DNA from: Prochlorococcus sp. AG-402-A04
GTDB lineage: Bacteria > Cyanobacteriota > Cyanobacteriia > PCC-6307 > Cyanobiaceae
Assembly: GCA_003278045.1 (NCBI GenBank)
Contig: QCHG01000006.1
Coordinates: forward strand, 1-64,000
Length of the DNA stretch: 64,000 nucleotides
Direction of reading: 5' to 3'
Shown: positions 1 to 64,000 of the stretch, in pieces
Numbering within the stretch: position 1 is the stretch's first letter
How the letters are laid out: each line of letters starts with the position of its first letter
Notes under the pieces: generated by a model
Told to the model about the DNA's origin: nothing
The model's input: the letters and a program-made list of their open reading frames with translations, nothing else
Database searches by the model: none
Position numbers and translations under genes: made by a program

Positions 1-158
1 CCTAATTTTTCTAATTTATTAGTTTCATCGTTTTTAACTAAATCAGATCCTGAAACTGTACAACCTTTTTTAAGTAAACCCATTGCTAATGCTGACATCC
101 CAATGCCTCCAATCCCAATAAAATGATAATGACTTTTCAAAAGTAATTTTTTATCCAA
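1..158 (-). CDS. murC: UDP-N-acetylmuramate--L-alanine ligase, N-terminal fragment (runs off window edge)
   Basis: Reverse-strand translation from a TTG at 158: (M)[43 protein letters not shown]..., the MurC N-terminal Rossmann motif GIGGIGMS. Confidence 0.85.
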
Positions 159-350
159 TGTTTATCTTTTACTTAAATCAAAATAACTTCTAGGTAAAAT
201 TTTGCTATTTTTTCTTAAAAAAAAATGTTTTTTTCCTCGAATTAATACAAAACTAGACTTATTTGCTTAATAAATCAAAAAAACCTTACGTTATTGCACA
301 AAATTCAGTATGATCAGCAACTTAGGTTAATCATTTAGAAATTATTAGTT

Positions 351-1373
351 ATGACTTTGCGTGTTGCAATTAACGGCTTTGGCAGAATTGGTCGAAACTT
401 TATGCGTTGTTGGCTTAGTAGAGGGGCTTACACCAATATTGAAGTAGTCGGAATTAACGTTACATCAGATCCTAAGACTAATGCTCATCTACTAAAATAT
501 GACTCAGTCCTTGGTCAACTTGATGGTGTTGATATTCAATATACTGATAATACTTTTGTAATTAATAACAAGACAATTAAATGTTTCTCTGATAGAAACC
601 CAATGAATCTTCCTTGGAAAGACTGGGGTGTAGATTTGGTTATTGAATCTACTGGAGTATTTAATACAGACGTAGGAGCAAGTAAGCATTTAGAGGTAGG
701 AGCAAAAAAAGTTATTTTAACTGCTCCTGGTAAAGGCGATGGCGTTGGAACCTATGTAGTTGGAGTTAATGCTGATACATATAAACACAATGATTATAAT
801 ATTTTGAGTAATGCTAGTTGTACAACGAACTGTTTGGCTCCAGTAGTTAAAGTTTTAGACCAAACTTTTGGCATTAACAAAGGTTTGATGACTACAATTC
901 ATAGTTATACAGGGGATCAAAGAATTTTAGATAATAGTCATAGAGATCTAAGAAGGGCTAGAGCTGCTGCTACAAACATCGTTCCTACTTCTACAGGTGC
1001 TGCGAAAGCAGTAGCACTGGTATACCCAGAAATGAAAGGCAAATTAACAGGAATTGCAATGAGAGTTCCAACGCCTAACGTTTCAGCAGTAGATTTTGTT
1101 TTTGAATCTTCTAAATCTGTTACAGCTGAAGAAGTCAATAATGCTCTCAAGGAAGCATCTCTAAGCTCAATGAAAGGCATTATTAAGTATGGTGATGAAC
1201 CATTAGTGTCAAGCGATTATGCAGGTACAAATGAATCCTCAATTGTTGATAGTGACCTTACTATGTGTATCGGAGATAACCTTGTAAAAGTCCTTGCATG
1301 GTATGACAATGAGTGGGGTTATAGTCAGAGAGTTGTAGATTTAGCAGAGATTGTTGCTAAGAATTGGGAGTAA
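351..1373 (+). CDS. gap2: Glyceraldehyde-3-phosphate dehydrogenase (NADP-type)
   Basis: [11 protein letters not shown]-terminus, catalytic [28 protein letters not shown]-terminus. Confidence 0.97.
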
Positions 1374-2360
1374 CTAAAAGTGTTTGAAAGGTGTGTTATT
1401 AAATAATTTGTTTTTTTTATTATCATTAAATTCTATTGATGGTTCACCATCAGCAAAAAAACCAATCTCGTTAATATCTTTATCAAGTTTAGATAAATTT
1501 TTTGCCCATTTTTTTGGTAATGAGAAAACCAATTCATAATCTTCACCTCCAAAAAAATAATATTCGTCCCATTTATCTCCTTTAGGCCAATCCTTATCTT
1601 TAGGTATTTTCCCATAATTTATTATCGCTTTACAGTTGCTTGCTATTGCTAAATCTTGTAAGGCTTGAAATAGACCATCGCTGCTATCAGTGCATCCTAT
1701 TCTCCTTATTTTTTTATTGGAGCGAGTTTTGAGGAGATTATTTAGAAAATTTGGATACACTTTAGGGCGACAAAAATGTTCAATGGACTTAATGATTAAT
1801 CTTTCATTAAGAGAAAATTTATTATCGAAATTAATTTTATTTTGTATCAAAAATCCAAGTTTGCTAAGACCATGAATTCCTGTAGTTAAGATTATCTCAC
1901 CTGGTTTACATGCGTTTCTTCGTAATTCAAGTTCACCTTGAATTCCAAAGGCCGTAATTGAAATGATTTTTTCATCTCCCTTTGAGCAATCTCCCCCTAG
2001 AATTACCCCTCCATATTCTTTTAATGCTTTATTTATTCCTTTGTATAGTTCTTCAACCCAAATCCACTCAGTTCTAGGAGGTAGAACTAGGCTTATTGTA
2101 ATACCAATAGTTTTCTTGCTTCCACTAGATAATAAGTCAGAAATGTTGCTTATAACTGCTTTCCACCCAAGGTCCCTAGGACAAATGGTAATGTCATTGA
2201 AATGAACATTTTCTACCAAAGAATCAGTATTAACAAGTAAATTTTCATTTTTAGTTTTGATTAAAGCGCAATCATCTGAAGTTTGGTTTTGAGGCATAAA
2301 TTTTCCTAGCCTATTTATTAATTCTTTTTCTCCTATATCTTCTAATATTTCTTTATGCAT
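1374..2360 (-). CDS. thiL: Thiamine-monophosphate kinase
   Basis: DDCALIKTKNENLLVNTDSLVENVHF, GGDCSKGD, CTDSSDGL, FGGEDYELVFSLP motifs. Confidence 0.93.
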   Translation of the reverse strand: MHKEILEDIGEKELINRLGKFMPQNQTSDDCALIKTKNENLLVNTDSLVENVHFNDITICPRDLGWKAVISNISDLLSSGSKKTIGITISLVLPPRTEWIWVEELYKGINKALKEYGGVILGGDCSKGDEKIISITAFGIQGELELRRNACKPGEIILTTGIHGLSKLGFLIQNKINFDNKFSLNERLIIKSIEHFCRPKVYPNFLNNLLKTRSNKKIRRIGCTDSSDGLFQALQDLAIASNCKAIINYGKIPKDKDWPKGDKWDEYYFFGGEDYELVFSLPKKWAKNLSKLDKDINEIGFFADGEPSIEFNDNKKNKLFNNTPFKHF

Positions 2361-3444
2361 TTAATTTGAGGTTTTCAATCCCTTCTAAAACATCAATTGA
2401 AATTATTGTGTCATCTTTAGTAAGCTCTTCTAATACATCAAATCCATCTACAACGTAACCAAAGGCAGCATTCCTACCGTCAATTAAATTGCGACCTGCT
2501 GGATTTAATTCTGCTTCATATAAAAAGAAGAAAAATTGCGATGAGCCATCATCAACTGCGGTATTTGAATGTGACCATCCTAGAGTTCCAAGTGTTGCAA
2601 AAGGTAATGTCGGCGTCTCTGTGTAAAGACCTAAATCTTCAAAAGTTTGATTATAAAAAGTATCTTTTTCATCAGGAATTCTAATTTCTAAGGGAACGTG
2701 GCGTTCTTCGTTTGTCTCAGGATCTAAGTAACCAATATCTTCCCCAATTGGATCACCTGTTTGCAGTACAAAAAATTCTTCTGCTCTGTTGATAGGCAAA
2801 TCTTTGTAGAAATTTTTTGAAGATAAATCTATAAATGCTCCTGCTGTAAGTGGTGCGTTAAATCCATCAACAATAGCTTGCATATCACCTTTGGAGGTTT
2901 TTATATTGACTTTTGCTCTGCCAAGTAATCTTGGTAAATTATCAAATTCCTGGGGAATAGAGTATGGAAATTCATTTGGTAGAAAATATTCTTCTAATCC
3001 ACCTATTTTATCTAAAGCATCTCTTCGGGTCGTTATAAATGAGTATTTATCTTTTGATTTTGAGAAATCTTGAAGACTATCAAAATTTTCTTTGAGCTCT
3101 AAAAATGTGTTTTCAGCAATTTTCTTTTTATCGTTTGGCAATTCTTGAATAATTTTACTCTGGTATTTTTTTAGTAAAGATTGACATTTTGTAACAGTTT
3201 TCGTAAGAGCGGGCCATCTTCCTCCTCTTACAAGGTCACTAGTGTCTTCTAATTTGTGTTGAAGTTCTTGCAACTCAAATTGCTTGATAGGGAGAGCGTT
3301 TCTGAGGATTGCACTAGGGTCTTTTACTGCATTTCCAGTAGGTAAATCAGCTAATACTTGAATAGGTTTTAAGAGAAAAACCTGTAAAATTACAATAAAT
3401 AGAATTAAAAAAAGTTTGTTCTGATTTGATAAGAATTTTTGCAT
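2353..3444 (-). CDS. Cyclophilin-type peptidyl-prolyl cis-trans isomerase, exported (TLP40-like)
   Basis: Signal-like N-terminus, helical N-terminal domain, C-terminal cyclophilin domain ([44 protein letters not shown]). Confidence 0.85.
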
Positions 3445-3487
3445 AGCACTCTTGCAGGTTTATGATCCTTGGGGATGTAATACAGGA

Positions 3488-4048
3488 ATGATTTCCAGTA
3501 ACGATTTTCGCACAGGTACTACCATCGAATTGGATGGACAAGTTTGGCGTGTTGTAGAATTTCTACATGTCAAGCCTGGCAAGGGTTCTGCTTTCGTGCG
3601 AACAAAATTAAAATCAGTTCAAAGCGGCAACGTGGTTGAAAAAACTTTTCGAGCCGGAGAATCAGTACAGCAGGCTATCCTTGAGAAGTCTAACCTGCAG
3701 CATACTTATGTGGAGTCTGGTGATTATGTTTTTATGGACATGACAAGTTTTGAAGAGACAAGACTCACCTCTCAACAAATCGGTAAAGGTGCAAAATATT
3801 TAAAAGAGGGAATGGAAGTTAATGTAATTTTTCATAATGGTAAAGTTTTAGAAGTAGAACTTCCAATATCTATTACTTTGAAAGTTACAGAGACTGATCC
3901 TGGAGTTAAAGGTGATACTGCTAGTGGGGGCACGAAACCAGCTATTCTAGAAACAGGTGCTCAAGTTATGGTTCCTTTATTTATTTCTGTGGGAGAAATG
4001 ATTAAAGTTGATACTCGTAATGACAGTTATCTTGGACGTGAAAATTAA
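3488..4048 (+). CDS. efp: Elongation factor P
   Basis: [42 protein letters not shown]; internal ATG at 3488 is the conventional start rather than 3452. Confidence 0.96.
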
Positions 4049-4554
4049 TGGCTATGAAATTAGATCATGATGACTTAGATCGCTTAATAGAGAAAATCTC
4101 TACAAGTGATATACAAGAGTTCTCGCTAGAGGGAGAAGATTTTAAACTCGAAATAAAAAGGAACGTATTTGATCAGAATCAAGTTATTAATAATTTAGTT
4201 TCTAAAACTTCATTTGATAAGCAGACAATTGCTAATCAAAAAACTATTAATGATAATATCCCAGTTGTTAATGAGCCTGAAGCAGCTCAGGTGGCACCCC
4301 CAGGACGTTCTGATCTAACTGAAATTACTTCTCCTATGGTTGGAACATTTTATAGGGCTGCAGCGCCTGGTGAAGAGCCATTTGTTGAAATAGGTAATAA
4401 TGTTAAGGTCGGTCAAACTATTTGTATTTTGGAAGCAATGAAGTTAATGAATGAAATTGAATCTGAATTTAATGCTGAAATAGTAGAGATTCTCGTTGAA
4501 AATGGAACACCAGTTGAATTTGGTCAAGTTTTAATGCGTGTTAAGCAGTCTTGA
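4048..4554 (+). CDS. accB: Acetyl-CoA carboxylase biotin carboxyl carrier protein
   Basis: Biotinylation motif EAMKLMNEIESE; ATG overlaps efp stop. Confidence 0.96.
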   Translation: MAMKLDHDDLDRLIEKISTSDIQEFSLEGEDFKLEIKRNVFDQNQVINNLVSKTSFDKQTIANQKTINDNIPVVNEPEAAQVAPPGRSDLTEITSPMVGTFYRAAAPGEEPFVEIGNNVKVGQTICILEAMKLMNEIESEFNAEIVEILVENGTPVEFGQVLMRVKQS

Positions 4555-5565
4555 ATTGTTTGTCATTTCTACAGCAGCTTTAATAGCCTCAATCATGCTC
4601 TGAGATTGAGCAATTCCTTTGCCAGCAATATCAAATCCTGTTCCATGATCTGGAGATGTTCTTATAAAAGGTAAACCGATTGTGGTATTGACCGAGTAAT
4701 TAAGAGCTATCACTTTCATTGGTATTAAACCTTGATCATGATACATAGCAAGAATGCCATCATGCTTTTCGGCATTTTTGTCATTCCATGCTTTTACCGA
4801 AGAATTCCAGCAGCTGTCTGGTGATAAAGGGCCTAATAATTTAATACCTTTATGCTTTTTATTCCAAGTAATTAATGCATTATTGAGCCAATCTCTCTCT
4901 TCATGACCTAATATACCCTCTTCGCCGGCGTGAGGGTTTAATCCTGCTACTCTTAAACTAGGGTTGTCAGTATAGCTATTACAAAAATCTCTGAAAAGAT
5001 CCAATTTAGAGTGGATTAATTCTGTAGTTAATTTCTTGGGAACCTCAGAAAGGGCTATGTGGGTTGTAGCCAGTAAAGTATTAAATCTCCAACCTGTAAT
5101 TGGTGATTTCGCTGTGAATAACATTCCAACGTTTTTTGCTCCACATGATTTCGCAAGTACTTCAGTTTGGCCAGAGAAGTAATGACCTGCTAAAGACCAT
5201 GATTTCTTGCAAATTGGTCCAGTTACAAGTGCTGAATTAGGAGATTGTTTTACAATTTCTATTGCTTTTGTTAAATATTGGAAACTTGAATTACCGTAAC
5301 TTGATTTAGGTTCATTATGTGATGAAGAAATTTCGAGATCATGTATCTTTAAATTTTCAGGATTTGCAAGTTTATTTAACCCTAAGGATCTAAGATGTTT
5401 ATATGTTTTTTGTAGATTTTTTTTTGATCCAACAATTGTATAGTCAATATTTTCTGGTATCTCAGTAGAAAAAAGTGCTTTTAAGATTATTTCAGGTCCA
5501 ATACCTGACTCATCTCCCACACTTAATACTACTTTCAGCAGTTTGTTTGTATTTTGAAAATTCAT
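4531..5565 (-). CDS. pdxA: 4-hydroxythreonine-4-phosphate dehydrogenase
   Basis: GDESGIGPEI, LNPHAGEEG, MYHDQGLIPMK, RTSPDHGTGFDIAGKG motifs. Confidence 0.95.
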   Translation of the reverse strand: MNFQNTNKLLKVVLSVGDESGIGPEIILKALFSTEIPENIDYTIVGSKKNLQKTYKHLRSLGLNKLANPENLKIHDLEISSSHNEPKSSYGNSSFQYLTKAIEIVKQSPNSALVTGPICKKSWSLAGHYFSGQTEVLAKSCGAKNVGMLFTAKSPITGWRFNTLLATTHIALSEVPKKLTTELIHSKLDLFRDFCNSYTDNPSLRVAGLNPHAGEEGILGHEERDWLNNALITWNKKHKGIKLLGPLSPDSCWNSSVKAWNDKNAEKHDGILAMYHDQGLIPMKVIALNYSVNTTIGLPFIRTSPDHGTGFDIAGKGIAQSQSMIEAIKAAVEMTNNSRLLNTH

Positions 5566-5586
5566 AAAAAGTCTTTAAGTTGATTT

Positions 5587-6465
5587 TTAACTAATCGGAT
5601 AGCAATTTTTAAGGCCTATTTTATAGTTTTTATAAATCAGTTTATATCCAAGTGTTTCGCATAAAAGTTTGTTCGAAATTCTTCTATTTTCCATCCAAAA
5701 AGATTGAGCGATAGGTGATAATTCATCTTTTGCTTCTTCAAATAATATTGGCTTTGGCATTGTTAAACCAAGTAAATCGTAGCAATACTGAATAACTTCT
5801 ATCTGAGAACAGGGTTCATCATCTGCAATATTAATGATTTGGTGAAACTTTAAACAATTTTTATTTTGTAATAAGTAAATAATCGCGTGAGTAATATCAG
5901 CAACATGAACTCTTGAAAAGACTTGAGCTTTTTTTAAGATAACTCGAATTTTTTGATTTTTGATTGCTTCAAACGTGGATCTTCCTGGTCCATAGATGCC
6001 AGGCAATCTAAAAATTTGCACGGGCAAAGTGGATTCAATCCATTTTTTTTCGCAATTTAATCTATTAAGACTTCTTTTTTGAAAAGGCTTAGGCTGATCT
6101 ATCTCAGAAACCCAACCACCTCCAGTGTTTCCATAAACTCCAGTGGTAGATAAGTATCCAACCCATTCAAGGGATAAATCTTCTAATTTACTTTTAAGGC
6201 TTTTTAATACAGGATCGTTGCCATTTTTGTCAGGAGGTATGCAACTAAGAATATGCGTGACTCCATCAAAAATTTCTTCATCAGGAATCATATTGTTTTC
6301 ACTGTTGAAAATAAAACTATTTGGATCTTTGCTTACAGATCTTGAGCTTGTAAGAACAGTGCAACCGAATTTTCTAATAGTTTTTGCAAAAAAACTTCCG
6401 CTGAAACCACATCCCAAGATTAAAAATTTATTTTTTTTCCCGAGTAAACTTGCAGGTTTTTTCAT
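5587..6465 (-). CDS. NAD-dependent epimerase/dehydratase (SDR) family protein
   Basis: FLILGCGFSGSFFAKTI Rossmann start, YLSTTGVYG, RLPGIYGPGRS. Confidence 0.8.
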   Translation of the reverse strand: MKKPASLLGKKNKFLILGCGFSGSFFAKTIRKFGCTVLTSSRSVSKDPNSFIFNSENNMIPDEEIFDGVTHILSCIPPDKNGNDPVLKSLKSKLEDLSLEWVGYLSTTGVYGNTGGGWVSEIDQPKPFQKRSLNRLNCEKKWIESTLPVQIFRLPGIYGPGRSTFEAIKNQKIRVILKKAQVFSRVHVADITHAIIYLLQNKNCLKFHQIINIADDEPCSQIEVIQYCYDLLGLTMPKPILFEEAKDELSPIAQSFWMENRRISNKLLCETLGYKLIYKNYKIGLKNCYPIS

Positions 6466-6494
6466 GCTAGGTTAAAGTAGTACATATGTATTAA

Positions 6495-6728
6495 TTGATG
6501 ATGAAAACAGCTCTTAAGTCTGATTTAAAATCAAAAGCTTTTCTTGTTAGCAAAAGTTCCTCCCTTCTTATAGAGAAAGAAGTAAGTTTAGTTAATTTTA
6601 AATTCTACCAAAAGTTATTTGTCTTTCTTCTTTCATTTTCGACAATTTTAATATTCCCAGAATCGCCAAGAGAATTGGAAAATATATGTGAGAGTTATAA
6701 CTCTATAAAAGTATGTAATGTTTGGTAG
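6495..6728 (+). CDS. Hypothetical small protein
   Basis: 77-aa ORF in an otherwise unassigned intergenic gap; no recognised domain. Confidence 0.45.
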   Translation: MMMKTALKSDLKSKAFLVSKSSSLLIEKEVSLVNFKFYQKLFVFLLSFSTILIFPESPRELENICESYNSIKVCNVW

Positions 6729-7130
6729 TCAAGCTGCTTTATATTCTGATTTATCTTTTATGTAATTTTTATTTTTAATCTTAAAATTAGGATTAGCCCA
6801 TTGTAGTAATCTAATAGCTAATCTTAAATCTCCTTCTAACCAAGCTCTTATAGCCATTGCTCTTCGAGGATCATAAAATTTTTGCCTTCTATACCAATAC
6901 AAAGCATTTTCATCTGATTTATCCCCATTACACGAAAGACACGCAGGGACACAGTTTTCTGTTGTACTTAAACCTCCTTGGCTTCTTGGTATTACATGGT
7001 CAATAGACTCAGATGGTTTTCCGCAGTATATACAACTTTTTCCTGTAAACTTATGAATAGATTTTCGCCATTGTCTAAATCTGAACTTAGGACATAAATC
7101 CTCTAAAAACACCGCATCATTAATATGCAT
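6729..7130 (-). CDS. HNH endonuclease family protein
   Basis: CIYCGKPSESIDHVIPRSQGGLSTTENCVPACLSCNGDKSD: CxxC...DHVIPRS...N...CxxCN HNH fold. Confidence 0.9.
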   Translation of the reverse strand: MHINDAVFLEDLCPKFRFRQWRKSIHKFTGKSCIYCGKPSESIDHVIPRSQGGLSTTENCVPACLSCNGDKSDENALYWYRRQKFYDPRRAMAIRAWLEGDLRLAIRLLQWANPNFKIKNKNYIKDKSEYKAA

Positions 7131-7293
7131 TCAGAATATTTAGTTAAATAAATAATGGCTTGAATATATTAAAAGTCAATATTTATTTATTTTTTTTTGC
7201 TTAAATTTGCTAGTAAAATTTGATTTAGTGTTTTTAGATACAAAATAGTATTTATTAAATTTAGCAAAAAATTTTATCTTTCTAAAACTTTAA

Positions 7294-7758
7294 TTAATAA
7301 CTATATCTATCAAGTGTTTCATCAGTAAATTCTTCAGAAATTTCTTCATTAGCTTCTTCTAATTCTTTTTCTAATTTTTTTCTTTTCTTTTCTCTATCTT
7401 TTGCTTCTTTTTCTTTTCTTTCTTCTTCTTTTTCTAAATCTCGTATTAGTTTTCTATTTGGATGAAGATTATCTAAATATTCAACGCAATAACTAAATTT
7501 TTCTCTTTCTCTTATAACTGTTTCAGTAATTTGAGCTGCTGCATTTTTAGGTGAAACTTTGAAAAACCCCCCCTTTTGTTTTTTTATATATGTGTAAGCT
7601 GCTTCCCAACTACTTTCATGGTCATTTCCGCCATCTCTCATAGTACAAAAAATTTCTGCTCCAAATGCACTTGCATTTACTCTTGGCATAGTAAGTGTTA
7701 GAGGAGCGAAAATTCCCAACGCTAATGGTATTAGTTTTTTCTTCTTTAATCTTTGCAT
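7294..7758 (-). CDS. Hypothetical protein with signal-like N-terminus and highly charged Lys/Glu C-terminus
   Basis: 154-aa ORF; no known domain recognised. Confidence 0.65.
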   Translation of the reverse strand: MQRLKKKKLIPLALGIFAPLTLTMPRVNASAFGAEIFCTMRDGGNDHESSWEAAYTYIKKQKGGFFKVSPKNAAAQITETVIREREKFSYCVEYLDNLHPNRKLIRDLEKEEERKEKEAKDREKKRKKLEKELEEANEEISEEFTDETLDRYSY

Positions 7759-7814
7759 TAGGCTTTTATCTACTATCTAAAAATATCTTTTATTGTGAAT
7801 ATGTCTATAGAAAT

Positions 7815-8336
7815 TTAAGATTTAATCACTCCAAATATATTCAAGCATTTCACAACTAAAGGAAGAATTAAGAGTACAGTAATCAATCTTACAGCGTGTA
7901 ATGTTGCAACTGCAGCCCCCACTCCGTATTCAGACCCTACAAGACTCATTCCACTAATTCCTCCTGGTGCAGCTCCTAGAATTGTTGTAATGATATCTAT
8001 ATTAAGTAATCTGCTTGTCCATAATCCAATTGCTAATCCAGTAATAACTAGAGTAAAAGTTATTAATATAGCTGGCTTCCATAAATTTTGAATATCAACT
8101 AATGAGTCTTTTGTTAATGAAGTACCAATGACCGTTCCAATTCCGATTTCTAAAATTGTTCTTGTACCTATTGGCCACTCTGCGATGTCGACTTTGCCAC
8201 TTATGCTAAGTATGCTTGAGCCTATTAAAGCACCTGCTAGAGGAGCTGCAGGAATACCCGTTTTTAGAGCTAAAGAGCCAATAATGCAACCTGCAAAAAG
8301 ATAATAGATTAGATTTATGTTAGGCATAAATTTCAT
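7815..8336 (-). CDS. AbrB-duplication family membrane protein (putative ammonia monooxygenase/AbrB-type)
   Basis: GLY/ALA-rich TM segments with GIPAAPLAGALIGSS and GAAPGGISGMSLVGSEYG. Confidence 0.75.
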   Translation of the reverse strand: MKFMPNINLIYYLFAGCIIGSLALKTGIPAAPLAGALIGSSILSISGKVDIAEWPIGTRTILEIGIGTVIGTSLTKDSLVDIQNLWKPAILITFTLVITGLAIGLWTSRLLNIDIITTILGAAPGGISGMSLVGSEYGVGAAVATLHAVRLITVLLILPLVVKCLNIFGVIKS

Positions 8337-8450
8337 GGATGTTTGAACATAATATTAGAAAAAATTTTTTTTGTTTACATTTATAGTCAAATAATATTTT
8401 TAGTTTCCTCTCGTAATGTCCCCTTTTGTTGGCATAATATTAACTAAAGC

Positions 8451-8657
8451 ATGATTTTTATGTCTTCACAAATTTCTTACAAAGATAATAAAAGCCGAAT
8501 AAAGAAAAAATTATCTTTTTTTGAGGGTGGCCACCAGCTCGAAAAATTAGAGTTCGCCCTTGCGATAGCTCAAACTAAGGGTGATGAAAAAAAATCAATT
8601 GTTCTTAGAAAAAAGATTGTTGAATTAGGTGGAAACGTTGAAGAGCCAGGAACTTAA
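8451..8657 (+). CDS. Hypothetical small protein
   Basis: 68-aa ORF between divergent/convergent neighbours; start may be the ATG at 8460. Confidence 0.55.
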   Translation: MIFMSSQISYKDNKSRIKKKLSFFEGGHQLEKLEFALAIAQTKGDEKKSIVLRKKIVELGGNVEEPGT

Positions 8658-8658
8658 C

Positions 8659-9822
8659 TTAATTTCCCTCTAGAAATTTTGATACCATAACCAACGCTTC
8701 ACCAGCTTGTTGGGCTGTAATTTTACCGAGGTTGAGAAGTGTATTACTTATAGCAGAAACCACCGTAATAATATCTCGATCATTTACATAACCCAAATGT
8801 CCTACTCTGAATATTTTCCCCTTCAGATGATCTTGACCACCTGCAAGTAGAATATCAAAATTATTTTTTATTGTTTTTCTAAATTCTTCAGCATCAATCC
8901 CTTCAGTTTTTATTGCAGTAATTGAAGGACTTAAATATTTTTCATCAGCAAATAATTTTAGATTTAAAGCCTTGACTGCATTGCTCATGGCTAATTTGTG
9001 TTTATTGTGTCTTAAGAAAATGTTATCTAAGCCTTCTTCTCTCATCATTTTTAAAGCTTCATCTAAAGCAAAAATTAAATTAACTGCTGGGGTGTATGGA
9101 TTACTATTTGTTAAAAGACTTTTTCTATAGGATTTTAAATTTAAATAAAATTTTGGTAAATTAGATTTTTCTGCAGCTTCCCATGCTTTTTGGCTTATTG
9201 CTATAAAGCTAAGGCCTGGAGGTATCATATATCCTTTTTGTGATCCTGAAGCAACGATATCTAATTTCCATTCATCCACTGGTACATTGCAAGCTCCAAG
9301 ACTTGTAACGCAGTCAATAATTGATAAAGCTGTGTTGTGTGCACGAATATATCGACTAATTGTTTCTAAATCATTAATTACACCTGTTGAAGTCTCCGAA
9401 TGTGTCAAAATAACTGCTTTTATTTCTTTTTGTTTATCTTCCTCTAATACCTTTTTGAATTCTTCTGGATCAAGTGGAGTACCCCATTCGGAATCAATTT
9501 TTATTACTTCCAGACCAAATTCTTTGGCAACTTTTACCCATCTTTCGCCAAATTTTCCATTTTCTCCACAAATTACTTTATCTCCTTTACTTAAGGTATT
9601 TATTATTCCAGCCTCCATTGCGGCAGTCCCACTACCAGTGATTGTAAGAACATCATTTTGAGTTTGATGAAGCCACTGTAAATTTTTAGTTGTACTCTCT
9701 ACGAGATCTTGAAATTCTTTACTGCGATGGCCTATTGGATGCTTACTTAATGCTTGTAAAACTTTTTCTGGAACTGGTGTGGGTCCAGGAATCATCAATG
9801 ATAATTTTTGTTGTATGGCCAC
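8659..9822 (-). CDS. Class V aminotransferase (alanine/serine--glyoxylate aminotransferase)
   Basis: MIPGPTPVPEKVLQALSKHPIGHRSKEF, TGSGTAAMEAGI, SGSQKGYMIPPGLSF PLP-lysine motif. Confidence 0.9.
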   Translation of the reverse strand: MAIQQKLSLMIPGPTPVPEKVLQALSKHPIGHRSKEFQDLVESTTKNLQWLHQTQNDVLTITGSGTAAMEAGIINTLSKGDKVICGENGKFGERWVKVAKEFGLEVIKIDSEWGTPLDPEEFKKVLEEDKQKEIKAVILTHSETSTGVINDLETISRYIRAHNTALSIIDCVTSLGACNVPVDEWKLDIVASGSQKGYMIPPGLSFIAISQKAWEAAEKSNLPKFYLNLKSYRKSLLTNSNPYTPAVNLIFALDEALKMMREEGLDNIFLRHNKHKLAMSNAVKALNLKLFADEKYLSPSITAIKTEGIDAEEFRKTIKNNFDILLAGGQDHLKGKIFRVGHLGYVNDRDIITVVSAISNTLLNLGKITAQQAGEALVMVSKFLEGN

Positions 9823-9882
9823 TTTTTATTAAATAGGTCATTCTTAGATTAGTTCTCATTATATATTTTTCAATTACTTGAT

Positions 9883-10995
9883 TTGAAAAAAGGATTTTCT
9901 TTACCTTTGTGGGTTGCTGGAGCTGCTAGGTCAGCATTAAACAAACTAGTAGGTTTACCATTTAAGAATTATGAACTTATTAAAATTCCTAATGAAAAAA
10001 AAGAAATAAAAATCGAGATTCATTCTGTTGGTTTACTTAAAGATGAGTCGCATGCATTAGGAATTACTTTTGCAAAGTCTGGCTTAGAACTTGACATTAC
10101 ACAAAACTTAGAGATATGGACAATAGCCTCTTTAGAAAAAATTTCTTTTAATAATCCTGTTCAAAAAATTCCAATAAATATTATTGCCGGATCTGGAGTT
10201 GGCATAAAAGAAGATACATCAGAGATATGTATTTCTAATTTTGCCAAAGAAGTTTTATATGAAAATTTATTAGATAGTATTCCTGCCGGTTTTAATTTGA
10301 AATTAGAAATTATTTTTCCAAATGGGGCTTTTTTAGCAGAAAGAACTAGTAATAAGTCATTTGGTATTGTTGATGGATTATCTATTATTGGTACTTCTGC
10401 TGAGACTTATTCGAGTGCTTCACCTGATCAATTAGAAGAGGCAAAAAATCATCTAGCAAAGTTAATTAAAAATGATTTTAAAGGGGAAGTTATATTTGTT
10501 ATTGGTGAAAATGGGTTAAGTTTGGCTAAAACTTATAATGTTAATTTGCCAATTATCAAAATTGGAAATTGGATAGGACCATTATTAGTTGATGCTGCAA
10601 TAAAAAAAGTTAAAACTGTAATTCTTTTTGGTTATCATGGGAAATTAATTAAATTAGCAGGTGGTATTTTTCATACACATAATCATTTGGCTGATGCAAG
10701 AATTGAGATTCTTGTTTATTTAGCCGTTCAAGAAAAGTTACCACCTGAAATAATAGTTGAATTATCTCATTTAGATAATCTTGAGAATGCATTACAACTT
10801 CTTGAAAGATTTAATAAATCTTTGGCTGATAAATTATTCAAGAATTTATCAAATACGATCGAAAAGCGTTCTATTACTTACGTAAATAGGTATGTAAAAA
10901 CCGATATGGAAATCGCATCAATCATTTTTGATAGAAAAAGGAAAATTAGGTGGGCTGGAATTAACGGCAACAATTATATTTCTTATTTTCAATGA
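9883..10995 (+). CDS. cbiD: Cobalt-precorrin-5B (C1)-methyltransferase
   Basis: TTG start; GSGVGIKE, LAKTYNVNLPIIKIGNWIGPLL, LFGYHGKLIKLAGGIFHTHNHLADAR. Confidence 0.93.
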   Translation: MKKGFSLPLWVAGAARSALNKLVGLPFKNYELIKIPNEKKEIKIEIHSVGLLKDESHALGITFAKSGLELDITQNLEIWTIASLEKISFNNPVQKIPINIIAGSGVGIKEDTSEICISNFAKEVLYENLLDSIPAGFNLKLEIIFPNGAFLAERTSNKSFGIVDGLSIIGTSAETYSSASPDQLEEAKNHLAKLIKNDFKGEVIFVIGENGLSLAKTYNVNLPIIKIGNWIGPLLVDAAIKKVKTVILFGYHGKLIKLAGGIFHTHNHLADARIEILVYLAVQEKLPPEIIVELSHLDNLENALQLLERFNKSLADKLFKNLSNTIEKRSITYVNRYVKTDMEIASIIFDRKRKIRWAGINGNNYISYFQ

Positions 10996-11049
10996 GATTA
11001 ATTTGTGATTCATTATGCTTTTGCAAATAAATTGAGTTAACTTTTATAC

Positions 11050-12636
11050 ATGAGTCAAATAATTTTAAAAAAAGAACGAGATCCTTCAATATTAATTTTG
11101 GATTTCGGATCCCAATATTCTGAATTGATTGCAAGAAGAATTAGAGAAACTAATGTTTTCTCCCTTGTTGTAAGTAATTACATTTCAATTGAGGAAATTA
11201 AAAATATTAACCCTCAAGGGATTATTTTGAGTGGAGGCCCAAATTCTGTATATGAACAAAATGCGCCTAAGTGTGATAAAAAAATTTTTAATTTAGGAAT
11301 TCCTATTCTTGGCATATGCTATGGAATGCAATTAATGGTCAAAGAACTTGGAGGATCTGTTATTTCAGCAACCAAAAGAGCTGAATATGGTAGAGCACCA
11401 ATAAATATAGACCATGAATCTGACCTCCTTTCTGATGTAGAAGATAAATCTATTATGTGGATGAGTCATGGCGATTCTATTAATTGTTTGCCTGATGGAT
11501 TTAATAAAATTGCTTTTACTGAGAACACAATCCATGCAGCAATTTCAAATGATGTAAAGAAATTATTTGGCGTACAATTTCATCCTGAAGTTATTCATTC
11601 AGAGTTTGGGATGACGGTAATTAAAAATTTTGTTTATAAAATTTCTGGTTGTGCAGCTGATTGGACAACCGAAACCTACATAGAGGAAACTATTCCCAGG
11701 ATAAGAGAGCAAGTTGGTAATAAAAAAGTTTTGCTTGCCTTATCTGGAGGAGTTGATTCGTCTACTCTTGCTTTTCTTCTCAATAAAGCTATTGGAAATC
11801 AGCTTACATGCATGTTTATAGACCAAGGTTTCATGAGAAAAGGTGAACCAGAATTTTTAATGAATTTTTTTGATAAGAAATTTCACATAAAAGTTGAATA
11901 TATTAATGCAAGGGAAAGATTTATTGCCAAATTAAAAGGTATTACTGATCCAGAACAAAAAAGAAAAATTATAGGTGAAGAATTTATTAGAGTATTTGAG
12001 GAAGAAAGCAATAGATTGGGACCTTTTCAGTATTTAGCCCAAGGTACTCTTTATCCTGATGTTATTGAAAGTGCAGGAACTAATATTGATCCAAAAACAG
12101 GAGAAAGAATAGCTGTGAAAATAAAGAGTCATCATAATGTGGGTGGATTGCCAAAAGATTTACAATTTAAATTAGTTGAGCCATTAAGAAAACTTTTTAA
12201 GGATGAAGTCCGAAAAGTCGGCGCTGCTTTAGGTTTGCCGGATGAAATTATAAAAAGGCATCCATTTCCAGGACCAGGATTAGCTATAAGAATTTTGGGA
12301 GAGGTGAATAATGAAAAACTTGATTGTTTAAGAGATGCAGACTGGATAGTAAGAGATGAAATTAAAAAATCAGGTCTTTACAATGATATTTGGCAAGCTT
12401 TTGCAGTATTGCTACCTGTAAAAACAGTAGGAGTTATGGGTGATAAAAGGACTTATGCATGGCCAATAGTTTTACGTTGTGTATCTAGCGAAGATGGTAT
12501 GACAGCCGATTGGTCAAAAATTCCTTTTCAGATTTTGGAGAGGATTGCAAATAGAATCGTAAACGAAGTAAGTTCAGTTAATAGAGTTGTTTATGATATT
12601 ACAAGCAAACCTCCTGGAACTATTGAGTGGGAGTAA
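11050..12636 (+). CDS. guaA: GMP synthase (glutamine-hydrolysing)
   Basis: GATase CYGMQL, FHPEV; PP-loop SGGVDSS; C-terminal [17 protein letters not shown]. Confidence 0.99.
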
Positions 12637-12708
12637 GTCTTCAAAATTTTAAAAAAATTTAAAATTCTTTATTTAAGCAAGAAATCTTTAAATGAGATTT
12701 AAAACATA

Positions 12709-13422
12709 ATGCCCGATATTATTAAATTAAGTCGATCTACAGTTGAGAAATATCTTAGTTGTCCAAGATGTTGTGTACTGGACAAAAAATATCAAATTAA
12801 GCCGCCATCATTACCATTTACTTTAAATATAGCTGTAGATAATTTATGTAAAAATGAATTTGATTATTATAGAAAAATTCAGGAGCCCCACCCTTTATTT
12901 ATTGAACATGGAATTGATGCTGTACCTTTCAAACACAAAGATTTAGAACGTTGGAGAAGTAATTTTCAAGGGATAAGATATAAGTCAATTGAACACAACT
13001 ATGACTTTGGTGGAGCTGTAGATGATATTTGGCAGAAAAAAAATGGTCATCTTATTATCGTTGATGTAAAAGCAACATCTAGAAATAATTTTGATTGGTT
13101 TGAGACTTTTAATAAATACGAATATGCAAAAGCTTATAAAAGACAGTTAGAAATGTATCAGTGGTTGTTTAAAAAAAATGGTTTTCAAGTAGCTAAAGAA
13201 GCTTATCTTTTATATTTTAATGGAAAGAAAAATGAAGAGTTTTTTAATAACAAATTAAATTTTGACGTACATCTAATTAAATTAGATTGTTCTACTTCAT
13301 GGGTAGAAAATAAGATAATTGATACGGTCAATTTATTACGTTCGAATAATTTCCCCAAACCCTCCTTAAATTGTGAATATTGTAATTATTTAAAGAAACG
13401 TTGGCAGTTGTCTAAAACTTAA
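12709..13422 (+). CDS. PD-(D/E)XK nuclease superfamily protein, Cas4/RecB-like
   Basis: LSRSTVEKYLSCPRCC..., GGAVDDIW...IIVDVKATS (D...DxK), QLEMYQWLF, C-terminal CEYC. Confidence 0.7.
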   Translation: MPDIIKLSRSTVEKYLSCPRCCVLDKKYQIKPPSLPFTLNIAVDNLCKNEFDYYRKIQEPHPLFIEHGIDAVPFKHKDLERWRSNFQGIRYKSIEHNYDFGGAVDDIWQKKNGHLIIVDVKATSRNNFDWFETFNKYEYAKAYKRQLEMYQWLFKKNGFQVAKEAYLLYFNGKKNEEFFNNKLNFDVHLIKLDCSTSWVENKIIDTVNLLRSNNFPKPSLNCEYCNYLKKRWQLSKT

Positions 13423-13502
13423 TATGAATAGGATAATTTTTTATATTTCTGGAAAAATAGTGAATAAAAGATAATCTTTAATTAGATTATTAATTTAGGC
13501 TC

Positions 13503-14111
13503 TTGATAAAATCGAAAAATTCTGAAAGAAAGATAACTAATCATCTTCAACAAGATGTAGTGAAGTTATCTGGTAAAACAATTTTTATTAATCCTTTTTT
13601 ATATTGGCGGAGATTCGACGAAAACACTAATAGATGGCTTAGAGAACCTGGTCAAATGTCAGAGGATCAAATCTCACCAAATAGGAACCGTTTTTATCCA
13701 GAAATAGAGTGGGCTGATTTAAGTCATGAGCAAAAGCTTATAAAAGATGCAACTGTAGAGATGTTTTTAAAAACTCTTGAATTGATAAGTACATTTCATC
13801 CTTATCTTAGTTCCGGACAACTATTAGAAGTGGAGAGAAAAATGGCAATTATAAAAAAGATTCCATTTGAAAAGTGGGTGACAAAATCTTTTGCCAAAAA
13901 AGCAAGATTGCTAGAAAACGAAAAAAGAAAATTTGAAAGAGAAAGATTTTATAGTAGCTGGAAGGAATGGTTTAGTTTAGCAAATACTCAACAAGCCCTT
14001 TTGCCGTTAATAGTAACTATATTTGTTTCTGCATTTATTGGATGGTCTTTAGGGATATCAAAGAATAGTTGTAATCCTTATTTTGAACAAAATATAGAAC
14101 AATTAAAATAA
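13503..14111 (+). CDS. Conserved-type hypothetical protein with C-terminal TM helix
   Basis: 202-aa ORF; LIVTIFVSAFIGWSLGI TM segment near C-terminus; start uncertain (non-ATG). Confidence 0.65.
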   Translation: MIKSKNSERKITNHLQQDVVKLSGKTIFINPFLYWRRFDENTNRWLREPGQMSEDQISPNRNRFYPEIEWADLSHEQKLIKDATVEMFLKTLELISTFHPYLSSGQLLEVERKMAIIKKIPFEKWVTKSFAKKARLLENEKRKFERERFYSSWKEWFSLANTQQALLPLIVTIFVSAFIGWSLGISKNSCNPYFEQNIEQLK

Positions 14112-14217
14112 TTTCTTTTGATATTTTTAGTGTCTAAGCTAATAAAAATTTTGAAAAAATAAATTTATTATTTAGAATTCTATTAATAGAAATAATTTCC
14201 TAAAAAATATAAGTGTT

Positions 14218-14361
14218 ATGAGTGAAAATTCAAATTCAAATTATATTGAAAAAGATGAGTTTAATCTTAATAATGAGGACAGTGATTATAAAGATTTAAT
14301 CACTAGACTTAATGAGATAAAATCAACCATTTCTTTATTAGAAAAAACAATGTTTAAATAA
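14218..14361 (+). CDS. Small hypothetical acidic protein (47 aa)
   Basis: ATG MSENSNSNYIEKDEFNLNNEDSDYKDLITRLNEIKSTISLLEKTMFK stop; fills the gap before PBP2; not in ORF track. Confidence 0.5.
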   Translation: MSENSNSNYIEKDEFNLNNEDSDYKDLITRLNEIKSTISLLEKTMFK

Positions 14362-14372
14362 ATTTTATATTT

Positions 14373-16163
14373 TTGATAAAAACAGGTCCTAATAAAAAAC
14401 TTATTTCATTAAAGAGACAACCTTTAGTCTTACTTATTTTTTCTTCCATATCATTTTTATTGATTCTATGTAGGTTAATTTTTTTACAACTTTTAAATTA
14501 TGAATCTTTTAAGAAGATGTCAGATGAGAATAGAATCAGACTGATTGCTGCACAGCCAATACGCGGAAGAATTCTAGATAAAAATGGTTATGTTTTAGCA
14601 GATAGTAGAGTGAAATATTCTTTAATAATAAAGCCTCAATCTGTTAATAAAAGCAATTGGGAAAACCATAAGTCAAATATTTCTAACGTTTTAAATATTG
14701 AAAGTAATGTAATTCAAAAAAAATACTCTGATGGTTTAAAAAATCAAAAACTTTCAGTAATTATCCTTGATGATTTAAATGTAGATCAATTAATAAAATT
14801 TAAGGAGAATGAAGGCAACTTAAATAGTTTTGAAGTAGCTACCAAATTAATTAGAAATTATCCTTATAGATCCCTTGCTGCTCATGTAATTGGTTATACT
14901 CAGCCAATTACTGAATTAGAATATAAATTCTTATCTAAGAATGGTTATAAATTAAATGACTTAATTGGTAGAACTGGAATTGAATATGTTTACGAAGATT
15001 ATATAAGAGGTGAATGGGGGGGGGAAATGGTTGAAGTAAATTCATTAGGAAAATTTCAAAGATCATTGGGTATAAGACCTCCAGTACGAGGTAATGATAT
15101 TGAACTAACAATCGACCTTAATCTGCAATTAGTTGCTGAGGAAGTTCTTAAAGATAAAAAAGCTGGAGCCATAATAGTAATGGATCCAAGAGATGGCGCC
15201 ATAAGAGCAATGGCAAGTAAGCCTACATTTGATTTAAATTTTTTCTCAAAGAATTTCAAACCTCAGAAAGAATATAATAAAATTTTTAATTCTCCTGAAA
15301 AACCTTTATTTAATAGAGCATTAAATGCTTACGATCCAGGAAGCGTTTGGAAAATTGTAACGGCTTTAGCTGGCTTGGAAAGTGGAAAATTCCCTAGAGA
15401 AACTATGTTAGATACGAAACCATGTATAACTTATGGGAGCCAATGTTTTAGAGAGCATAATGATTTAGGTTTTGGGGTAATAGGTTATGAAGATGCTTTA
15501 AGAGTTTCTAGTAATACATTTTTTTATCAAATAGGTTATGGAGTAGGAGTTGATGAAATTTATAAGGTCTCACGAAAGCTTGGCTTTAATTCTTTATCTG
15601 GAATTGAAATTTCTGAACAAGAAAATATAGGATTAGTAGCTAGTAGTCAATGGGCTAAAGAAGGCAGAGGATGGGGGCAACCAGGAAGAACCCCTTGGGT
15701 TCCAGAAGATATTGCGAGTATGTCTATTGGACAATTTGTTGTGCAAGTTACCCCTATTCAAATAGCTAGAGCATATGCAGCAATTGCAAATGGAGGTTAT
15801 CTAGTTAGTCCATATTTAGTTAAAAAAGATGAAGAAAATCTTACAGATAAAAAACTTACTAAAATTGATATTGATTCAAATAATATTCAATTGATAAAAA
15901 GTGGTCTCAGGAAAGTAGTAGAGTCTGGTACAGGAGTATCAATTAATTATGGAGTTTCAAATTTACCTCCAGTTTCAGGAAAAACTGGAACTGCGGAAGA
16001 TGGTGAAGGTGGATTAGATCACGCTTGGTTCGTTTGCTTTACTCCCTCTGAAAAAAGCGAATTACTTGTAGTTGCTTTTGCACAAAATACTCCTGGTGGG
16101 GGATCTGTTCATGCATTGCCTATGGCAAGAGAAATTTTGAAAGTTTGGAATAAAAAAGAATAA
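14373..16163 (+). CDS. Penicillin-binding protein 2 / peptidoglycan transpeptidase
   Basis: N-terminal TM, RGRILDKNGYVLA, transpeptidase DPGSVWKI, SSNTFFYQ, SGKTGTAE motifs. Confidence 0.93.
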   Translation: MIKTGPNKKLISLKRQPLVLLIFSSISFLLILCRLIFLQLLNYESFKKMSDENRIRLIAAQPIRGRILDKNGYVLADSRVKYSLIIKPQSVNKSNWENHKSNISNVLNIESNVIQKKYSDGLKNQKLSVIILDDLNVDQLIKFKENEGNLNSFEVATKLIRNYPYRSLAAHVIGYTQPITELEYKFLSKNGYKLNDLIGRTGIEYVYEDYIRGEWGGEMVEVNSLGKFQRSLGIRPPVRGNDIELTIDLNLQLVAEEVLKDKKAGAIIVMDPRDGAIRAMASKPTFDLNFFSKNFKPQKEYNKIFNSPEKPLFNRALNAYDPGSVWKIVTALAGLESGKFPRETMLDTKPCITYGSQCFREHNDLGFGVIGYEDALRVSSNTFFYQIGYGVGVDEIYKVSRKLGFNSLSGIEISEQENIGLVASSQWAKEGRGWGQPGRTPWVPEDIASMSIGQFVVQVTPIQIARAYAAIANGGYLVSPYLVKKDEENLTDKKLTKIDIDSNNIQLIKSGLRKVVESGTGVSINYGVSNLPPVSGKTGTAEDGEGGLDHAWFVCFTPSEKSELLVVAFAQNTPGGGSVHALPMAREILKVWNKKE

Positions 16164-16185
16164 AATTTTATTAGGTTTTAAATGT

Positions 16186-16710
16186 TCATGTTTTTAATTT
16201 TTTCATTTGTAAAAGTCTTTGAATAATATCTTCAATAGTTTTTGTATCTATAGGTTTACTATATGAGGACAAAAGTTGTCTTCCTAATACTTGACTTCCT
16301 AAATGCACTAATTGAATGCGTAATGAGGTAAGCAGTTCTAAACCTATACCACCAGAAAATGTTGCAATTGCAATCGGTTGACCATTAAATAAATTCCTAA
16401 AGTCATCACCTGAAATAGAAAGCCATGCTATGAAGTTGGAGAGAATGGGAGGTATGGATCCATTATATTCAGGCGCACAAATCACCCATCTTTCAATCTT
16501 GAAAAGCTTTTTTTTTAATTCTTCTATTTCTTCTGGAATATTTTCTTTGCTGTGAATTCTTGGATTAAATAATGGAATATCAAGAGTGGTAAGATCTAAA
16601 ATTTCAGAACTTAATTTAAGTTCATTACTTTTTTCAAGAAATTTTTCAGAAAGTTCTAGGTTTTTACCACAACTAGCAGTAATTATTATTAGATCTTTTG
16701 TTTCAGTCAT
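16186..16710 (-). CDS. NADPH-dependent FMN reductase-like flavoprotein
   Basis: VICAPEYNGSIPPILSNFIAWLS, AIATFSGGIG typical of the family. Confidence 0.85.
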   Translation of the reverse strand: MTETKDLIIITASCGKNLELSEKFLEKSNELKLSSEILDLTTLDIPLFNPRIHSKENIPEEIEELKKKLFKIERWVICAPEYNGSIPPILSNFIAWLSISGDDFRNLFNGQPIAIATFSGGIGLELLTSLRIQLVHLGSQVLGRQLLSSYSKPIDTKTIEDIIQRLLQMKKLKT

Positions 16711-16727
16711 GAATTAGATAAATAAAT

Positions 16728-18530
16728 TTAATAGTTAGCACCTGTTTTGCGGTGATGAACTGCCGTTAGACTATCGGATTTTAATACATTACCGTGTAGT
16801 ACTTCGGCGTAAATTACCCAATGATCTCCACATTCCATCCTCTCTTTTACATAAGCATCTAACCATGCAAGCGATTCAGGAATGATTATCTGTTGATTAG
16901 GAGTTAATTCAATATTTATTCCTTCAAATCTATCTTCTCCAGGTGCAAAGGGCTTTGTAAATTTTTTTAAAGGTTCTTTAAAATCTTTTTCACCAAGAAT
17001 ATTTAAGGCGAATGAATCTCCTATTTGCAGAAGAGACTCTACCGATCTATCTTTTGCTACTGCAATACTTAACCCTGGCGGAGAAAAACTTGCTTGACTA
17101 ACCCAAGATGCAAGCATAGCTCCTTTAATATTATTCTCATCTTTGCCTTTAGAGGCTGTCAGGACGCAAAGTGAACCAATTACTCTTCCAAGAGCTTGTA
17201 GCTTTGGATCCGTTTTGCTTGTAATCATTCCAGTATCGGATTTTCTGGGTTTTTTCTTTGCTTTTTTTATAATTTTTCTTCCAAAGTGCGTTCCTATTTC
17301 TTCTAATTCTTTAATCTTTGGTTTATTTGGACTGAATTTAATCCTTATAGGGTCAAAACTAAACTTAAAACCACCGTCTTTTAATTTTGATTCGAGTAAA
17401 TCTATAGCTTCGCCGCTCCAGCCAAAACTGCCAAAAATTCCCACTGGCTTATCTCTGTTACCCTCTGCTAATAATGTTCCTAGTGCACTAACTATTGGAG
17501 TAGGGGCGTGCCCCCCAATTGTGGGAGATCCTATTAAATATCCATCAGCATTTTGGATGGATTTTATAAGTACATCATTTGATGTAAATTCACAATTAAT
17601 ACTTTGTACTTCAACAGAAGTTCTATTTATCCCTTTGGCCAAAGCATCACCTATGGAGGCTGTATTTCCATAAGCACTTGCATAAATAAGAGCGATTTTA
17701 GGATTATTTGTTGAGAGATTTTCACCCCATCTAATGTAGTCATTTAAAAAGCTTTTTAAGCTATATTCGATAGCTGGACCGTGTAATGGTGCAATAGTTT
17801 TAATGTCATAATCTGAAATTTTTTCAGTTATTGATACTACTTGATTAGACATTGGTGCCATCAAACAATCATAAAAGTGTTTTCTATCAATTTCTGTACT
17901 AATTCGATTTGTCTCAGACCAATATTCAGATGCAATGTGTGCAGAGAAAATTTTTTCACTTAGAAGTATTTCTTGATTACGTTCATAAATTATTAGTCCT
18001 CCAGGCCAACGTGCAGTTGGAATAGGAATTAACTCTAGTGAGATGTTGTCTAATTCTAAATTAAGTTCTTTTTTGATTATGTTAATTTCAGGTAATTGAA
18101 TATCAACGAATTCTTTTAAGTTAGGATTTCTTTGATTCCAAAGTTCGCTAATAAGTTTATAACCTGGATTAGAGCAAGTTATAGTTAAGTCTTTAAATTG
18201 CTTACTAACGTTTTTTATAGTTTCTATGATTTGGGGATTTATATGTCCAGAGATGACGTTAATCTTTTCTAATTTATATTGATTAAAAAAGTTAGATATT
18301 ATCTCATTAAATGAATTTAAATATTGTTTCTCAGGTGGATGAATAATAAAAAGTTCATCATGACTTCTAATGAAAAAAGTATTAAAAGAGGTTCCTTTTT
18401 CAAGGTTAAATTCAAGTTCAAATCTTTCTTTATTTTGGTCTAAGAATCTTACACAAGAAAAATTTTCTGTAATTTCAAATTCTGATAAGTTTTGATTTTC
18501 TGCAAGTAAGCCTATATTAATTTCTGACAT
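16728..18530 (-). CDS. Flavodiiron protein with degenerate diiron site (Flv1-type)
   Basis: Lactamase-like, flavodoxin (IYASAYGNTASIGDALAKGI) and flavin reductase (SWVSQASFSPPGLSIAVAKDRSVESLLQIGDSFALNILGE) modules; HxExDH replaced by GHINPQII. Confidence 0.9.
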   Translation of the reverse strand: MSEINIGLLAENQNLSEFEITENFSCVRFLDQNKERFELEFNLEKGTSFNTFFIRSHDELFIIHPPEKQYLNSFNEIISNFFNQYKLEKINVISGHINPQIIETIKNVSKQFKDLTITCSNPGYKLISELWNQRNPNLKEFVDIQLPEINIIKKELNLELDNISLELIPIPTARWPGGLIIYERNQEILLSEKIFSAHIASEYWSETNRISTEIDRKHFYDCLMAPMSNQVVSITEKISDYDIKTIAPLHGPAIEYSLKSFLNDYIRWGENLSTNNPKIALIYASAYGNTASIGDALAKGINRTSVEVQSINCEFTSNDVLIKSIQNADGYLIGSPTIGGHAPTPIVSALGTLLAEGNRDKPVGIFGSFGWSGEAIDLLESKLKDGGFKFSFDPIRIKFSPNKPKIKELEEIGTHFGRKIIKKAKKKPRKSDTGMITSKTDPKLQALGRVIGSLCVLTASKGKDENNIKGAMLASWVSQASFSPPGLSIAVAKDRSVESLLQIGDSFALNILGEKDFKEPLKKFTKPFAPGEDRFEGINIELTPNQQIIIPESLAWLDAYVKERMECGDHWVIYAEVLHGNVLKSDSLTAVHHRKTGANY

Positions 18531-18546
18531 TTTAAAGACTTATTTT

Positions 18547-20322
18547 TTAATAGTGATTAGCAACTTTTCTGTGATGAACTGCTGTCTTGCATGATAAGTC
18601 AGAAACATTACCATTTTCAACAATTCCGTAAATTATCCAATGGTCTGGAGTCTCGAGCCTGGAACTAACTTTACAATCTAAAAAGGCGAGTGAATCTGAA
18701 AGAACTGGTCCTCCTTCTGCGATATTGCTAATTACATCTACATCTGCAAATCTATCAGCTCCAGGGGCAAATCTTTTTAAAAAATGTCTGAACATTTTTT
18801 GATAGTTATCTTCTCTCAGAATATTCACAACAAAACCTTTCCCAACTTGCATATATGATTCAATAGCTCTATCTTTTGCTACTGCAACTGTAATACCTGG
18901 TGGAGAAAAGCTTGCTTGACTAACCCAACTTGCGACCATTGCACTTTGTCTAAATGTAGAACCTTCGCCTTGGCTCGCTGTAACTACATATAATCCACCA
19001 CTTAATCTCCCTAACGCTTTATCTAAATTTGAATCAAGGCTCTTCATAGAGGCAATATTCTTCTTTTTATTGATCAATTGACCCAAGTCAGTTCCAGCTT
19101 CTTCGAATTGCTGATAAACAATGGGATCTGGAATATTTTTAACTCTTAAGGGAGAGAAAGCTTCTTTTTGACCAAGTTCTCTTAATTTATTTGCTAAGGA
19201 ATCTATAGGCTCATCATTTCCACCAAATGCATCATAAACTGCAGTAAATTGCTTTGGTTTTAGTGCTGCAAATAAAGTACCGAGAGATTCTTTTAATTCA
19301 TTATCTGAGTCTACTGGCCATGTGGGAATGACTACTGCTTTTGATTCGGAAATTAAACTTGTTAATTCCTGCGGGTCAGAAGATCTTAAATCAATTAACT
19401 GAACCTGAGCATCTGCTTTGCTTATTCCATGAGATATCGCTTGACTTAGTCGATCACAATAACCATAGTCGCTTATGTAGCAGACTGACACAAAATCATT
19501 GCCTTTGCTTTTATTTCTACTCCATTCAAGATATTTTCCTTTCCAAAAATTGACCTGATTATGGAGCAGAGGCCCATGACCAACAGCTATTGTTTTTAAT
19601 TCAGGTAGCTTATCTATTCTTTTAATTGCCTGCATGACGCTTCTAGCGTTTGGACCCATAAGGCAATCGTAATAAAAACGGAAATCATCATATATTTCTT
19701 TTTGATCAGTGTCAAAAAATTCGTCAGAACAATAATGGAGTCCAAATGCATCGCATGTATATAGAACATTTGTGCTGTGATCATATGAAAATATGGTATC
19801 TGGCCAATGTAAATTTGGTGCACTTATAAATTCAATATTATGTTCTAAACCACTACTAGGATTAGTTCCGAGATTTAAAAACTCTCCACTCTTAACCTCT
19901 TGACGTTTAAAGGGAATATGTATTTGGTCTTCAATAAATTTAAGTGCTAATTTTGATCCAACTACTGTGATATTTTGGTTTAATTCTAAAAGATTACCTA
20001 TTAAACCAGAATGATCAGGTTCTGTATGGCTAGTAATTAGATAATCAACTTCTTGCGGATTTACCTTTTTCAGTAATTCTTCAAACCATAATTCTTCAAA
20101 CTTTGCGTGACTAGTATCAATAATTGCTAGTTTCTCGCCTTTAATAATAAAACTATTGTAAGTAGTTCCATTTCTTAAACCAAATTCAATATCAAATCTA
20201 CTGCGATCCCAATCCAAAGATCTTATGGCACAAGAATCATCAGCAAAGTTTTGAGATTGAACCGTCAACTTGTTATTAGTTTGTGCCAATTTAAAATTAC
20301 TTGTCTGGGCAGAGGCTATCAT
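18547..20322 (-). CDS. Flavodiiron protein with canonical diiron ligands (Flv3-type)
   Basis: TSHTEPDHSGL, PNLHWPDT, CDAFGLHY, GHGPLL ligands plus flavodoxin and flavin reductase modules. Confidence 0.93.
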   Translation of the reverse strand: MIASAQTSNFKLAQTNNKLTVQSQNFADDSCAIRSLDWDRSRFDIEFGLRNGTTYNSFIIKGEKLAIIDTSHAKFEELWFEELLKKVNPQEVDYLITSHTEPDHSGLIGNLLELNQNITVVGSKLALKFIEDQIHIPFKRQEVKSGEFLNLGTNPSSGLEHNIEFISAPNLHWPDTIFSYDHSTNVLYTCDAFGLHYCSDEFFDTDQKEIYDDFRFYYDCLMGPNARSVMQAIKRIDKLPELKTIAVGHGPLLHNQVNFWKGKYLEWSRNKSKGNDFVSVCYISDYGYCDRLSQAISHGISKADAQVQLIDLRSSDPQELTSLISESKAVVIPTWPVDSDNELKESLGTLFAALKPKQFTAVYDAFGGNDEPIDSLANKLRELGQKEAFSPLRVKNIPDPIVYQQFEEAGTDLGQLINKKKNIASMKSLDSNLDKALGRLSGGLYVVTASQGEGSTFRQSAMVASWVSQASFSPPGITVAVAKDRAIESYMQVGKGFVVNILREDNYQKMFRHFLKRFAPGADRFADVDVISNIAEGGPVLSDSLAFLDCKVSSRLETPDHWIIYGIVENGNVSDLSCKTAVHHRKVANHY

Positions 20323-20441
20323 AGGATAATTAGCTTTATAAATTAACTTTAGTTATATAGAATATAAATTCGCGTGATTATCTTTGCGAAATAACCGAAA
20401 TTACGCTTTTCTTTAATTTTTACACTTCTTATTCTGGATAA

Positions 20442-23093
20442 ATGACATCTCAATTAATTAAAAAAATAGTTACTGGAGATGAAATAAGAAATGCTTTTTT
20501 AAAATTTTACAGTGAAAAATTACATAAAATCATTCCAAGTGCATCTTTGATTCCAGATGATCCTACGGTTATGCTCACAATTGCTGGAATGCTACCTTTT
20601 AAACCAGTTTTTTTAGGTTTAAAAGAAAGACCATCAAAAAGGGCTACATCTAGCCAAAAGTGCATCAGAACAAACGATATAGAAAACGTTGGAGTTACAG
20701 CTAGACACCACACTTTTTTTGAAATGCTTGGTAATTTCTCTTTTGGAGATTATTTTAAACGAGAGGCTATCCAATGGGCTTGGGAATTAGTTACTAATAT
20801 TTATCAACTTTCTGTTGAAAATATAATTGTGAGTGTTTTTCACGAAGACGAAGAGTCTGCAAAAATTTGGAGAGATGAAATTGGTATTCATCCAGATAGG
20901 ATAGTCAAACTAGGTGCGGAAGATAATTTTTGGTCATCTGGCAAAACAGGTCCATGTGGACCTTGTTCAGAACTTTATTATGATTTTCAACCTGAAAAGG
21001 GTCTGCTGAATATTGATTTAGAAGATGGAGAGCGTTTTATTGAATTTTATAATCTTGTTTTTATGCAATATAACCGTGATCCTAATGGAAAATTGACAGA
21101 TTTAAAATTTAAAAATATTGATACAGGAATGGGTCTTGAAAGGATGGCTCAAATACTACAAAAAAAGCAAAATAATTATGAGACAGATTTAATTTTTCCT
21201 ATTATTCAAAAAATTTGTGAGATTGCAAATATTGATTATTTTTCTTCAGATGATAAAAACAAAATTTCTTTAAAAATCATTGGTGATCATACAAGAGCTG
21301 TTATTCATTTAATTTCTGATGGAGTATCAGCAAGTAATCTCGGAAGGGGATATATATTAAGAAGGCTTATTAGAAGAATGGTCAGACATGGCAGATTATT
21401 AGGTATAACAGATGAATTTTTACCTCATATTGCTACTGTCGGAATTAATTTAATGCAAAATAATTATCCTGATTTAAAAAATAATAATGATTTAATTTTG
21501 AATGAGATAAAAATTGAAGAAATAAGATTTAGGGAAACTCTTGAAAGAGGAGAGAAATTGCTAGATGAGTTAATTTCTTCAGGGCAGAAATTAATTTCTG
21601 GTTTTAAAGCTTTTGAACTTTATGATACTTATGGATTTCCTCTAGAACTTACTGTAGAAATTGCTGAAGAACATAGTATCAGTGTAGATGTAAAGGGTTT
21701 TGAAGAAGAAATGAATAAACAAAAAGAGAGAGCTAAAGCGGCTTCAAGTAATATTGATTTGACATTAGAGGGATCATTAGAGCGAGAAATAGATCTTTTT
21801 AACAAAACTGTTTTTAATGGTTATGAGTCACTCCTTTCGGGAGCTGAAATAAAGGGTATATTCTTGGATTCAACATTAGTTAAGGAAGCAAGTGAAGGTC
21901 AGAAAGTTTTAATTGTTCTTGATCAGACAACTTTTTATGGAGAATCTGGCGGGCAAGTTGGTGATATTGGAACGATATTTTCAAACGATGTTGAGGTCTT
22001 GGTTGATAATGTCATGCGAAAGAAAAATGTTTTTTTACATTATGGAACGATTAAAAAAGGAAAATTAACTATTGGACAAAAAGTTAAGACTAATGTTAGC
22101 TCCTCTAATAGAGCTAAGGCTGCTGCAAATCATACAGCTACTCATTTATTACAATCTGCACTTAAATCAGTTATTAATGAAAGTGTTGGACAAAAAGGTT
22201 CATTAGTAGCCTTTAATAAATTACGATTTGACTTTAATTCCTCTAATCCTATTTCTAAAGATCAAATTTCTAAGATTGAGACTTTAGTTAACTCTTGGAT
22301 TATGGAAAATCATGCCCTAGAAATAAAAAATATGTCTAAGAGTGAGGCTCTTGAAAAGGGCGCAATCGCCATGTTTGGAGAAAAATATGATGATGAAGTG
22401 CGAGTTGTTAATGTACCAGGAGTTTCAATGGAACTTTGTGGTGGCACACATGTTCAAACTACATCCGAATTAGGTTCTTTCAAAATAATTAGTGAGGAAG
22501 GAATCTCAGCCGGAGTAAGAAGAATCGAAGCATTATCAGGCCAATCAGCATTAGACTATTTTAGTGATAGAAATGCTTTAGTGAATCAACTAAGTGATTT
22601 GTTAAAAGCCAATCCTAATCAACTTTTTGAAAGGGTTACTAATTTGCAAGTAGAGCTTATTAATAAGAATAAAGAGATAAAAAAAATGAAAGACGAAATT
22701 GCATATTTTAAATACTCTTCTATCAAATCATCCGCAGAAATAGTAAATTCTTTTTCAATTTTAGTAAATCAGATTGATGGCTTAGATGGGAATTCTTTGC
22801 AATCTGCAGCACTTAATTTAACTTCTGATTTGGGAAATAAAGGAATAGTGATTCTTGGTGGAATACCAAATCTAGAAAATAGAAAGTTGTTATTTGTAGT
22901 TTCTTTAGGTGATGATGCTGTAAAAATAGGATTGCATGCAGGTAAATTAATTAATGAGATTGCAAGAATTTGTTCGGGAGGTGGAGGAGGAAAGCCTAAC
23001 TTTGCTCAAGCAGGTGCTAAAGATATTGATAAGTTAAGTGATGCTCTAGAATATGCTAAAAATCATTTGCAAAAAACATTAGAGTCATTCTGA
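20442..23093 (+). CDS. alaS: Alanyl-tRNA synthetase
   Basis: [36 protein letters not shown], editing domain [18 protein letters not shown]. Confidence 0.99.
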
Positions 23094-25031
23094 TAAGTAA
23101 CTACTTTTTCTGAGACTAATTTCGATTTGATCCATTAATTTCCTTGCTTCTTCAATAGTTAATTTTTTTTGATCAATTGCTGATTCAGTATTAATTCTTA
23201 TAGATTCAACCAAAGACGCTGAACTGTAATCTAATAATTGTAAAATTTCAGATTTACTGTCCTCTTTAATAATATTTTTCACCTTATATGAATTATCTTG
23301 ATTTATATCTATATGAACAACGTTTGTACTGCCAAATAAATTGTGCATGTTTCCTAATGCTTCTTGATAGGCTCCAGTCATAAAAATTCCAATTAGATAA
23401 TCTTTATCTTCCTCTGGCTTATGTAAATTTAGTAATGATTTGACTTTTCCATTATCAATAAAATTATTTAGTTTCCCATCTGAATCACAAGTTAAATCTG
23501 CAAAGTTGCCTTTGCAGAAAGGCTCCTCTAAGTGCCTATGTATTGGTACTATTGGAAAAATCTGATTTATTGCCCAGCTATCAGGAATAGATTTAAAGAT
23601 AGATAAATTTGCATAATAAGTTGATGCAAGAGTTTCTGTAATTTCAGATAAATTAGGGTGATTGATTTCATCATTATTCAGGTTATTTGAAATTTCTTTT
23701 GCGCATGCCCAAGTAAGTTCTTCGGCATAAGCTCTTTCTGCCAAACTTAAAAATCCTAATCTAAAAGCGACTAAGCAATCTTCTTTAAACTTTTTTGCAT
23801 CATTCCATAATTCAATTATTTGAGATAAATTTATTTTTTTATTTTTAAGTTTTTTTAATTCATAGAAAGTTTCAAGTAAATTTGAAATTATTAATTGTTG
23901 ATTTTTTTTATCAAAAATTTGTAGTTTGGAACTAACATGGCTTGTTCCTAAGACATTAAAAATCAAAACTGAACAATGACTAATTATTGCTCTTCCACTT
24001 TCTGAGATTATGATTGGATGCTTGATATTATTTAATTCACATGAATCTTTAATAGTTGCAATTACATCGTTAGCGTAATTTTGGAGAGAATAATTAGTAG
24101 ATGTGTTGGAGGAGGTTTTAGTTCCATCAAAATCTATTCCTAACCCTCCCCCAACGTCGATATATTGCATCGGTGCTCCTAGTTTGCATAGTTCAACATA
24201 TATTTGACTCGCTTCTTGTAATGCGTCTTTGATCACAGCAATATCACTTATTTGACTTCCAATATGAAAATGGAGCAATTTCATTTCGTTGATAAGATTT
24301 GCTTCTTTAAGTTCTTTTATTGTCGACATAATTTCTGGGATTGATAATCCAAATTTGGAATTATCTCCAATAGATTTACCCCACCTACCACTACTTTTAC
24401 TTGATAACTTTGCTCTAATTCCTATTAATGGAGTCGCGTTAAGTTCTTGAACTGCTTGAATAATTCTTTTTACCTCATCTCGTTGTTCAATAACTATTAT
24501 TGGATTTTTGCCGAGTTTTCTCGCCAAAGTAGCAATCTCAATATATTTTTTATCTTTATATCCGTTGCATATCAATAATGAATTTTGGTTTTCAAGAAGT
24601 GCAAGGCCAATTAATAGTTCTGATTTACTTCCTACTTCTAAACCAAAATTCCATTTGCTACCAAACTCTATTATCTTTTCTAGGACATTCTTCTGTTGAT
24701 TACATTTGACAGGAAAAACCCCTTGATAAATGTTCTTATATTTATAGGTTTTTATTGCTTTTAAAAAAGAGTCATGTAGTGCATTGATGCGATCTTTTAA
24801 GATATCATTAAATCTTATGATTAATGGAGGATTTATTTCTCTACTTTTAAGTTCTTTGACAAGCCTAAAAAGATCAATCTTATTTTCAGATTTTATATCT
24901 TTAGTTACTGATATATTTCCTTTGGAATTTATAGAAAAATATTTATCTCCCCATTTGTCTATGTTATAAGTCGAAATACTATCTTCAATAGTCCAAATAT
25001 TCTTTAATTTTTTCGGCTCAAAATTGGTCAA
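23085..25031 (-). CDS. speA: Biosynthetic arginine decarboxylase
   Basis: [20 protein letters not shown] site, [33 protein letters not shown]-terminal [18 protein letters not shown]. Confidence 0.97.
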
Positions 25032-25153
25032 TTTATGTCTTAGTGATTAATAAATGTTTTTGAAAATAACTCAAAACAATATCTTTTATTTTAATGATTA
25101 CTTGCCAAGTTACCACCCAAAAGTTGAATATACATAGAGTGATTATTAACTAA

Positions 25154-25612
25154 ATGACCAAAGAGAGAACCTTTATTGCAATTAAACCAGATGGAGTTCA
25201 AAGAGGATATGTTGCTGAGATTATTGGCAGATTTGAAAAAAAAGGATTTAAATTGGTTGGATTAAAGCAATTAATTCCTTCAAAAGAACTTGCTCAAAAT
25301 CATTATGGAGTACATAGAGAAAGACCCTTTTTTGGTGATTTAGTAGACTTTATTTCAAGTGGTCCTGTTGTAGCAATGGTGTGGGAAGGCGAAGGAGTTA
25401 TTTTGAGTGCTAGAAAACTAATAGGGGCGACAAAACCTTTGGAAGCAGAGCCTGGAACAATTAGAGGTGATTTAGCTATTGATATTGGCAGGAATATTAT
25501 TCATGGTTCTGATGGAGAAGATACAGCAAAATTTGAAATTGATCTTTGGTTTAACGAAGAGGAATTATGTGAGTGGGAAAATTCTGATTCGAAATGGCGA
25601 TCTGAAAATTAA
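25154..25612 (+). CDS. ndk: Nucleoside diphosphate kinase
   Basis: [43 protein letters not shown] active site. Confidence 0.98.
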
Positions 25613-25615
25613 AAT

Positions 25616-26725
25616 TTAAATCGCAAATCTATCTAAACTAAATTTTTCTAAAAAGCTTTTTTCTATTTCTTTGAGATTTTTATTTTGAACTATTTTCAAA
25701 AGAAGATCACTTGTTATTGCAGAAAATAACACTCCATTTCTGTAATGTCCTGTAGCTATAAAAAGATTTTCAATTTTTGATTTTCCAATTATTGGTTTTA
25801 GATCTGGTGTGCAAGGCCTAAATCCCCACCAATGTTCCATTTGCGGCCAATTAATAGCTTCTGGTAATAAGGAGCGAATGCCTTCTTGTAGTTGTTGTAT
25901 TCCATTAGGAGTATTACCCTGATTAAATTTTGAATCTTTTTCAACTGTCGCCCCAACTATAATAAGTCCATCATCACGCGGAACTAGATAAGTTTTTGGA
26001 CCAAAAATAACTCTTTTCAAAAAATTTGTTGGACCTTGTATTGATAGCATTTGTCCCTTGACAGGAAAGACTGGAATCTTATTAAAAATTTTTTTACTCC
26101 AAGCACCACTGCATATAATTGCTTTTTCGCAGTTTATTTTTTTTATTTCCCCAGTCGCACATAAAACTGTTGCACCTGTAATTTTGTTTTTTTCGAATGT
26201 CAAATCCTCTACTTCTGATCCCTCTTGAAATTCGACTCCATGCAAGGAGCATGCTCTCTCAAGAGCACGCATCAGTCTTCTTCGGTTATCTATTTGACCA
26301 TCTTGTTCAAAAAGTAAACCATGTTTCCAAATAGAATTTATTCCATTAATTTCTGTTTGAAGATCTTTGTGATTTAAATATTTTCCATATTCATAAGTGG
26401 GAAACTCTTCAAGATCTTGTTTATTTTTAAAAGGAACTACTATGCCACATTTTTTTAAACCGCATTTAATATTACTATCTTGTTCAATACTTTTTATCCA
26501 CTTTGGAATTAGACTTTGACTTTCTTGGCCAAATTTAAGTAATTCATCTTCGAGCCCTTCGGCATGAGTAGCTAACATTCCTGCAGCAACAAACCCAGCT
26601 GATTCATTTCTATTTTTGCTTAAAACTAAAACTTTGAAATTATTTCTTGCAAATTCATAAGCAATAGATAAACCAACAAGTCCACCTCCAATAATTAATA
26701 TTGAATTGTTTGTTTCTTGTGTCAT
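25616..26725 (-). CDS. thiO: Glycine oxidase / FAD-dependent amine oxidase
   Basis: ILIIGGGLVGLSIAYEFAR, GFVAAGMLA, HWWGFRPCTPDLKPIIG, GHYRNGVLFSAITSDLL. Confidence 0.85.
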   Translation of the reverse strand: MTQETNNSILIIGGGLVGLSIAYEFARNNFKVLVLSKNRNESAGFVAAGMLATHAEGLEDELLKFGQESQSLIPKWIKSIEQDSNIKCGLKKCGIVVPFKNKQDLEEFPTYEYGKYLNHKDLQTEINGINSIWKHGLLFEQDGQIDNRRRLMRALERACSLHGVEFQEGSEVEDLTFEKNKITGATVLCATGEIKKINCEKAIICSGAWSKKIFNKIPVFPVKGQMLSIQGPTNFLKRVIFGPKTYLVPRDDGLIIVGATVEKDSKFNQGNTPNGIQQLQEGIRSLLPEAINWPQMEHWWGFRPCTPDLKPIIGKSKIENLFIATGHYRNGVLFSAITSDLLLKIVQNKNLKEIEKSFLEKFSLDRFAI

Positions 26726-26804
26726 TTAATAATTAATATTTTTATTTGTGTTTTGGTCATCTTTTCCTTTATATCCAATAATATTAATAAAGAGACTTTT
26801 GATA

Positions 26805-28277
26805 ATGAAAAATTTGGAATCTTGGGAAGCTGTGATTGGTTTAGAAACTCATGTACAGCTTAATACGAAAAGTAAAATATTCACATCTGCTTCAACAGCT
26901 TTTGGTGATAAACCTAATACGCATATAGATCCTGTAGTTTGTGGGTTACCAGGAACTCTGCCAGTTTTGAATCAGACTGTTCTTGAGTATGCTGTAAAAA
27001 CTTCCTTAGCATTAAATTTAAATGTTGCAGAACATTGTAAATTTGATAGAAAACAATATTTTTATCCTGATCTGCCTAAAAATTATCAAATTTCGCAATT
27101 TGATGAGCCATTAGCTGAAAATGGTTGGTTAGAGGTTGAAATAATTGAAAAGGATAAAGAACCTTATATCAAAAAAATTGGAATAGAAAGGCTACATATG
27201 GAAGAAGACGCAGGAAAATTAGTCCATTCAGGTAGTGATAGATTAGCTGGCTCTAAGTACTCTTTAGTCGATTACAATCGTGCCGGAATAGCACTTTGTG
27301 AGATTGTAAGTAAACCAGATATTAGATCAGGTAAAGAGGCTTCTGAATATGCTTCAGAGATTAGAAGAACAGTTAGATATCTAGGAGTATCAGACGGAAA
27401 TATGCAAGAGGGTTCATTACGCTGTGATGTCAATATTTCAGTTAGAAAAGGACCTAATGCTCCTTTTGGTACCAAAGTGGAAATAAAAAATATGAATTCA
27501 TTTTCTGCAATTCAAAAGGCTTGTGATTATGAAATAGCTAGACAAATAGAAGTTTATGAAAATGGAGGAAAAATTTTCCAAGAAACAAGGTTATGGGATG
27601 AAGCTAAGCAATTAACTAAAAGTATGAGATTAAAAGAGGGTAGCAGTGACTATAGATATTTTCCTGATCCTGACTTAGGACCAATTGAAATAACAAAATC
27701 CCAACAAGAGATATGGTTTAAAGAACTACCAGAATTACCTCCAAAGAAAAGAAATAAATATGTAAGTCAATTTGGGTTGTCTGCATATGATGCAAGGGTA
27801 ATTTCTGATGAAATAAGCATGGCAAACTTTTTTGAAGAAACAGTAGCAAATGGTGCCGAGGCTAAACTAGCTTCAAATTGGGTAACAAGTGATATTGTGG
27901 GCTATTTAAAATCAAATAAACTAAGTTTTAGTGAATTAAAGCTTAGTCCTGAAAATCTTGCTGAAATGATTAGCATGATTTCAAAAAATATAATTAGTGG
28001 AAAAATTGCAAAAGAAATTTTACCTGAACTTATTCAAAAAAATGTTTCTCCGAAAAAATTAGTTGAAGAAAAAGGGTTGGCAATGATATCTGATTCTTCC
28101 AGTATTTTACCAATAATTGATGAACTTATAAATGAACATCCAAATGAAGTTCAAGCATTTAAAAATGGTAAAACTAAGTTACTTGGTTTTTTTGTTGGTC
28201 AACTTATGAAAAGAACTAAAGGTAAAGCTGACCCGAAACTTGCAAATAAACTTCTTATGGAAAAATTGAATAGCTAA
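26805..28277 (+). CDS. gatB: Aspartyl/glutamyl-tRNA amidotransferase subunit B
   Basis: WEAVIGLETHVQLNTKSKIF, VVCGLPGTLPVLN, RYFPDPDLGP; start at internal ATG 26805. Confidence 0.97.
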   Translation: MKNLESWEAVIGLETHVQLNTKSKIFTSASTAFGDKPNTHIDPVVCGLPGTLPVLNQTVLEYAVKTSLALNLNVAEHCKFDRKQYFYPDLPKNYQISQFDEPLAENGWLEVEIIEKDKEPYIKKIGIERLHMEEDAGKLVHSGSDRLAGSKYSLVDYNRAGIALCEIVSKPDIRSGKEASEYASEIRRTVRYLGVSDGNMQEGSLRCDVNISVRKGPNAPFGTKVEIKNMNSFSAIQKACDYEIARQIEVYENGGKIFQETRLWDEAKQLTKSMRLKEGSSDYRYFPDPDLGPIEITKSQQEIWFKELPELPPKKRNKYVSQFGLSAYDARVISDEISMANFFEETVANGAEAKLASNWVTSDIVGYLKSNKLSFSELKLSPENLAEMISMISKNIISGKIAKEILPELIQKNVSPKKLVEEKGLAMISDSSSILPIIDELINEHPNEVQAFKNGKTKLLGFFVGQLMKRTKGKADPKLANKLLMEKLNS

Positions 28278-28280
28278 AGT

Positions 28281-28907
28281 TTAAAGAAGCTCTTTTATTG
28301 TATTGATCCATTTATTTTGATCATCAGAATTATCTAAAATAATATTTGAAAATTTTCTTTTTTTTTCAAAACTTAATTGAAAATTTATTAATTCATATGC
28401 TTCTTTTTCGCTAATTTTATCTCTTGTGATAAGTCTTTTTTTTTGCAGTTCTTTAGGACATTTAACTAACCATATTTCAGTGCAAATATCTTCAAATTTT
28501 GCTTCAAATAATAATGGAATAACCAATATTATGGTTTGATTATTTTTGTATTGACTGCATTCTTCTATCATTTTTTCTTTAATTAAGGGGTGAAGCAGTT
28601 TTTCAATCCATTCTTTGCTGTCTGAATTTTTAAAAATAATTTTCCTTAAAAGTTTTCTGTTTATTTCCCTTTCTGAGTTGTTTTTATTATCAATAATTTT
28701 ATTTCCAAAATAATTTAAAATTTTCTTATATCCATATGTGTTTGGTTTGATTAATTCTCTTGATAAATGATCTGCATCTAATATTGGAATATTTTTATAT
28801 TTTCTAATGTAATTAGTTATTGTTGACTTCCCACTTGCAATACCTCCTGTCAAACCAATTCTTCTTTGTTTGTTTTTTGATTTTTGAAGAATATCCATAT
28901 ATTTCAT
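28281..28907 (-). CDS. coaE: Dephospho-CoA kinase
   Basis: RRIGLTGGIASGKSTITNYI P-loop, DADHLSREL, VIPLLFEA; start chosen at internal ATG so it does not overlap argJ. Confidence 0.92.
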   Translation of the reverse strand: MKYMDILQKSKNKQRRIGLTGGIASGKSTITNYIRKYKNIPILDADHLSRELIKPNTYGYKKILNYFGNKIIDNKNNSEREINRKLLRKIIFKNSDSKEWIEKLLHPLIKEKMIEECSQYKNNQTIILVIPLLFEAKFEDICTEIWLVKCPKELQKKRLITRDKISEKEAYELINFQLSFEKKRKFSNIILDNSDDQNKWINTIKELL

Positions 28908-28974
28908 AATAATATAATTACTTAGTTTCTTTAGTATTAAAGAGTAGTTAGTATGAATTAAAATACCAAAAAGT

Positions 28975-30216
28975 TTGAGCCAGTTAGATTCCAATTGGTC
29001 GTTCGTTGATGACAGTAAGGTTACTACACCCGAGGGGTTTCATTTTGCTGGGATATCTGCTGGATTAAAAGCCTCTAATAAAAAAGATTTAGCACTAATA
29101 CTTGCTCCAGAAGGAAGTATTTTTAGTGGGATGTTTACCCAATCAATAGTTCGCGCTTCTTGTGTGGATATTTGTGAGGAAAGGATTAAAAAAACTTCAG
29201 GTTTTGTACGAGCAATACTAATTAATTCTGGACAAGCGAATGCATGTACAGGAATTCTTGGAATTCAACATTTTCAAATTGCTACAGGAAAGATTGCGGA
29301 ACTTTTAGGAATAAAAGAAGAAGAAGTTTTAATGTGTTCAACTGGTGTAATTGGTGTTCCAATTCAAATAAATGATTTAATAAAAAATTTACCGAATTTA
29401 GTTAGTGATTTAAAGAGTAATAATTTTCAAAATGCAGCAGAAGCAATTTTAACTACTGATTTGACTTTGAAAAAAGTTTTAATAGAGACGACTATTCAAG
29501 GTAGAAAAATAAAAATAGCAGGATTTGCAAAAGGTTCAGGAATGATTTACCCAAATATGGCTACAATGCTTGCTTTTCTAACATGTGATGCAGGTATTCA
29601 AAAAGAAGAATGGGACAAAATGATTGCTATTGCCGTTAAAAAATCTTTTAATGCAATATCAGTTGATGGAGAGACAAGCACAAATGATTCTTTTGTTGGA
29701 ATAAATGCAGGAGAAAAAATTGAAAAAAGGTTTTTTCCAATTATCCAAAAAGGGATTGATATTGTATGTCAAAACTTGGCAAAAAATATTGCAAGGGATG
29801 GAGAGGGAGCAAATTGTTTATTAGAAGTTATTGTTCAAGGAGCAAAAAATACTGATGATGCAATTATACTCGCGAAATCTATTTGTAATTCTGCCTTAGT
29901 AAAAACTGCTGTACATGGTTGTGATCCTAATTGGGGAAGAATCATTTCTGCTGCAGGTAATTCTGGAGTTAAATTTGACTTGAATGAAGTTGACTTATAT
30001 ATAGGAAACGCTCAGATTTTGGAAAACGGTAAGTTAAAAAAATATGATCCACAAGAAGTCACAGAATATATTAAGTCCAGAATGAAAGGTAAATATTTAG
30101 TAGATGATATTGTAAAAATTATGATTAATATAAATTCTGGCGAATCGAAAGGCACAGCTTGGGGGTGCGATCTTTCGAAAAAGTATGTTGAAATAAATAG
30201 CGAATATACTACTTGA
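28975..30216 (+). CDS. argJ: Bifunctional glutamate N-acetyltransferase/amino-acid acetyltransferase
   Basis: TTG start; GFAKGSGMIYPNMATMLAFLTCDA autoprocessing site, VDGETSTNDS, GCDPNWGRI. Confidence 0.97.
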   Translation: MSQLDSNWSFVDDSKVTTPEGFHFAGISAGLKASNKKDLALILAPEGSIFSGMFTQSIVRASCVDICEERIKKTSGFVRAILINSGQANACTGILGIQHFQIATGKIAELLGIKEEEVLMCSTGVIGVPIQINDLIKNLPNLVSDLKSNNFQNAAEAILTTDLTLKKVLIETTIQGRKIKIAGFAKGSGMIYPNMATMLAFLTCDAGIQKEEWDKMIAIAVKKSFNAISVDGETSTNDSFVGINAGEKIEKRFFPIIQKGIDIVCQNLAKNIARDGEGANCLLEVIVQGAKNTDDAIILAKSICNSALVKTAVHGCDPNWGRIISAAGNSGVKFDLNEVDLYIGNAQILENGKLKKYDPQEVTEYIKSRMKGKYLVDDIVKIMININSGESKGTAWGCDLSKKYVEINSEYTT

Positions 30217-30340
30217 CCTCAAACTATAGTCATATCAGTTGATTACAGAGATTATAAAAATCATGTACCATAAATATAACACTAGATTTCCACATAAAAT
30301 TTTAAATCTTATTCTTGATTAATTTTTCATAAAAGCAACA

Positions 30341-30592
30341 TTACCAAATAAAACCAATATCATTTAATTCTTTAATTTTTTCTGGTGTAAGTTTATCTTT
30401 TCTACGTCTAGTATTTGCTACCCATAAACCAATTTTATTAAAACTCTGAGGTACCTTTGTATGTCCATATTCTTCCTTAAATTGTTTGAGAAGAGTTATA
30501 TTCTCATTCCATAAGTAAGATGCTACATTCCAAATAAAACCGATTTCATCTAATTCTTGAATTTGTTCTGGTGTAAGTTTATCTTTTCTACT
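30341..30592 (-). pseudogene. Out-of-frame 3' remnant of the upstream helicase gene (final helicase-associated repeats)
   Basis: Reverse frame reads RKDKLTPEQIQELDEIGFIWNVASYLWNENITLLKQFKEEYGHTKVPQSFNKIGLWVANTRRRKDKLTPEKIKELNDIGFIW*; separated from ORF 30597..33224 by a 2-nt frame difference. Confidence 0.8.
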
Positions 30593-31283
30593 TCAATTAC
30601 TCTACCCAACCACCAAATTTAGATTCTTTAGTAGGTACATTCGTGTGTCCGTGATTTTCTTTAAATTGTTTGAGAAGAGTTATATTCTCATTCCATAAGT
30701 AGGATTTTAAATCTTTAATAAAACCGATTTCATCTAATTCTTGAATTTGTTCTGGTGTAAGTTTTTTTTGATCATTTCTGATTTTACTTATCCATTTGCC
30801 AATAATTTTTTCACCATAGGGAACATTTGTATGTCCATTTTTAATTTTAAATTTTTTTAAAAGATCGATATTTCTTTTCCATAAGTATGATGTAGGGTCC
30901 CAAATAAAACCGATTTCATCTAATTTTTGAATTTGTTCTGGTGTAAGTCTATCTTTTCTAAATCTTTGACTATCTACCCATGAACCAAGTTTGCCAGAAC
31001 CATGAGGAACATTCGTGTGTCCGTGATTTTCTTTAAATTGTTTAAGAAGTGTTATTTGTTCGTTCCAGAAGTAGGACGCGGGATCCCATATAAAACCGAT
31101 ATTATCTAATAATTTTATTTTTTCTGGACTTATTGTATCTTTTCTTCTTCTAATATTTGCTACCCATGTGCCAAGTTTTCCAAAATCCTGAGGTACTTTC
31201 GTATCACCATGTTTTTCTTTGTAGTTTAATAATTCTCCATAATTTTCCATCCACAGTTCTGAAGTATTTTCTACTAATAAAGT
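30341..31283 (-). repeat. Tandem 186-bp (62-aa) helicase-associated repeats, about 5 units
   Basis: Equivalent 'accga/accaa' positions at 30355, 30541, 30725, 30911, 31097: spacings 186, 184, 186, 186. Confidence 0.9.
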
Positions 31284-33224
31284 TGATATTGAATCTATAA
31301 AATTTTTATTAATTCTCTCGGTTGGTAAATCAAAATGAACTTTCTCAAGTCCTTTATATCCTATTCTTTTAGATCTTCTTTTCCCTAAGGAAATTCTTAA
31401 ATTATCTATATTTTCTTTGAGAACATCATCGTGAAATTTTAATGCGTGAATAATTCTCCATACATCACTGAATCTACTTTCTAAAACTTGGTCTTCTACA
31501 TTGGTCAAGTCTTGAAGATAAATTGGTATTAATATCGTTCCCTTTTGTTTTTCTCCTTTGCGTATAACTCTTCCAACTGCTTGAACTATATCTACTTCGC
31601 TGCTTTTAGGATCTACAAAAGTAACACCATCCAACGATGGGACATCAACTCCTTCAGATAAGCATTTGGCATTACCAAGAATTTTCCTTTCATTTTCCCT
31701 TATATTTTCAAGATCTCTAATTTTTTCAAGTCTTTCTTCAGTTCGCATTTTTCCTTCTACATAATCACAAATAATTTCACCATCAGGTCTATCATTTATT
31801 GGCATTTCATTTAAGGTCTTTTGAAAAGTGTCTTTAAATAATTTTGCTCCCTCAATTCTTGAATGGAAATTTATAATTCTTTTTAAATTATGTTGTTTTA
31901 TTCCTTTAGCAAGTGCTATTTGTAATGCAAGGGTTTCTGAATCGATTAAATCCCCATCTTTTGTTTTAAGAAAATCACGTTTAGAAATTGTTTCATTAAT
32001 ACTTTGATCGTCAACCCCAATTACTATGACTTGATAGTCAGTAAGTATTTCCGCTTTAATAGCATCAGAAAATTTTAGAGAATGCAATACACCTCCAAAT
32101 AATGCTTTATTATCCATAGATGCAATTTCAGTTTCAGTTTTTATTGCTTGTTGTTTAATCTTTTTAGATAAAACTCTTGGAGTTGCGGTAAAAAATAATC
32201 TTTTATTTGCTCTAATTTTTTCTTGATCTAATACAAAACTGTAGTCTTCAGAAATTTTTCCAGCGCATTTGTGTGCTTCATCAGCAAAGACAATATCAAA
32301 GGGAGGAATTAATTCATCTTTCTGTGCTTCTACAATTAACTCTGAGGATTGGTAAGTTGAAAATAAAACTTTAGATTTACTTTTTAGAAGAAATTTTTTT
32401 ATTTCGCTTTTATCACTTGTAACTGGGATTCCTAATTCAGAAGGATCATTTATCCAATTCTCATCTAAATCATTGTTTTTCTTTTTATGGACTGTTTTAT
32501 CAGAGCATACACATTGCCATATAAATGGATCAGAGAGATTATTTCGCCATACGCTCAATGTCTGACCCAGTAAATTTAAAGATGGAACCAGGACTAATAC
32601 TTGCTTTGCTTTTACATCTTCTTTAATCCATAAAGATGTCAATGTCTTGCCTGTTCCACATGCCATCAAGACTTGACCCCTTTCAATGCTTTCAATTTTT
32701 TGTAAGACTTCATTTATTGCTTTTTTTTGATGCTCTTTTCTTGGAAAAGGTTTTATTTTTTTTACTTTTGATAGTTCTTTTATGCTTGGAGGAAAATCTA
32801 TTTTTGAATTACGAAAATCTTTTAATATAAATCTGACAACTTTATTTTCTTTAAGAGTAATATCTGCATTTGCGCCTATTCGATCAGTACTAGCAATTAA
32901 AAGTCTTTTATAAAATTTCGATGTAGGTGATGCTGATATGAAACTATCAATTGATTCTTTAGTTATGTAAGTTTTTGGTGAGTAACCTTTTGACTGGACT
33001 GCCCATTTATTTCCATCTTTATCTTTAAAAATTAAATCTATACCTAAATCTTTCTTATTCGTTTCAAGAAATTGATCAACTATAGAACTCCAAATAGGAT
33101 CATTTTTTAAAAACCATTTGACGAATATTTGTTCAAAAGGCAGACCTTTTTCTGTTTTATCTTTTTTAACGTTTCCTTCTTCATCTAAATCTAAAGAAGA
33201 AAAGAATTCATCAAAGGTTGCCAT
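30597..33224 (-). CDS. SF2 DEAD/DEAH helicase with N-terminal nuclease-like domain and C-terminal helicase-associated (HA) repeats; possibly 3'-truncated by frameshift
   Basis: N-term GIDLIFKDKDGNKWAVQSKGY (PD-(D/E)XK-like); Walker A MACGTGKT; DEAH; TATPR; QAVGRVIRKG; C-terminal repeats W..NI.LLKQFKENHGHTNVP...G.WV...R..K..LTPEQIQ.LDEIGFI. Confidence 0.88.
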   Translation of the reverse strand: MATFDEFFSSLDLDEEGNVKKDKTEKGLPFEQIFVKWFLKNDPIWSSIVDQFLETNKKDLGIDLIFKDKDGNKWAVQSKGYSPKTYITKESIDSFISASPTSKFYKRLLIASTDRIGANADITLKENKVVRFILKDFRNSKIDFPPSIKELSKVKKIKPFPRKEHQKKAINEVLQKIESIERGQVLMACGTGKTLTSLWIKEDVKAKQVLVLVPSLNLLGQTLSVWRNNLSDPFIWQCVCSDKTVHKKKNNDLDENWINDPSELGIPVTSDKSEIKKFLLKSKSKVLFSTYQSSELIVEAQKDELIPPFDIVFADEAHKCAGKISEDYSFVLDQEKIRANKRLFFTATPRVLSKKIKQQAIKTETEIASMDNKALFGGVLHSLKFSDAIKAEILTDYQVIVIGVDDQSINETISKRDFLKTKDGDLIDSETLALQIALAKGIKQHNLKRIINFHSRIEGAKLFKDTFQKTLNEMPINDRPDGEIICDYVEGKMRTEERLEKIRDLENIRENERKILGNAKCLSEGVDVPSLDGVTFVDPKSSEVDIVQAVGRVIRKGEKQKGTILIPIYLQDLTNVEDQVLESRFSDVWRIIHALKFHDDVLKENIDNLRISLGKRRSKRIGYKGLEKVHFDLPTERINKNFIDSISTLLVENTSELWMENYGELLNYKEKHGDTKVPQDFGKLGTWVANIRRRKDTISPEKIKLLDNIGFIWDPASYFWNEQITLLKQFKENHGHTNVPHGSGKLGSWVDSQRFRKDRLTPEQIQKLDEIGFIWDPTSYLWKRNIDLLKKFKIKNGHTNVPYGEKIIGKWISKIRNDQKKLTPEQIQELDEIGFIKDLKSYLWNENITLLKQFKENHGHTNVPTKESKFGGWVE

Positions 33225-33233
33225 CTTGAGGAA

Positions 33234-33980
33234 TTAAAAGATCAAGCACATCGGATCAGTAATAATCATAAGAGTTAATTTGTCCTTTAAGTTGTTTGCT
33301 TTATAACCATTTATTTTTGCTTTTTTATAGTAATTACAAGATTGTCTAATTTCACCTGAGAAATACTTTCTTCTGGCATTGGCCATAAGTACTTTATTTT
33401 TTGTTTTCTTTTTAAACTCTTCGGAAATATTTGGTAAACAGTTTTCTTGAACCCACAAAGTTGCTCTTTCATTTTTGTTTTCGCTTGCTTTTTGCCAATC
33501 AACACATGCGCCTTCAGCATCTCCAATGTTTGATTTAAGAATTCCTCTAATAGCATATGCATTTTTTAATTTGATATTCTTATTGATTGCTTTTGAATAA
33601 TCTTTAATGGCACTTAATTGATGACCAAGTTTCCAATTCACAATTGCACGATTATAAAAAGCAATGCCATTATTAGGATCAATTTCTAGTGCAATATTTA
33701 AGTCATTCCAAGCACCTGCAATGTCTTTTATTTCATGCTTGGAATATGCTCTATTTAAGAAAGCAAAAAGATTTTTTGGATTTAGTCTTATTGCTTCAGT
33801 AAAGTATTCAATTGCTAGTTGATGATTATCAAAGTCACTTTGTATGTAACCATCTAAAAATAGTTCTCTTGATCTTTCTAAATCCAGGACATTCTTATTA
33901 TTTGTTGCAAATATTTCATATGGCACCGAAAGTAAAAATATTAAGAAAGATAGAAGAAAAATTTGTCTAATTTTTTTCAT
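33234..33980 (-). CDS. TPR-repeat protein, exported/lipid-anchored-like N-terminus
   Basis: Signal-like N-terminus; repeats AIEYFTEAIRLNPKNLFAFLNRAYSKHEIKDIAGAWNDLNIALEIDPNNGIAFYNRAIV. Confidence 0.88.
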   Translation of the reverse strand: MKKIRQIFLLSFLIFLLSVPYEIFATNNKNVLDLERSRELFLDGYIQSDFDNHQLAIEYFTEAIRLNPKNLFAFLNRAYSKHEIKDIAGAWNDLNIALEIDPNNGIAFYNRAIVNWKLGHQLSAIKDYSKAINKNIKLKNAYAIRGILKSNIGDAEGACVDWQKASENKNERATLWVQENCLPNISEEFKKKTKNKVLMANARRKYFSGEIRQSCNYYKKAKINGYKANNLKDKLTLMIITDPMCLIF

Positions 33981-34332
33981 GGATTCTTACTTTTTTAGTA
34001 GATCGATTATTTATTATTAGATCGATTAATCTTTGGGATTCAAGTTTAACTTCAGGGAAAATATTCTTTTTAAATAATTTATGCATTTTTTCGGATAAAT
34101 ATCCAAAAGCGATCACTACATGATCAGTATTATGCCTTTGAATGATTTGTCTTGATATTTTCATTCCATGTTTGCTTAAATACTTTTTTATAAAATAAAA
34201 ATTGTTTTCTGAATCAAATTTAAGCAGCATTAGTTCTTTAAACATTTCTTCTTTGTTTAGTTTGGAAATTTTAAGTTCGAATTTTTTGAGTTCCAGTTCT
34301 ATTTCATGTGGCATTTCAGTTATTCGATCCAT
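33967..34332 (-). CDS. Hypothetical protein
   Basis: 121-aa ORF overlapping the TPR gene start by 14 nt. Confidence 0.55.
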   Translation of the reverse strand: MDRITEMPHEIELELKKFELKISKLNKEEMFKELMLLKFDSENNFYFIKKYLSKHGMKISRQIIQRHNTDHVVIAFGYLSEKMHKLFKKNIFPEVKLESQRLIDLIINNRSTKKVRIHEKN

Positions 34333-34461
34333 AATATAAAAATTGACTTATTTAGATTTAACTGATTTAGATACTTTTTTCTTTCTATCCAGGCATATCA
34401 AAATATTTAATGCTCCAAAAAATTATTTTTACTACTCTTAAAAAAAGAGATCATATTCATA

Positions 34462-34614
34462 ATGAAAAAATATTTGATATCAGGTTTAGTTGACTCTTAC
34501 AGGATTAAAATAAATTTATTTGCTATTTCGCCTACTAATGCGATAAGCGTCTTTCAACAGAAATATCCAAATGCAGAGGATGTATATGTCATTCAAGATT
34601 TATTTAAGAAATGA
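34462..34614 (+). CDS. Small hypothetical protein (50 aa)
   Basis: ATG MKKYLISGLVDSYRIKINLFAISPTNAISVFQQKYPNAEDVYVIQDLFKK stop; ATGA overlap with next ORF; not in ORF track. Confidence 0.55.
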   Translation: MKKYLISGLVDSYRIKINLFAISPTNAISVFQQKYPNAEDVYVIQDLFKK

Positions 34615-34844
34615 AAGTACCTGAAAAAGAATTTTTTGAAAAAAATAAAGTCCACCTGGAAATGTTGACTATTAAGGGTGAATGGAAAAGATTAGATACT
34701 TTTTATGATTATTCGACAGCAATCAATCATGGAGTAAATAAATATTTTGCAACACATACTGCCCATAGATTAGTTAACAAAGAAGGTAGGATTCTTGAAT
34801 TATTTGATTCAACATTATTAGAAGATGTTGCTAACAAAGAATAA
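34611..34844 (+). CDS. Hypothetical protein
   Basis: 77-aa ORF coupled by ATGA overlap to the preceding small ORF. Confidence 0.6.
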   Translation: MKVPEKEFFEKNKVHLEMLTIKGEWKRLDTFYDYSTAINHGVNKYFATHTAHRLVNKEGRILELFDSTLLEDVANKE

Positions 34845-34894
34845 TTAATTAAATAAAGATAACTGACGCTAAATAATATCTAATTTCATGTTGT

Positions 34895-35140
34895 TGTAGC
34901 ACCTTTATAACACTAGTTCAGTGATACCAAATGGTTTGACCCTGTGAAAAAAGGTTTGTAACACCTATATAACACTAATTTTAGAAGTAAGAACCCAGTG
35001 ATGCCAATGGATTTGGGGTTATATATGTATCAATAGCGAGTACACAACCTAACACTAAATCTATTCCAACACAGTGGTTTTCAGGTATACGAAATTTTTG
35101 GTACCACTAAAGTACCAGTAAATTTCTACGTAAAAATTTT
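34895..35140. repeat. Intergenic repeat block, copy 1 (paralogous to 36607..36852)
   Basis: From aatagcgagtacacaacctaacactaaatc (35032) through the gene 3' end, near-identical to the sequence 1712 bp downstream; upstream part alignable but diverged. Confidence 0.85.
35099..35117. repeat. Short inverted/direct repeat TGGTAC-CACTAAA-GTACCA
   Basis: Perfect 6-bp arms with 7-nt spacer; recurs at 36811..36829 and, with variant spacer, at 36607..36625. Confidence 0.8.
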
Positions 35141-36486
35141 TATTTGAGTTGATAAACTGCTAAATCTAGTGATTTGCTTTCACCTAGTGCAATTTTTTCA
35201 AGTCGCTCTAATCTTGCTAAAAGTTGTTTATTTTTTTCTTCAAGAGTTTCAATTTTTGTCTCCATTACTTTTTTATCTTTTATGCTGATTTGAGTTGGTT
35301 TTTTTAATTCACCTAATTTAAAAACAAATCCTGCTTTTACTACTCCACTATCTAACGTTCCTTCACCATAAGACTTAGAACCTCCAAAAACATAAGATCC
35401 ACCAGCATTGATATCAACTCTCTCATTGACTTTAGAAGCACAACCAAAACCAATTGCATATCTGCTACTATAAGCACCACTACCAACACCACAACTTAAT
35501 TTAGATTCTTTAGATGTCTGAGGTAACGCAGTAAGTGCTGCTGTTAAAGCAGTTGATCCAGCCACTCCTGAACCCAGATTTTTAATATTAGAGGTATTAG
35601 TTGAGATATTAGAGGTATTAGTTGAGATATTAGAGGTATTAGTTGAGATATTAGAAGTATTAGTTGAGATATTATTTTTGTTGGTTGTAACTTGAGTGCT
35701 ATTTCCTGTCTGTACTTCTACTCCATCAATTAATAATTTAGTCCCCTCTGTCACATTGATATTTATTGCATCACCATTTTCATCTTTAGCATAGAGTTTT
35801 TGTACTCCATCTTCTTCTATAGTGATTAGCGAATTTTTACCAATATGAATTTCACCAGAATTTTTTTTTGTTATGAGTGATATACCATCAACAGTTAGAC
35901 CTTCTGAGGTTAAGTCAATATCATTTCCATCAGCACCAATTTGAATAGACCCATCAGCATTTTTAGTTATAACAGCAGCACCATCAATATTCAAACCATC
36001 TGTAACTATGTCAATGTCGTCAGTATCTCTACCAATTTGTACTTCTCCAGATGTCTTTTTTTTAATTAAATCATCTCCAATAGATATATTACCTGTATCA
36101 TCTTTTGATAATATCGGTTTTTCGAGAAGATCACTATAGTTATTTCGCCATTTAGATTCACCATCTGAGAAAGTATTATTATCAGGATCATATTTAATAT
36201 ATTTTGAGTATCCACCTAGACTAATGTTTAAAGTTCCCGAATCATCTATAAAACTTTTATCAGAGGAATCTAAAAAATAACACGCATCAAAGTACTGCAT
36301 TTTACAAAATTCACCTTTTAATGTTGAAACTCCTGTGGTGGAATTAATAGTATAAATTTCAATTTTGTCTAATTTATTACCTCCTCTTTTAAGTCCCCAA
36401 TAGTCAAAAGTCGAATCTGCTTTTAGAGGACTAGATCCAATAAATAATGATGTTCCTATCAATGATAATGCTAAAAATTTTTTCAT
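35140..36486 (-). CDS. Putative secreted coiled-coil surface protein with YadA-like anchor-type domain (paralog A)
   Basis: Signal peptide MKKFLALSLIGTSLFIGSSPLKA; heptad array NTSNIST x4; AGSTALTAALTALPQ...SKLSCGVGSGAYSSRYAIGFGCASKVNERVDINAGGSYVFGG...SGVVKAGFVFKLG; C-terminal coiled coil. Confidence 0.75.
   Translation of the reverse strand: MKKFLALSLIGTSLFIGSSPLKADSTFDYWGLKRGGNKLDKIEIYTINSTTGVSTLKGEFCKMQYFDACYFLDSSDKSFIDDSGTLNISLGGYSKYIKYDPDNNTFSDGESKWRNNYSDLLEKPILSKDDTGNISIGDDLIKKKTSGEVQIGRDTDDIDIVTDGLNIDGAAVITKNADGSIQIGADGNDIDLTSEGLTVDGISLITKKNSGEIHIGKNSLITIEEDGVQKLYAKDENGDAININVTEGTKLLIDGVEVQTGNSTQVTTNKNNISTNTSNISTNTSNISTNTSNISTNTSNIKNLGSGVAGSTALTAALTALPQTSKESKLSCGVGSGAYSSRYAIGFGCASKVNERVDINAGGSYVFGGSKSYGEGTLDSGVVKAGFVFKLGELKKPTQISIKDKKVMETKIETLEEKNKQLLARLERLEKIALGESKSLDLAVYQLK
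35587..35670 (-). repeat. 21-bp tandem repeat x4 encoding heptad NISTNTS
   Basis: attagaggtattagttgagat repeated four times (last copy one substitution). Confidence 0.95.
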
Positions 36487-36606
36487 AAATCAAAATAGAT
36501 TAAACATATTTTGATTCAAAAGAAAATATTTGCTAGACACAAATCAATTTTTTAAATTTTTAGAATAAATACATAGAAGAATTTATAATACTAACCTTTA
36601 CTTGCC

Positions 36607-36852
36607 TGGTACCGGTAAAGTACCACTAGTTTCTATTATGACTAATTCTCGAATGGTTAAAAATAGTTAGGTACCACCTAAGTACCACTATTTTCAGAAG
36701 TAAAACATAGTGATAGCAAAGGTTTATGGATTATATAGATATTAATAGCGAGTACACAACCTAACACTAAATCTATTCCAACACAGTGGTTTTCAGGTAT
36801 ACGAAATTTTTGGTACCACTAAAGTACCAGTAAATTTCTACGTAAAAATTTT
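36607..36852. repeat. Intergenic repeat block, copy 2
   Basis: 36744..36873 matches 35032..35161 at constant offset 1712; contains TGGTACCGGTAAAGTACCA, GGTACCACCTAAGTACC and TGGTACCACTAAAGTACCA. Confidence 0.85.
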
Positions 36853-38150
36853 TATTTGAGTTGATAAACTGCTAAATCTTTTGATTTACTTTCACCTAGT
36901 GCAATTTTTTCAATTTTTTCTAATCTTGCCATCAAGATAGACAGTTTATTCTCTAATTTTTGATTTTTGGAAAGTATTGTTTTGTTTTTCTTTTCAAGTG
37001 ATTCAATTTTTGTCTCCATTACTTTTTTATCTTTCATGCTGATTTGAGTAGATTTATTTAACTCGCCTAATTTAAAAACAAATCCTGCTTTAACAACTCC
37101 ACTATCTAAAGTTCCTCCACCATAAGATTTAGATCCACCAAAAACATATGAACCACCAGCATTAACATCAACTCTTTCATTAACTTTAGAAGCACAACCA
37201 AAACCAACTGCATACCTACTGCTATATGCACCAGTTCCAACACCGCAACTTAATTTAGATTCTTTTGATGTCTGAGGTAATGCAGATAATGCTGCTGTAA
37301 GTGCAGTTGACCCTGCAACTCCTTCTCCAAGGTTTTTGATATTTGCTTTATTAGTAGAAATATTATTTTTATTTGTTGTAACTTGAGGAATTGTTCCAGA
37401 TGGTGTAACTTCAACTCCATCAATTAGTAATTTACTGCCGTTAGTTACATCGATATTGATAGCATTTCCATTTTCATCTTGAGCATAAAGTTTCTGTACT
37501 CCATCTTCTTCTTTGGTAATTAATGAATTTTTACCAATGTGAATTTCACCAGATTCTTTTTTGGTTATAAGTGAAACTCCATCTACAGTTAAACCCTCTG
37601 CTGTAATGTCAATATCATTTCCATCAGCACCAATTTGAATAGACCCATCTGTATTTTTAGTAATAACAGCAGCCCCATCAATATTTAAACCATCAGAGAC
37701 TATATCTATATCATCAGTATCCCCACCAATTTGAACAGAACCATCTACTTTTTTTTCAATTAATTTATTTCCAGTTAGTTCAATTGAGACATCACCATTT
37801 TCTTTTTTTGTGATATTTTTTTTCTCAAAAGTACCTCCAAAAGTACTTTGCCAATTTGAAGTGATTGTCCATGAATTTTCACTCAAGTCATAAACTTCAT
37901 AACCTGCATCTGTGGATATATAAATTTTGTCATCATCTGAATAGGTGTATTTTGAATCCCATCCTGGGCCGACAAAATCTCTTGTGGATCTTAGTGTGCA
38001 ATTACCTGTGCTAGAGATGCATGTATAAACTTCATTAAGCTCTGTGGAAATATTATAATCAATTGCCCAATAATCCCAATCTGCTTTTGCGGGATAACTT
38101 CCCAATAAAAAAGTTGATGCAAGAAATGAATAAGTTAATAATTTTTTCAT
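36852..38150 (-). CDS. Putative secreted coiled-coil surface protein with YadA-like anchor-type domain (paralog B)
   Basis: Signal peptide MKKLLTYSFLASTFLLGSYPAKA (internal ATG at 38150); same middle repeats and anchor-like domain as paralog A, but only a single NISTN heptad. Confidence 0.75.
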   Translation of the reverse strand: MKKLLTYSFLASTFLLGSYPAKADWDYWAIDYNISTELNEVYTCISSTGNCTLRSTRDFVGPGWDSKYTYSDDDKIYISTDAGYEVYDLSENSWTITSNWQSTFGGTFEKKNITKKENGDVSIELTGNKLIEKKVDGSVQIGGDTDDIDIVSDGLNIDGAAVITKNTDGSIQIGADGNDIDITAEGLTVDGVSLITKKESGEIHIGKNSLITKEEDGVQKLYAQDENGNAINIDVTNGSKLLIDGVEVTPSGTIPQVTTNKNNISTNKANIKNLGEGVAGSTALTAALSALPQTSKESKLSCGVGTGAYSSRYAVGFGCASKVNERVDVNAGGSYVFGGSKSYGGGTLDSGVVKAGFVFKLGELNKSTQISMKDKKVMETKIESLEKKNKTILSKNQKLENKLSILMARLEKIEKIALGESKSKDLAVYQLK

Positions 38151-38324
38151 AATAATAAATAATTTATTATTATTATGTTTCTGCAAAATATATCGACAAC
38201 TATTTCTTTTTCAAAAATATAAAATTGTGATTATTTTCTAGAAGCTGCTTATTGTCAAAGAGACGCATTACAGCAAGGTGTATATACTATTATTTGCCTA
38301 AGGTTGAAATTAGAAGTAATTATA

Positions 38325-38567
38325 CTACTTAAGTTTTAATAAATCTAATGGTAGATATTCATTTGTATAAAGAAACAGTATTGTTAAAGTTCCAATTACA
38401 GAGCCAACAAAACCTCCAAAAAAATTAACTAATAATCCAGATTGTCTAATTGTTGTTTCTTTGTCTTTTTCTTCTTCAAAATTATGAGAATCAACTACTT
38501 TTAAGCGCTGATTGGTTGTTGGTTGTTTAAGTTGTTGGTGTCGGATAAGGGCTTCGAAATCAGGCAT
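38325..38567 (-). CDS. Small membrane protein downstream of parA
   Basis: MPDFEALIRHQQLKQPTTNQR...; TM GLLVNFFGGFVGSVIGTLTILFLY; overlaps parA 3' end by 67 nt in another frame. Confidence 0.6.
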   Translation of the reverse strand: MPDFEALIRHQQLKQPTTNQRLKVVDSHNFEEEKDKETTIRQSGLLVNFFGGFVGSVIGTLTILFLYTNEYLPLDLLKLK

Positions 38568-39172
38568 GGAATTTGTGATGCAATTGAACAATAAGCAGAC
38601 CAGCCCGTCATTCGACGAGGATCTGATCTACCTAAATCGTCTACAGCTTCAAATACAGCATTCCCCGAGGCTTCTGCTTTATCAAATGCTGAAAGTAAGG
38701 GTATAAATGTATCAAAAACATACAAACCAAAATTTTCTAGAGCTGCTTTGGCTTGTTGCGCTGCTTTTTGCTGTCTAAAATCAACTTTTACTATTACTAC
38801 TGCATGGTTAACTTTTAAGTTGCTTAATAAATTAGCTAGTTCAACAGTTAATTCTACTGATCTTGCTTTTGCAGTTGTAGGTAAGATAACTAAATCTGAA
38901 CCATAAGCTAAGTGTTTAAGTTCTTCTTGATCACTGCTAGCCTGGCCATCAGTTATTACAATTTCTGATGATCTTGATGCTTTAGCAGCTGAACTGACGG
39001 GGAAAACTGGAAACGGAAGATTGCCTCTTGATGCGTACGCTAAAGCAGATCTATTCTTGTCGGCATCGACTATGCAAACTTTTTTACCTTCAGAATGCCA
39101 AACACTAGCAAGGTGAATACTTGTGCAGGTCTTGGCCACACCCCCTTTTTGTCCGCAAACGGTAATGAACAA
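38501..39172 (-). CDS. ParA/MinD-family ATPase
   Basis: Deviant Walker A CGQKGGVAKTCTSIHLA with signature lysine; VCIVDADKN; EIVITDGQASS. Confidence 0.9.
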   Translation of the reverse strand: MFITVCGQKGGVAKTCTSIHLASVWHSEGKKVCIVDADKNRSALAYASRGNLPFPVFPVSSAAKASRSSEIVITDGQASSDQEELKHLAYGSDLVILPTTAKARSVELTVELANLLSNLKVNHAVVIVKVDFRQQKAAQQAKAALENFGLYVFDTFIPLLSAFDKAEASGNAVFEAVDDLGRSDPRRMTGWSAYCSIASQIPCLISKPLSDTNNLNNQQPISA

Positions 39173-39322
39173 TTTTTTATTTTTATTTCTTTTACTTTGG
39201 AGAATAATTTCTTAATGTCAAGAGAAATTGATTTTTAATGATTTAAAACTTATTTTTTGAAATATTTTAAAGAAGTTAATATTTTTAGATAACCTTAAAA
39301 AGTTCCTTAGTTTAATTGGATA

Positions 39323-40285
39323 GTGAAGAAAAGAATTGGATTAGGTACGTGGTCTTGGGGGAATAAGCTTTTTTGGAATTACCAATCTACAAATGACGAT
39401 GATTTACTTGAGACATATAATGAAGCGTTACGAAGAGGTTTCGATCTAATTGATACTGCAGATTCTTACGGTACTGGGAATCTTCAGGGTAGAAGTGAAT
39501 TGTTGATAGGCAAATTTTTACTAAATACTCCTTCAGCAAAGAAAAAAAGAATTCAAGTAGCAACCAAACTTGCACCTTATCCCTGGAGAATAGGTAACAA
39601 AGGTTTTAATAAACCTTTTTTGAAAAGTTTAGAAAGACTTAATAACAAATTAGATATAGTGCAATTACATTGGTCAACTGCCAAATACAATCCTTGGCAG
39701 GAATTTGTGCTGTTGAATAATCTTTGCGATTTAAAAGATGAAGGCTTTGATTTTCAAATAGGCTTATCAAATATAGGCCCTAAAAGATTGATGAAATTAA
39801 TTAATTTTTTAGCAAAAAGAGATCAGAGCCTAAAGAGTGTTCAGATACAGTTTTCTTTGCTTGCTCCTGATTTAGGAAAACAATATCAGGTAAAAAAAAT
39901 TTGCGAAGAAAATAATATTGATTTCTTTGCTTATAGTCCTTTGTCCTTTGGAATACTTTGTGTTGATCCAGATAAAGAAGACAATAAAGAAAAAAGTTTT
40001 ATTCGTAATGCATTATTTGAAAACTATAAAAAACCAACATATGAGTTGCGGAGGTGTTTAAAAAGAATTGCAAATCAAAGATCAGTTTCCCAAGCGCAAG
40101 TAGCAATTAATTGGTGTTGTTATCAAGGAGTTATTCCAATCGTTGGAATGCGAAAAAAATCTCAAGTCATTGATGTATCGAATGTATTCAAGTGGAATTT
40201 AAATAAAAATGAATTTAAAGTGCTTCAGGAATTTTCAAAAAAATGTTTAAAAAAAATGCCTAAAAATCCTTTTTCAAGTATTTAA
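39323..40285 (+). CDS. Aldo/keto reductase family protein
   Basis: GTG start; RIGLGTWSWG, FDLIDTADSYGTG, LDIVQLHWS, FAYSPLSFGIL, IPIVGMRKKSQV. Confidence 0.92.
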   Translation: MKKRIGLGTWSWGNKLFWNYQSTNDDDLLETYNEALRRGFDLIDTADSYGTGNLQGRSELLIGKFLLNTPSAKKKRIQVATKLAPYPWRIGNKGFNKPFLKSLERLNNKLDIVQLHWSTAKYNPWQEFVLLNNLCDLKDEGFDFQIGLSNIGPKRLMKLINFLAKRDQSLKSVQIQFSLLAPDLGKQYQVKKICEENNIDFFAYSPLSFGILCVDPDKEDNKEKSFIRNALFENYKKPTYELRRCLKRIANQRSVSQAQVAINWCCYQGVIPIVGMRKKSQVIDVSNVFKWNLNKNEFKVLQEFSKKCLKKMPKNPFSSI

Positions 40286-40293
40286 TTAAATTC

Positions 40294-40431
40294 TTAGCTA
40301 GATATCTTTTTATTTTTTTTTATTTGACAACTACTATTCCATAGTTCAGTGGGAAATTTTTCGCCAGTGAATCTAATAACTTTAGGTTTCAGATTTAATA
40401 TCAAGTCATCTAGGTTTTTATTAGGTTCCAT
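40294..40431 (-). CDS. Small hypothetical protein (45 aa)
   Basis: ATG MEPNKNLDDLILNLKPKVIRFTGEKFPTELWNSSCQIKKNKKISS stop; not in ORF track. Confidence 0.45.
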   Translation of the reverse strand: MEPNKNLDDLILNLKPKVIRFTGEKFPTELWNSSCQIKKNKKISS

Positions 40432-40583
40432 TGTGCAGGATTTGGGTTTCTAATAAGATAAATTAATTTAAAATCAATCTTCTCAGTATTTATACTCATA
40501 AAATTAAAAAATTTTTTTTTAATACAAACAACTGCAGCATTATTTACACACTAATCAATTATCTACTACAACTTTTTATGTAT

Positions 40584-40611
40584 TTAAAAAAGTGGAGTCC
40601 TTCCAGACTCC
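40584..40611 (-). terminator. Rho-independent terminator-like hairpin at the tmRNA 3' end
   Basis: Minus strand GGAGTC-TGGAAG-GACTCC followed by ACTTTTTT. Confidence 0.8.
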
Positions 40612-40870
40612 GCGCATCATTTGGTTGATAAGGCTGATATGACCCCATCTCCTTAAGGATCAAGCAGCAACTGGTGCTGTTTGACGGGAGAAACTAACGA
40701 TTTTGTTAGCGTTTGTGTTTTTGCTCTAACCGAGCCGGCTTCAGTCACCTTCCTTATGCCCCGTCGAAACCATTACAACCCCAGTTAATGGAGTTGAGCG
40801 GAATCGAACCGCTGTCCGAAACATCGGTTGAGATCACCTAGTCCAATTGGACATTTATATTCTGACAGGC
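40594..40870 (-). ncRNA. ssrA: tmRNA, circularly permuted two-piece type; tag ANKIVSFSRQTAPVAA*
   Basis: Minus strand: T-arm/acceptor GCGGTTCGATTCCGCTCAACTCCA precedes GGGGTTGTAATGGTTTCGACGGGG; tag ORF 40710..40660 reads GCTAACAAAATCGTTAGTTTCTCCCGTCAAACAGCACCAGTTGCTGCTTGA. Confidence 0.95.
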
Positions 40871-40911
40871 AAAATGAGTATTGAATAGTTTTTTTTAAGT
40901 TTTTATCGTAT

Positions 40912-42036
40912 ATGAATGTAGTGGCATCAGCTCCAGAGGGACTAGAGAAATATTTAGCTAAAGAAATTTTAAATTTAGGTGGCTTTAATATTAATACTTA
41001 TAAAAGATATATTAATTTTGAATGTGATTTTGAAACTTTTTATAGAGTTCATTTTTATTCCAGATTAGCTTTTCGTTTTTATAGAGAAATTGCCAGTTTT
41101 AATTGCTACGACAAACGATCTTTATATGAAGGGGTTAGAGATTCATTTGATTGGTTAAATTGGTTGCACTATGAAAAAACGTTTAATGTTCAAGTAACTG
41201 GGAGAACATCTTCCTTAAGTCATACACATTTCACTGCACTTGAAGTTAAAAATTCTATAACTGATTTGCAAAAGGCAGTTTGGAATAAAAGATCAAATAT
41301 TTCTTTAGAAAATCCTGATTATATTATTCATCTTCATTTAAATAATAATAAAGCAATTATCAGTCTTCAAAGCAGTGTGGAAAGCTTACACAAAAGAGGC
41401 TATAGACCCGCAGTTGGAAATGCCCCATTAAAAGAAAATTTAGCTTCTGGATTGATAAATATGACTCAATGGAATGGCAAAGTCCCTTTAATTGATTTTA
41501 TGTGCGGCTCAGGAACTTTTTTAATTGAGGCAGTTAACCAATTTCTTGAAGTTCCCATAAATATAGATCAAGTATATCTTTTTGAGAATTGGTTGGACTT
41601 TAGGAGGGATATTTATCTTAATGAAAAAAATAAGGCAAAAAATAAAATTATTAATTATGAAAAATTGCCAACAATAATAGGTTGTGAAATTAATAAAGAA
41701 GTTTTTGAACAGGCGAAAGCAAATATATCATTGGCTGGACTTGAAAATTATATTGAAATTATAAATAATGATTTTTTAGTACTCCAACAAAACTGTACAC
41801 CTGGGATTATTCTGTGTAATCCTCCATACGGCAAAAAATTAGGCGATGAAAATGAATTGATTTGTCTATATGAACAAATGGGAATCTTCCTAAAGAATAA
41901 TTTTTCAGGTTGGGAATTTTGGCTGCTAAGTGGAAATCCTAAACTAACAAAATATTTGAAAATGAAATCTTCATTGAAAATTCCCGTTAGCAATGGGGGA
42001 ATAGATTGTAGATGGATAAAGTATTTAATAAGATGA
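40912..42036 (+). CDS. THUMP-domain RNA methyltransferase (RlmL/YcbY N-terminal-like)
   Basis: APEGLEKYLAKEI, HKRGYRPAVGNAPLKENLASGLI, DFMCGSGTFLIEA, LCNPPYGKKLGDE. Confidence 0.92.
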   Translation: MNVVASAPEGLEKYLAKEILNLGGFNINTYKRYINFECDFETFYRVHFYSRLAFRFYREIASFNCYDKRSLYEGVRDSFDWLNWLHYEKTFNVQVTGRTSSLSHTHFTALEVKNSITDLQKAVWNKRSNISLENPDYIIHLHLNNNKAIISLQSSVESLHKRGYRPAVGNAPLKENLASGLINMTQWNGKVPLIDFMCGSGTFLIEAVNQFLEVPINIDQVYLFENWLDFRRDIYLNEKNKAKNKIINYEKLPTIIGCEINKEVFEQAKANISLAGLENYIEIINNDFLVLQQNCTPGIILCNPPYGKKLGDENELICLYEQMGIFLKNNFSGWEFWLLSGNPKLTKYLKMKSSLKIPVSNGGIDCRWIKYLIR

Positions 42037-42037
42037 T

Positions 42038-42439
42038 TTATTTTTTTCCTAAGACGGCCTTTGTTGTCTTGCCTAAACCCTCTAATGTTTGAGGAAGATA
42101 AGGTCCTTTGGCTAATTTTCCTCCAAGCTTCAAACTTAAGCCTGCAAGAAATAAATCTATAAATATTATTAGTAATAAATTATATTCAATATTCCAGTTA
42201 TTGTATTTCGTCAGAAAAAGATAAAATATAATATGGATGCAAATTAGTATTAATAACAATAATGTGCTGCCAATTGCCAAAAATATTCCACCACTAATTA
42301 ATCTTCTTTTTTCTCTATCTACTTCTTGAAGAGCTATTCTTACATGCAAATCCATCACTGAACTTGCGATCGCTGAAATTCTGGAGGCGGTATTTGCAAA
42401 ATTTTTATTTTTTGGTTTTTCCATATTATTTTCTGCCAT
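42038..42439 (-). CDS. Membrane protein, phage-holin-superfamily-III/YqjE-like
   Basis: Two TM segments after RIALQEVDREKRRLISGG. Confidence 0.65.
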   Translation of the reverse strand: MAENNMEKPKNKNFANTASRISAIASSVMDLHVRIALQEVDREKRRLISGGIFLAIGSTLLLLILICIHIIFYLFLTKYNNWNIEYNLLLIIFIDLFLAGLSLKLGGKLAKGPYLPQTLEGLGKTTKAVLGKK

Positions 42440-42887
42440 TGTTTAGGAGAGTTCCTATTAGTAAACCAATACCAGCAGCAATAGCAATAGATAATAGTGG
42501 TTTTTTTCTTATTGGATTTTCTATTTTTGGTCTAAGTGTATTGTTAAGTTCTTCTAATAATTCTTCTAATTGATTTTCGATAGGTTCAATTTTTTCTGAT
42601 ATTTCCCAATTGTTTTCTCTTATTGAATCAATGATTTCAAATAATTGGTTTTTTATTCCAATTGCTGAGGTTCCACTATGACTAGCTATTACTTCAACTA
42701 AATCATCAATACTCCCTTTTGTGGCTTCAAGGGTTTGTTGTGCAATATTTGGCCATTTTTCTTTTATTAAAGGTATTAAACTGTCAATTTTTTCAAGTAA
42801 CCATTTTTCCGAAATAACTTCTTTTTCAGGAAGATCAGAGTTATTTTCTTTTTCTTCTACTTCTTTGGGAGGATGATAAGTCTCCAT
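42426..42887 (-). CDS. YqjD/DUF883-like protein with C-terminal TM
   Basis: Amphipathic helical body and C-terminal RKKPLLSIAIAAGIGLLIGTLLNNGRK. Confidence 0.65.
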   Translation of the reverse strand: METYHPPKEVEEKENNSDLPEKEVISEKWLLEKIDSLIPLIKEKWPNIAQQTLEATKGSIDDLVEVIASHSGTSAIGIKNQLFEIIDSIRENNWEISEKIEPIENQLEELLEELNNTLRPKIENPIRKKPLLSIAIAAGIGLLIGTLLNNGRK

Positions 42888-43074
42888 TATTTAAAGTTAT
42901 TTATTTTAAGATTAGACCCTATTTCTTAATTTGGAACCCTTATCTAAAGAATTGTTCGATTTATATAGAATGAAAACATATAAAAGTTTATTTACATTTT
43001 ATTTATCTACTCTGTTCTGCAAGAAGGTTTTGTTAAGCTATTACTGAATTTATTAAATCAGTTTAAATTTCATC

Positions 43075-43212
43075 ATGGATATTACATTTGCATCGTTAAT
43101 TTTTGCATCTCGCACAATCCCTACAGATTTTGGATTAGTAGCTGCAGCTATAGCTGGAGCTGGAAGTTTGCTATTTATTGCTTTAAGATTTGTTCCTGAT
43201 GCAAGTAATTAA
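43075..43212 (+). CDS. Small single-TM hypothetical protein (45 aa)
   Basis: ATG MDITFASLIFASRTIPTDFGLVAAAIAGAGSLLFIALRFVPDASN stop; not in ORF track. Confidence 0.65.
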   Translation: MDITFASLIFASRTIPTDFGLVAAAIAGAGSLLFIALRFVPDASN

Positions 43213-43295
43213 ATAACAGGAACCATCTTTAAGAAAATATATCTTTATCTCAACTTTGTTTTGAAAATAGATTCGATTTATTTATCAATTAGATA

Positions 43296-43658
43296 ATGAA
43301 TAAATGGGTTTTGCTTGAACATAAAGTTTATTCTGCTAACTCTTACGATATTCATTATGATTTTCTCGTTGAAAATGGTGTAGATTGTCTAACTTGGAAA
43401 TTTTTAAAAATACCTTTATTAAATCAAGCTTCTATAGATATCTCTAAGCAGCCAAATCATAGACTTGTATGGTTATCCAGGAGAGAACATGAACTTTCTG
43501 ATAAGAGAGGGTTTGTTAGAAGAATTGATCATGGAATATTTAAAAGCGTTTCTGATAAATTGGACCCTGAATATTATCGATTCATTTTGGATGGTGAACT
43601 TCTTAATGGTTTGTTTGAAATTTCGGGTAATTCATGTAGATTGAGAAAAAATTATTAA
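43296..43658 (+). CDS. Hypothetical protein resembling a stand-alone LigD 3'-phosphoesterase (PE) domain
   Basis: VLLEHKVYSANSYDIHYDFLVE...LTWKF...HRLVWLSRREHEL...GFVRRIDHGIF resembles HxA..LHYDFRLE...RLA...EDHPL pattern. Confidence 0.55.
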   Translation: MNKWVLLEHKVYSANSYDIHYDFLVENGVDCLTWKFLKIPLLNQASIDISKQPNHRLVWLSRREHELSDKRGFVRRIDHGIFKSVSDKLDPEYYRFILDGELLNGLFEISGNSCRLRKNY

Positions 43659-43734
43659 TATTGATTTATAAATAAACGTAATATTTCTATTGAGAATTTT
43701 TGCAAATTAGTTATTCTTATTTAGCTATTGAGAC

Positions 43735-46700
43735 TTGAGATTGGTACATATCAATCAGGTCGAGTTTGAAAATTTTAAATCTTTTGGGGGAAATGTAAAA
43801 ATTCCTCTTGAAGAAGGCTTTACGGTGGTTACGGGTCCTAACGGTTCTGGGAAAAGTAATATTTTAGATGGAATTTTATTCTGTTTAGGTTTAGCTAATA
43901 GTAGAGGAATGAGGGCTGAAAGATTACCAGATCTAATAAATAATTCCAAAGTTAAGGAGGGTAAGTCATCAGAAACATCTGTATCGGTAAAATTTAATAT
44001 TGAAGATTGGTCTCCCAGAGAAGACCTTCCGCCTTTGGAACTAGAAGAAGAAGAAATTGCTCTAAATAAAGATCAAAAAGAATGGGTAGTTTCTAGAAAA
44101 TTAAGGCTTATGCCAGGTGGTTCTTATGCTTCTACTTATACTTCTGATGGAAAACAATGTACCTTGCAACAAATACAGAGAATATTAAGAGATATTAGTG
44201 TTGATCCTGAGGGCAGCAATGTTGTTATGCAAGGTGATGTAACAAGAATAGTATCAATGAATAATAAGGAGAGAAGAAATCTTATTGATGAATTAGCAGG
44301 AGTTGCACTTTTTGATACAAGAATAGATCAAACTAATGCAAAATTAAATGACGTTTTCGAAAGACAAGAAAGATGTGAAATTTTAGAAAATGAATTGCAA
44401 TCTAGTAAGAATAAGCTTGAAAAAGAATGTGAAAAAGCAAAGCGATATAAAGAGTTAAAGGCAAAATTAACACAAATAATGGAATTAGAGAAAGTTCTTA
44501 TTTTTGATAAACAAGTTAAGCATGTTGAATCTATAGAAAAAAAAGAAAGTGAAATTAAAGAAAATAAAATATTATTTAATAAACAAAAAGGATTAATTAG
44601 TAAAGAAATATCAGTCTTAGAAGATGCTTTGAAAATACTGGTTGATGAGCTTAAGGAGAAAGGAGAGGATAAATTGATAAAAGTGAATTCTGATATTGGA
44701 AGTATAAATTCTAGCTTGAGAGAACTTGATAGGATATCAAGTCTGAATAAAGAAGAAGGTACTAAATTACAAAAGCAGAGAGATGAAATTGCAATTTCTA
44801 AGAGGAATATCGAGTCAGAAAAGATGAGTCAAGAAAAATTCGATGATAACTATTTAAATCAATTGAACTTGCAAATGGATGAACTTACTTTAAAACACAA
44901 ACTATCTAGAAAAAAACTTTCTGATGCGGCTGGAGAATCCGGAGAATTCTCAAAACAAAGTATCAAATTAAATACTGAGCTTGAAAGTATAAAAAATCAA
45001 ATTAATCCTTTGGAAATGAAAAAAAGGAAAATTGAAGAAGAAATTATTCAAAATAATATTCAAAAAGATGAGATATTCTCTCAGATTGACGCCTTAGACT
45101 TAGAAAAGCAGAAACTTTTTGAGGGAAATCAAAGAAAAAAAGAGACATCAGATACAAAAACTAAAAACTTGGCAAGTAATAGCTCAGAGATTAATTCTTT
45201 AAAAAATGAAATTGATTTATTAATTAAAACTAAATCAAGGCTTAACAACGAGCAATTAAGGCTTGAAAAGGATTTATCTAGATTCGAAAGCAGGAAGGAA
45301 GCTTTAAATGAATCTAGAGGTTCATATGCTCTCAGAATTATCTTAGAAGCAGGGTTAGAGGGTATACATGGTTATGTCGCTCAACTAGGAGAGGTCAGTG
45401 AGAAAAATAAATATGCATTAGAAATTGCTGCTGGAAATAGATTAGGACAAATTGTTGTTGACAATGATCATATTGCTGCTCAAGCAATTGAAATCCTTAA
45501 AAAGAAGAAAGCGGGAAGATTAACTTTCTTACCTTTAAATAGAATTAAAAGTCAAAAAAAGAATTATGCAATTTCAAGATTTGAAACTAACAGGGAGAAT
45601 GGATTTATTGATAAAGCTATTAATCTAATTACATTTGATGAAGTCTATTCAGATGTTTTTCGATACGTATTTGGAGAAACTTTGGTTTTTTCAGACTTAT
45701 CCTCAGCTAGGTTATCCAAACAAAAAAATAGGTTGGTTACCTTAGGTGGTGAATTATTAGAGGCAAGTGGTGCTATTACAGGAGGCAGTAAGTTAAATAA
45801 AGATTTGGCTTATAAGTTTGGTATTCATAATGATATTGATGATTCCAGTCCCATAAAAGAAAGATTATTAGTTATCGAAGAAGCTTTAAAAGAGTCAAAT
45901 AATGATTTGATAATAAAAAATAATAGACTTAGTAAATTAAATTCTAACCGCAGTCAAATAATTGAGGATTGTGCCTCATTCAATAAAGAAATTGAAGTAA
46001 ATCAAGATTCTCTTAAGGCTGTCTCCCAAAGAATTGAGGATTGTAAATCGAGATTAAGTAAAATCGAAATTGCTAATAATTTATTAGTTAACGAGTTAGA
46101 TCATTTAAAAAATGAATTGAAGCCTTTTCATGATAAGTTTGATCAATTACAAACTATTCAAAAGGCTAATTATGAAAAAAATCAAAAATCATCATTAATA
46201 GCTTTTAATAACGACTTTAATAATCTTGATAAAAAACTTGAATTACTTATAAAGGAGAGAGATACATTACTAGATAAAAAGAATAGATTTGCCTTAAATA
46301 AAGAGCGAATCAATAATTCATTAAAAATTACTTTACTAGAAGAAAAAAACTTGCAGGAATCTATTAAACAGCTTGCAATTGCTCATAATGAATGGATAGA
46401 AAAAAGAGATGAATTTAAAAAAGAGCTTTTAAATCTCGATAATCAAAAAAATTCTTTAGAGAAGGATTTAGGTTTATTGAGAAGGAAAAGAGATGAATTA
46501 AACTCTTCTATTTCAAATAAAAGGCAAGAATATAATAACTTTCTGTTGAAGCTTGAATATCTTGAAAGGGATATGCATTCTCTTAAAGAAGAGATGAGGA
46601 GCGAGAAAATAAAATTAGAAAATTACAAAAAAGATCTACCTAATCCTTACCCGGATTTTGGAGAATATGAAGGGAAGAGTCTTGAATCTTTGCAATCAGA

Positions 46701-47325
46701 AATTTCGATTATAAATGCAAAACTACAAAGCTTAGAACCTGTTAATATGTTGGCTCTTGATGAATTAGAAGAGTTAATTGAGAGATTAAATAGTTTGCGA
46801 GAAAAATTAGAAATTTTAACTAATGAAAGATCTGAATTATTGCTAAGAATAGAAACTGTATCTACGATGCGTCAGGAGGCTTTTATGCAAGCATTTACGG
46901 AAGTTGATAAACATTTTAGAGAAATTTTTGCCAATTTATCTGATGGAGATGGATTTCTTCAACTAGAAAATCCTAATTCTCCTTTAGAAGGAGGATTAAC
47001 TTTAGTAGCTCACCCTAAGGGAAAAAATGTCCGAAGATTAGCCTCTATGTCAGGGGGTGAAAAATCGTTAACTGCTTTAAGTTTTTTATTCGCTTTGCAA
47101 AAGTATAAACCTTCACCTTTTTATGCATTAGATGAGGTTGATAGTTTTTTAGACGGTATTAATGTTGAAAGGTTGTCAAAACTAATATCGAATCAGTCAT
47201 CAAATGCTCAATTTATAGTCGTAAGTCATAGAAGGCCTATGATTAGTGCATCTGAACGAACAATTGGGGTTGCGCAAGCAAGAGGTGCTAATACTCAAGT
47301 TCTTGGGTTACCAAATGCTGCATAA
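43735..47325 (+). CDS. smc: Chromosome segregation protein SMC
   Basis: Walker A GPNGSGKSNILDGILFCLG, long coiled coils, hinge, C-terminal LASMSGGEKSLTALSFLFALQ...YALDEVDSFLD. Confidence 0.98.
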   Translation: MRLVHINQVEFENFKSFGGNVKIPLEEGFTVVTGPNGSGKSNILDGILFCLGLANSRGMRAERLPDLINNSKVKEGKSSETSVSVKFNIEDWSPREDLPPLELEEEEIALNKDQKEWVVSRKLRLMPGGSYASTYTSDGKQCTLQQIQRILRDISVDPEGSNVVMQGDVTRIVSMNNKERRNLIDELAGVALFDTRIDQTNAKLNDVFERQERCEILENELQSSKNKLEKECEKAKRYKELKAKLTQIMELEKVLIFDKQVKHVESIEKKESEIKENKILFNKQKGLISKEISVLEDALKILVDELKEKGEDKLIKVNSDIGSINSSLRELDRISSLNKEEGTKLQKQRDEIAISKRNIESEKMSQEKFDDNYLNQLNLQMDELTLKHKLSRKKLSDAAGESGEFSKQSIKLNTELESIKNQINPLEMKKRKIEEEIIQNNIQKDEIFSQIDALDLEKQKLFEGNQRKKETSDTKTKNLASNSSEINSLKNEIDLLIKTKSRLNNEQLRLEKDLSRFESRKEALNESRGSYALRIILEAGLEGIHGYVAQLGEVSEKNKYALEIAAGNRLGQIVVDNDHIAAQAIEILKKKKAGRLTFLPLNRIKSQKKNYAISRFETNRENGFIDKAINLITFDEVYSDVFRYVFGETLVFSDLSSARLSKQKNRLVTLGGELLEASGAITGGSKLNKDLAYKFGIHNDIDDSSPIKERLLVIEEALKESNNDLIIKNNRLSKLNSNRSQIIEDCASFNKEIEVNQDSLKAVSQRIEDCKSRLSKIEIANNLLVNELDHLKNELKPFHDKFDQLQTIQKANYEKNQKSSLIAFNNDFNNLDKKLELLIKERDTLLDKKNRFALNKERINNSLKITLLEEKNLQESIKQLAIAHNEWIEKRDEFKKELLNLDNQKNSLEKDLGLLRRKRDELNSSISNKRQEYNNFLLKLEYLERDMHSLKEEMRSEKIKLENYKKDLPNPYPDFGEYEGKSLESLQSEISIINAKLQSLEPVNMLALDELEELIERLNSLREKLEILTNERSELLLRIETVSTMRQEAFMQAFTEVDKHFREIFANLSDGDGFLQLENPNSPLEGGLTLVAHPKGKNVRRLASMSGGEKSLTALSFLFALQKYKPSPFYALDEVDSFLDGINVERLSKLISNQSSNAQFIVVSHRRPMISASERTIGVAQARGANTQVLGLPNAA

Positions 47326-47370
47326 ACACACTTTTTTAAATTTATACGTCAGAATGATAAAAAGAAATTT

Positions 47371-48414
47371 ATGAGCTTGTCTAACACATCTGCTAATAAG
47401 AATCTTCCTAACTCGGTTCCTAGCGAACGTTTATGGTTAAGGTCAGAATTAATGGGAACACAAGTGATAACTACTGATACTGGGAGGCGGCTAGGCGTAG
47501 TTGGCGAAGTTGTTGTTGATATCGATAGAAGAGAGGTGGTCGCTTTGGGACTAAGAGATAATCCACTTACAAGATTTTTACCAGGCTTACCAAAATGGAT
47601 GCCTTTAGAAAGCATAAAGCAAGTTGGAGATGTCATATTAGTTGATTCCCTAGATTCTTTGAGTGAGAGTTTTTCTCCAGAAAGATATGGGAAGGTAATT
47701 AATTGTCAAGTGATTACAGAATCTGGACAACTTTTAGGAAGAGTTCTTGGCTTTTCTTTTGACATTGAGACTGGGGATTTGATTTCTCTTGTTATGGGTG
47801 CTGTTGGGGTTCCGCTTTTAGGTGAGGGAGTTTTAAGTACTTGGGAAATACCTGTTGAAGAAATTGTAAGTAGTGGTACTGATAGGATTATTGTTTATGA
47901 AGGTGCTGAAGAGAAATTGAAGCAACTAAGTAGTGGACTACTTGAGAAACTTGGAGTCGGGGGTTCTTCATGGGATGAAAGGGAAGCTAATGGATATTCG
48001 GCAAATCTTGTGCCTGTGGAGAATCAGTTGCTTTCAGGTTCTGAATCAGAACAGCAAACCAATTTGGTTGAGGAATATGAAGAAGTTGTTGAACAAGATG
48101 ATTATGAAGATGATTATGAAGATCAACTTGAATATGTTGAAATAAAGGGTACTGAAGAGGAAATAAATAACAGAAAAAAACTATACATGGAAAATGATTA
48201 TTCTGATCCGATCGAGAGTCAAAATAGTGTTAATCAAATAGATGAAGAAAACAATATTGATTTTAAGCAAAATAAACAATCAACTGCTAACTTAACTTCG
48301 AAAAGACCAATTCAAAATGCAACTGAAACTTTAGATATCGAACCACTAGATGAACAAAATTTAGTTCAAGATAATAAAAAATCAGAAAAGTTTGAAATTG
48401 ATGATCCCTGGTAA
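47371..48414 (+). CDS. PRC-barrel domain protein with acidic C-terminal tail
   Basis: Two PRC-like segments (LMGTQVITTDTGRRLGVVGEVVVDIDRREVVAL; VINCQVITESGQLLGRVLGFSFDIETGDLISLV). Confidence 0.85.
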   Translation: MSLSNTSANKNLPNSVPSERLWLRSELMGTQVITTDTGRRLGVVGEVVVDIDRREVVALGLRDNPLTRFLPGLPKWMPLESIKQVGDVILVDSLDSLSESFSPERYGKVINCQVITESGQLLGRVLGFSFDIETGDLISLVMGAVGVPLLGEGVLSTWEIPVEEIVSSGTDRIIVYEGAEEKLKQLSSGLLEKLGVGGSSWDEREANGYSANLVPVENQLLSGSESEQQTNLVEEYEEVVEQDDYEDDYEDQLEYVEIKGTEEEINNRKKLYMENDYSDPIESQNSVNQIDEENNIDFKQNKQSTANLTSKRPIQNATETLDIEPLDEQNLVQDNKKSEKFEIDDPW

Positions 48415-48417
48415 TTG

Positions 48418-49683
48418 TTAAAGTTTTTTTATCGAATTAATAATTATAGAAGCAAGTTTTTTTGAAGCACCTTTATCGCCTCTTTCTTTGTGTAGATCGT
48501 CCCTAATACTTTTTAATTGATCTCTATTTTTAATGAGAAATAATACTTCTCTTGCAATTTTTTTTGGCGAAATATTACCTATCCTTTCAGGAACAATCAT
48601 TCTTTTAGCTTTAATATTTGGCCAAGCAAAAAACTTCTTTTTTTTAAAATAGAAATTTTTAATTATAAAAGTTAGGAATCTATTTATGAAGGAAATTTTT
48701 CCAATTACTCCAAAAATGCCATCCCAGGCATTCATCATATTTAAATGTTGAGTTGGTAGAACAACTAACATTGGAAGACTAATTGCGGCTAATTCTGCGG
48801 TATTTGCTCCTACAGTGGTAATTGCAAGATCACATTCTTTTAATATTTCATAGCAAGGATGTTTATTGATTAGATAAATTTTTGTACTTTTTGAAGTTTC
48901 AATTACATACTCAAAACGAGAGTCTTTGAATTTTTTAATTGTTTTGATTTTTGATGAGTAATATTTAGCAATTGGATTTTTGTTGCTTTGAAAAAATAAA
49001 TATTCACTTTTATCAGTAGTTGGGGCAATTGGAATTATAAAATTTATATTTTTATTTTCTTCAGCAATATGATCTGCAACTTCTAAGAAGAAAGGAATTC
49101 CAACAGAAAGCTTTGCTTTCTTAGAACCAGGCAACAATGCAATGTAGTTTTTTTCTTTATTTCTTAATGATATTTCGCTATTAAGTTTGATATCTGCCAT
49201 CAAATCGCCAATTACTTTACATTTATATTTGTATCTTTTAGGTATTAACTTTTTTACCTTTACATTCATAGCAGCAATTTCGTTGGTCCATTGAGGCCAT
49301 CGCGAAACCCATTCAGCATATGTGATATTTAAATAACCTAATCTTTTAGCTAACAAAATGCTCCAAAATTGATCCCCACCAAGGAAAATAACTACCCCTT
49401 TTTTTGGCCATTTAGCAAAAGAATGTGGCTTTATTAATAGTTTCCAAAAACTTTTAGATTTTGTAATTAATTCGAATTTATTCCATGAATTTGCAACTAA
49501 AAATTCTTTACCAGTGGCATTCGGGCAAGGAACAAGGACTAACCTAAGAGTGAAATCGTGTTTATCGTCATCACATAGTGAATTATTTATTTTGTTAAGC
49601 TCATCAACTACAGGATTTACCCATGTAGTTAATTCACCAGGACCATTAGAAATTATTACTACTGCAACTGATTTTTTTTTCAT
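48418..49683 (-). CDS. Lipid-A-disaccharide synthase-related (LpxB-like) protein
   Basis: AVVIISNGPGELTTWVNPVV, ALLPGSKKAK, CDLAITTVGANTAELAAISLPMLVVLPTQ; start at internal ATG 49683 because upstream ORF extension is the tRNA gene. Confidence 0.82.
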   Translation of the reverse strand: MKKKSVAVVIISNGPGELTTWVNPVVDELNKINNSLCDDDKHDFTLRLVLVPCPNATGKEFLVANSWNKFELITKSKSFWKLLIKPHSFAKWPKKGVVIFLGGDQFWSILLAKRLGYLNITYAEWVSRWPQWTNEIAAMNVKVKKLIPKRYKYKCKVIGDLMADIKLNSEISLRNKEKNYIALLPGSKKAKLSVGIPFFLEVADHIAEENKNINFIIPIAPTTDKSEYLFFQSNKNPIAKYYSSKIKTIKKFKDSRFEYVIETSKSTKIYLINKHPCYEILKECDLAITTVGANTAELAAISLPMLVVLPTQHLNMMNAWDGIFGVIGKISFINRFLTFIIKNFYFKKKKFFAWPNIKAKRMIVPERIGNISPKKIAREVLFLIKNRDQLKSIRDDLHKERGDKGASKKLASIIINSIKKL

Positions 49684-49708
49684 TGCAGATAAACCAGAAT
49701 ATATTAAA

Positions 49709-49790
49709 TGCGGACGGCGAGACTTGAACTCGCAAGGCCGAAGCCACACGCTCCTTAGACGTGCGCGTCTACCAGTTCCGCCACGTCCGC
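49709..49790 (-). tRNA. tRNA-Leu, anticodon read as AAG
   Basis: Minus strand GCGGACGTGGCGGAACTGGTAGACGCGCACGTCTAAGGAGCGTGTGGCTTCGGCCTTGCGAGTTCAAGTCTCGCCGTCCGCA; class II variable arm; anticodon stem CACGT/GCGTG, loop CTAAGGA. Confidence 0.93.
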
Positions 49791-50051
49791 AAAGGGTTTT
49801 CAGCAACCCGAGGATACCTAAACCTTTAAAATATCATACATTATTGGATGGAATAAGCATGTAGTTCGAAAATAGTATTTTTGAATATAATGAATAGTTT
49901 TTCTATTGCATAAAACAAATATTTATACATATATAACGTTTTAGGTTGTATTGTAAAAAAATGTCCTCTGATCACTAAAAAATTTTGTTGAATACTTTGG
50001 CAAATAATTTTTTATTTTAAGTCATTTCATTTCTTCAATTTTATTTTCATA

Positions 50052-51401
50052 ATGGTTGAAAAAGTTTTAATTGCTAATCGTGGAGAAATAGCTTTACGAA
50101 TTGTTAGAAGTTGTAGAGAACTAGGTATTGCAACAGTTGCAGTTTTTAGCACTGTAGATAAAAAAGCATTGCATGTTCAGCTTGCTGATGAGGCGGTTTG
50201 CGTCGGAGATTCATTAAGTAATAAGAGTTATTTAAATATTCCAAATATTCTTGCTGCTGCTACATCGAGAGGAGTTGATGCTATTCATCCTGGTTATGGA
50301 TTTCTTGCAGAAAATGATAAATTTGCTGAGATGTGTAACGATCACGGCATAGTTTTTATTGGTCCATCTCCTAAAGCTATTAGATCTATGGGAGATAAAT
50401 CTACAGCTAAAGAAACTATGGAAGCAGTTGGAGTTCCAACAGTACCTGGTAGTAAAGGCTTGTTATCAAATGTTGATGAGGCTTATAAATTGGCAGATGA
50501 TATTGGCTATCCGGTAATTATTAAAGCGACTGCTGGAGGAGGTGGAAGAGGTATGAGGTTGGTTGAAAACTCTGATAATCTCGAAAAAATGTTTAAAGCA
50601 GCTCAAGGCGAAGCAGAAGCAGCTTTTGGTAATGATGGTTTATATATGGAGAAATTTATTAAGAAGCCAAGACATGTAGAAATTCAAATTTTGGCCGACA
50701 GGTCGGGTAATGTTGTTCATTTAGGAGAGCGAGATTGTTCAGTTCAAAGAAGACATCAGAAGTTACTTGAAGAATCTCCTAGTCCTGCAATTAACACTGA
50801 ACTAAGAAAAAAAATGGGTAACGCGGCTATTGCTGCAGCAAAAAGTATCGGCTACGAAGGAGCGGGCACAGTTGAATTTTTAGTTGATGATGATGATAAT
50901 TTTTATTTTATGGAAATGAATACTAGGATTCAAGTTGAACATCCTGTTACTGAAATGGTTACAGGAGTTGATTTAATAGCTGAGCAAATTAAAATCGCAA
51001 GCGGAGCAAACTTGGAGTTTAATCAGGATGATATCCATTTAAATGGTCATGCCATTGAATGTAGAATCAATGCTGAAGATCCTTCTCATAATTTCCGACC
51101 ATCGCCTGGAAAAATAACTGGGTGGCTGCCTCCTGGTGGTCCTGGTGTAAGGGTGGATAGCCATGTTTATACAGGCTATGAAATACCTCCTTTCTATGAC
51201 TCATTAATTGGTAAATTAATAGTGTGGGGAAAAGATCGTAATACTGCAATTAAACGTATGAATAGGGCTTTAAATGAATGTGCAGTAACGGGTATTCCTA
51301 CAACAATTAACTTTCATCTAACCTTACTGAATAAATCTAAATTCAAGCAGGGAAAGATACATACTAAATATGTAGAAGAAGAATTATTGCCAAATTACTG
51401 A
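50052..51401 (+). CDS. accC: Acetyl-CoA carboxylase biotin carboxylase subunit
   Basis: [50 protein letters not shown]. Confidence 0.98.
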
Positions 51402-51419
51402 GAAATAATTAAATGATTT

Positions 51420-51734
51420 CTAGGAAATATGTGTATGCAATGCAAGTTTTATAAGCCCTTGCTGACCGACTAAAATTTCTCTTAAAAAGCTTATAACTCC
51501 GATCCAAATCACAGGTCCAACATCAACGCCTCCTATAGGAGGAATTAGTTTTCTTGTTAAATTAAGAATAGAGCTTGATGGTATTGAAATGAATAACCAC
51601 AATCCTTTACTTAAATTAATTTTTGGGTACCAAGTAAGTATTAATCTTATTAGAAAAACTATAATTAGATATGAAAGAGAAATTCCTAAACTAATATCTA
51701 AAATTTGAAGAGAGTTTACAAGCAAGGAAATCAC
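51420..51734 (-). CDS. YggT family membrane protein
   Basis: LIRLILTWYPKINLSKGLWLFISIPSSSILNLTRKLIPPIGGVDVGPVIWIGVI. Confidence 0.87.
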   Translation of the reverse strand: MISLLVNSLQILDISLGISLSYLIIVFLIRLILTWYPKINLSKGLWLFISIPSSSILNLTRKLIPPIGGVDVGPVIWIGVISFLREILVGQQGLIKLALHTHIS

Positions 51735-51815
51735 AATTATTTAATTCATCTTAATAAATAACCCATTGAAACGTATTTAATTCGTATTATAAATTGAGAA
51801 TTTAATATTTAAAAA

Positions 51816-52001
51816 GTGTTTCAAATCTCAAATTTATTACTAGTCGCAGATTTTTCTGCTGAAGTTGCAAATAATTCCGCAGTTGGAATGATAGGTAGCT
51901 TTATTGCCGCTGCCTTACTTATCGTTATTCCAGCCACTGCATTTTTGATTTTTGTCAGCCAGAAAGATTCCCTCGATCGTACTTCTACTGGAAGACGCTA
52001 G
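51816..52001 (+). CDS. psbX: Photosystem II protein PsbX
   Basis: [40 protein letters not shown]; followed by ycf66. Confidence 0.88.
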
Positions 52002-52081
52002 TTTTTGTAGAAGTTTTAAGTACACTATATATATAGGGGATATTACTAACCCTTTAAAAAATAAATTTTTGGAGAAAGAAT

Positions 52082-53011
52082 GTGGTCAATGCTAGTCTCA
52101 ATTGGGCCAGTATTGTTGGTATAGTTCTCGCGGTATGTGGAGGAGGTCTTTATTTTTTGAGGTCTTTTAAGCCTGCCTTGGCAAGGGATTATGATGTTTT
52201 CTTCGCAGCAATTGGACTTTTATGCGGCGGAATATTATTTTTTCAAGGCTGGAGGTTAGATCCTATCCTTCAGTTTGGTCAGTTTTTATTAGCAGGAACT
52301 ACAGTTTTTTTTGCATATGAAAGTGTGCGATTGAGGGGAGTTGCTACTGATCAGGCTAGAAGGTCATCTTATTTTGATGATGATCCTATTTCTGATGTTC
52401 CTAGAAATTCTAGAGGCCGATTTAACGAAGATTACGATAGGTTTGAAGAATCTGAAAGACCATCCAGAAGATTTAAACCTCAAGAAGATGAATTTGAAGA
52501 AGACTATACGGAGGGCAGATCTCGTAGGAGGAATATTTCAAGAGCTATACCTTCTGCTGCAGCAAGTAGAAGTAGGCCATCTACAAGACAAATAGGTCAG
52601 TTTGAAAATGACGAACCTATAAGAAGGAGAAGACAGACTTCTGAAGATAGAAACAGTAAACAACCAGAAACAAATAATTTTGGGGAGAGAAGAAATTTAT
52701 CTCGCGATGAAGTTAAAACAGGGTCAAGACCCAGAATGAATCGTACAGTTTCTAGACAAGATAATATCCCTGCTCCTGGTGATGCTTCTCCATTAAGAAA
52801 GAAACCTACTAGATCCTCTATTAGGCAGCAAACTTCAACAACTCAAGTAGAAGATGCTTCATTTAAAGATGCAAATCAAGCTAAAAAAACACGTGAGACT
52901 CGTAGAGTAAGCTCCTCAGCTAGATCAAGTTCAAAAAATCAAAATAGTAGATATAACGTTGGAACAAATAAAAAGAAACCTAGAGATAACAGTTCTAGAT
53001 TTGATGATTAA
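52082..53011 (+). CDS. ycf66: Ycf66 family protein
   Basis: GTG start; N-terminal TM domain VNASLNWASIVGIVLAVCGGGLYFLRSFKPALARDYDVFFAAIGLLCGGILFFQGWRLDPILQFGQFLL; Arg-rich low-complexity tail. Confidence 0.9.
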   Translation: MVNASLNWASIVGIVLAVCGGGLYFLRSFKPALARDYDVFFAAIGLLCGGILFFQGWRLDPILQFGQFLLAGTTVFFAYESVRLRGVATDQARRSSYFDDDPISDVPRNSRGRFNEDYDRFEESERPSRRFKPQEDEFEEDYTEGRSRRRNISRAIPSAAASRSRPSTRQIGQFENDEPIRRRRQTSEDRNSKQPETNNFGERRNLSRDEVKTGSRPRMNRTVSRQDNIPAPGDASPLRKKPTRSSIRQQTSTTQVEDASFKDANQAKKTRETRRVSSSARSSSKNQNSRYNVGTNKKKPRDNSSRFDD

Positions 53012-53287
53012 TTATAAGATTCCTGCCCATTTCAAAAACGATTCTTTACTAAATAATTCAATCAATATTATTGCAAGAAAGCCAATCATTGCAAATCTGC
53101 CATTAATTATTTCAGAATAACTACTCCATCCGAATTTATATTCATCTTCAATTTCTATAGATTTTTCATCTAATTGATTTTCTTCAATTTGTTCATTGAT
53201 GTAATTTGGCTCTTTCTGTTGTTCTATAAAACTCTCATTCTCTAAATTAGTTCCTTCCGAATTAGTTTGTTCTTCTTTAGAATTCAT
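53012..53287 (-). CDS. hli: High light inducible protein (HLIP)
   Basis: KFGWSSYSEIINGRFAMIGFLAIILIELFSKESFLKWAGIL: ExxNGRxAMIGF LHC motif. Confidence 0.92.
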   Translation of the reverse strand: MNSKEEQTNSEGTNLENESFIEQQKEPNYINEQIEENQLDEKSIEIEDEYKFGWSSYSEIINGRFAMIGFLAIILIELFSKESFLKWAGIL

Positions 53288-53295
53288 TTTTTTTG

Positions 53296-55278
53296 TTAAT
53301 CCTTAAAATTATACTTATCAGAAGTCAATAATTTCCAGTCTCCTTTTCCATTTAATTCTAAAATATTCTCGTGAAAATCTTTTAAGCTAGGTCTATGTCC
53401 AACACTAATAAGAGAAAGTTCTCGTTCTTTTAGTAAACTATATAGTTTTTTCTCAGTGTTAATATCTAAAGCACTTGTTGCTTCATCAAGTACCGCAAAT
53501 CTTGGGGAATTTAGTAAGAGTCTTGCAAAAGCTAATCTTTGTTGCTCGCCTAGGGAAAGAATTCGTGGCCAATCTTGTTTGATATCAAGATTAGGATACC
53601 GATCCACTAAGGTTTTTAGATTTACTTCATGAAGTACAGAAGTAAGATGTTCATCACTAAATTTCTTAACTTCTGTGGGATAACATAATTGTTCTCTTAA
53701 AGAACCTAGTAACATATATGGTTTTTGAGGTATGAATAACAATTCCCCAATTTTTGGTTTTTTAATTACTCCTTGATCGGGTTCCCATAAACCACTAATC
53801 ATTCTTAGTAAAGATGTTTTTCCGCATCCAGATGGTCCTACAACCAAAAGTGATTGATTATTGTCGATGCTTAAATTTAAATTCTTAATTATTGTTTTAT
53901 TTGATCCGGGTGGGCAAAGGTCAGCATTATTAATAAGAATTGAAGGGTAATCTGAAATAACGTTTTGATTGCTTGTTGGGTTGGTTTGACTAATGGATTC
54001 AACTTTTGATTGGAAACCTTCTAATCTGCCAATACCAGCAGTAAATTTTGCAAGTTCTTCGATTTGATTGACAATGAAAAATAACGAACCTTCGACCATT
54101 CCAAATGCAAAACTTGCTTGAATAAAACGTCCATAATCAATATCACCTTTAAAGTAAGGTATTGCCATTATTAAATATGGAAAGAAATTTCCAGCATAAT
54201 TAATTGATCTTCTCATGACGTCTATTATTACTCTCCAAATAATCAGTAGATTAAAGTTTCTCACCACTTCTCCTAAGCGTCTTTCAGTTTCACTTCGCTC
54301 TGGATTCTCCCCAGAGTAAAAGGCTATTGATTCAGCATTATCTCTAATATGTACTAGGCCATATCGAAAATCTGCTTCATATCTGAGTTGATCAAAGTCA
54401 ATCTTTACAAGATTTTTTCCAGCGATTAAAAGGATAGAAGTTGCAAAAGCAGCGTAACCAAATAAGGAAAAAGTAAGTGTTGTACTGATACTCCATAAAA
54501 TAAGAATATTAAGTGAAAATGTTAGTAGGGCATCAAAAATACCTAATGTGAATGAGAGACTTTGGCCGGTAAAAGCTCTGGTATCATCTGTGATTCTTTG
54601 ATCAGGATTATCTACATCGGTTTGCTCTTCATCATTGGGATTTAATTGGTAATAAGCTTTATTAGTCATATAGTCTTTGACTAAACTTTTTGAAAGCCAT
54701 TCTCTCCAAATTATTCCTAACTTATATGTAAAAAATATTTGGGAAACACGTATTGGTAGAGCCACAGCGAAACAACAAGCGTAAATCCCCAATATCCGAT
54801 AAAAACCATCTTCTTGTTTTTCTACTAAAGCATTTGTTAAATCTCTCGCTATGAATCCAATACCTGCGTTTATTCCGTTTACAGCTAAAAGCATTAATAC
54901 AATTATCGCAAGGAATAACCAATGTAACCATCTACGGTTTTTTAATTGACGTCTTAAGCTAAAAAAACTGCCAGATCCAATTAGAAATAAAGCAGAGAAA
55001 AGCAATCCCCAGCTACCAGCCCAAATTGAATTGACAGTACTTACTACACCTCCGAAATATTTTTCAAGAAAAACTGGTTGAAAACTTTCAAAAAAACTGA
55101 TTATTCCTGTAAGACCAACAAGTACTACTCCACCAACACAAAATAAAAGTGAAATCAAAAGCCATATGAATTGGAATCCATTACATTGATCTATGGGAAG
55201 AAAAAATGGTTGAGATAGTTTCCTTAATTTTTGTAACTGGTACAGTATTTTGGATTTATTATTAACTGCTTTATTCAT
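53296..55278 (-). CDS. ABC transporter, fused permease/ATPase (SbmA/ABCD-like)
   Basis: Six-TM N-terminus; VVGPSGCGKTSLLRMISGLW, LSLGEQQRLAFARLLLNSPRFAVLDEATSALD. Confidence 0.92.
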   Translation of the reverse strand: MNKAVNNKSKILYQLQKLRKLSQPFFLPIDQCNGFQFIWLLISLLFCVGGVVLVGLTGIISFFESFQPVFLEKYFGGVVSTVNSIWAGSWGLLFSALFLIGSGSFFSLRRQLKNRRWLHWLFLAIIVLMLLAVNGINAGIGFIARDLTNALVEKQEDGFYRILGIYACCFAVALPIRVSQIFFTYKLGIIWREWLSKSLVKDYMTNKAYYQLNPNDEEQTDVDNPDQRITDDTRAFTGQSLSFTLGIFDALLTFSLNILILWSISTTLTFSLFGYAAFATSILLIAGKNLVKIDFDQLRYEADFRYGLVHIRDNAESIAFYSGENPERSETERRLGEVVRNFNLLIIWRVIIDVMRRSINYAGNFFPYLIMAIPYFKGDIDYGRFIQASFAFGMVEGSLFFIVNQIEELAKFTAGIGRLEGFQSKVESISQTNPTSNQNVISDYPSILINNADLCPPGSNKTIIKNLNLSIDNNQSLLVVGPSGCGKTSLLRMISGLWEPDQGVIKKPKIGELLFIPQKPYMLLGSLREQLCYPTEVKKFSDEHLTSVLHEVNLKTLVDRYPNLDIKQDWPRILSLGEQQRLAFARLLLNSPRFAVLDEATSALDINTEKKLYSLLKERELSLISVGHRPSLKDFHENILELNGKGDWKLLTSDKYNFKD

Positions 55279-55320
55279 TACTCGACTAGTTTTATAAAAT
55301 AAATTATAACTTTTCGCAGT

Positions 55321-55599
55321 CTATTGACCAAAGCCAATAAATGAAAGTGCCCAGTCAGGTAAATTTAAGTAATTCAAGATTGTCATATTAAATTCATGAA
55401 CTTTTGGAAAAGATTTATCTAATACCCACCATAAAAGAAAAGGTAGATTAAATAAAACTTGTAATTGCCATTTATAAGTTAATACTCTCCAAATTTTTAT
55501 TAGCTTAGTTTTGAGTGAATCGTCTAGATTTTCCCAATTTTTTGAGATTAAATTGAATAAATTTTTGGATTCTGTATTTAAGGAATCTGGTGTATTCAT
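55321..55599 (-). CDS. Hypothetical protein
   Basis: 92-aa ORF with hydrophobic LQVLFNLPFLLWWVLD segment. Confidence 0.6.
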   Translation of the reverse strand: MNTPDSLNTESKNLFNLISKNWENLDDSLKTKLIKIWRVLTYKWQLQVLFNLPFLLWWVLDKSFPKVHEFNMTILNYLNLPDWALSFIGFGQ

Positions 55600-55645
55600 T
55601 TTGTTTTTACTTATTTATAACCCATTAACATATCTTTCGAGAGTT

Positions 55646-55987
55646 TTAACCTGGAGGCCAATTCATTTTTCTTCCGGATAAAAAATGAATATGTAAATGA
55701 AAAACTGTTTGTCCCGATTCTGCTCCAGTATTAATTACTGTTCTCCAATTAGTTAAATTTTTTGATTTAGCTATTTTGCTACCAATATAAAGTAAATGCC
55801 CTAATAAATTTGAATCTTCTTCAATACAATCTAATAAACTAATAATTGGCTTTTTTGGAATCACTAAAAAATGAACTGGTGCTTGCGCTTGGATATCATT
55901 AAAAGCAATACAAAAGTCGTCTTCATAAAGCTTATCGCATGGTATTTCTTCATTAATTATTTTTTGAAATATTGTAGTTTCAGTCAT
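55646..55987 (-). CDS. HIT family (HinT-like) hydrolase
   Basis: TIFQKIINEEIPCDKLYEDDFCIAFNDI and GQTVFHLHIHFLSGR histidine triad. Confidence 0.94.
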   Translation of the reverse strand: MTETTIFQKIINEEIPCDKLYEDDFCIAFNDIQAQAPVHFLVIPKKPIISLLDCIEEDSNLLGHLLYIGSKIAKSKNLTNWRTVINTGAESGQTVFHLHIHFLSGRKMNWPPG

Positions 55988-55991
55988 TAGA

Positions 55992-56597
55992 TTAATTGAT
56001 AGAAATTACGTCTTTTTCGTTAAACCCTTCCTTAGTAAGTTCTTTGTTCAAATCATCTTTTGCTGTAACTCTATCAACAAATAGTATTCCATTTAAGTGA
56101 TCCATTTCGTGTTGAATACACCTCGCTAGAAGTCCGTCTGCTTTCATTTTACGTGGTCTCCCCATTTCATCCCTAAATTTTAATTTTATCGTTGATGGTC
56201 TTACTACATTTAAATAGACGCCAGGTATACTCAAGCAGCCTTCTTCGTATGAATTAAGGGTTGTTCCAAAGTCTGTAATTTCTGGATTAATTAATATTAA
56301 AGGTTCTGCTGCTGAATCTTCAAAATTTACATCTATGACAAGAAGCTCTTTGTTGACACCAATTTGAGGTGCGGCAAGACCAATTCCTTTAGCTGCATAC
56401 ATGCTTTGGAGCATTTCTCTAGCAAGTTTTCTAATCGATTCGTCAACCTTAGTTATCCTTTTGGAATTTTGTCTTAATACATCATCACCAAGTTTATAGA
56501 TGTCTAGAGATGGCTTACCTTTTTGTTCTTTTGCAATTTTTTCTGAGCTTCCATTTGTTCTTGACTTTTTTGCAAGTTGTGAAAAATGGTTAGCCAC
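55992..56597 (-). CDS. def: Peptide deformylase
   Basis: GIGLAAPQIG, EEGCLSIPG, CIQHEMDHLNGILF. Confidence 0.97.
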   Translation of the reverse strand: MANHFSQLAKKSRTNGSSEKIAKEQKGKPSLDIYKLGDDVLRQNSKRITKVDESIRKLAREMLQSMYAAKGIGLAAPQIGVNKELLVIDVNFEDSAAEPLILINPEITDFGTTLNSYEEGCLSIPGVYLNVVRPSTIKLKFRDEMGRPRKMKADGLLARCIQHEMDHLNGILFVDRVTAKDDLNKELTKEGFNEKDVISIN

Positions 56598-56675
56598 GTT
56601 AAGAAAAGTTTTTAATTGAGAGTTTAGCTATAAAAATACTAGCACTTTAATTTACTTTCTTTATAGTTTTTATCA

Positions 56676-58601
56676 ATGAGTAAGAATGATACTTTAAAAG
56701 TTGGGAAAACTGAATCTAAAAAAAAAGCTTTTAAGGAATTAACTATTATTAGGGATATTATTTTTTGGATTGATGTTGTTGATCAAGGCCAAAATGAGAA
56801 TGCCATTTTTGCAAGACCATTTAATGAAAAAGGGGCGTTTCCTCAGAAATTAACAATTAAAAAATATAATATTAGAAATAATTTCCATGGATATGGCGGT
56901 AAATCTTATAAATGTATAAATTTAAAAAATAATTTTTATTTGATATGGATAGATCAGATTACCAAGGCAGTATGGTTTCAAATTTTTAAAGAAGTAGCGT
57001 CAAGTTATAGAAGTCAAAATAAATATCTGGATTCAGTTCAAGAACCTAGACAACTATCTAAATCAATCGCTGGAAATTTTGATTCTTCATTTGTCATTTC
57101 TGAAAAAAATCTTTTGTATGGTATTTGCGAAATAGATAATAGAGATTATTTATTTTCGTTAAACTTAAACAAAACTAAACAAGATATTCATCGAATAAAA
57201 AAATTTAAAAATTTTGCTGGGGAACTATCTTCTAATACTTCTGCTAACTTACTTTCTTGGATAGAGTGGGATTCTCCATACATGCCCTGGGAGAAAAATG
57301 ATCTGTTTTTTGCTCAAATAGATTTAGATGGAGAGATACAAAAAATAAAAAAATTCTCAAATAAGCTGATAAATGAAAAAAAAAAAGTTTCTTTTTTTCA
57401 ACCCTATTGGATAAGTGAAACACTTTTAGTATGTTCGGAAGATAGTTCTGGATGGTGGAACTTATTGTTTTTAGATGTTAGTGAAATTGAGAATATTCTT
57501 ATTAAGAAAAAAGTAGAGAGAAATTTGATTGAATATGGAGTACCACAATGGGTCTCAGGAATAACATTTTTTTCAGGGACAATAAAAAATTTATTTTGCC
57601 TAGCAAAAAAAGAAAATAATTTCATAGTAGAACAATATAAAAATCTTGAATTCGTTAAAGAATTTTTTACTCCTTTTACCTCAATAAGTGAATTTAGTGT
57701 TTTTCGCAAAAAAGTTCTTTTAAAAGGTTATGGATCTGATTTTTTGGGAATTGTATTCGAAATTGATTTTGCAGAAAAAGTTTTATCAAATTTTTCTAAG
57801 CAGATATTTGTTGATCATATAAAAGTTTGTTCAAAACCTGAATCATTTTGGTTTAAAGGTTTTGAAGATCAATCTACTCATTCTTTTCTTTATAGGCCGC
57901 TTGTTGAAAATTTTAAAAAGCCACCGCTCCTTCTAAGAGCACATAGCGGACCAACTTCATGTTTTGATGGATCATACAATTCTGAAGTTCAATATTGGAC
58001 TTCGAAGGGATTTTTTGTTGCTGAAGTCAATTATGGAGGATCATCAGGATTTGGCAAAGCATATAGAGAGAGGTTGAATTATAAATGGGGTATTGTTGAT
58101 TCTTATGATTGCAAAGCACTAGCTCTTGAATTGATTAAATCAAATCAAGTTGATAGTGAAAAAGTAGTAATTTTTGGGAATAGTGCTGGTGGATTAACTG
58201 CCCTGAATTGTTTATTATATGGGTCTATTTTTACAGCAGCAATTTGTAAATATCCTGTTATTGATTTGAAGGATATGCACTACAATACTCATAGATTTGA
58301 AAAAGATTATTTAAAATCTTTATTAGGAAATTATGAGGAATATTTGGATGATTACATAAATAGATCGCCAATAAATCAAATTAACAAAATAAAAAAACCT
58401 ATCTTATTGTTTCATGGAAAAAAAGATACAGTTATTTCTTATAAACAAACTTTAAAAATTCAAGAAATTTTGATTCAGAATAATAAATATTCAGAAGTCA
58501 TTTTTTTTGATAATGAAGGGCATGGTTTTAGAAATATTGAAAATAAAGAAGTAGTGATGCAAAAATCTCAGGAATTTTTAAAAAATGCTTTGAATATTTA
58601 A
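56676..58601 (+). CDS. S9 family prolyl oligopeptidase-type peptidase
   Basis: C-terminal alpha/beta hydrolase: NYGGSSGFGKAYRERL, GNSAGGLTALNCL nucleophile, LFHGKKDTVI, EGHGF. Confidence 0.9.
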   Translation: MSKNDTLKVGKTESKKKAFKELTIIRDIIFWIDVVDQGQNENAIFARPFNEKGAFPQKLTIKKYNIRNNFHGYGGKSYKCINLKNNFYLIWIDQITKAVWFQIFKEVASSYRSQNKYLDSVQEPRQLSKSIAGNFDSSFVISEKNLLYGICEIDNRDYLFSLNLNKTKQDIHRIKKFKNFAGELSSNTSANLLSWIEWDSPYMPWEKNDLFFAQIDLDGEIQKIKKFSNKLINEKKKVSFFQPYWISETLLVCSEDSSGWWNLLFLDVSEIENILIKKKVERNLIEYGVPQWVSGITFFSGTIKNLFCLAKKENNFIVEQYKNLEFVKEFFTPFTSISEFSVFRKKVLLKGYGSDFLGIVFEIDFAEKVLSNFSKQIFVDHIKVCSKPESFWFKGFEDQSTHSFLYRPLVENFKKPPLLLRAHSGPTSCFDGSYNSEVQYWTSKGFFVAEVNYGGSSGFGKAYRERLNYKWGIVDSYDCKALALELIKSNQVDSEKVVIFGNSAGGLTALNCLLYGSIFTAAICKYPVIDLKDMHYNTHRFEKDYLKSLLGNYEEYLDDYINRSPINQINKIKKPILLFHGKKDTVISYKQTLKIQEILIQNNKYSEVIFFDNEGHGFRNIENKEVVMQKSQEFLKNALNI

Positions 58602-59851
58602 GAATTGATTTTTAGAAAATCAATAGTATCTTTTAATTTTTCTATAAACATATCAATTTCTTCCTTATTGGTTGTGAAATTCATGCTGATTCTAGCTGTT
58701 GATTTAATTCCAATGTATCTGTGAAGAGGTTGACAGCAATGGTGGCCGCTTCTAATGCAAATTCCTTTTGAATCAAGAATTTCTGCAATATCATTTGAAT
58801 GTATGTTTTTTATATAAAAGGTGGCAAGTGAAGCTCTGTCTGGATCTATTTCCGGCGATGGACCTATGATTTCAATATTTTCTATTTGATTTAATTTTTC
58901 AAATAAATATTTAGTAATAGTCTTTTCATATGCATGGATTTCATTCAATCCAATATTGTTAATATAATTAATTGCTTCGGCAAGACCTATTGCTTCTGCA
59001 ATGGCTGGAGTTCCAGCTTCAAATTTGTGTGGTAGCTCTGCCCAAGTACTTGTCTCTTCAAAAACATCTTGAATCATTTCGCCACCTCCAAAGAGAGGTG
59101 GAATTTTTTCTAGGATTTCTTTTCTTGACCAGAGGAAGCCAATACCTGTAGGACCACATAGTTTATGTCCTGATCCAGCTAAAAAATCTATATTAAGATC
59201 ACTCACATCCAGTTTTTGATGAGCCAAACTTTGGCAAGCATCTATTAACATTAAAGAACCGTTTTGTTTGGCTAATTTAGTTATTTCCTTGATTGGATTA
59301 CAGCAACCTAGAGTATTACTAACATGAACTAGGCTAACAAGTTTTGTTCTAGATGTTAGTTTTGATTTAAAGTCGTCTATATCTAATTTCCCATCCTTAT
59401 CTATTCCTATAAATTTTAATTTGCATTTATTTTTTGCTGCAACCATTTGCCATGGAACAATATTGCTATGATGCTCCATTATTGATAAGAGAATTTCATC
59501 GTTTTCTTTTAATGAATATTCGCCCCATGATCTAGCTACTAGATTGATAGCTTCAGTAGCATTTCTCGTGAAAATAATTTCTTTTGCTGAATTCGCTTTT
59601 ATATATTTGCTAATTAAATATCGTGCATTTTCAAATTCTTCTGTTGCTTTAGCACTTAATTGATGAGCCCCTCTATGTACATTGGCATTAAAGTTTTTGT
59701 AATATTCATCAATTTTTTTTAAGACTTGTATTGGTTTTTGTGTGGTTGCAGCATGGTCTAAATAAATAATTTGCTCATTACTTTTTAAGTTCTTATTTAA
59801 AAGAGGAAAGTCTTTCTTCGTTATTTCAGGAAAATTTTGAATCGTTTCCAT
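58598..59851 (-). CDS. sufS: Cysteine desulfurase SufS
   Basis: YLDHAATTQKP, HRGAHQLSAKATEEFE, SGHKLCGPTGIGFLW, RSGHHCCQP. Confidence 0.96.
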   Translation of the reverse strand: METIQNFPEITKKDFPLLNKNLKSNEQIIYLDHAATTQKPIQVLKKIDEYYKNFNANVHRGAHQLSAKATEEFENARYLISKYIKANSAKEIIFTRNATEAINLVARSWGEYSLKENDEILLSIMEHHSNIVPWQMVAAKNKCKLKFIGIDKDGKLDIDDFKSKLTSRTKLVSLVHVSNTLGCCNPIKEITKLAKQNGSLMLIDACQSLAHQKLDVSDLNIDFLAGSGHKLCGPTGIGFLWSRKEILEKIPPLFGGGEMIQDVFEETSTWAELPHKFEAGTPAIAEAIGLAEAINYINNIGLNEIHAYEKTITKYLFEKLNQIENIEIIGPSPEIDPDRASLATFYIKNIHSNDIAEILDSKGICIRSGHHCCQPLHRYIGIKSTARISMNFTTNKEEIDMFIEKLKDTIDFLKINS

Positions 59852-61068
59852 TAATTCTCATTTAAAAGTTTATCAAGCAAATCCCATCTATCTTTTGAAA
59901 TGGGAATAAATGAAATTATTTCTTGAAAGTAAGAACTTAATTGTAGTTTACTTGCTTCTGTTAATGTGATCCCTCTTGTTCGCATATAAAAAAGTTCTTC
60001 TTCATTTAATTGCGAAATTGTAGCTCCATGTTTGCATTTGACATCATCAGCAATTATTTCTAATTGAGGTTTGGTATCTATTTGTGCGAGATTTGATAAA
60101 AGTAAATTTCTGCTTAATTGGGAAGCATCAGTTCTCTGGGCAATTTTCGGAACTATTATTGAACCTTCAAATATTGCATGTGATTTATCATCAGCAAGTG
60201 ATTTATTAATTTGATCTAGAAATCCATTTGGGCCATTAAATTCGATTTTTGTATAGGTTGAAATTTGCTCATCTTTTTTTGTTATTTGCATACTTTTGAT
60301 ATTTGTTTTAGCGTTTCCCGCAGATTGTTTAATACTAATTTCAAATCTCGCGTAATTGAATTTGAAATGTAAAGATCCTAAATTGTATGCACTATTTTTT
60401 TGTTGAATTACATTGAGAGAATTTAATAGATTGGATCTGTTTTCACCGTAAGAAACAACACCATGATTTACGGAACTATTTTCTTTCAAGCAAAAGAAAG
60501 TTGATTGAGATAATGAAGAGTTTTCTTTACCAAGATTTACTTGTAATAATTCAACATCACAATTCTTTTCTAAAAATATTACGAGGGTTTTTGCGTTTAA
60601 AGAATTACTTGAGGCATGACTAAAAATTTCAATAGGAGGAATTTTTGATCCATTTATTTTTAATCCCAAAATATGATTTTTACAACTTAAAGACAGATTT
60701 AGTAGGTCACTCCAATTTTCGTTTTGCTTAAAGAAAGATATCTGTTCTTTGATATATTTTTGTAATTCATCCTCACTTAATTGCTGTATTGAATAATTTT
60801 TCTCTATTAATTTAATTTGGCAATTCTCACCAATTATTAATCTAATAGTACTTTGAGGATTTTTCGGATATGGTATATCAAATTTCGAATCTTTTTCATT
60901 AAATGTGTAATCTAAAAAGTTTGACAATTTTGACTTATTTGAAAGTCTCCAAAGTTCACTTTTAGGATTAGGGAGAGGGCTTGATTGTAATTTATGACGA
61001 CAGATTTTTTGTATTTCTGTTAGGTAATCATTCGATTTATTAGTTTTTATTTTTTCAATAATTTCCAT
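59851..61068 (-). CDS. sufD: Fe-S cluster assembly protein SufD
   Basis: Position in suf cluster; DDVKCKHGATISQLNEEELFYMRTRGIT. Confidence 0.94.
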   Translation of the reverse strand: MEIIEKIKTNKSNDYLTEIQKICRHKLQSSPLPNPKSELWRLSNKSKLSNFLDYTFNEKDSKFDIPYPKNPQSTIRLIIGENCQIKLIEKNYSIQQLSEDELQKYIKEQISFFKQNENWSDLLNLSLSCKNHILGLKINGSKIPPIEIFSHASSNSLNAKTLVIFLEKNCDVELLQVNLGKENSSLSQSTFFCLKENSSVNHGVVSYGENRSNLLNSLNVIQQKNSAYNLGSLHFKFNYARFEISIKQSAGNAKTNIKSMQITKKDEQISTYTKIEFNGPNGFLDQINKSLADDKSHAIFEGSIIVPKIAQRTDASQLSRNLLLSNLAQIDTKPQLEIIADDVKCKHGATISQLNEEELFYMRTRGITLTEASKLQLSSYFQEIISFIPISKDRWDLLDKLLNEN

Positions 61069-61072
61069 CTGT

Positions 61073-61858
61073 TTAGGTCTCTTTTATAAAGTTATCAGTC
61101 CATTCATACCCTTTTTCCTCAAGCTCTAGAGCAAGATCACTCTCACCAGTTTTTATGATTCGTCCGTCTGACATAACATGGACATAATTTGGTTTAATTT
61201 CATCCAATAATCTTTGGTAGTGGGTAATAAGTATAATTCCAGTTTGTGCATTTGATATTTTTTTAATTCCTGATGCCACTATTCTTAGAGCATCGATATC
61301 TAGACCTGAATCGGTCTCATCTAATATTGCTATCTTGGGCTCAAGTAAAGCCATTTGCAGAATCTCATTTCTTTTTTTTTCACCTCCGGAAAAGCCTTGA
61401 TTTACACTCCTTGATAGGAATGCGTGATCCATTTTCACAATTTCTAACTTTTCTTTAACTAATTCTTCAAAATCAAAAGTATCCAATTCTTCTTTGTTGA
61501 GGAATTTCCTTCTAGCATTAGTTGAAACTCTCAGAAACTCAAGATTACTTACACCTGGAATCTCAATTGGATATTGAAAACCAAGAAAAATTCCTGATTG
61601 AGATCTCTCTTCAGGTTCTAGAGAGTTGATGTTTTCACCTAAAAATTTTATGTCGCCATCTGTAATATTATAAGAGGGATGTCCTGCAATGATTTTCGAA
61701 AAAGTACTTTTGCCACATCCATTTCTTCCCATAATGGCGTGGATTTCTCCAGGATAGACAGAAAGTGAAACCCCTTTTAAAATTGGACGATTATCAGTAG
61801 ATGCAGAGAGATTTTCAACTTCTAAAATTGGATCTGATTCTTTCATTATACTTTGCAT
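61073..61858 (-). CDS. sufC: Fe-S cluster assembly ATPase SufC
   Basis: [57 protein letters not shown]. Confidence 0.97.
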
Positions 61859-61879
61859 TTCAGTTTAGAAATTGATTAA

Positions 61880-63322
61880 TTAACCTACTGATCCCTCTAA
61901 TTTAAGTGCCAGTAACTTATCTGCTTCAGCAGCAAATTCCATAGGTAATTGATTAAATACATCTCTGCAAAAACCGCTGACCATCATAGATACTGCCTCC
62001 TCAAATTCTATACCTCTGCTTTGGAGATAAAAAAGTTGATCTTCTGAGATTCTACATGTGCTTGCTTCATGCTCAATTTCAGAATTGGGTTGTTGAGATT
62101 TGATGTAAGGGAATGTATTTGCAGAAGCTTGATCCCCTATTAACATTGAATCACATTGACTGTAATTTCTTGACCCTGTAGCTTTTGTTCCCATTTTGAC
62201 AAGACCTCTATAGCTATTTTTTGAGTTACCTGCACTAATACCTTTGCTAACAATAGTTGATTTGGTCTTAGGACCAATATGGATCATTTTTGTGCCGGTA
62301 TCTGCTTGCTGAAGATTATTGGTGAGAGCCACTGAATAAAATTCTCCTACAGATTCTTCCCCTAAAAGAAGACAGCTAGGATATTTCCATGTAATTGCAG
62401 ACCCCGTTTCAACTTGAGACCAGCTAATTTTACTTCTCTTACCAAGACATTTTCCTCTCTTGGTGACAAAATTAAAAATTCCGCCAATACCTTCTTCATC
62501 ACCAGCATACCAATTTTGTACTGTTGAATATTTTATTGAGGCGTCGTCTAGTGCTATAAGCTCTACAACTGCTGCATGTAGGGTATTTGTATCAAACATT
62601 GGAGCTGTACAACCTTCTAGATAACTTACAGAACTTGATTCTTCAGCAATAATTAGTGTTCTTTCGAATTGTCCTGAATCTCCACTATTAATTCTGAAGT
62701 AGGAAGATAGATCCATAGGGCAGGTAACACCTTTTGGGATATAAACAAAAGAACCATCACTAAAAACTGCTGAATTTAGTGCTGCAAAATAATTATCACT
62801 AGCTGGAACTACTGTGCCTAAATATTTTTCAATCAAATCCGCGTGATTTTTTACTGCTTCACTAATTGAGCAAAATATAACTCCATGTTCAGCAAGTTCT
62901 TCTCTAAAAGTTGTGGCTATAGAAACACTATCAAAGACAGCATCTACTGCTACATTTGTGAGTTTTTTTTGCTCCGTGAGGGGTATTCCTAATTTGTCAA
63001 AAGTCTCAAGAAGTTTGGGATCAACTTCATCTAAGCTAGAAATTTTCTCCTTTTGCTTAGGAGCAGAGTAGTAAATAATATCTTGATAATCAATTTTTTT
63101 ATATCCTAATGCTGCCCAATCAGGCTCTTTCATTTTTTGCCATTTTTTAAAGGCTTTTAATCTAAAATCGAGAAGAAATTTTGGCTCTTCTTTTTTCTGT
63201 GAAATTAATTTTATGATATCTTCATTTAATCCCTTTTCTATTTTTTCAGTTTCAATATCAGTAATGAAACCATATTTGTAGGGCTCTTTTACTACATCTT
63301 TAACTGAATTTTCGTTTACCAT
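61880..63322 (-). CDS. sufB: Fe-S cluster assembly protein SufB
   Basis: [52 protein letters not shown]. Confidence 0.97.
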
Positions 63323-63417
63323 GTTATCAAAAATAACTTATTACAATTAGCTTTATATACTTTAACGAAAGATACCCCCAATATTGAGTTTTTTTCCTTT
63401 ATTAAAACTAAAAATTA

Positions 63418-63771
63418 ATGTCTAATCATCTTGATCCCTTGTCTAACCCATTAAACATAAAAACTATTCAAGAAATTGATAATCTTGATCTACCTATAAT
63501 GCAGAAACATCATTTAAGAATACTCGCTCATTGCCTTCAGATTTTAAAAATTATTAATGTAGACAATAGTTTAAAAAATCATAATAAAAACCCCTTGAGA
63601 GAATGGTGTGATAACCAATCCAAAAAATTTGATGATAAAAAATTTAGTGATCTTTTTTATGAGCAGTTAGAAACCACCTCGAAAAAATTAAGTACTTTTT
63701 CAAAAAAAATAGGTAAAAGTATTGAGGATCTAGAGATAGATGATTTAGTATTTCTAGTTGAACAACGATGA
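63418..63771 (+). CDS. Hypothetical protein divergent from sufB
   Basis: 117-aa ORF; no HTH or clustered cysteines. Confidence 0.65.
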   Translation: MSNHLDPLSNPLNIKTIQEIDNLDLPIMQKHHLRILAHCLQILKIINVDNSLKNHNKNPLREWCDNQSKKFDDKKFSDLFYEQLETTSKKLSTFSKKIGKSIEDLEIDDLVFLVEQR

Positions 63772-64000
63772 ATTCCCTTATATTTAATTGATCCCGAAGA
63801 AAAAATATATTTTTGTTGAGTCGTTAACAAATTCAGGTAATAAAATTTAAAAAAAAAGAAAATTAATTTACATTTCAAAAAGATCTGAAAATTAATTAAT
63901 TTCATTGATACCAACTGTTTTGAAGAGAAATATCAATTCTGAGAATTTTTTAGTAGTCAGAGGATCCTGACGACAGGGCAAAAAGACACACAATTCCTAA

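Follow-up and report, generated by a model that had tools for sequence, protein, structure and literature searches.

Genes A and B, which lie in tandem in a 64,000-nucleotide stretch of Prochlorococcus sp. AG-402-A04 DNA (the window), encode proteins that are by sequence type Vc trimeric autotransporter adhesins (TAAs), and the anatomy of a predicted monomer of A fits this assignment. We consider it probable that they form surface spikes in which exchangeable heads are mounted on a base whose periplasmic trimer clamp is built in cis into the adhesin chain. The kind of protein is known; the tail that follows the barrel is unusual, although a post-anchor domain as such has precedent (PMC5491611). 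The two genes and their parts are as follows.

35140..36486 (-): gene A, TAA homologue of 448 aa (open reading frame, PF03895 match and AlphaFold2 monomer)
36418..36486 (-): A, Sec signal peptide, residues 1-23 (by inspection: KK and a hydrophobic core, cleavage near KA/D)
36151..36417 (-): A, variable head, residues 24-112 (predicted strands 29-108)
35758..36111 (-): A, beta-repeat region of ITK..G.I.IG units, residues 126-243 (AlphaFold2 monomer)
35581..35697 (-): A, heptad stalk coiled coil of ISTNTSN repeats, residues 264-302 (repeat, PDB sequence match and model)
35314..35574 (-): A, membrane anchor, with helix 305-319 and strands 330-339, 342-354, 357-367 and 382-391 (PF03895, model and Foldseek)
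35440..35493 (-): A, C332 to C349, the conserved C-x16-C across hairpin b1-b2 (homologue reads and model)
35143..35310 (-): A, post-anchor coiled-coil extension, residues 393-448, 56 aa (helix 402-433 in the model; homologues)
35197..35214 (-): A, putative trimerisation motif RLERLE, residues 425-430 (motif scan)
36852..38150 (-): gene B, TAA homologue and upstream tandem paralogue of A, 432 aa from its ATG
38082..38150 (-): B, Sec signal peptide, residues 1-23 (by inspection of the translation)
37815..38081 (-): B, head of two predicted propeller-like blades, residues 24-112 (separate model)
37113..37277 (-): B, YadA_anchor match, residues 292-346 (Pfam profile)
36855..37064 (-): B, post-anchor coiled-coil extension, residues 363-432, 70 aa, two heptads longer than that of A (homologues)
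36909..36926 (-): B, putative trimerisation motif RLEKIE (motif scan)

Translation of B is likelier to start at the ATG at 38150 than at an alternative TTG, which would give a frame of 36852-38186, because the signal peptide begins at this ATG. At the DNA level, A and B share long blocks of 85-92% identity, 1.69-1.75 kb apart and including some 150 nt of 3' flank, and we therefore regard the pair as a tandem duplication; a third copy of the PF03895 anchor is encoded elsewhere in the draft genome (1.3 Mb, 44 contigs). The identity between the two proteins is 27% in the head, 94% in the anchor and 82% in the tail. The stalk of A is encoded by a 21-nt (7-codon, ISTNTSN) tandem repeat present in 4.3 copies with 98% match. 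This repeat, the open reading frames and their translations agree with a preliminary description of the pair as secreted proteins with a signal peptide, repeats and an Asn/Thr/Ser heptad stalk.

Both proteins match the YadA_anchor profile PF03895 above its curated cut-off of 22.7 (A, 33.3 bits, E 5e-8; B, 36.1 bits, E 7e-9), and among PDB sequences A matches both a TAA stalk (2wpq, E 1e-4) and the anchor of YadA (2lme, E 0.004). An AlphaFold2 monomer of A, built from 36 sequences with a mean pLDDT of 67.5 and a pTM of 0.33, places in order the head strands (29-108), the beta-repeat (126-243), helices 264-302 and 305-319, four strands and helix 402-433. In a Foldseek search, this model retrieved the anchors of Hia (2gr7, 2gr8, 3emo), AtaA (9vnj) and YadA (2lme) with a probability of 1.00 and E values of 0.009-0.07. 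The YadA-like anchor proposed at the outset is thus borne out by homology. The order signal peptide, passenger (head and stalk), anchor that is expected of a TAA is present in A and B, the signal peptides being assigned by inspection, and the anchor fold of one helix and four strands per chain is present in the predicted A monomer, where the pLDDT of the anchor is only about 55. The departure lies at the C-terminus, where 56 aa (A) or 70 aa (B) follow strand 4, which in TAAs is otherwise the extreme end of the chain. Such an ending is usual rather than defining, since it is broken by the TAAs of Veillonella that carry an SLH domain, so that the segment, described earlier as unusual among TAAs, is indeed present and conserved but has a published precedent (PMC5491611).

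The generality of this tail was assessed by reading 71 cyanobacterial anchors in frame from anchor to stop, an anchor being counted as extended where at least 30 residues follow the matched stretch. Extensions are present in 56 of the 71, all 56 of them within the picocyanobacterial family of the host, and the anchors from other families (L061-L069) end at the barrel in nine cases out of nine. The remaining 15 comprise ten that lack the Cys pair and end at or near the matched stretch (L059, with a short frame, is doubtful), two-Cys anchors ending at the barrel (L050, L058 and L067), one short frame (L051) and one anchor truncated at the end of its contig (L056). The C-x16-C pair is present in all 56 extended anchors, in register across the predicted hairpin b1-b2; in A, C332 comes to lie opposite C349 because the predicted turn between strands 1 and 2 falls at 340-341. 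The two conserved Cys noted in each anchor at the beginning are therefore present in A and recur in its homologues. Across the family, the extensions span 35 to 169 aa, and in the genus they accompany each of the two anchor subtypes: SKESKLSCGVG, which generally comes with an STNTSNI stalk, and PTDTTLACGLGTG, which mostly lacks that stalk. The post-anchor coiled coil is accordingly real and conserved across genus and family, although the single figure of about 60 aa first given for it conceals the two-heptad difference between A and B.

The sequence of the extension offers clues to its state of assembly. The motif R-h-x-x-h-E, which according to work by Kammerer and colleagues reportedly specifies trimers in short coiled coils, is carried by 47 of the 56 extensions, where composition shuffles would lead one to expect 1.1. 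In the GTDB-scan set, which is larger than the 71-anchor set and partly shares its genomes, the spacing from barrel end to motif is 33, 40, 47, 54 or 61 aa in most sequences, and 75 of 89 distinct linkers have lengths of 5 mod 7, a count whose effective number is lowered by relatedness. When similar linkers of equal length were thinned, 19 of 26 remained in this class (p 2e-11); a stricter thinning that ignored length left 7 of 13 (p 9e-4). The occurrence of several distinct lengths in one register requires repeated changes by whole heptads and, because such changes are combined with retention of the motif across diverged sequences, we conclude that the coiled-coil register is under selection. 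With R placed at position g, position d is Leu, Ile, Val or Met in 85% of cases and position a is Asn in 50%. Two-stranded zippers often combine Asn at a with Leu at d, and the heptads of the tail would by themselves fit two strands as well as three; it is the R-h-x-x-h-E motif and the attachment to a trimeric anchor that argue for three strands. In known TAA anchors, the end of strand 4 faces the periplasm, and the tail should therefore be periplasmic. Pfam matches of the extension to bZIP_2 and spectrin fell below cut-off and were set aside as reflecting the heptads.

We propose that the A and B chains are exported by Sec and that three chains, with the help of BamA, would form a 12-strand barrel in the outer membrane; an Omp85/BamA protein is encoded in the AG-402-A04 genome. 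A short spike, made up of the propeller-like head, the beta-repeat shaft and the heptad stalk, would be pushed outwards, and the segment after strand 4 would remain periplasmic, forming a parallel coiled coil of three strands. Acting as a clamp, this coil would keep all three C-termini in register, ensuring that a trimeric barrel is formed, and it may also resist pull-out of the spike, a role played for AtaA by TpgA, a separate protein. Were the conserved Cys to form a disulfide, the bond would staple hairpin b1-b2 close to the periplasmic end of the hairpin; the genome also encodes a disulfide enzyme of the VKOR type. Anchor and clamp would then constitute a constant base on which variable heads are swapped, mostly at one chromosomal site.

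With YadA, Hia and AtaA (type Vc, PF03895), A and B share the signal peptide, head, heptad stalk and helix plus four-strand anchor, to which they add the conserved coiled coil after the barrel and C-x16-C in hairpin b1-b2; the heads in the window, moreover, are predicted to be propeller-like blades in place of YadA head repeats. A periplasmic element beneath a trimeric anchor is likewise found in the AtaA system, where simulation shows TpgA acting at the anchor base as a nut on a bolt (PMC13082670; PDB 9VNJ). TpgA, however, is a protein in its own right and has a peptidoglycan-binding domain, whereas A and B would carry the element within their own chains. The closest precedent is provided by the Veillonella TAAs Vpar_0041, Vpar_0100 and Vpar_1664, in which the anchor is followed by an SLH domain that has been proposed as a peptidoglycan binder and is said to occur in Negativicutes alone (PMC5491611). 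There too a domain expected to be periplasmic stands after a YadA anchor, but A and B carry a heptad coiled coil with a trimerisation motif instead, and the Pfam scan gave no SLH match in either protein.

This precedent for a wall-binding domain after the anchor (PMC5491611) lends some weight to the main rival explanation, in which the extension of a TAA is a peptidoglycan strut, a trimeric coil reaching from outer membrane to wall that tethers the membrane instead of clamping the trimer, in the manner of Braun's lipoprotein or of the Veillonella SLH domain. The dimensions are suitable, as about 30-60 helical residues would measure roughly 5-9 nm, within the range of a strut, and vary mostly by whole heptads; 32 of 94 complete extensions, furthermore, end in Lys. 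We nevertheless think a strut unlikely, given that the Pfam scan of A and B found no peptidoglycan-binding domain and that the best-conserved part of the extension is the trimerisation motif and not the tip. Since the last residue varies (K, P, Q, D, R, N, E, F), we rejected a covalent bond to peptidoglycan via a C-terminal Lys of the kind known from Braun's lipoprotein. Less likely again is that a real TAA anchor is followed by a passive leftover or a generic assembly tail: the sequence of the extension drifts, its length is far from constant and two-Cys anchors exist that do without it (L050, L058, L067), but whole-heptad changes in length and retention of the motif in diverged sequences point to selection on the register.

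On the reading that we prefer, with a clamped and constant base, the heads are the exchangeable part. Among type-1 proteins, the median identity over 171 pairs is 22% for heads and 93% for anchors. The head of B, modelled separately (pLDDT 87.4, pTM 0.77), contains seven strands, suggesting two blades per chain, and its top matches in the PDB are mostly beta-propellers (kelch, WD40, TolB), albeit weak ones (E from 0.024). We hypothesise from this model that three B-type heads could close into a six-blade ring. In L143, L146, L150 and L152, classical YadA head repeats (PF05658) replace the propeller-like head on the same anchor and extension. Variable heads on a constant base fit a part in recognition or evasion at the cell surface, a role suggested by their variability and location.

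The site at which these heads vary is bounded in the window by two genes.

28957..30213 (+): one border of the variable site, argJ homologue (neighbour comparison)
38504..39169 (-): other border of the variable site, a ParA/MinD-like ATPase and core gene of the genus (Pfam and neighbour comparison)

Of 61 genomes, 57 have the ParA-like gene. The neighbourhood of argJ or the ParA-like gene accounts for 51 of the 79 homologous loci, and that of apt for 10. In many adhesin-free genomes (for example, G003, G014, G021, G023, G038, G059, G091 and G098), argJ and ParA adjoin at a distance of about 175-180 bp; in carriers, the site holds one to four adhesin genes and sometimes other inserts. One such insert lies beside A and B at 30597-33224 (-), encoding an 875-aa restriction-endonuclease/helicase protein with Mrr-like nuclease, ResIII/DEAD helicase and helicase-associated domains, a homologue of which adjoins the adhesin gene in L205. 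In L024 (genome G136) and L025 (G118), the anchor matches are broken by stop codons, which suggests that some loci hold decayed copies. About a quarter of the Prochlorococcus genomes, 39 of 151, contain PF03895 (14 of 51 at 90% completeness or above), as do 29 of 251 genomes of the family, spread over 16 of 59 genera, and 19 of 388 genomes across the phylum, so that the distribution is patchy but widespread. Named relatives in the GTDB scan include single-cell genomes and isolates of Prochlorococcus, as well as Synechococcus and Cyanobium. Carriers available in culture are Prochlorococcus MIT 9107 (contigs L099 and L133) and MIT 9401 (L114) and Synechococcus RCC307 (L123). The pair had been singled out as notable in a minimal cyanobacterium; a search for homologues does recover them, but their number in the genus means that the class is not a one-off.

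It is very improbable that the genes are cyanophage relics or cargo encoding virion fibres with YadA-like ends: although cyanophage structural proteins have been called YadA-domain proteins (PMC9146016, PMC6224464), PHROGs gives weak matches to adhesin and tail families and YadA-anchor phage proteins are among the best viral fold matches, both A and B have signal peptides (by inspection), tblastn with full-length A or its anchor found no match in 50,697 phage records, the immediate neighbours of A and B include no phage genes, and the fixed chromosomal site is common across the genus. The cyanophage proteins in question, S-SZBM1_54 and S-TIM4 ORF108, resemble A in their YadA-domain annotation and come from phages of the same marine hosts, but they are virion proteins.

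The literature searched contained no description of host-encoded TAAs in Prochlorococcus, which is not proof of absence. To our knowledge, work on TAAs has been confined almost entirely to animal pathogens and commensals. Those described here would make up a widespread, hypervariable surface system in a highly abundant photosynthetic organism, from a genus known for its minimal genome. How three chains meet at the outer membrane is a question of long standing in type Vc secretion, for which the conserved tail provides a natural example; the tail also suggests that an adhesin can carry its own periplasmic reinforcement. The variable heads at a fixed site are concrete candidates for structures that cyanophages or grazers recognise. 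Going further, one might envisage a distinct picocyanobacterial class of TAAs with a disulfide-stapled anchor, a built-in periplasmic trimeric clamp and exchangeable six-blade heads at a fixed locus, serving surface variation when Prochlorococcus meets phages, grazers or other cells; this fuller picture is speculative and, taken as a whole, rather doubtful.

The sequence TGGTACNNNNNNGGTACC is present at 35100-35117, 36608-36625, 36670-36687 and 36812-36829 (-), its fuller form being an 11-bp direct repeat of GTGGTAC. These are its four occurrences in the whole draft genome, all flanking A and B, and a reversed control pattern gave none. Copies are also located near homologues, often paired 62 bp apart, with the diverged forms GTGTTATATAGGTGTTAC downstream. 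They could be sites for a regulator of the OmpR/PhoB type or a scar of the duplication. Shuffled sequences contained promoter-like sites at least as often.

Open frames of 1,335 to 3,602 aa in Synechococcus-like genomes (L033, L036, L037, L039, L040, L041, L053 and L054) end in a two-Cys anchor and a tail of 135-169 aa, and are possibly giant surface proteins of the same class.
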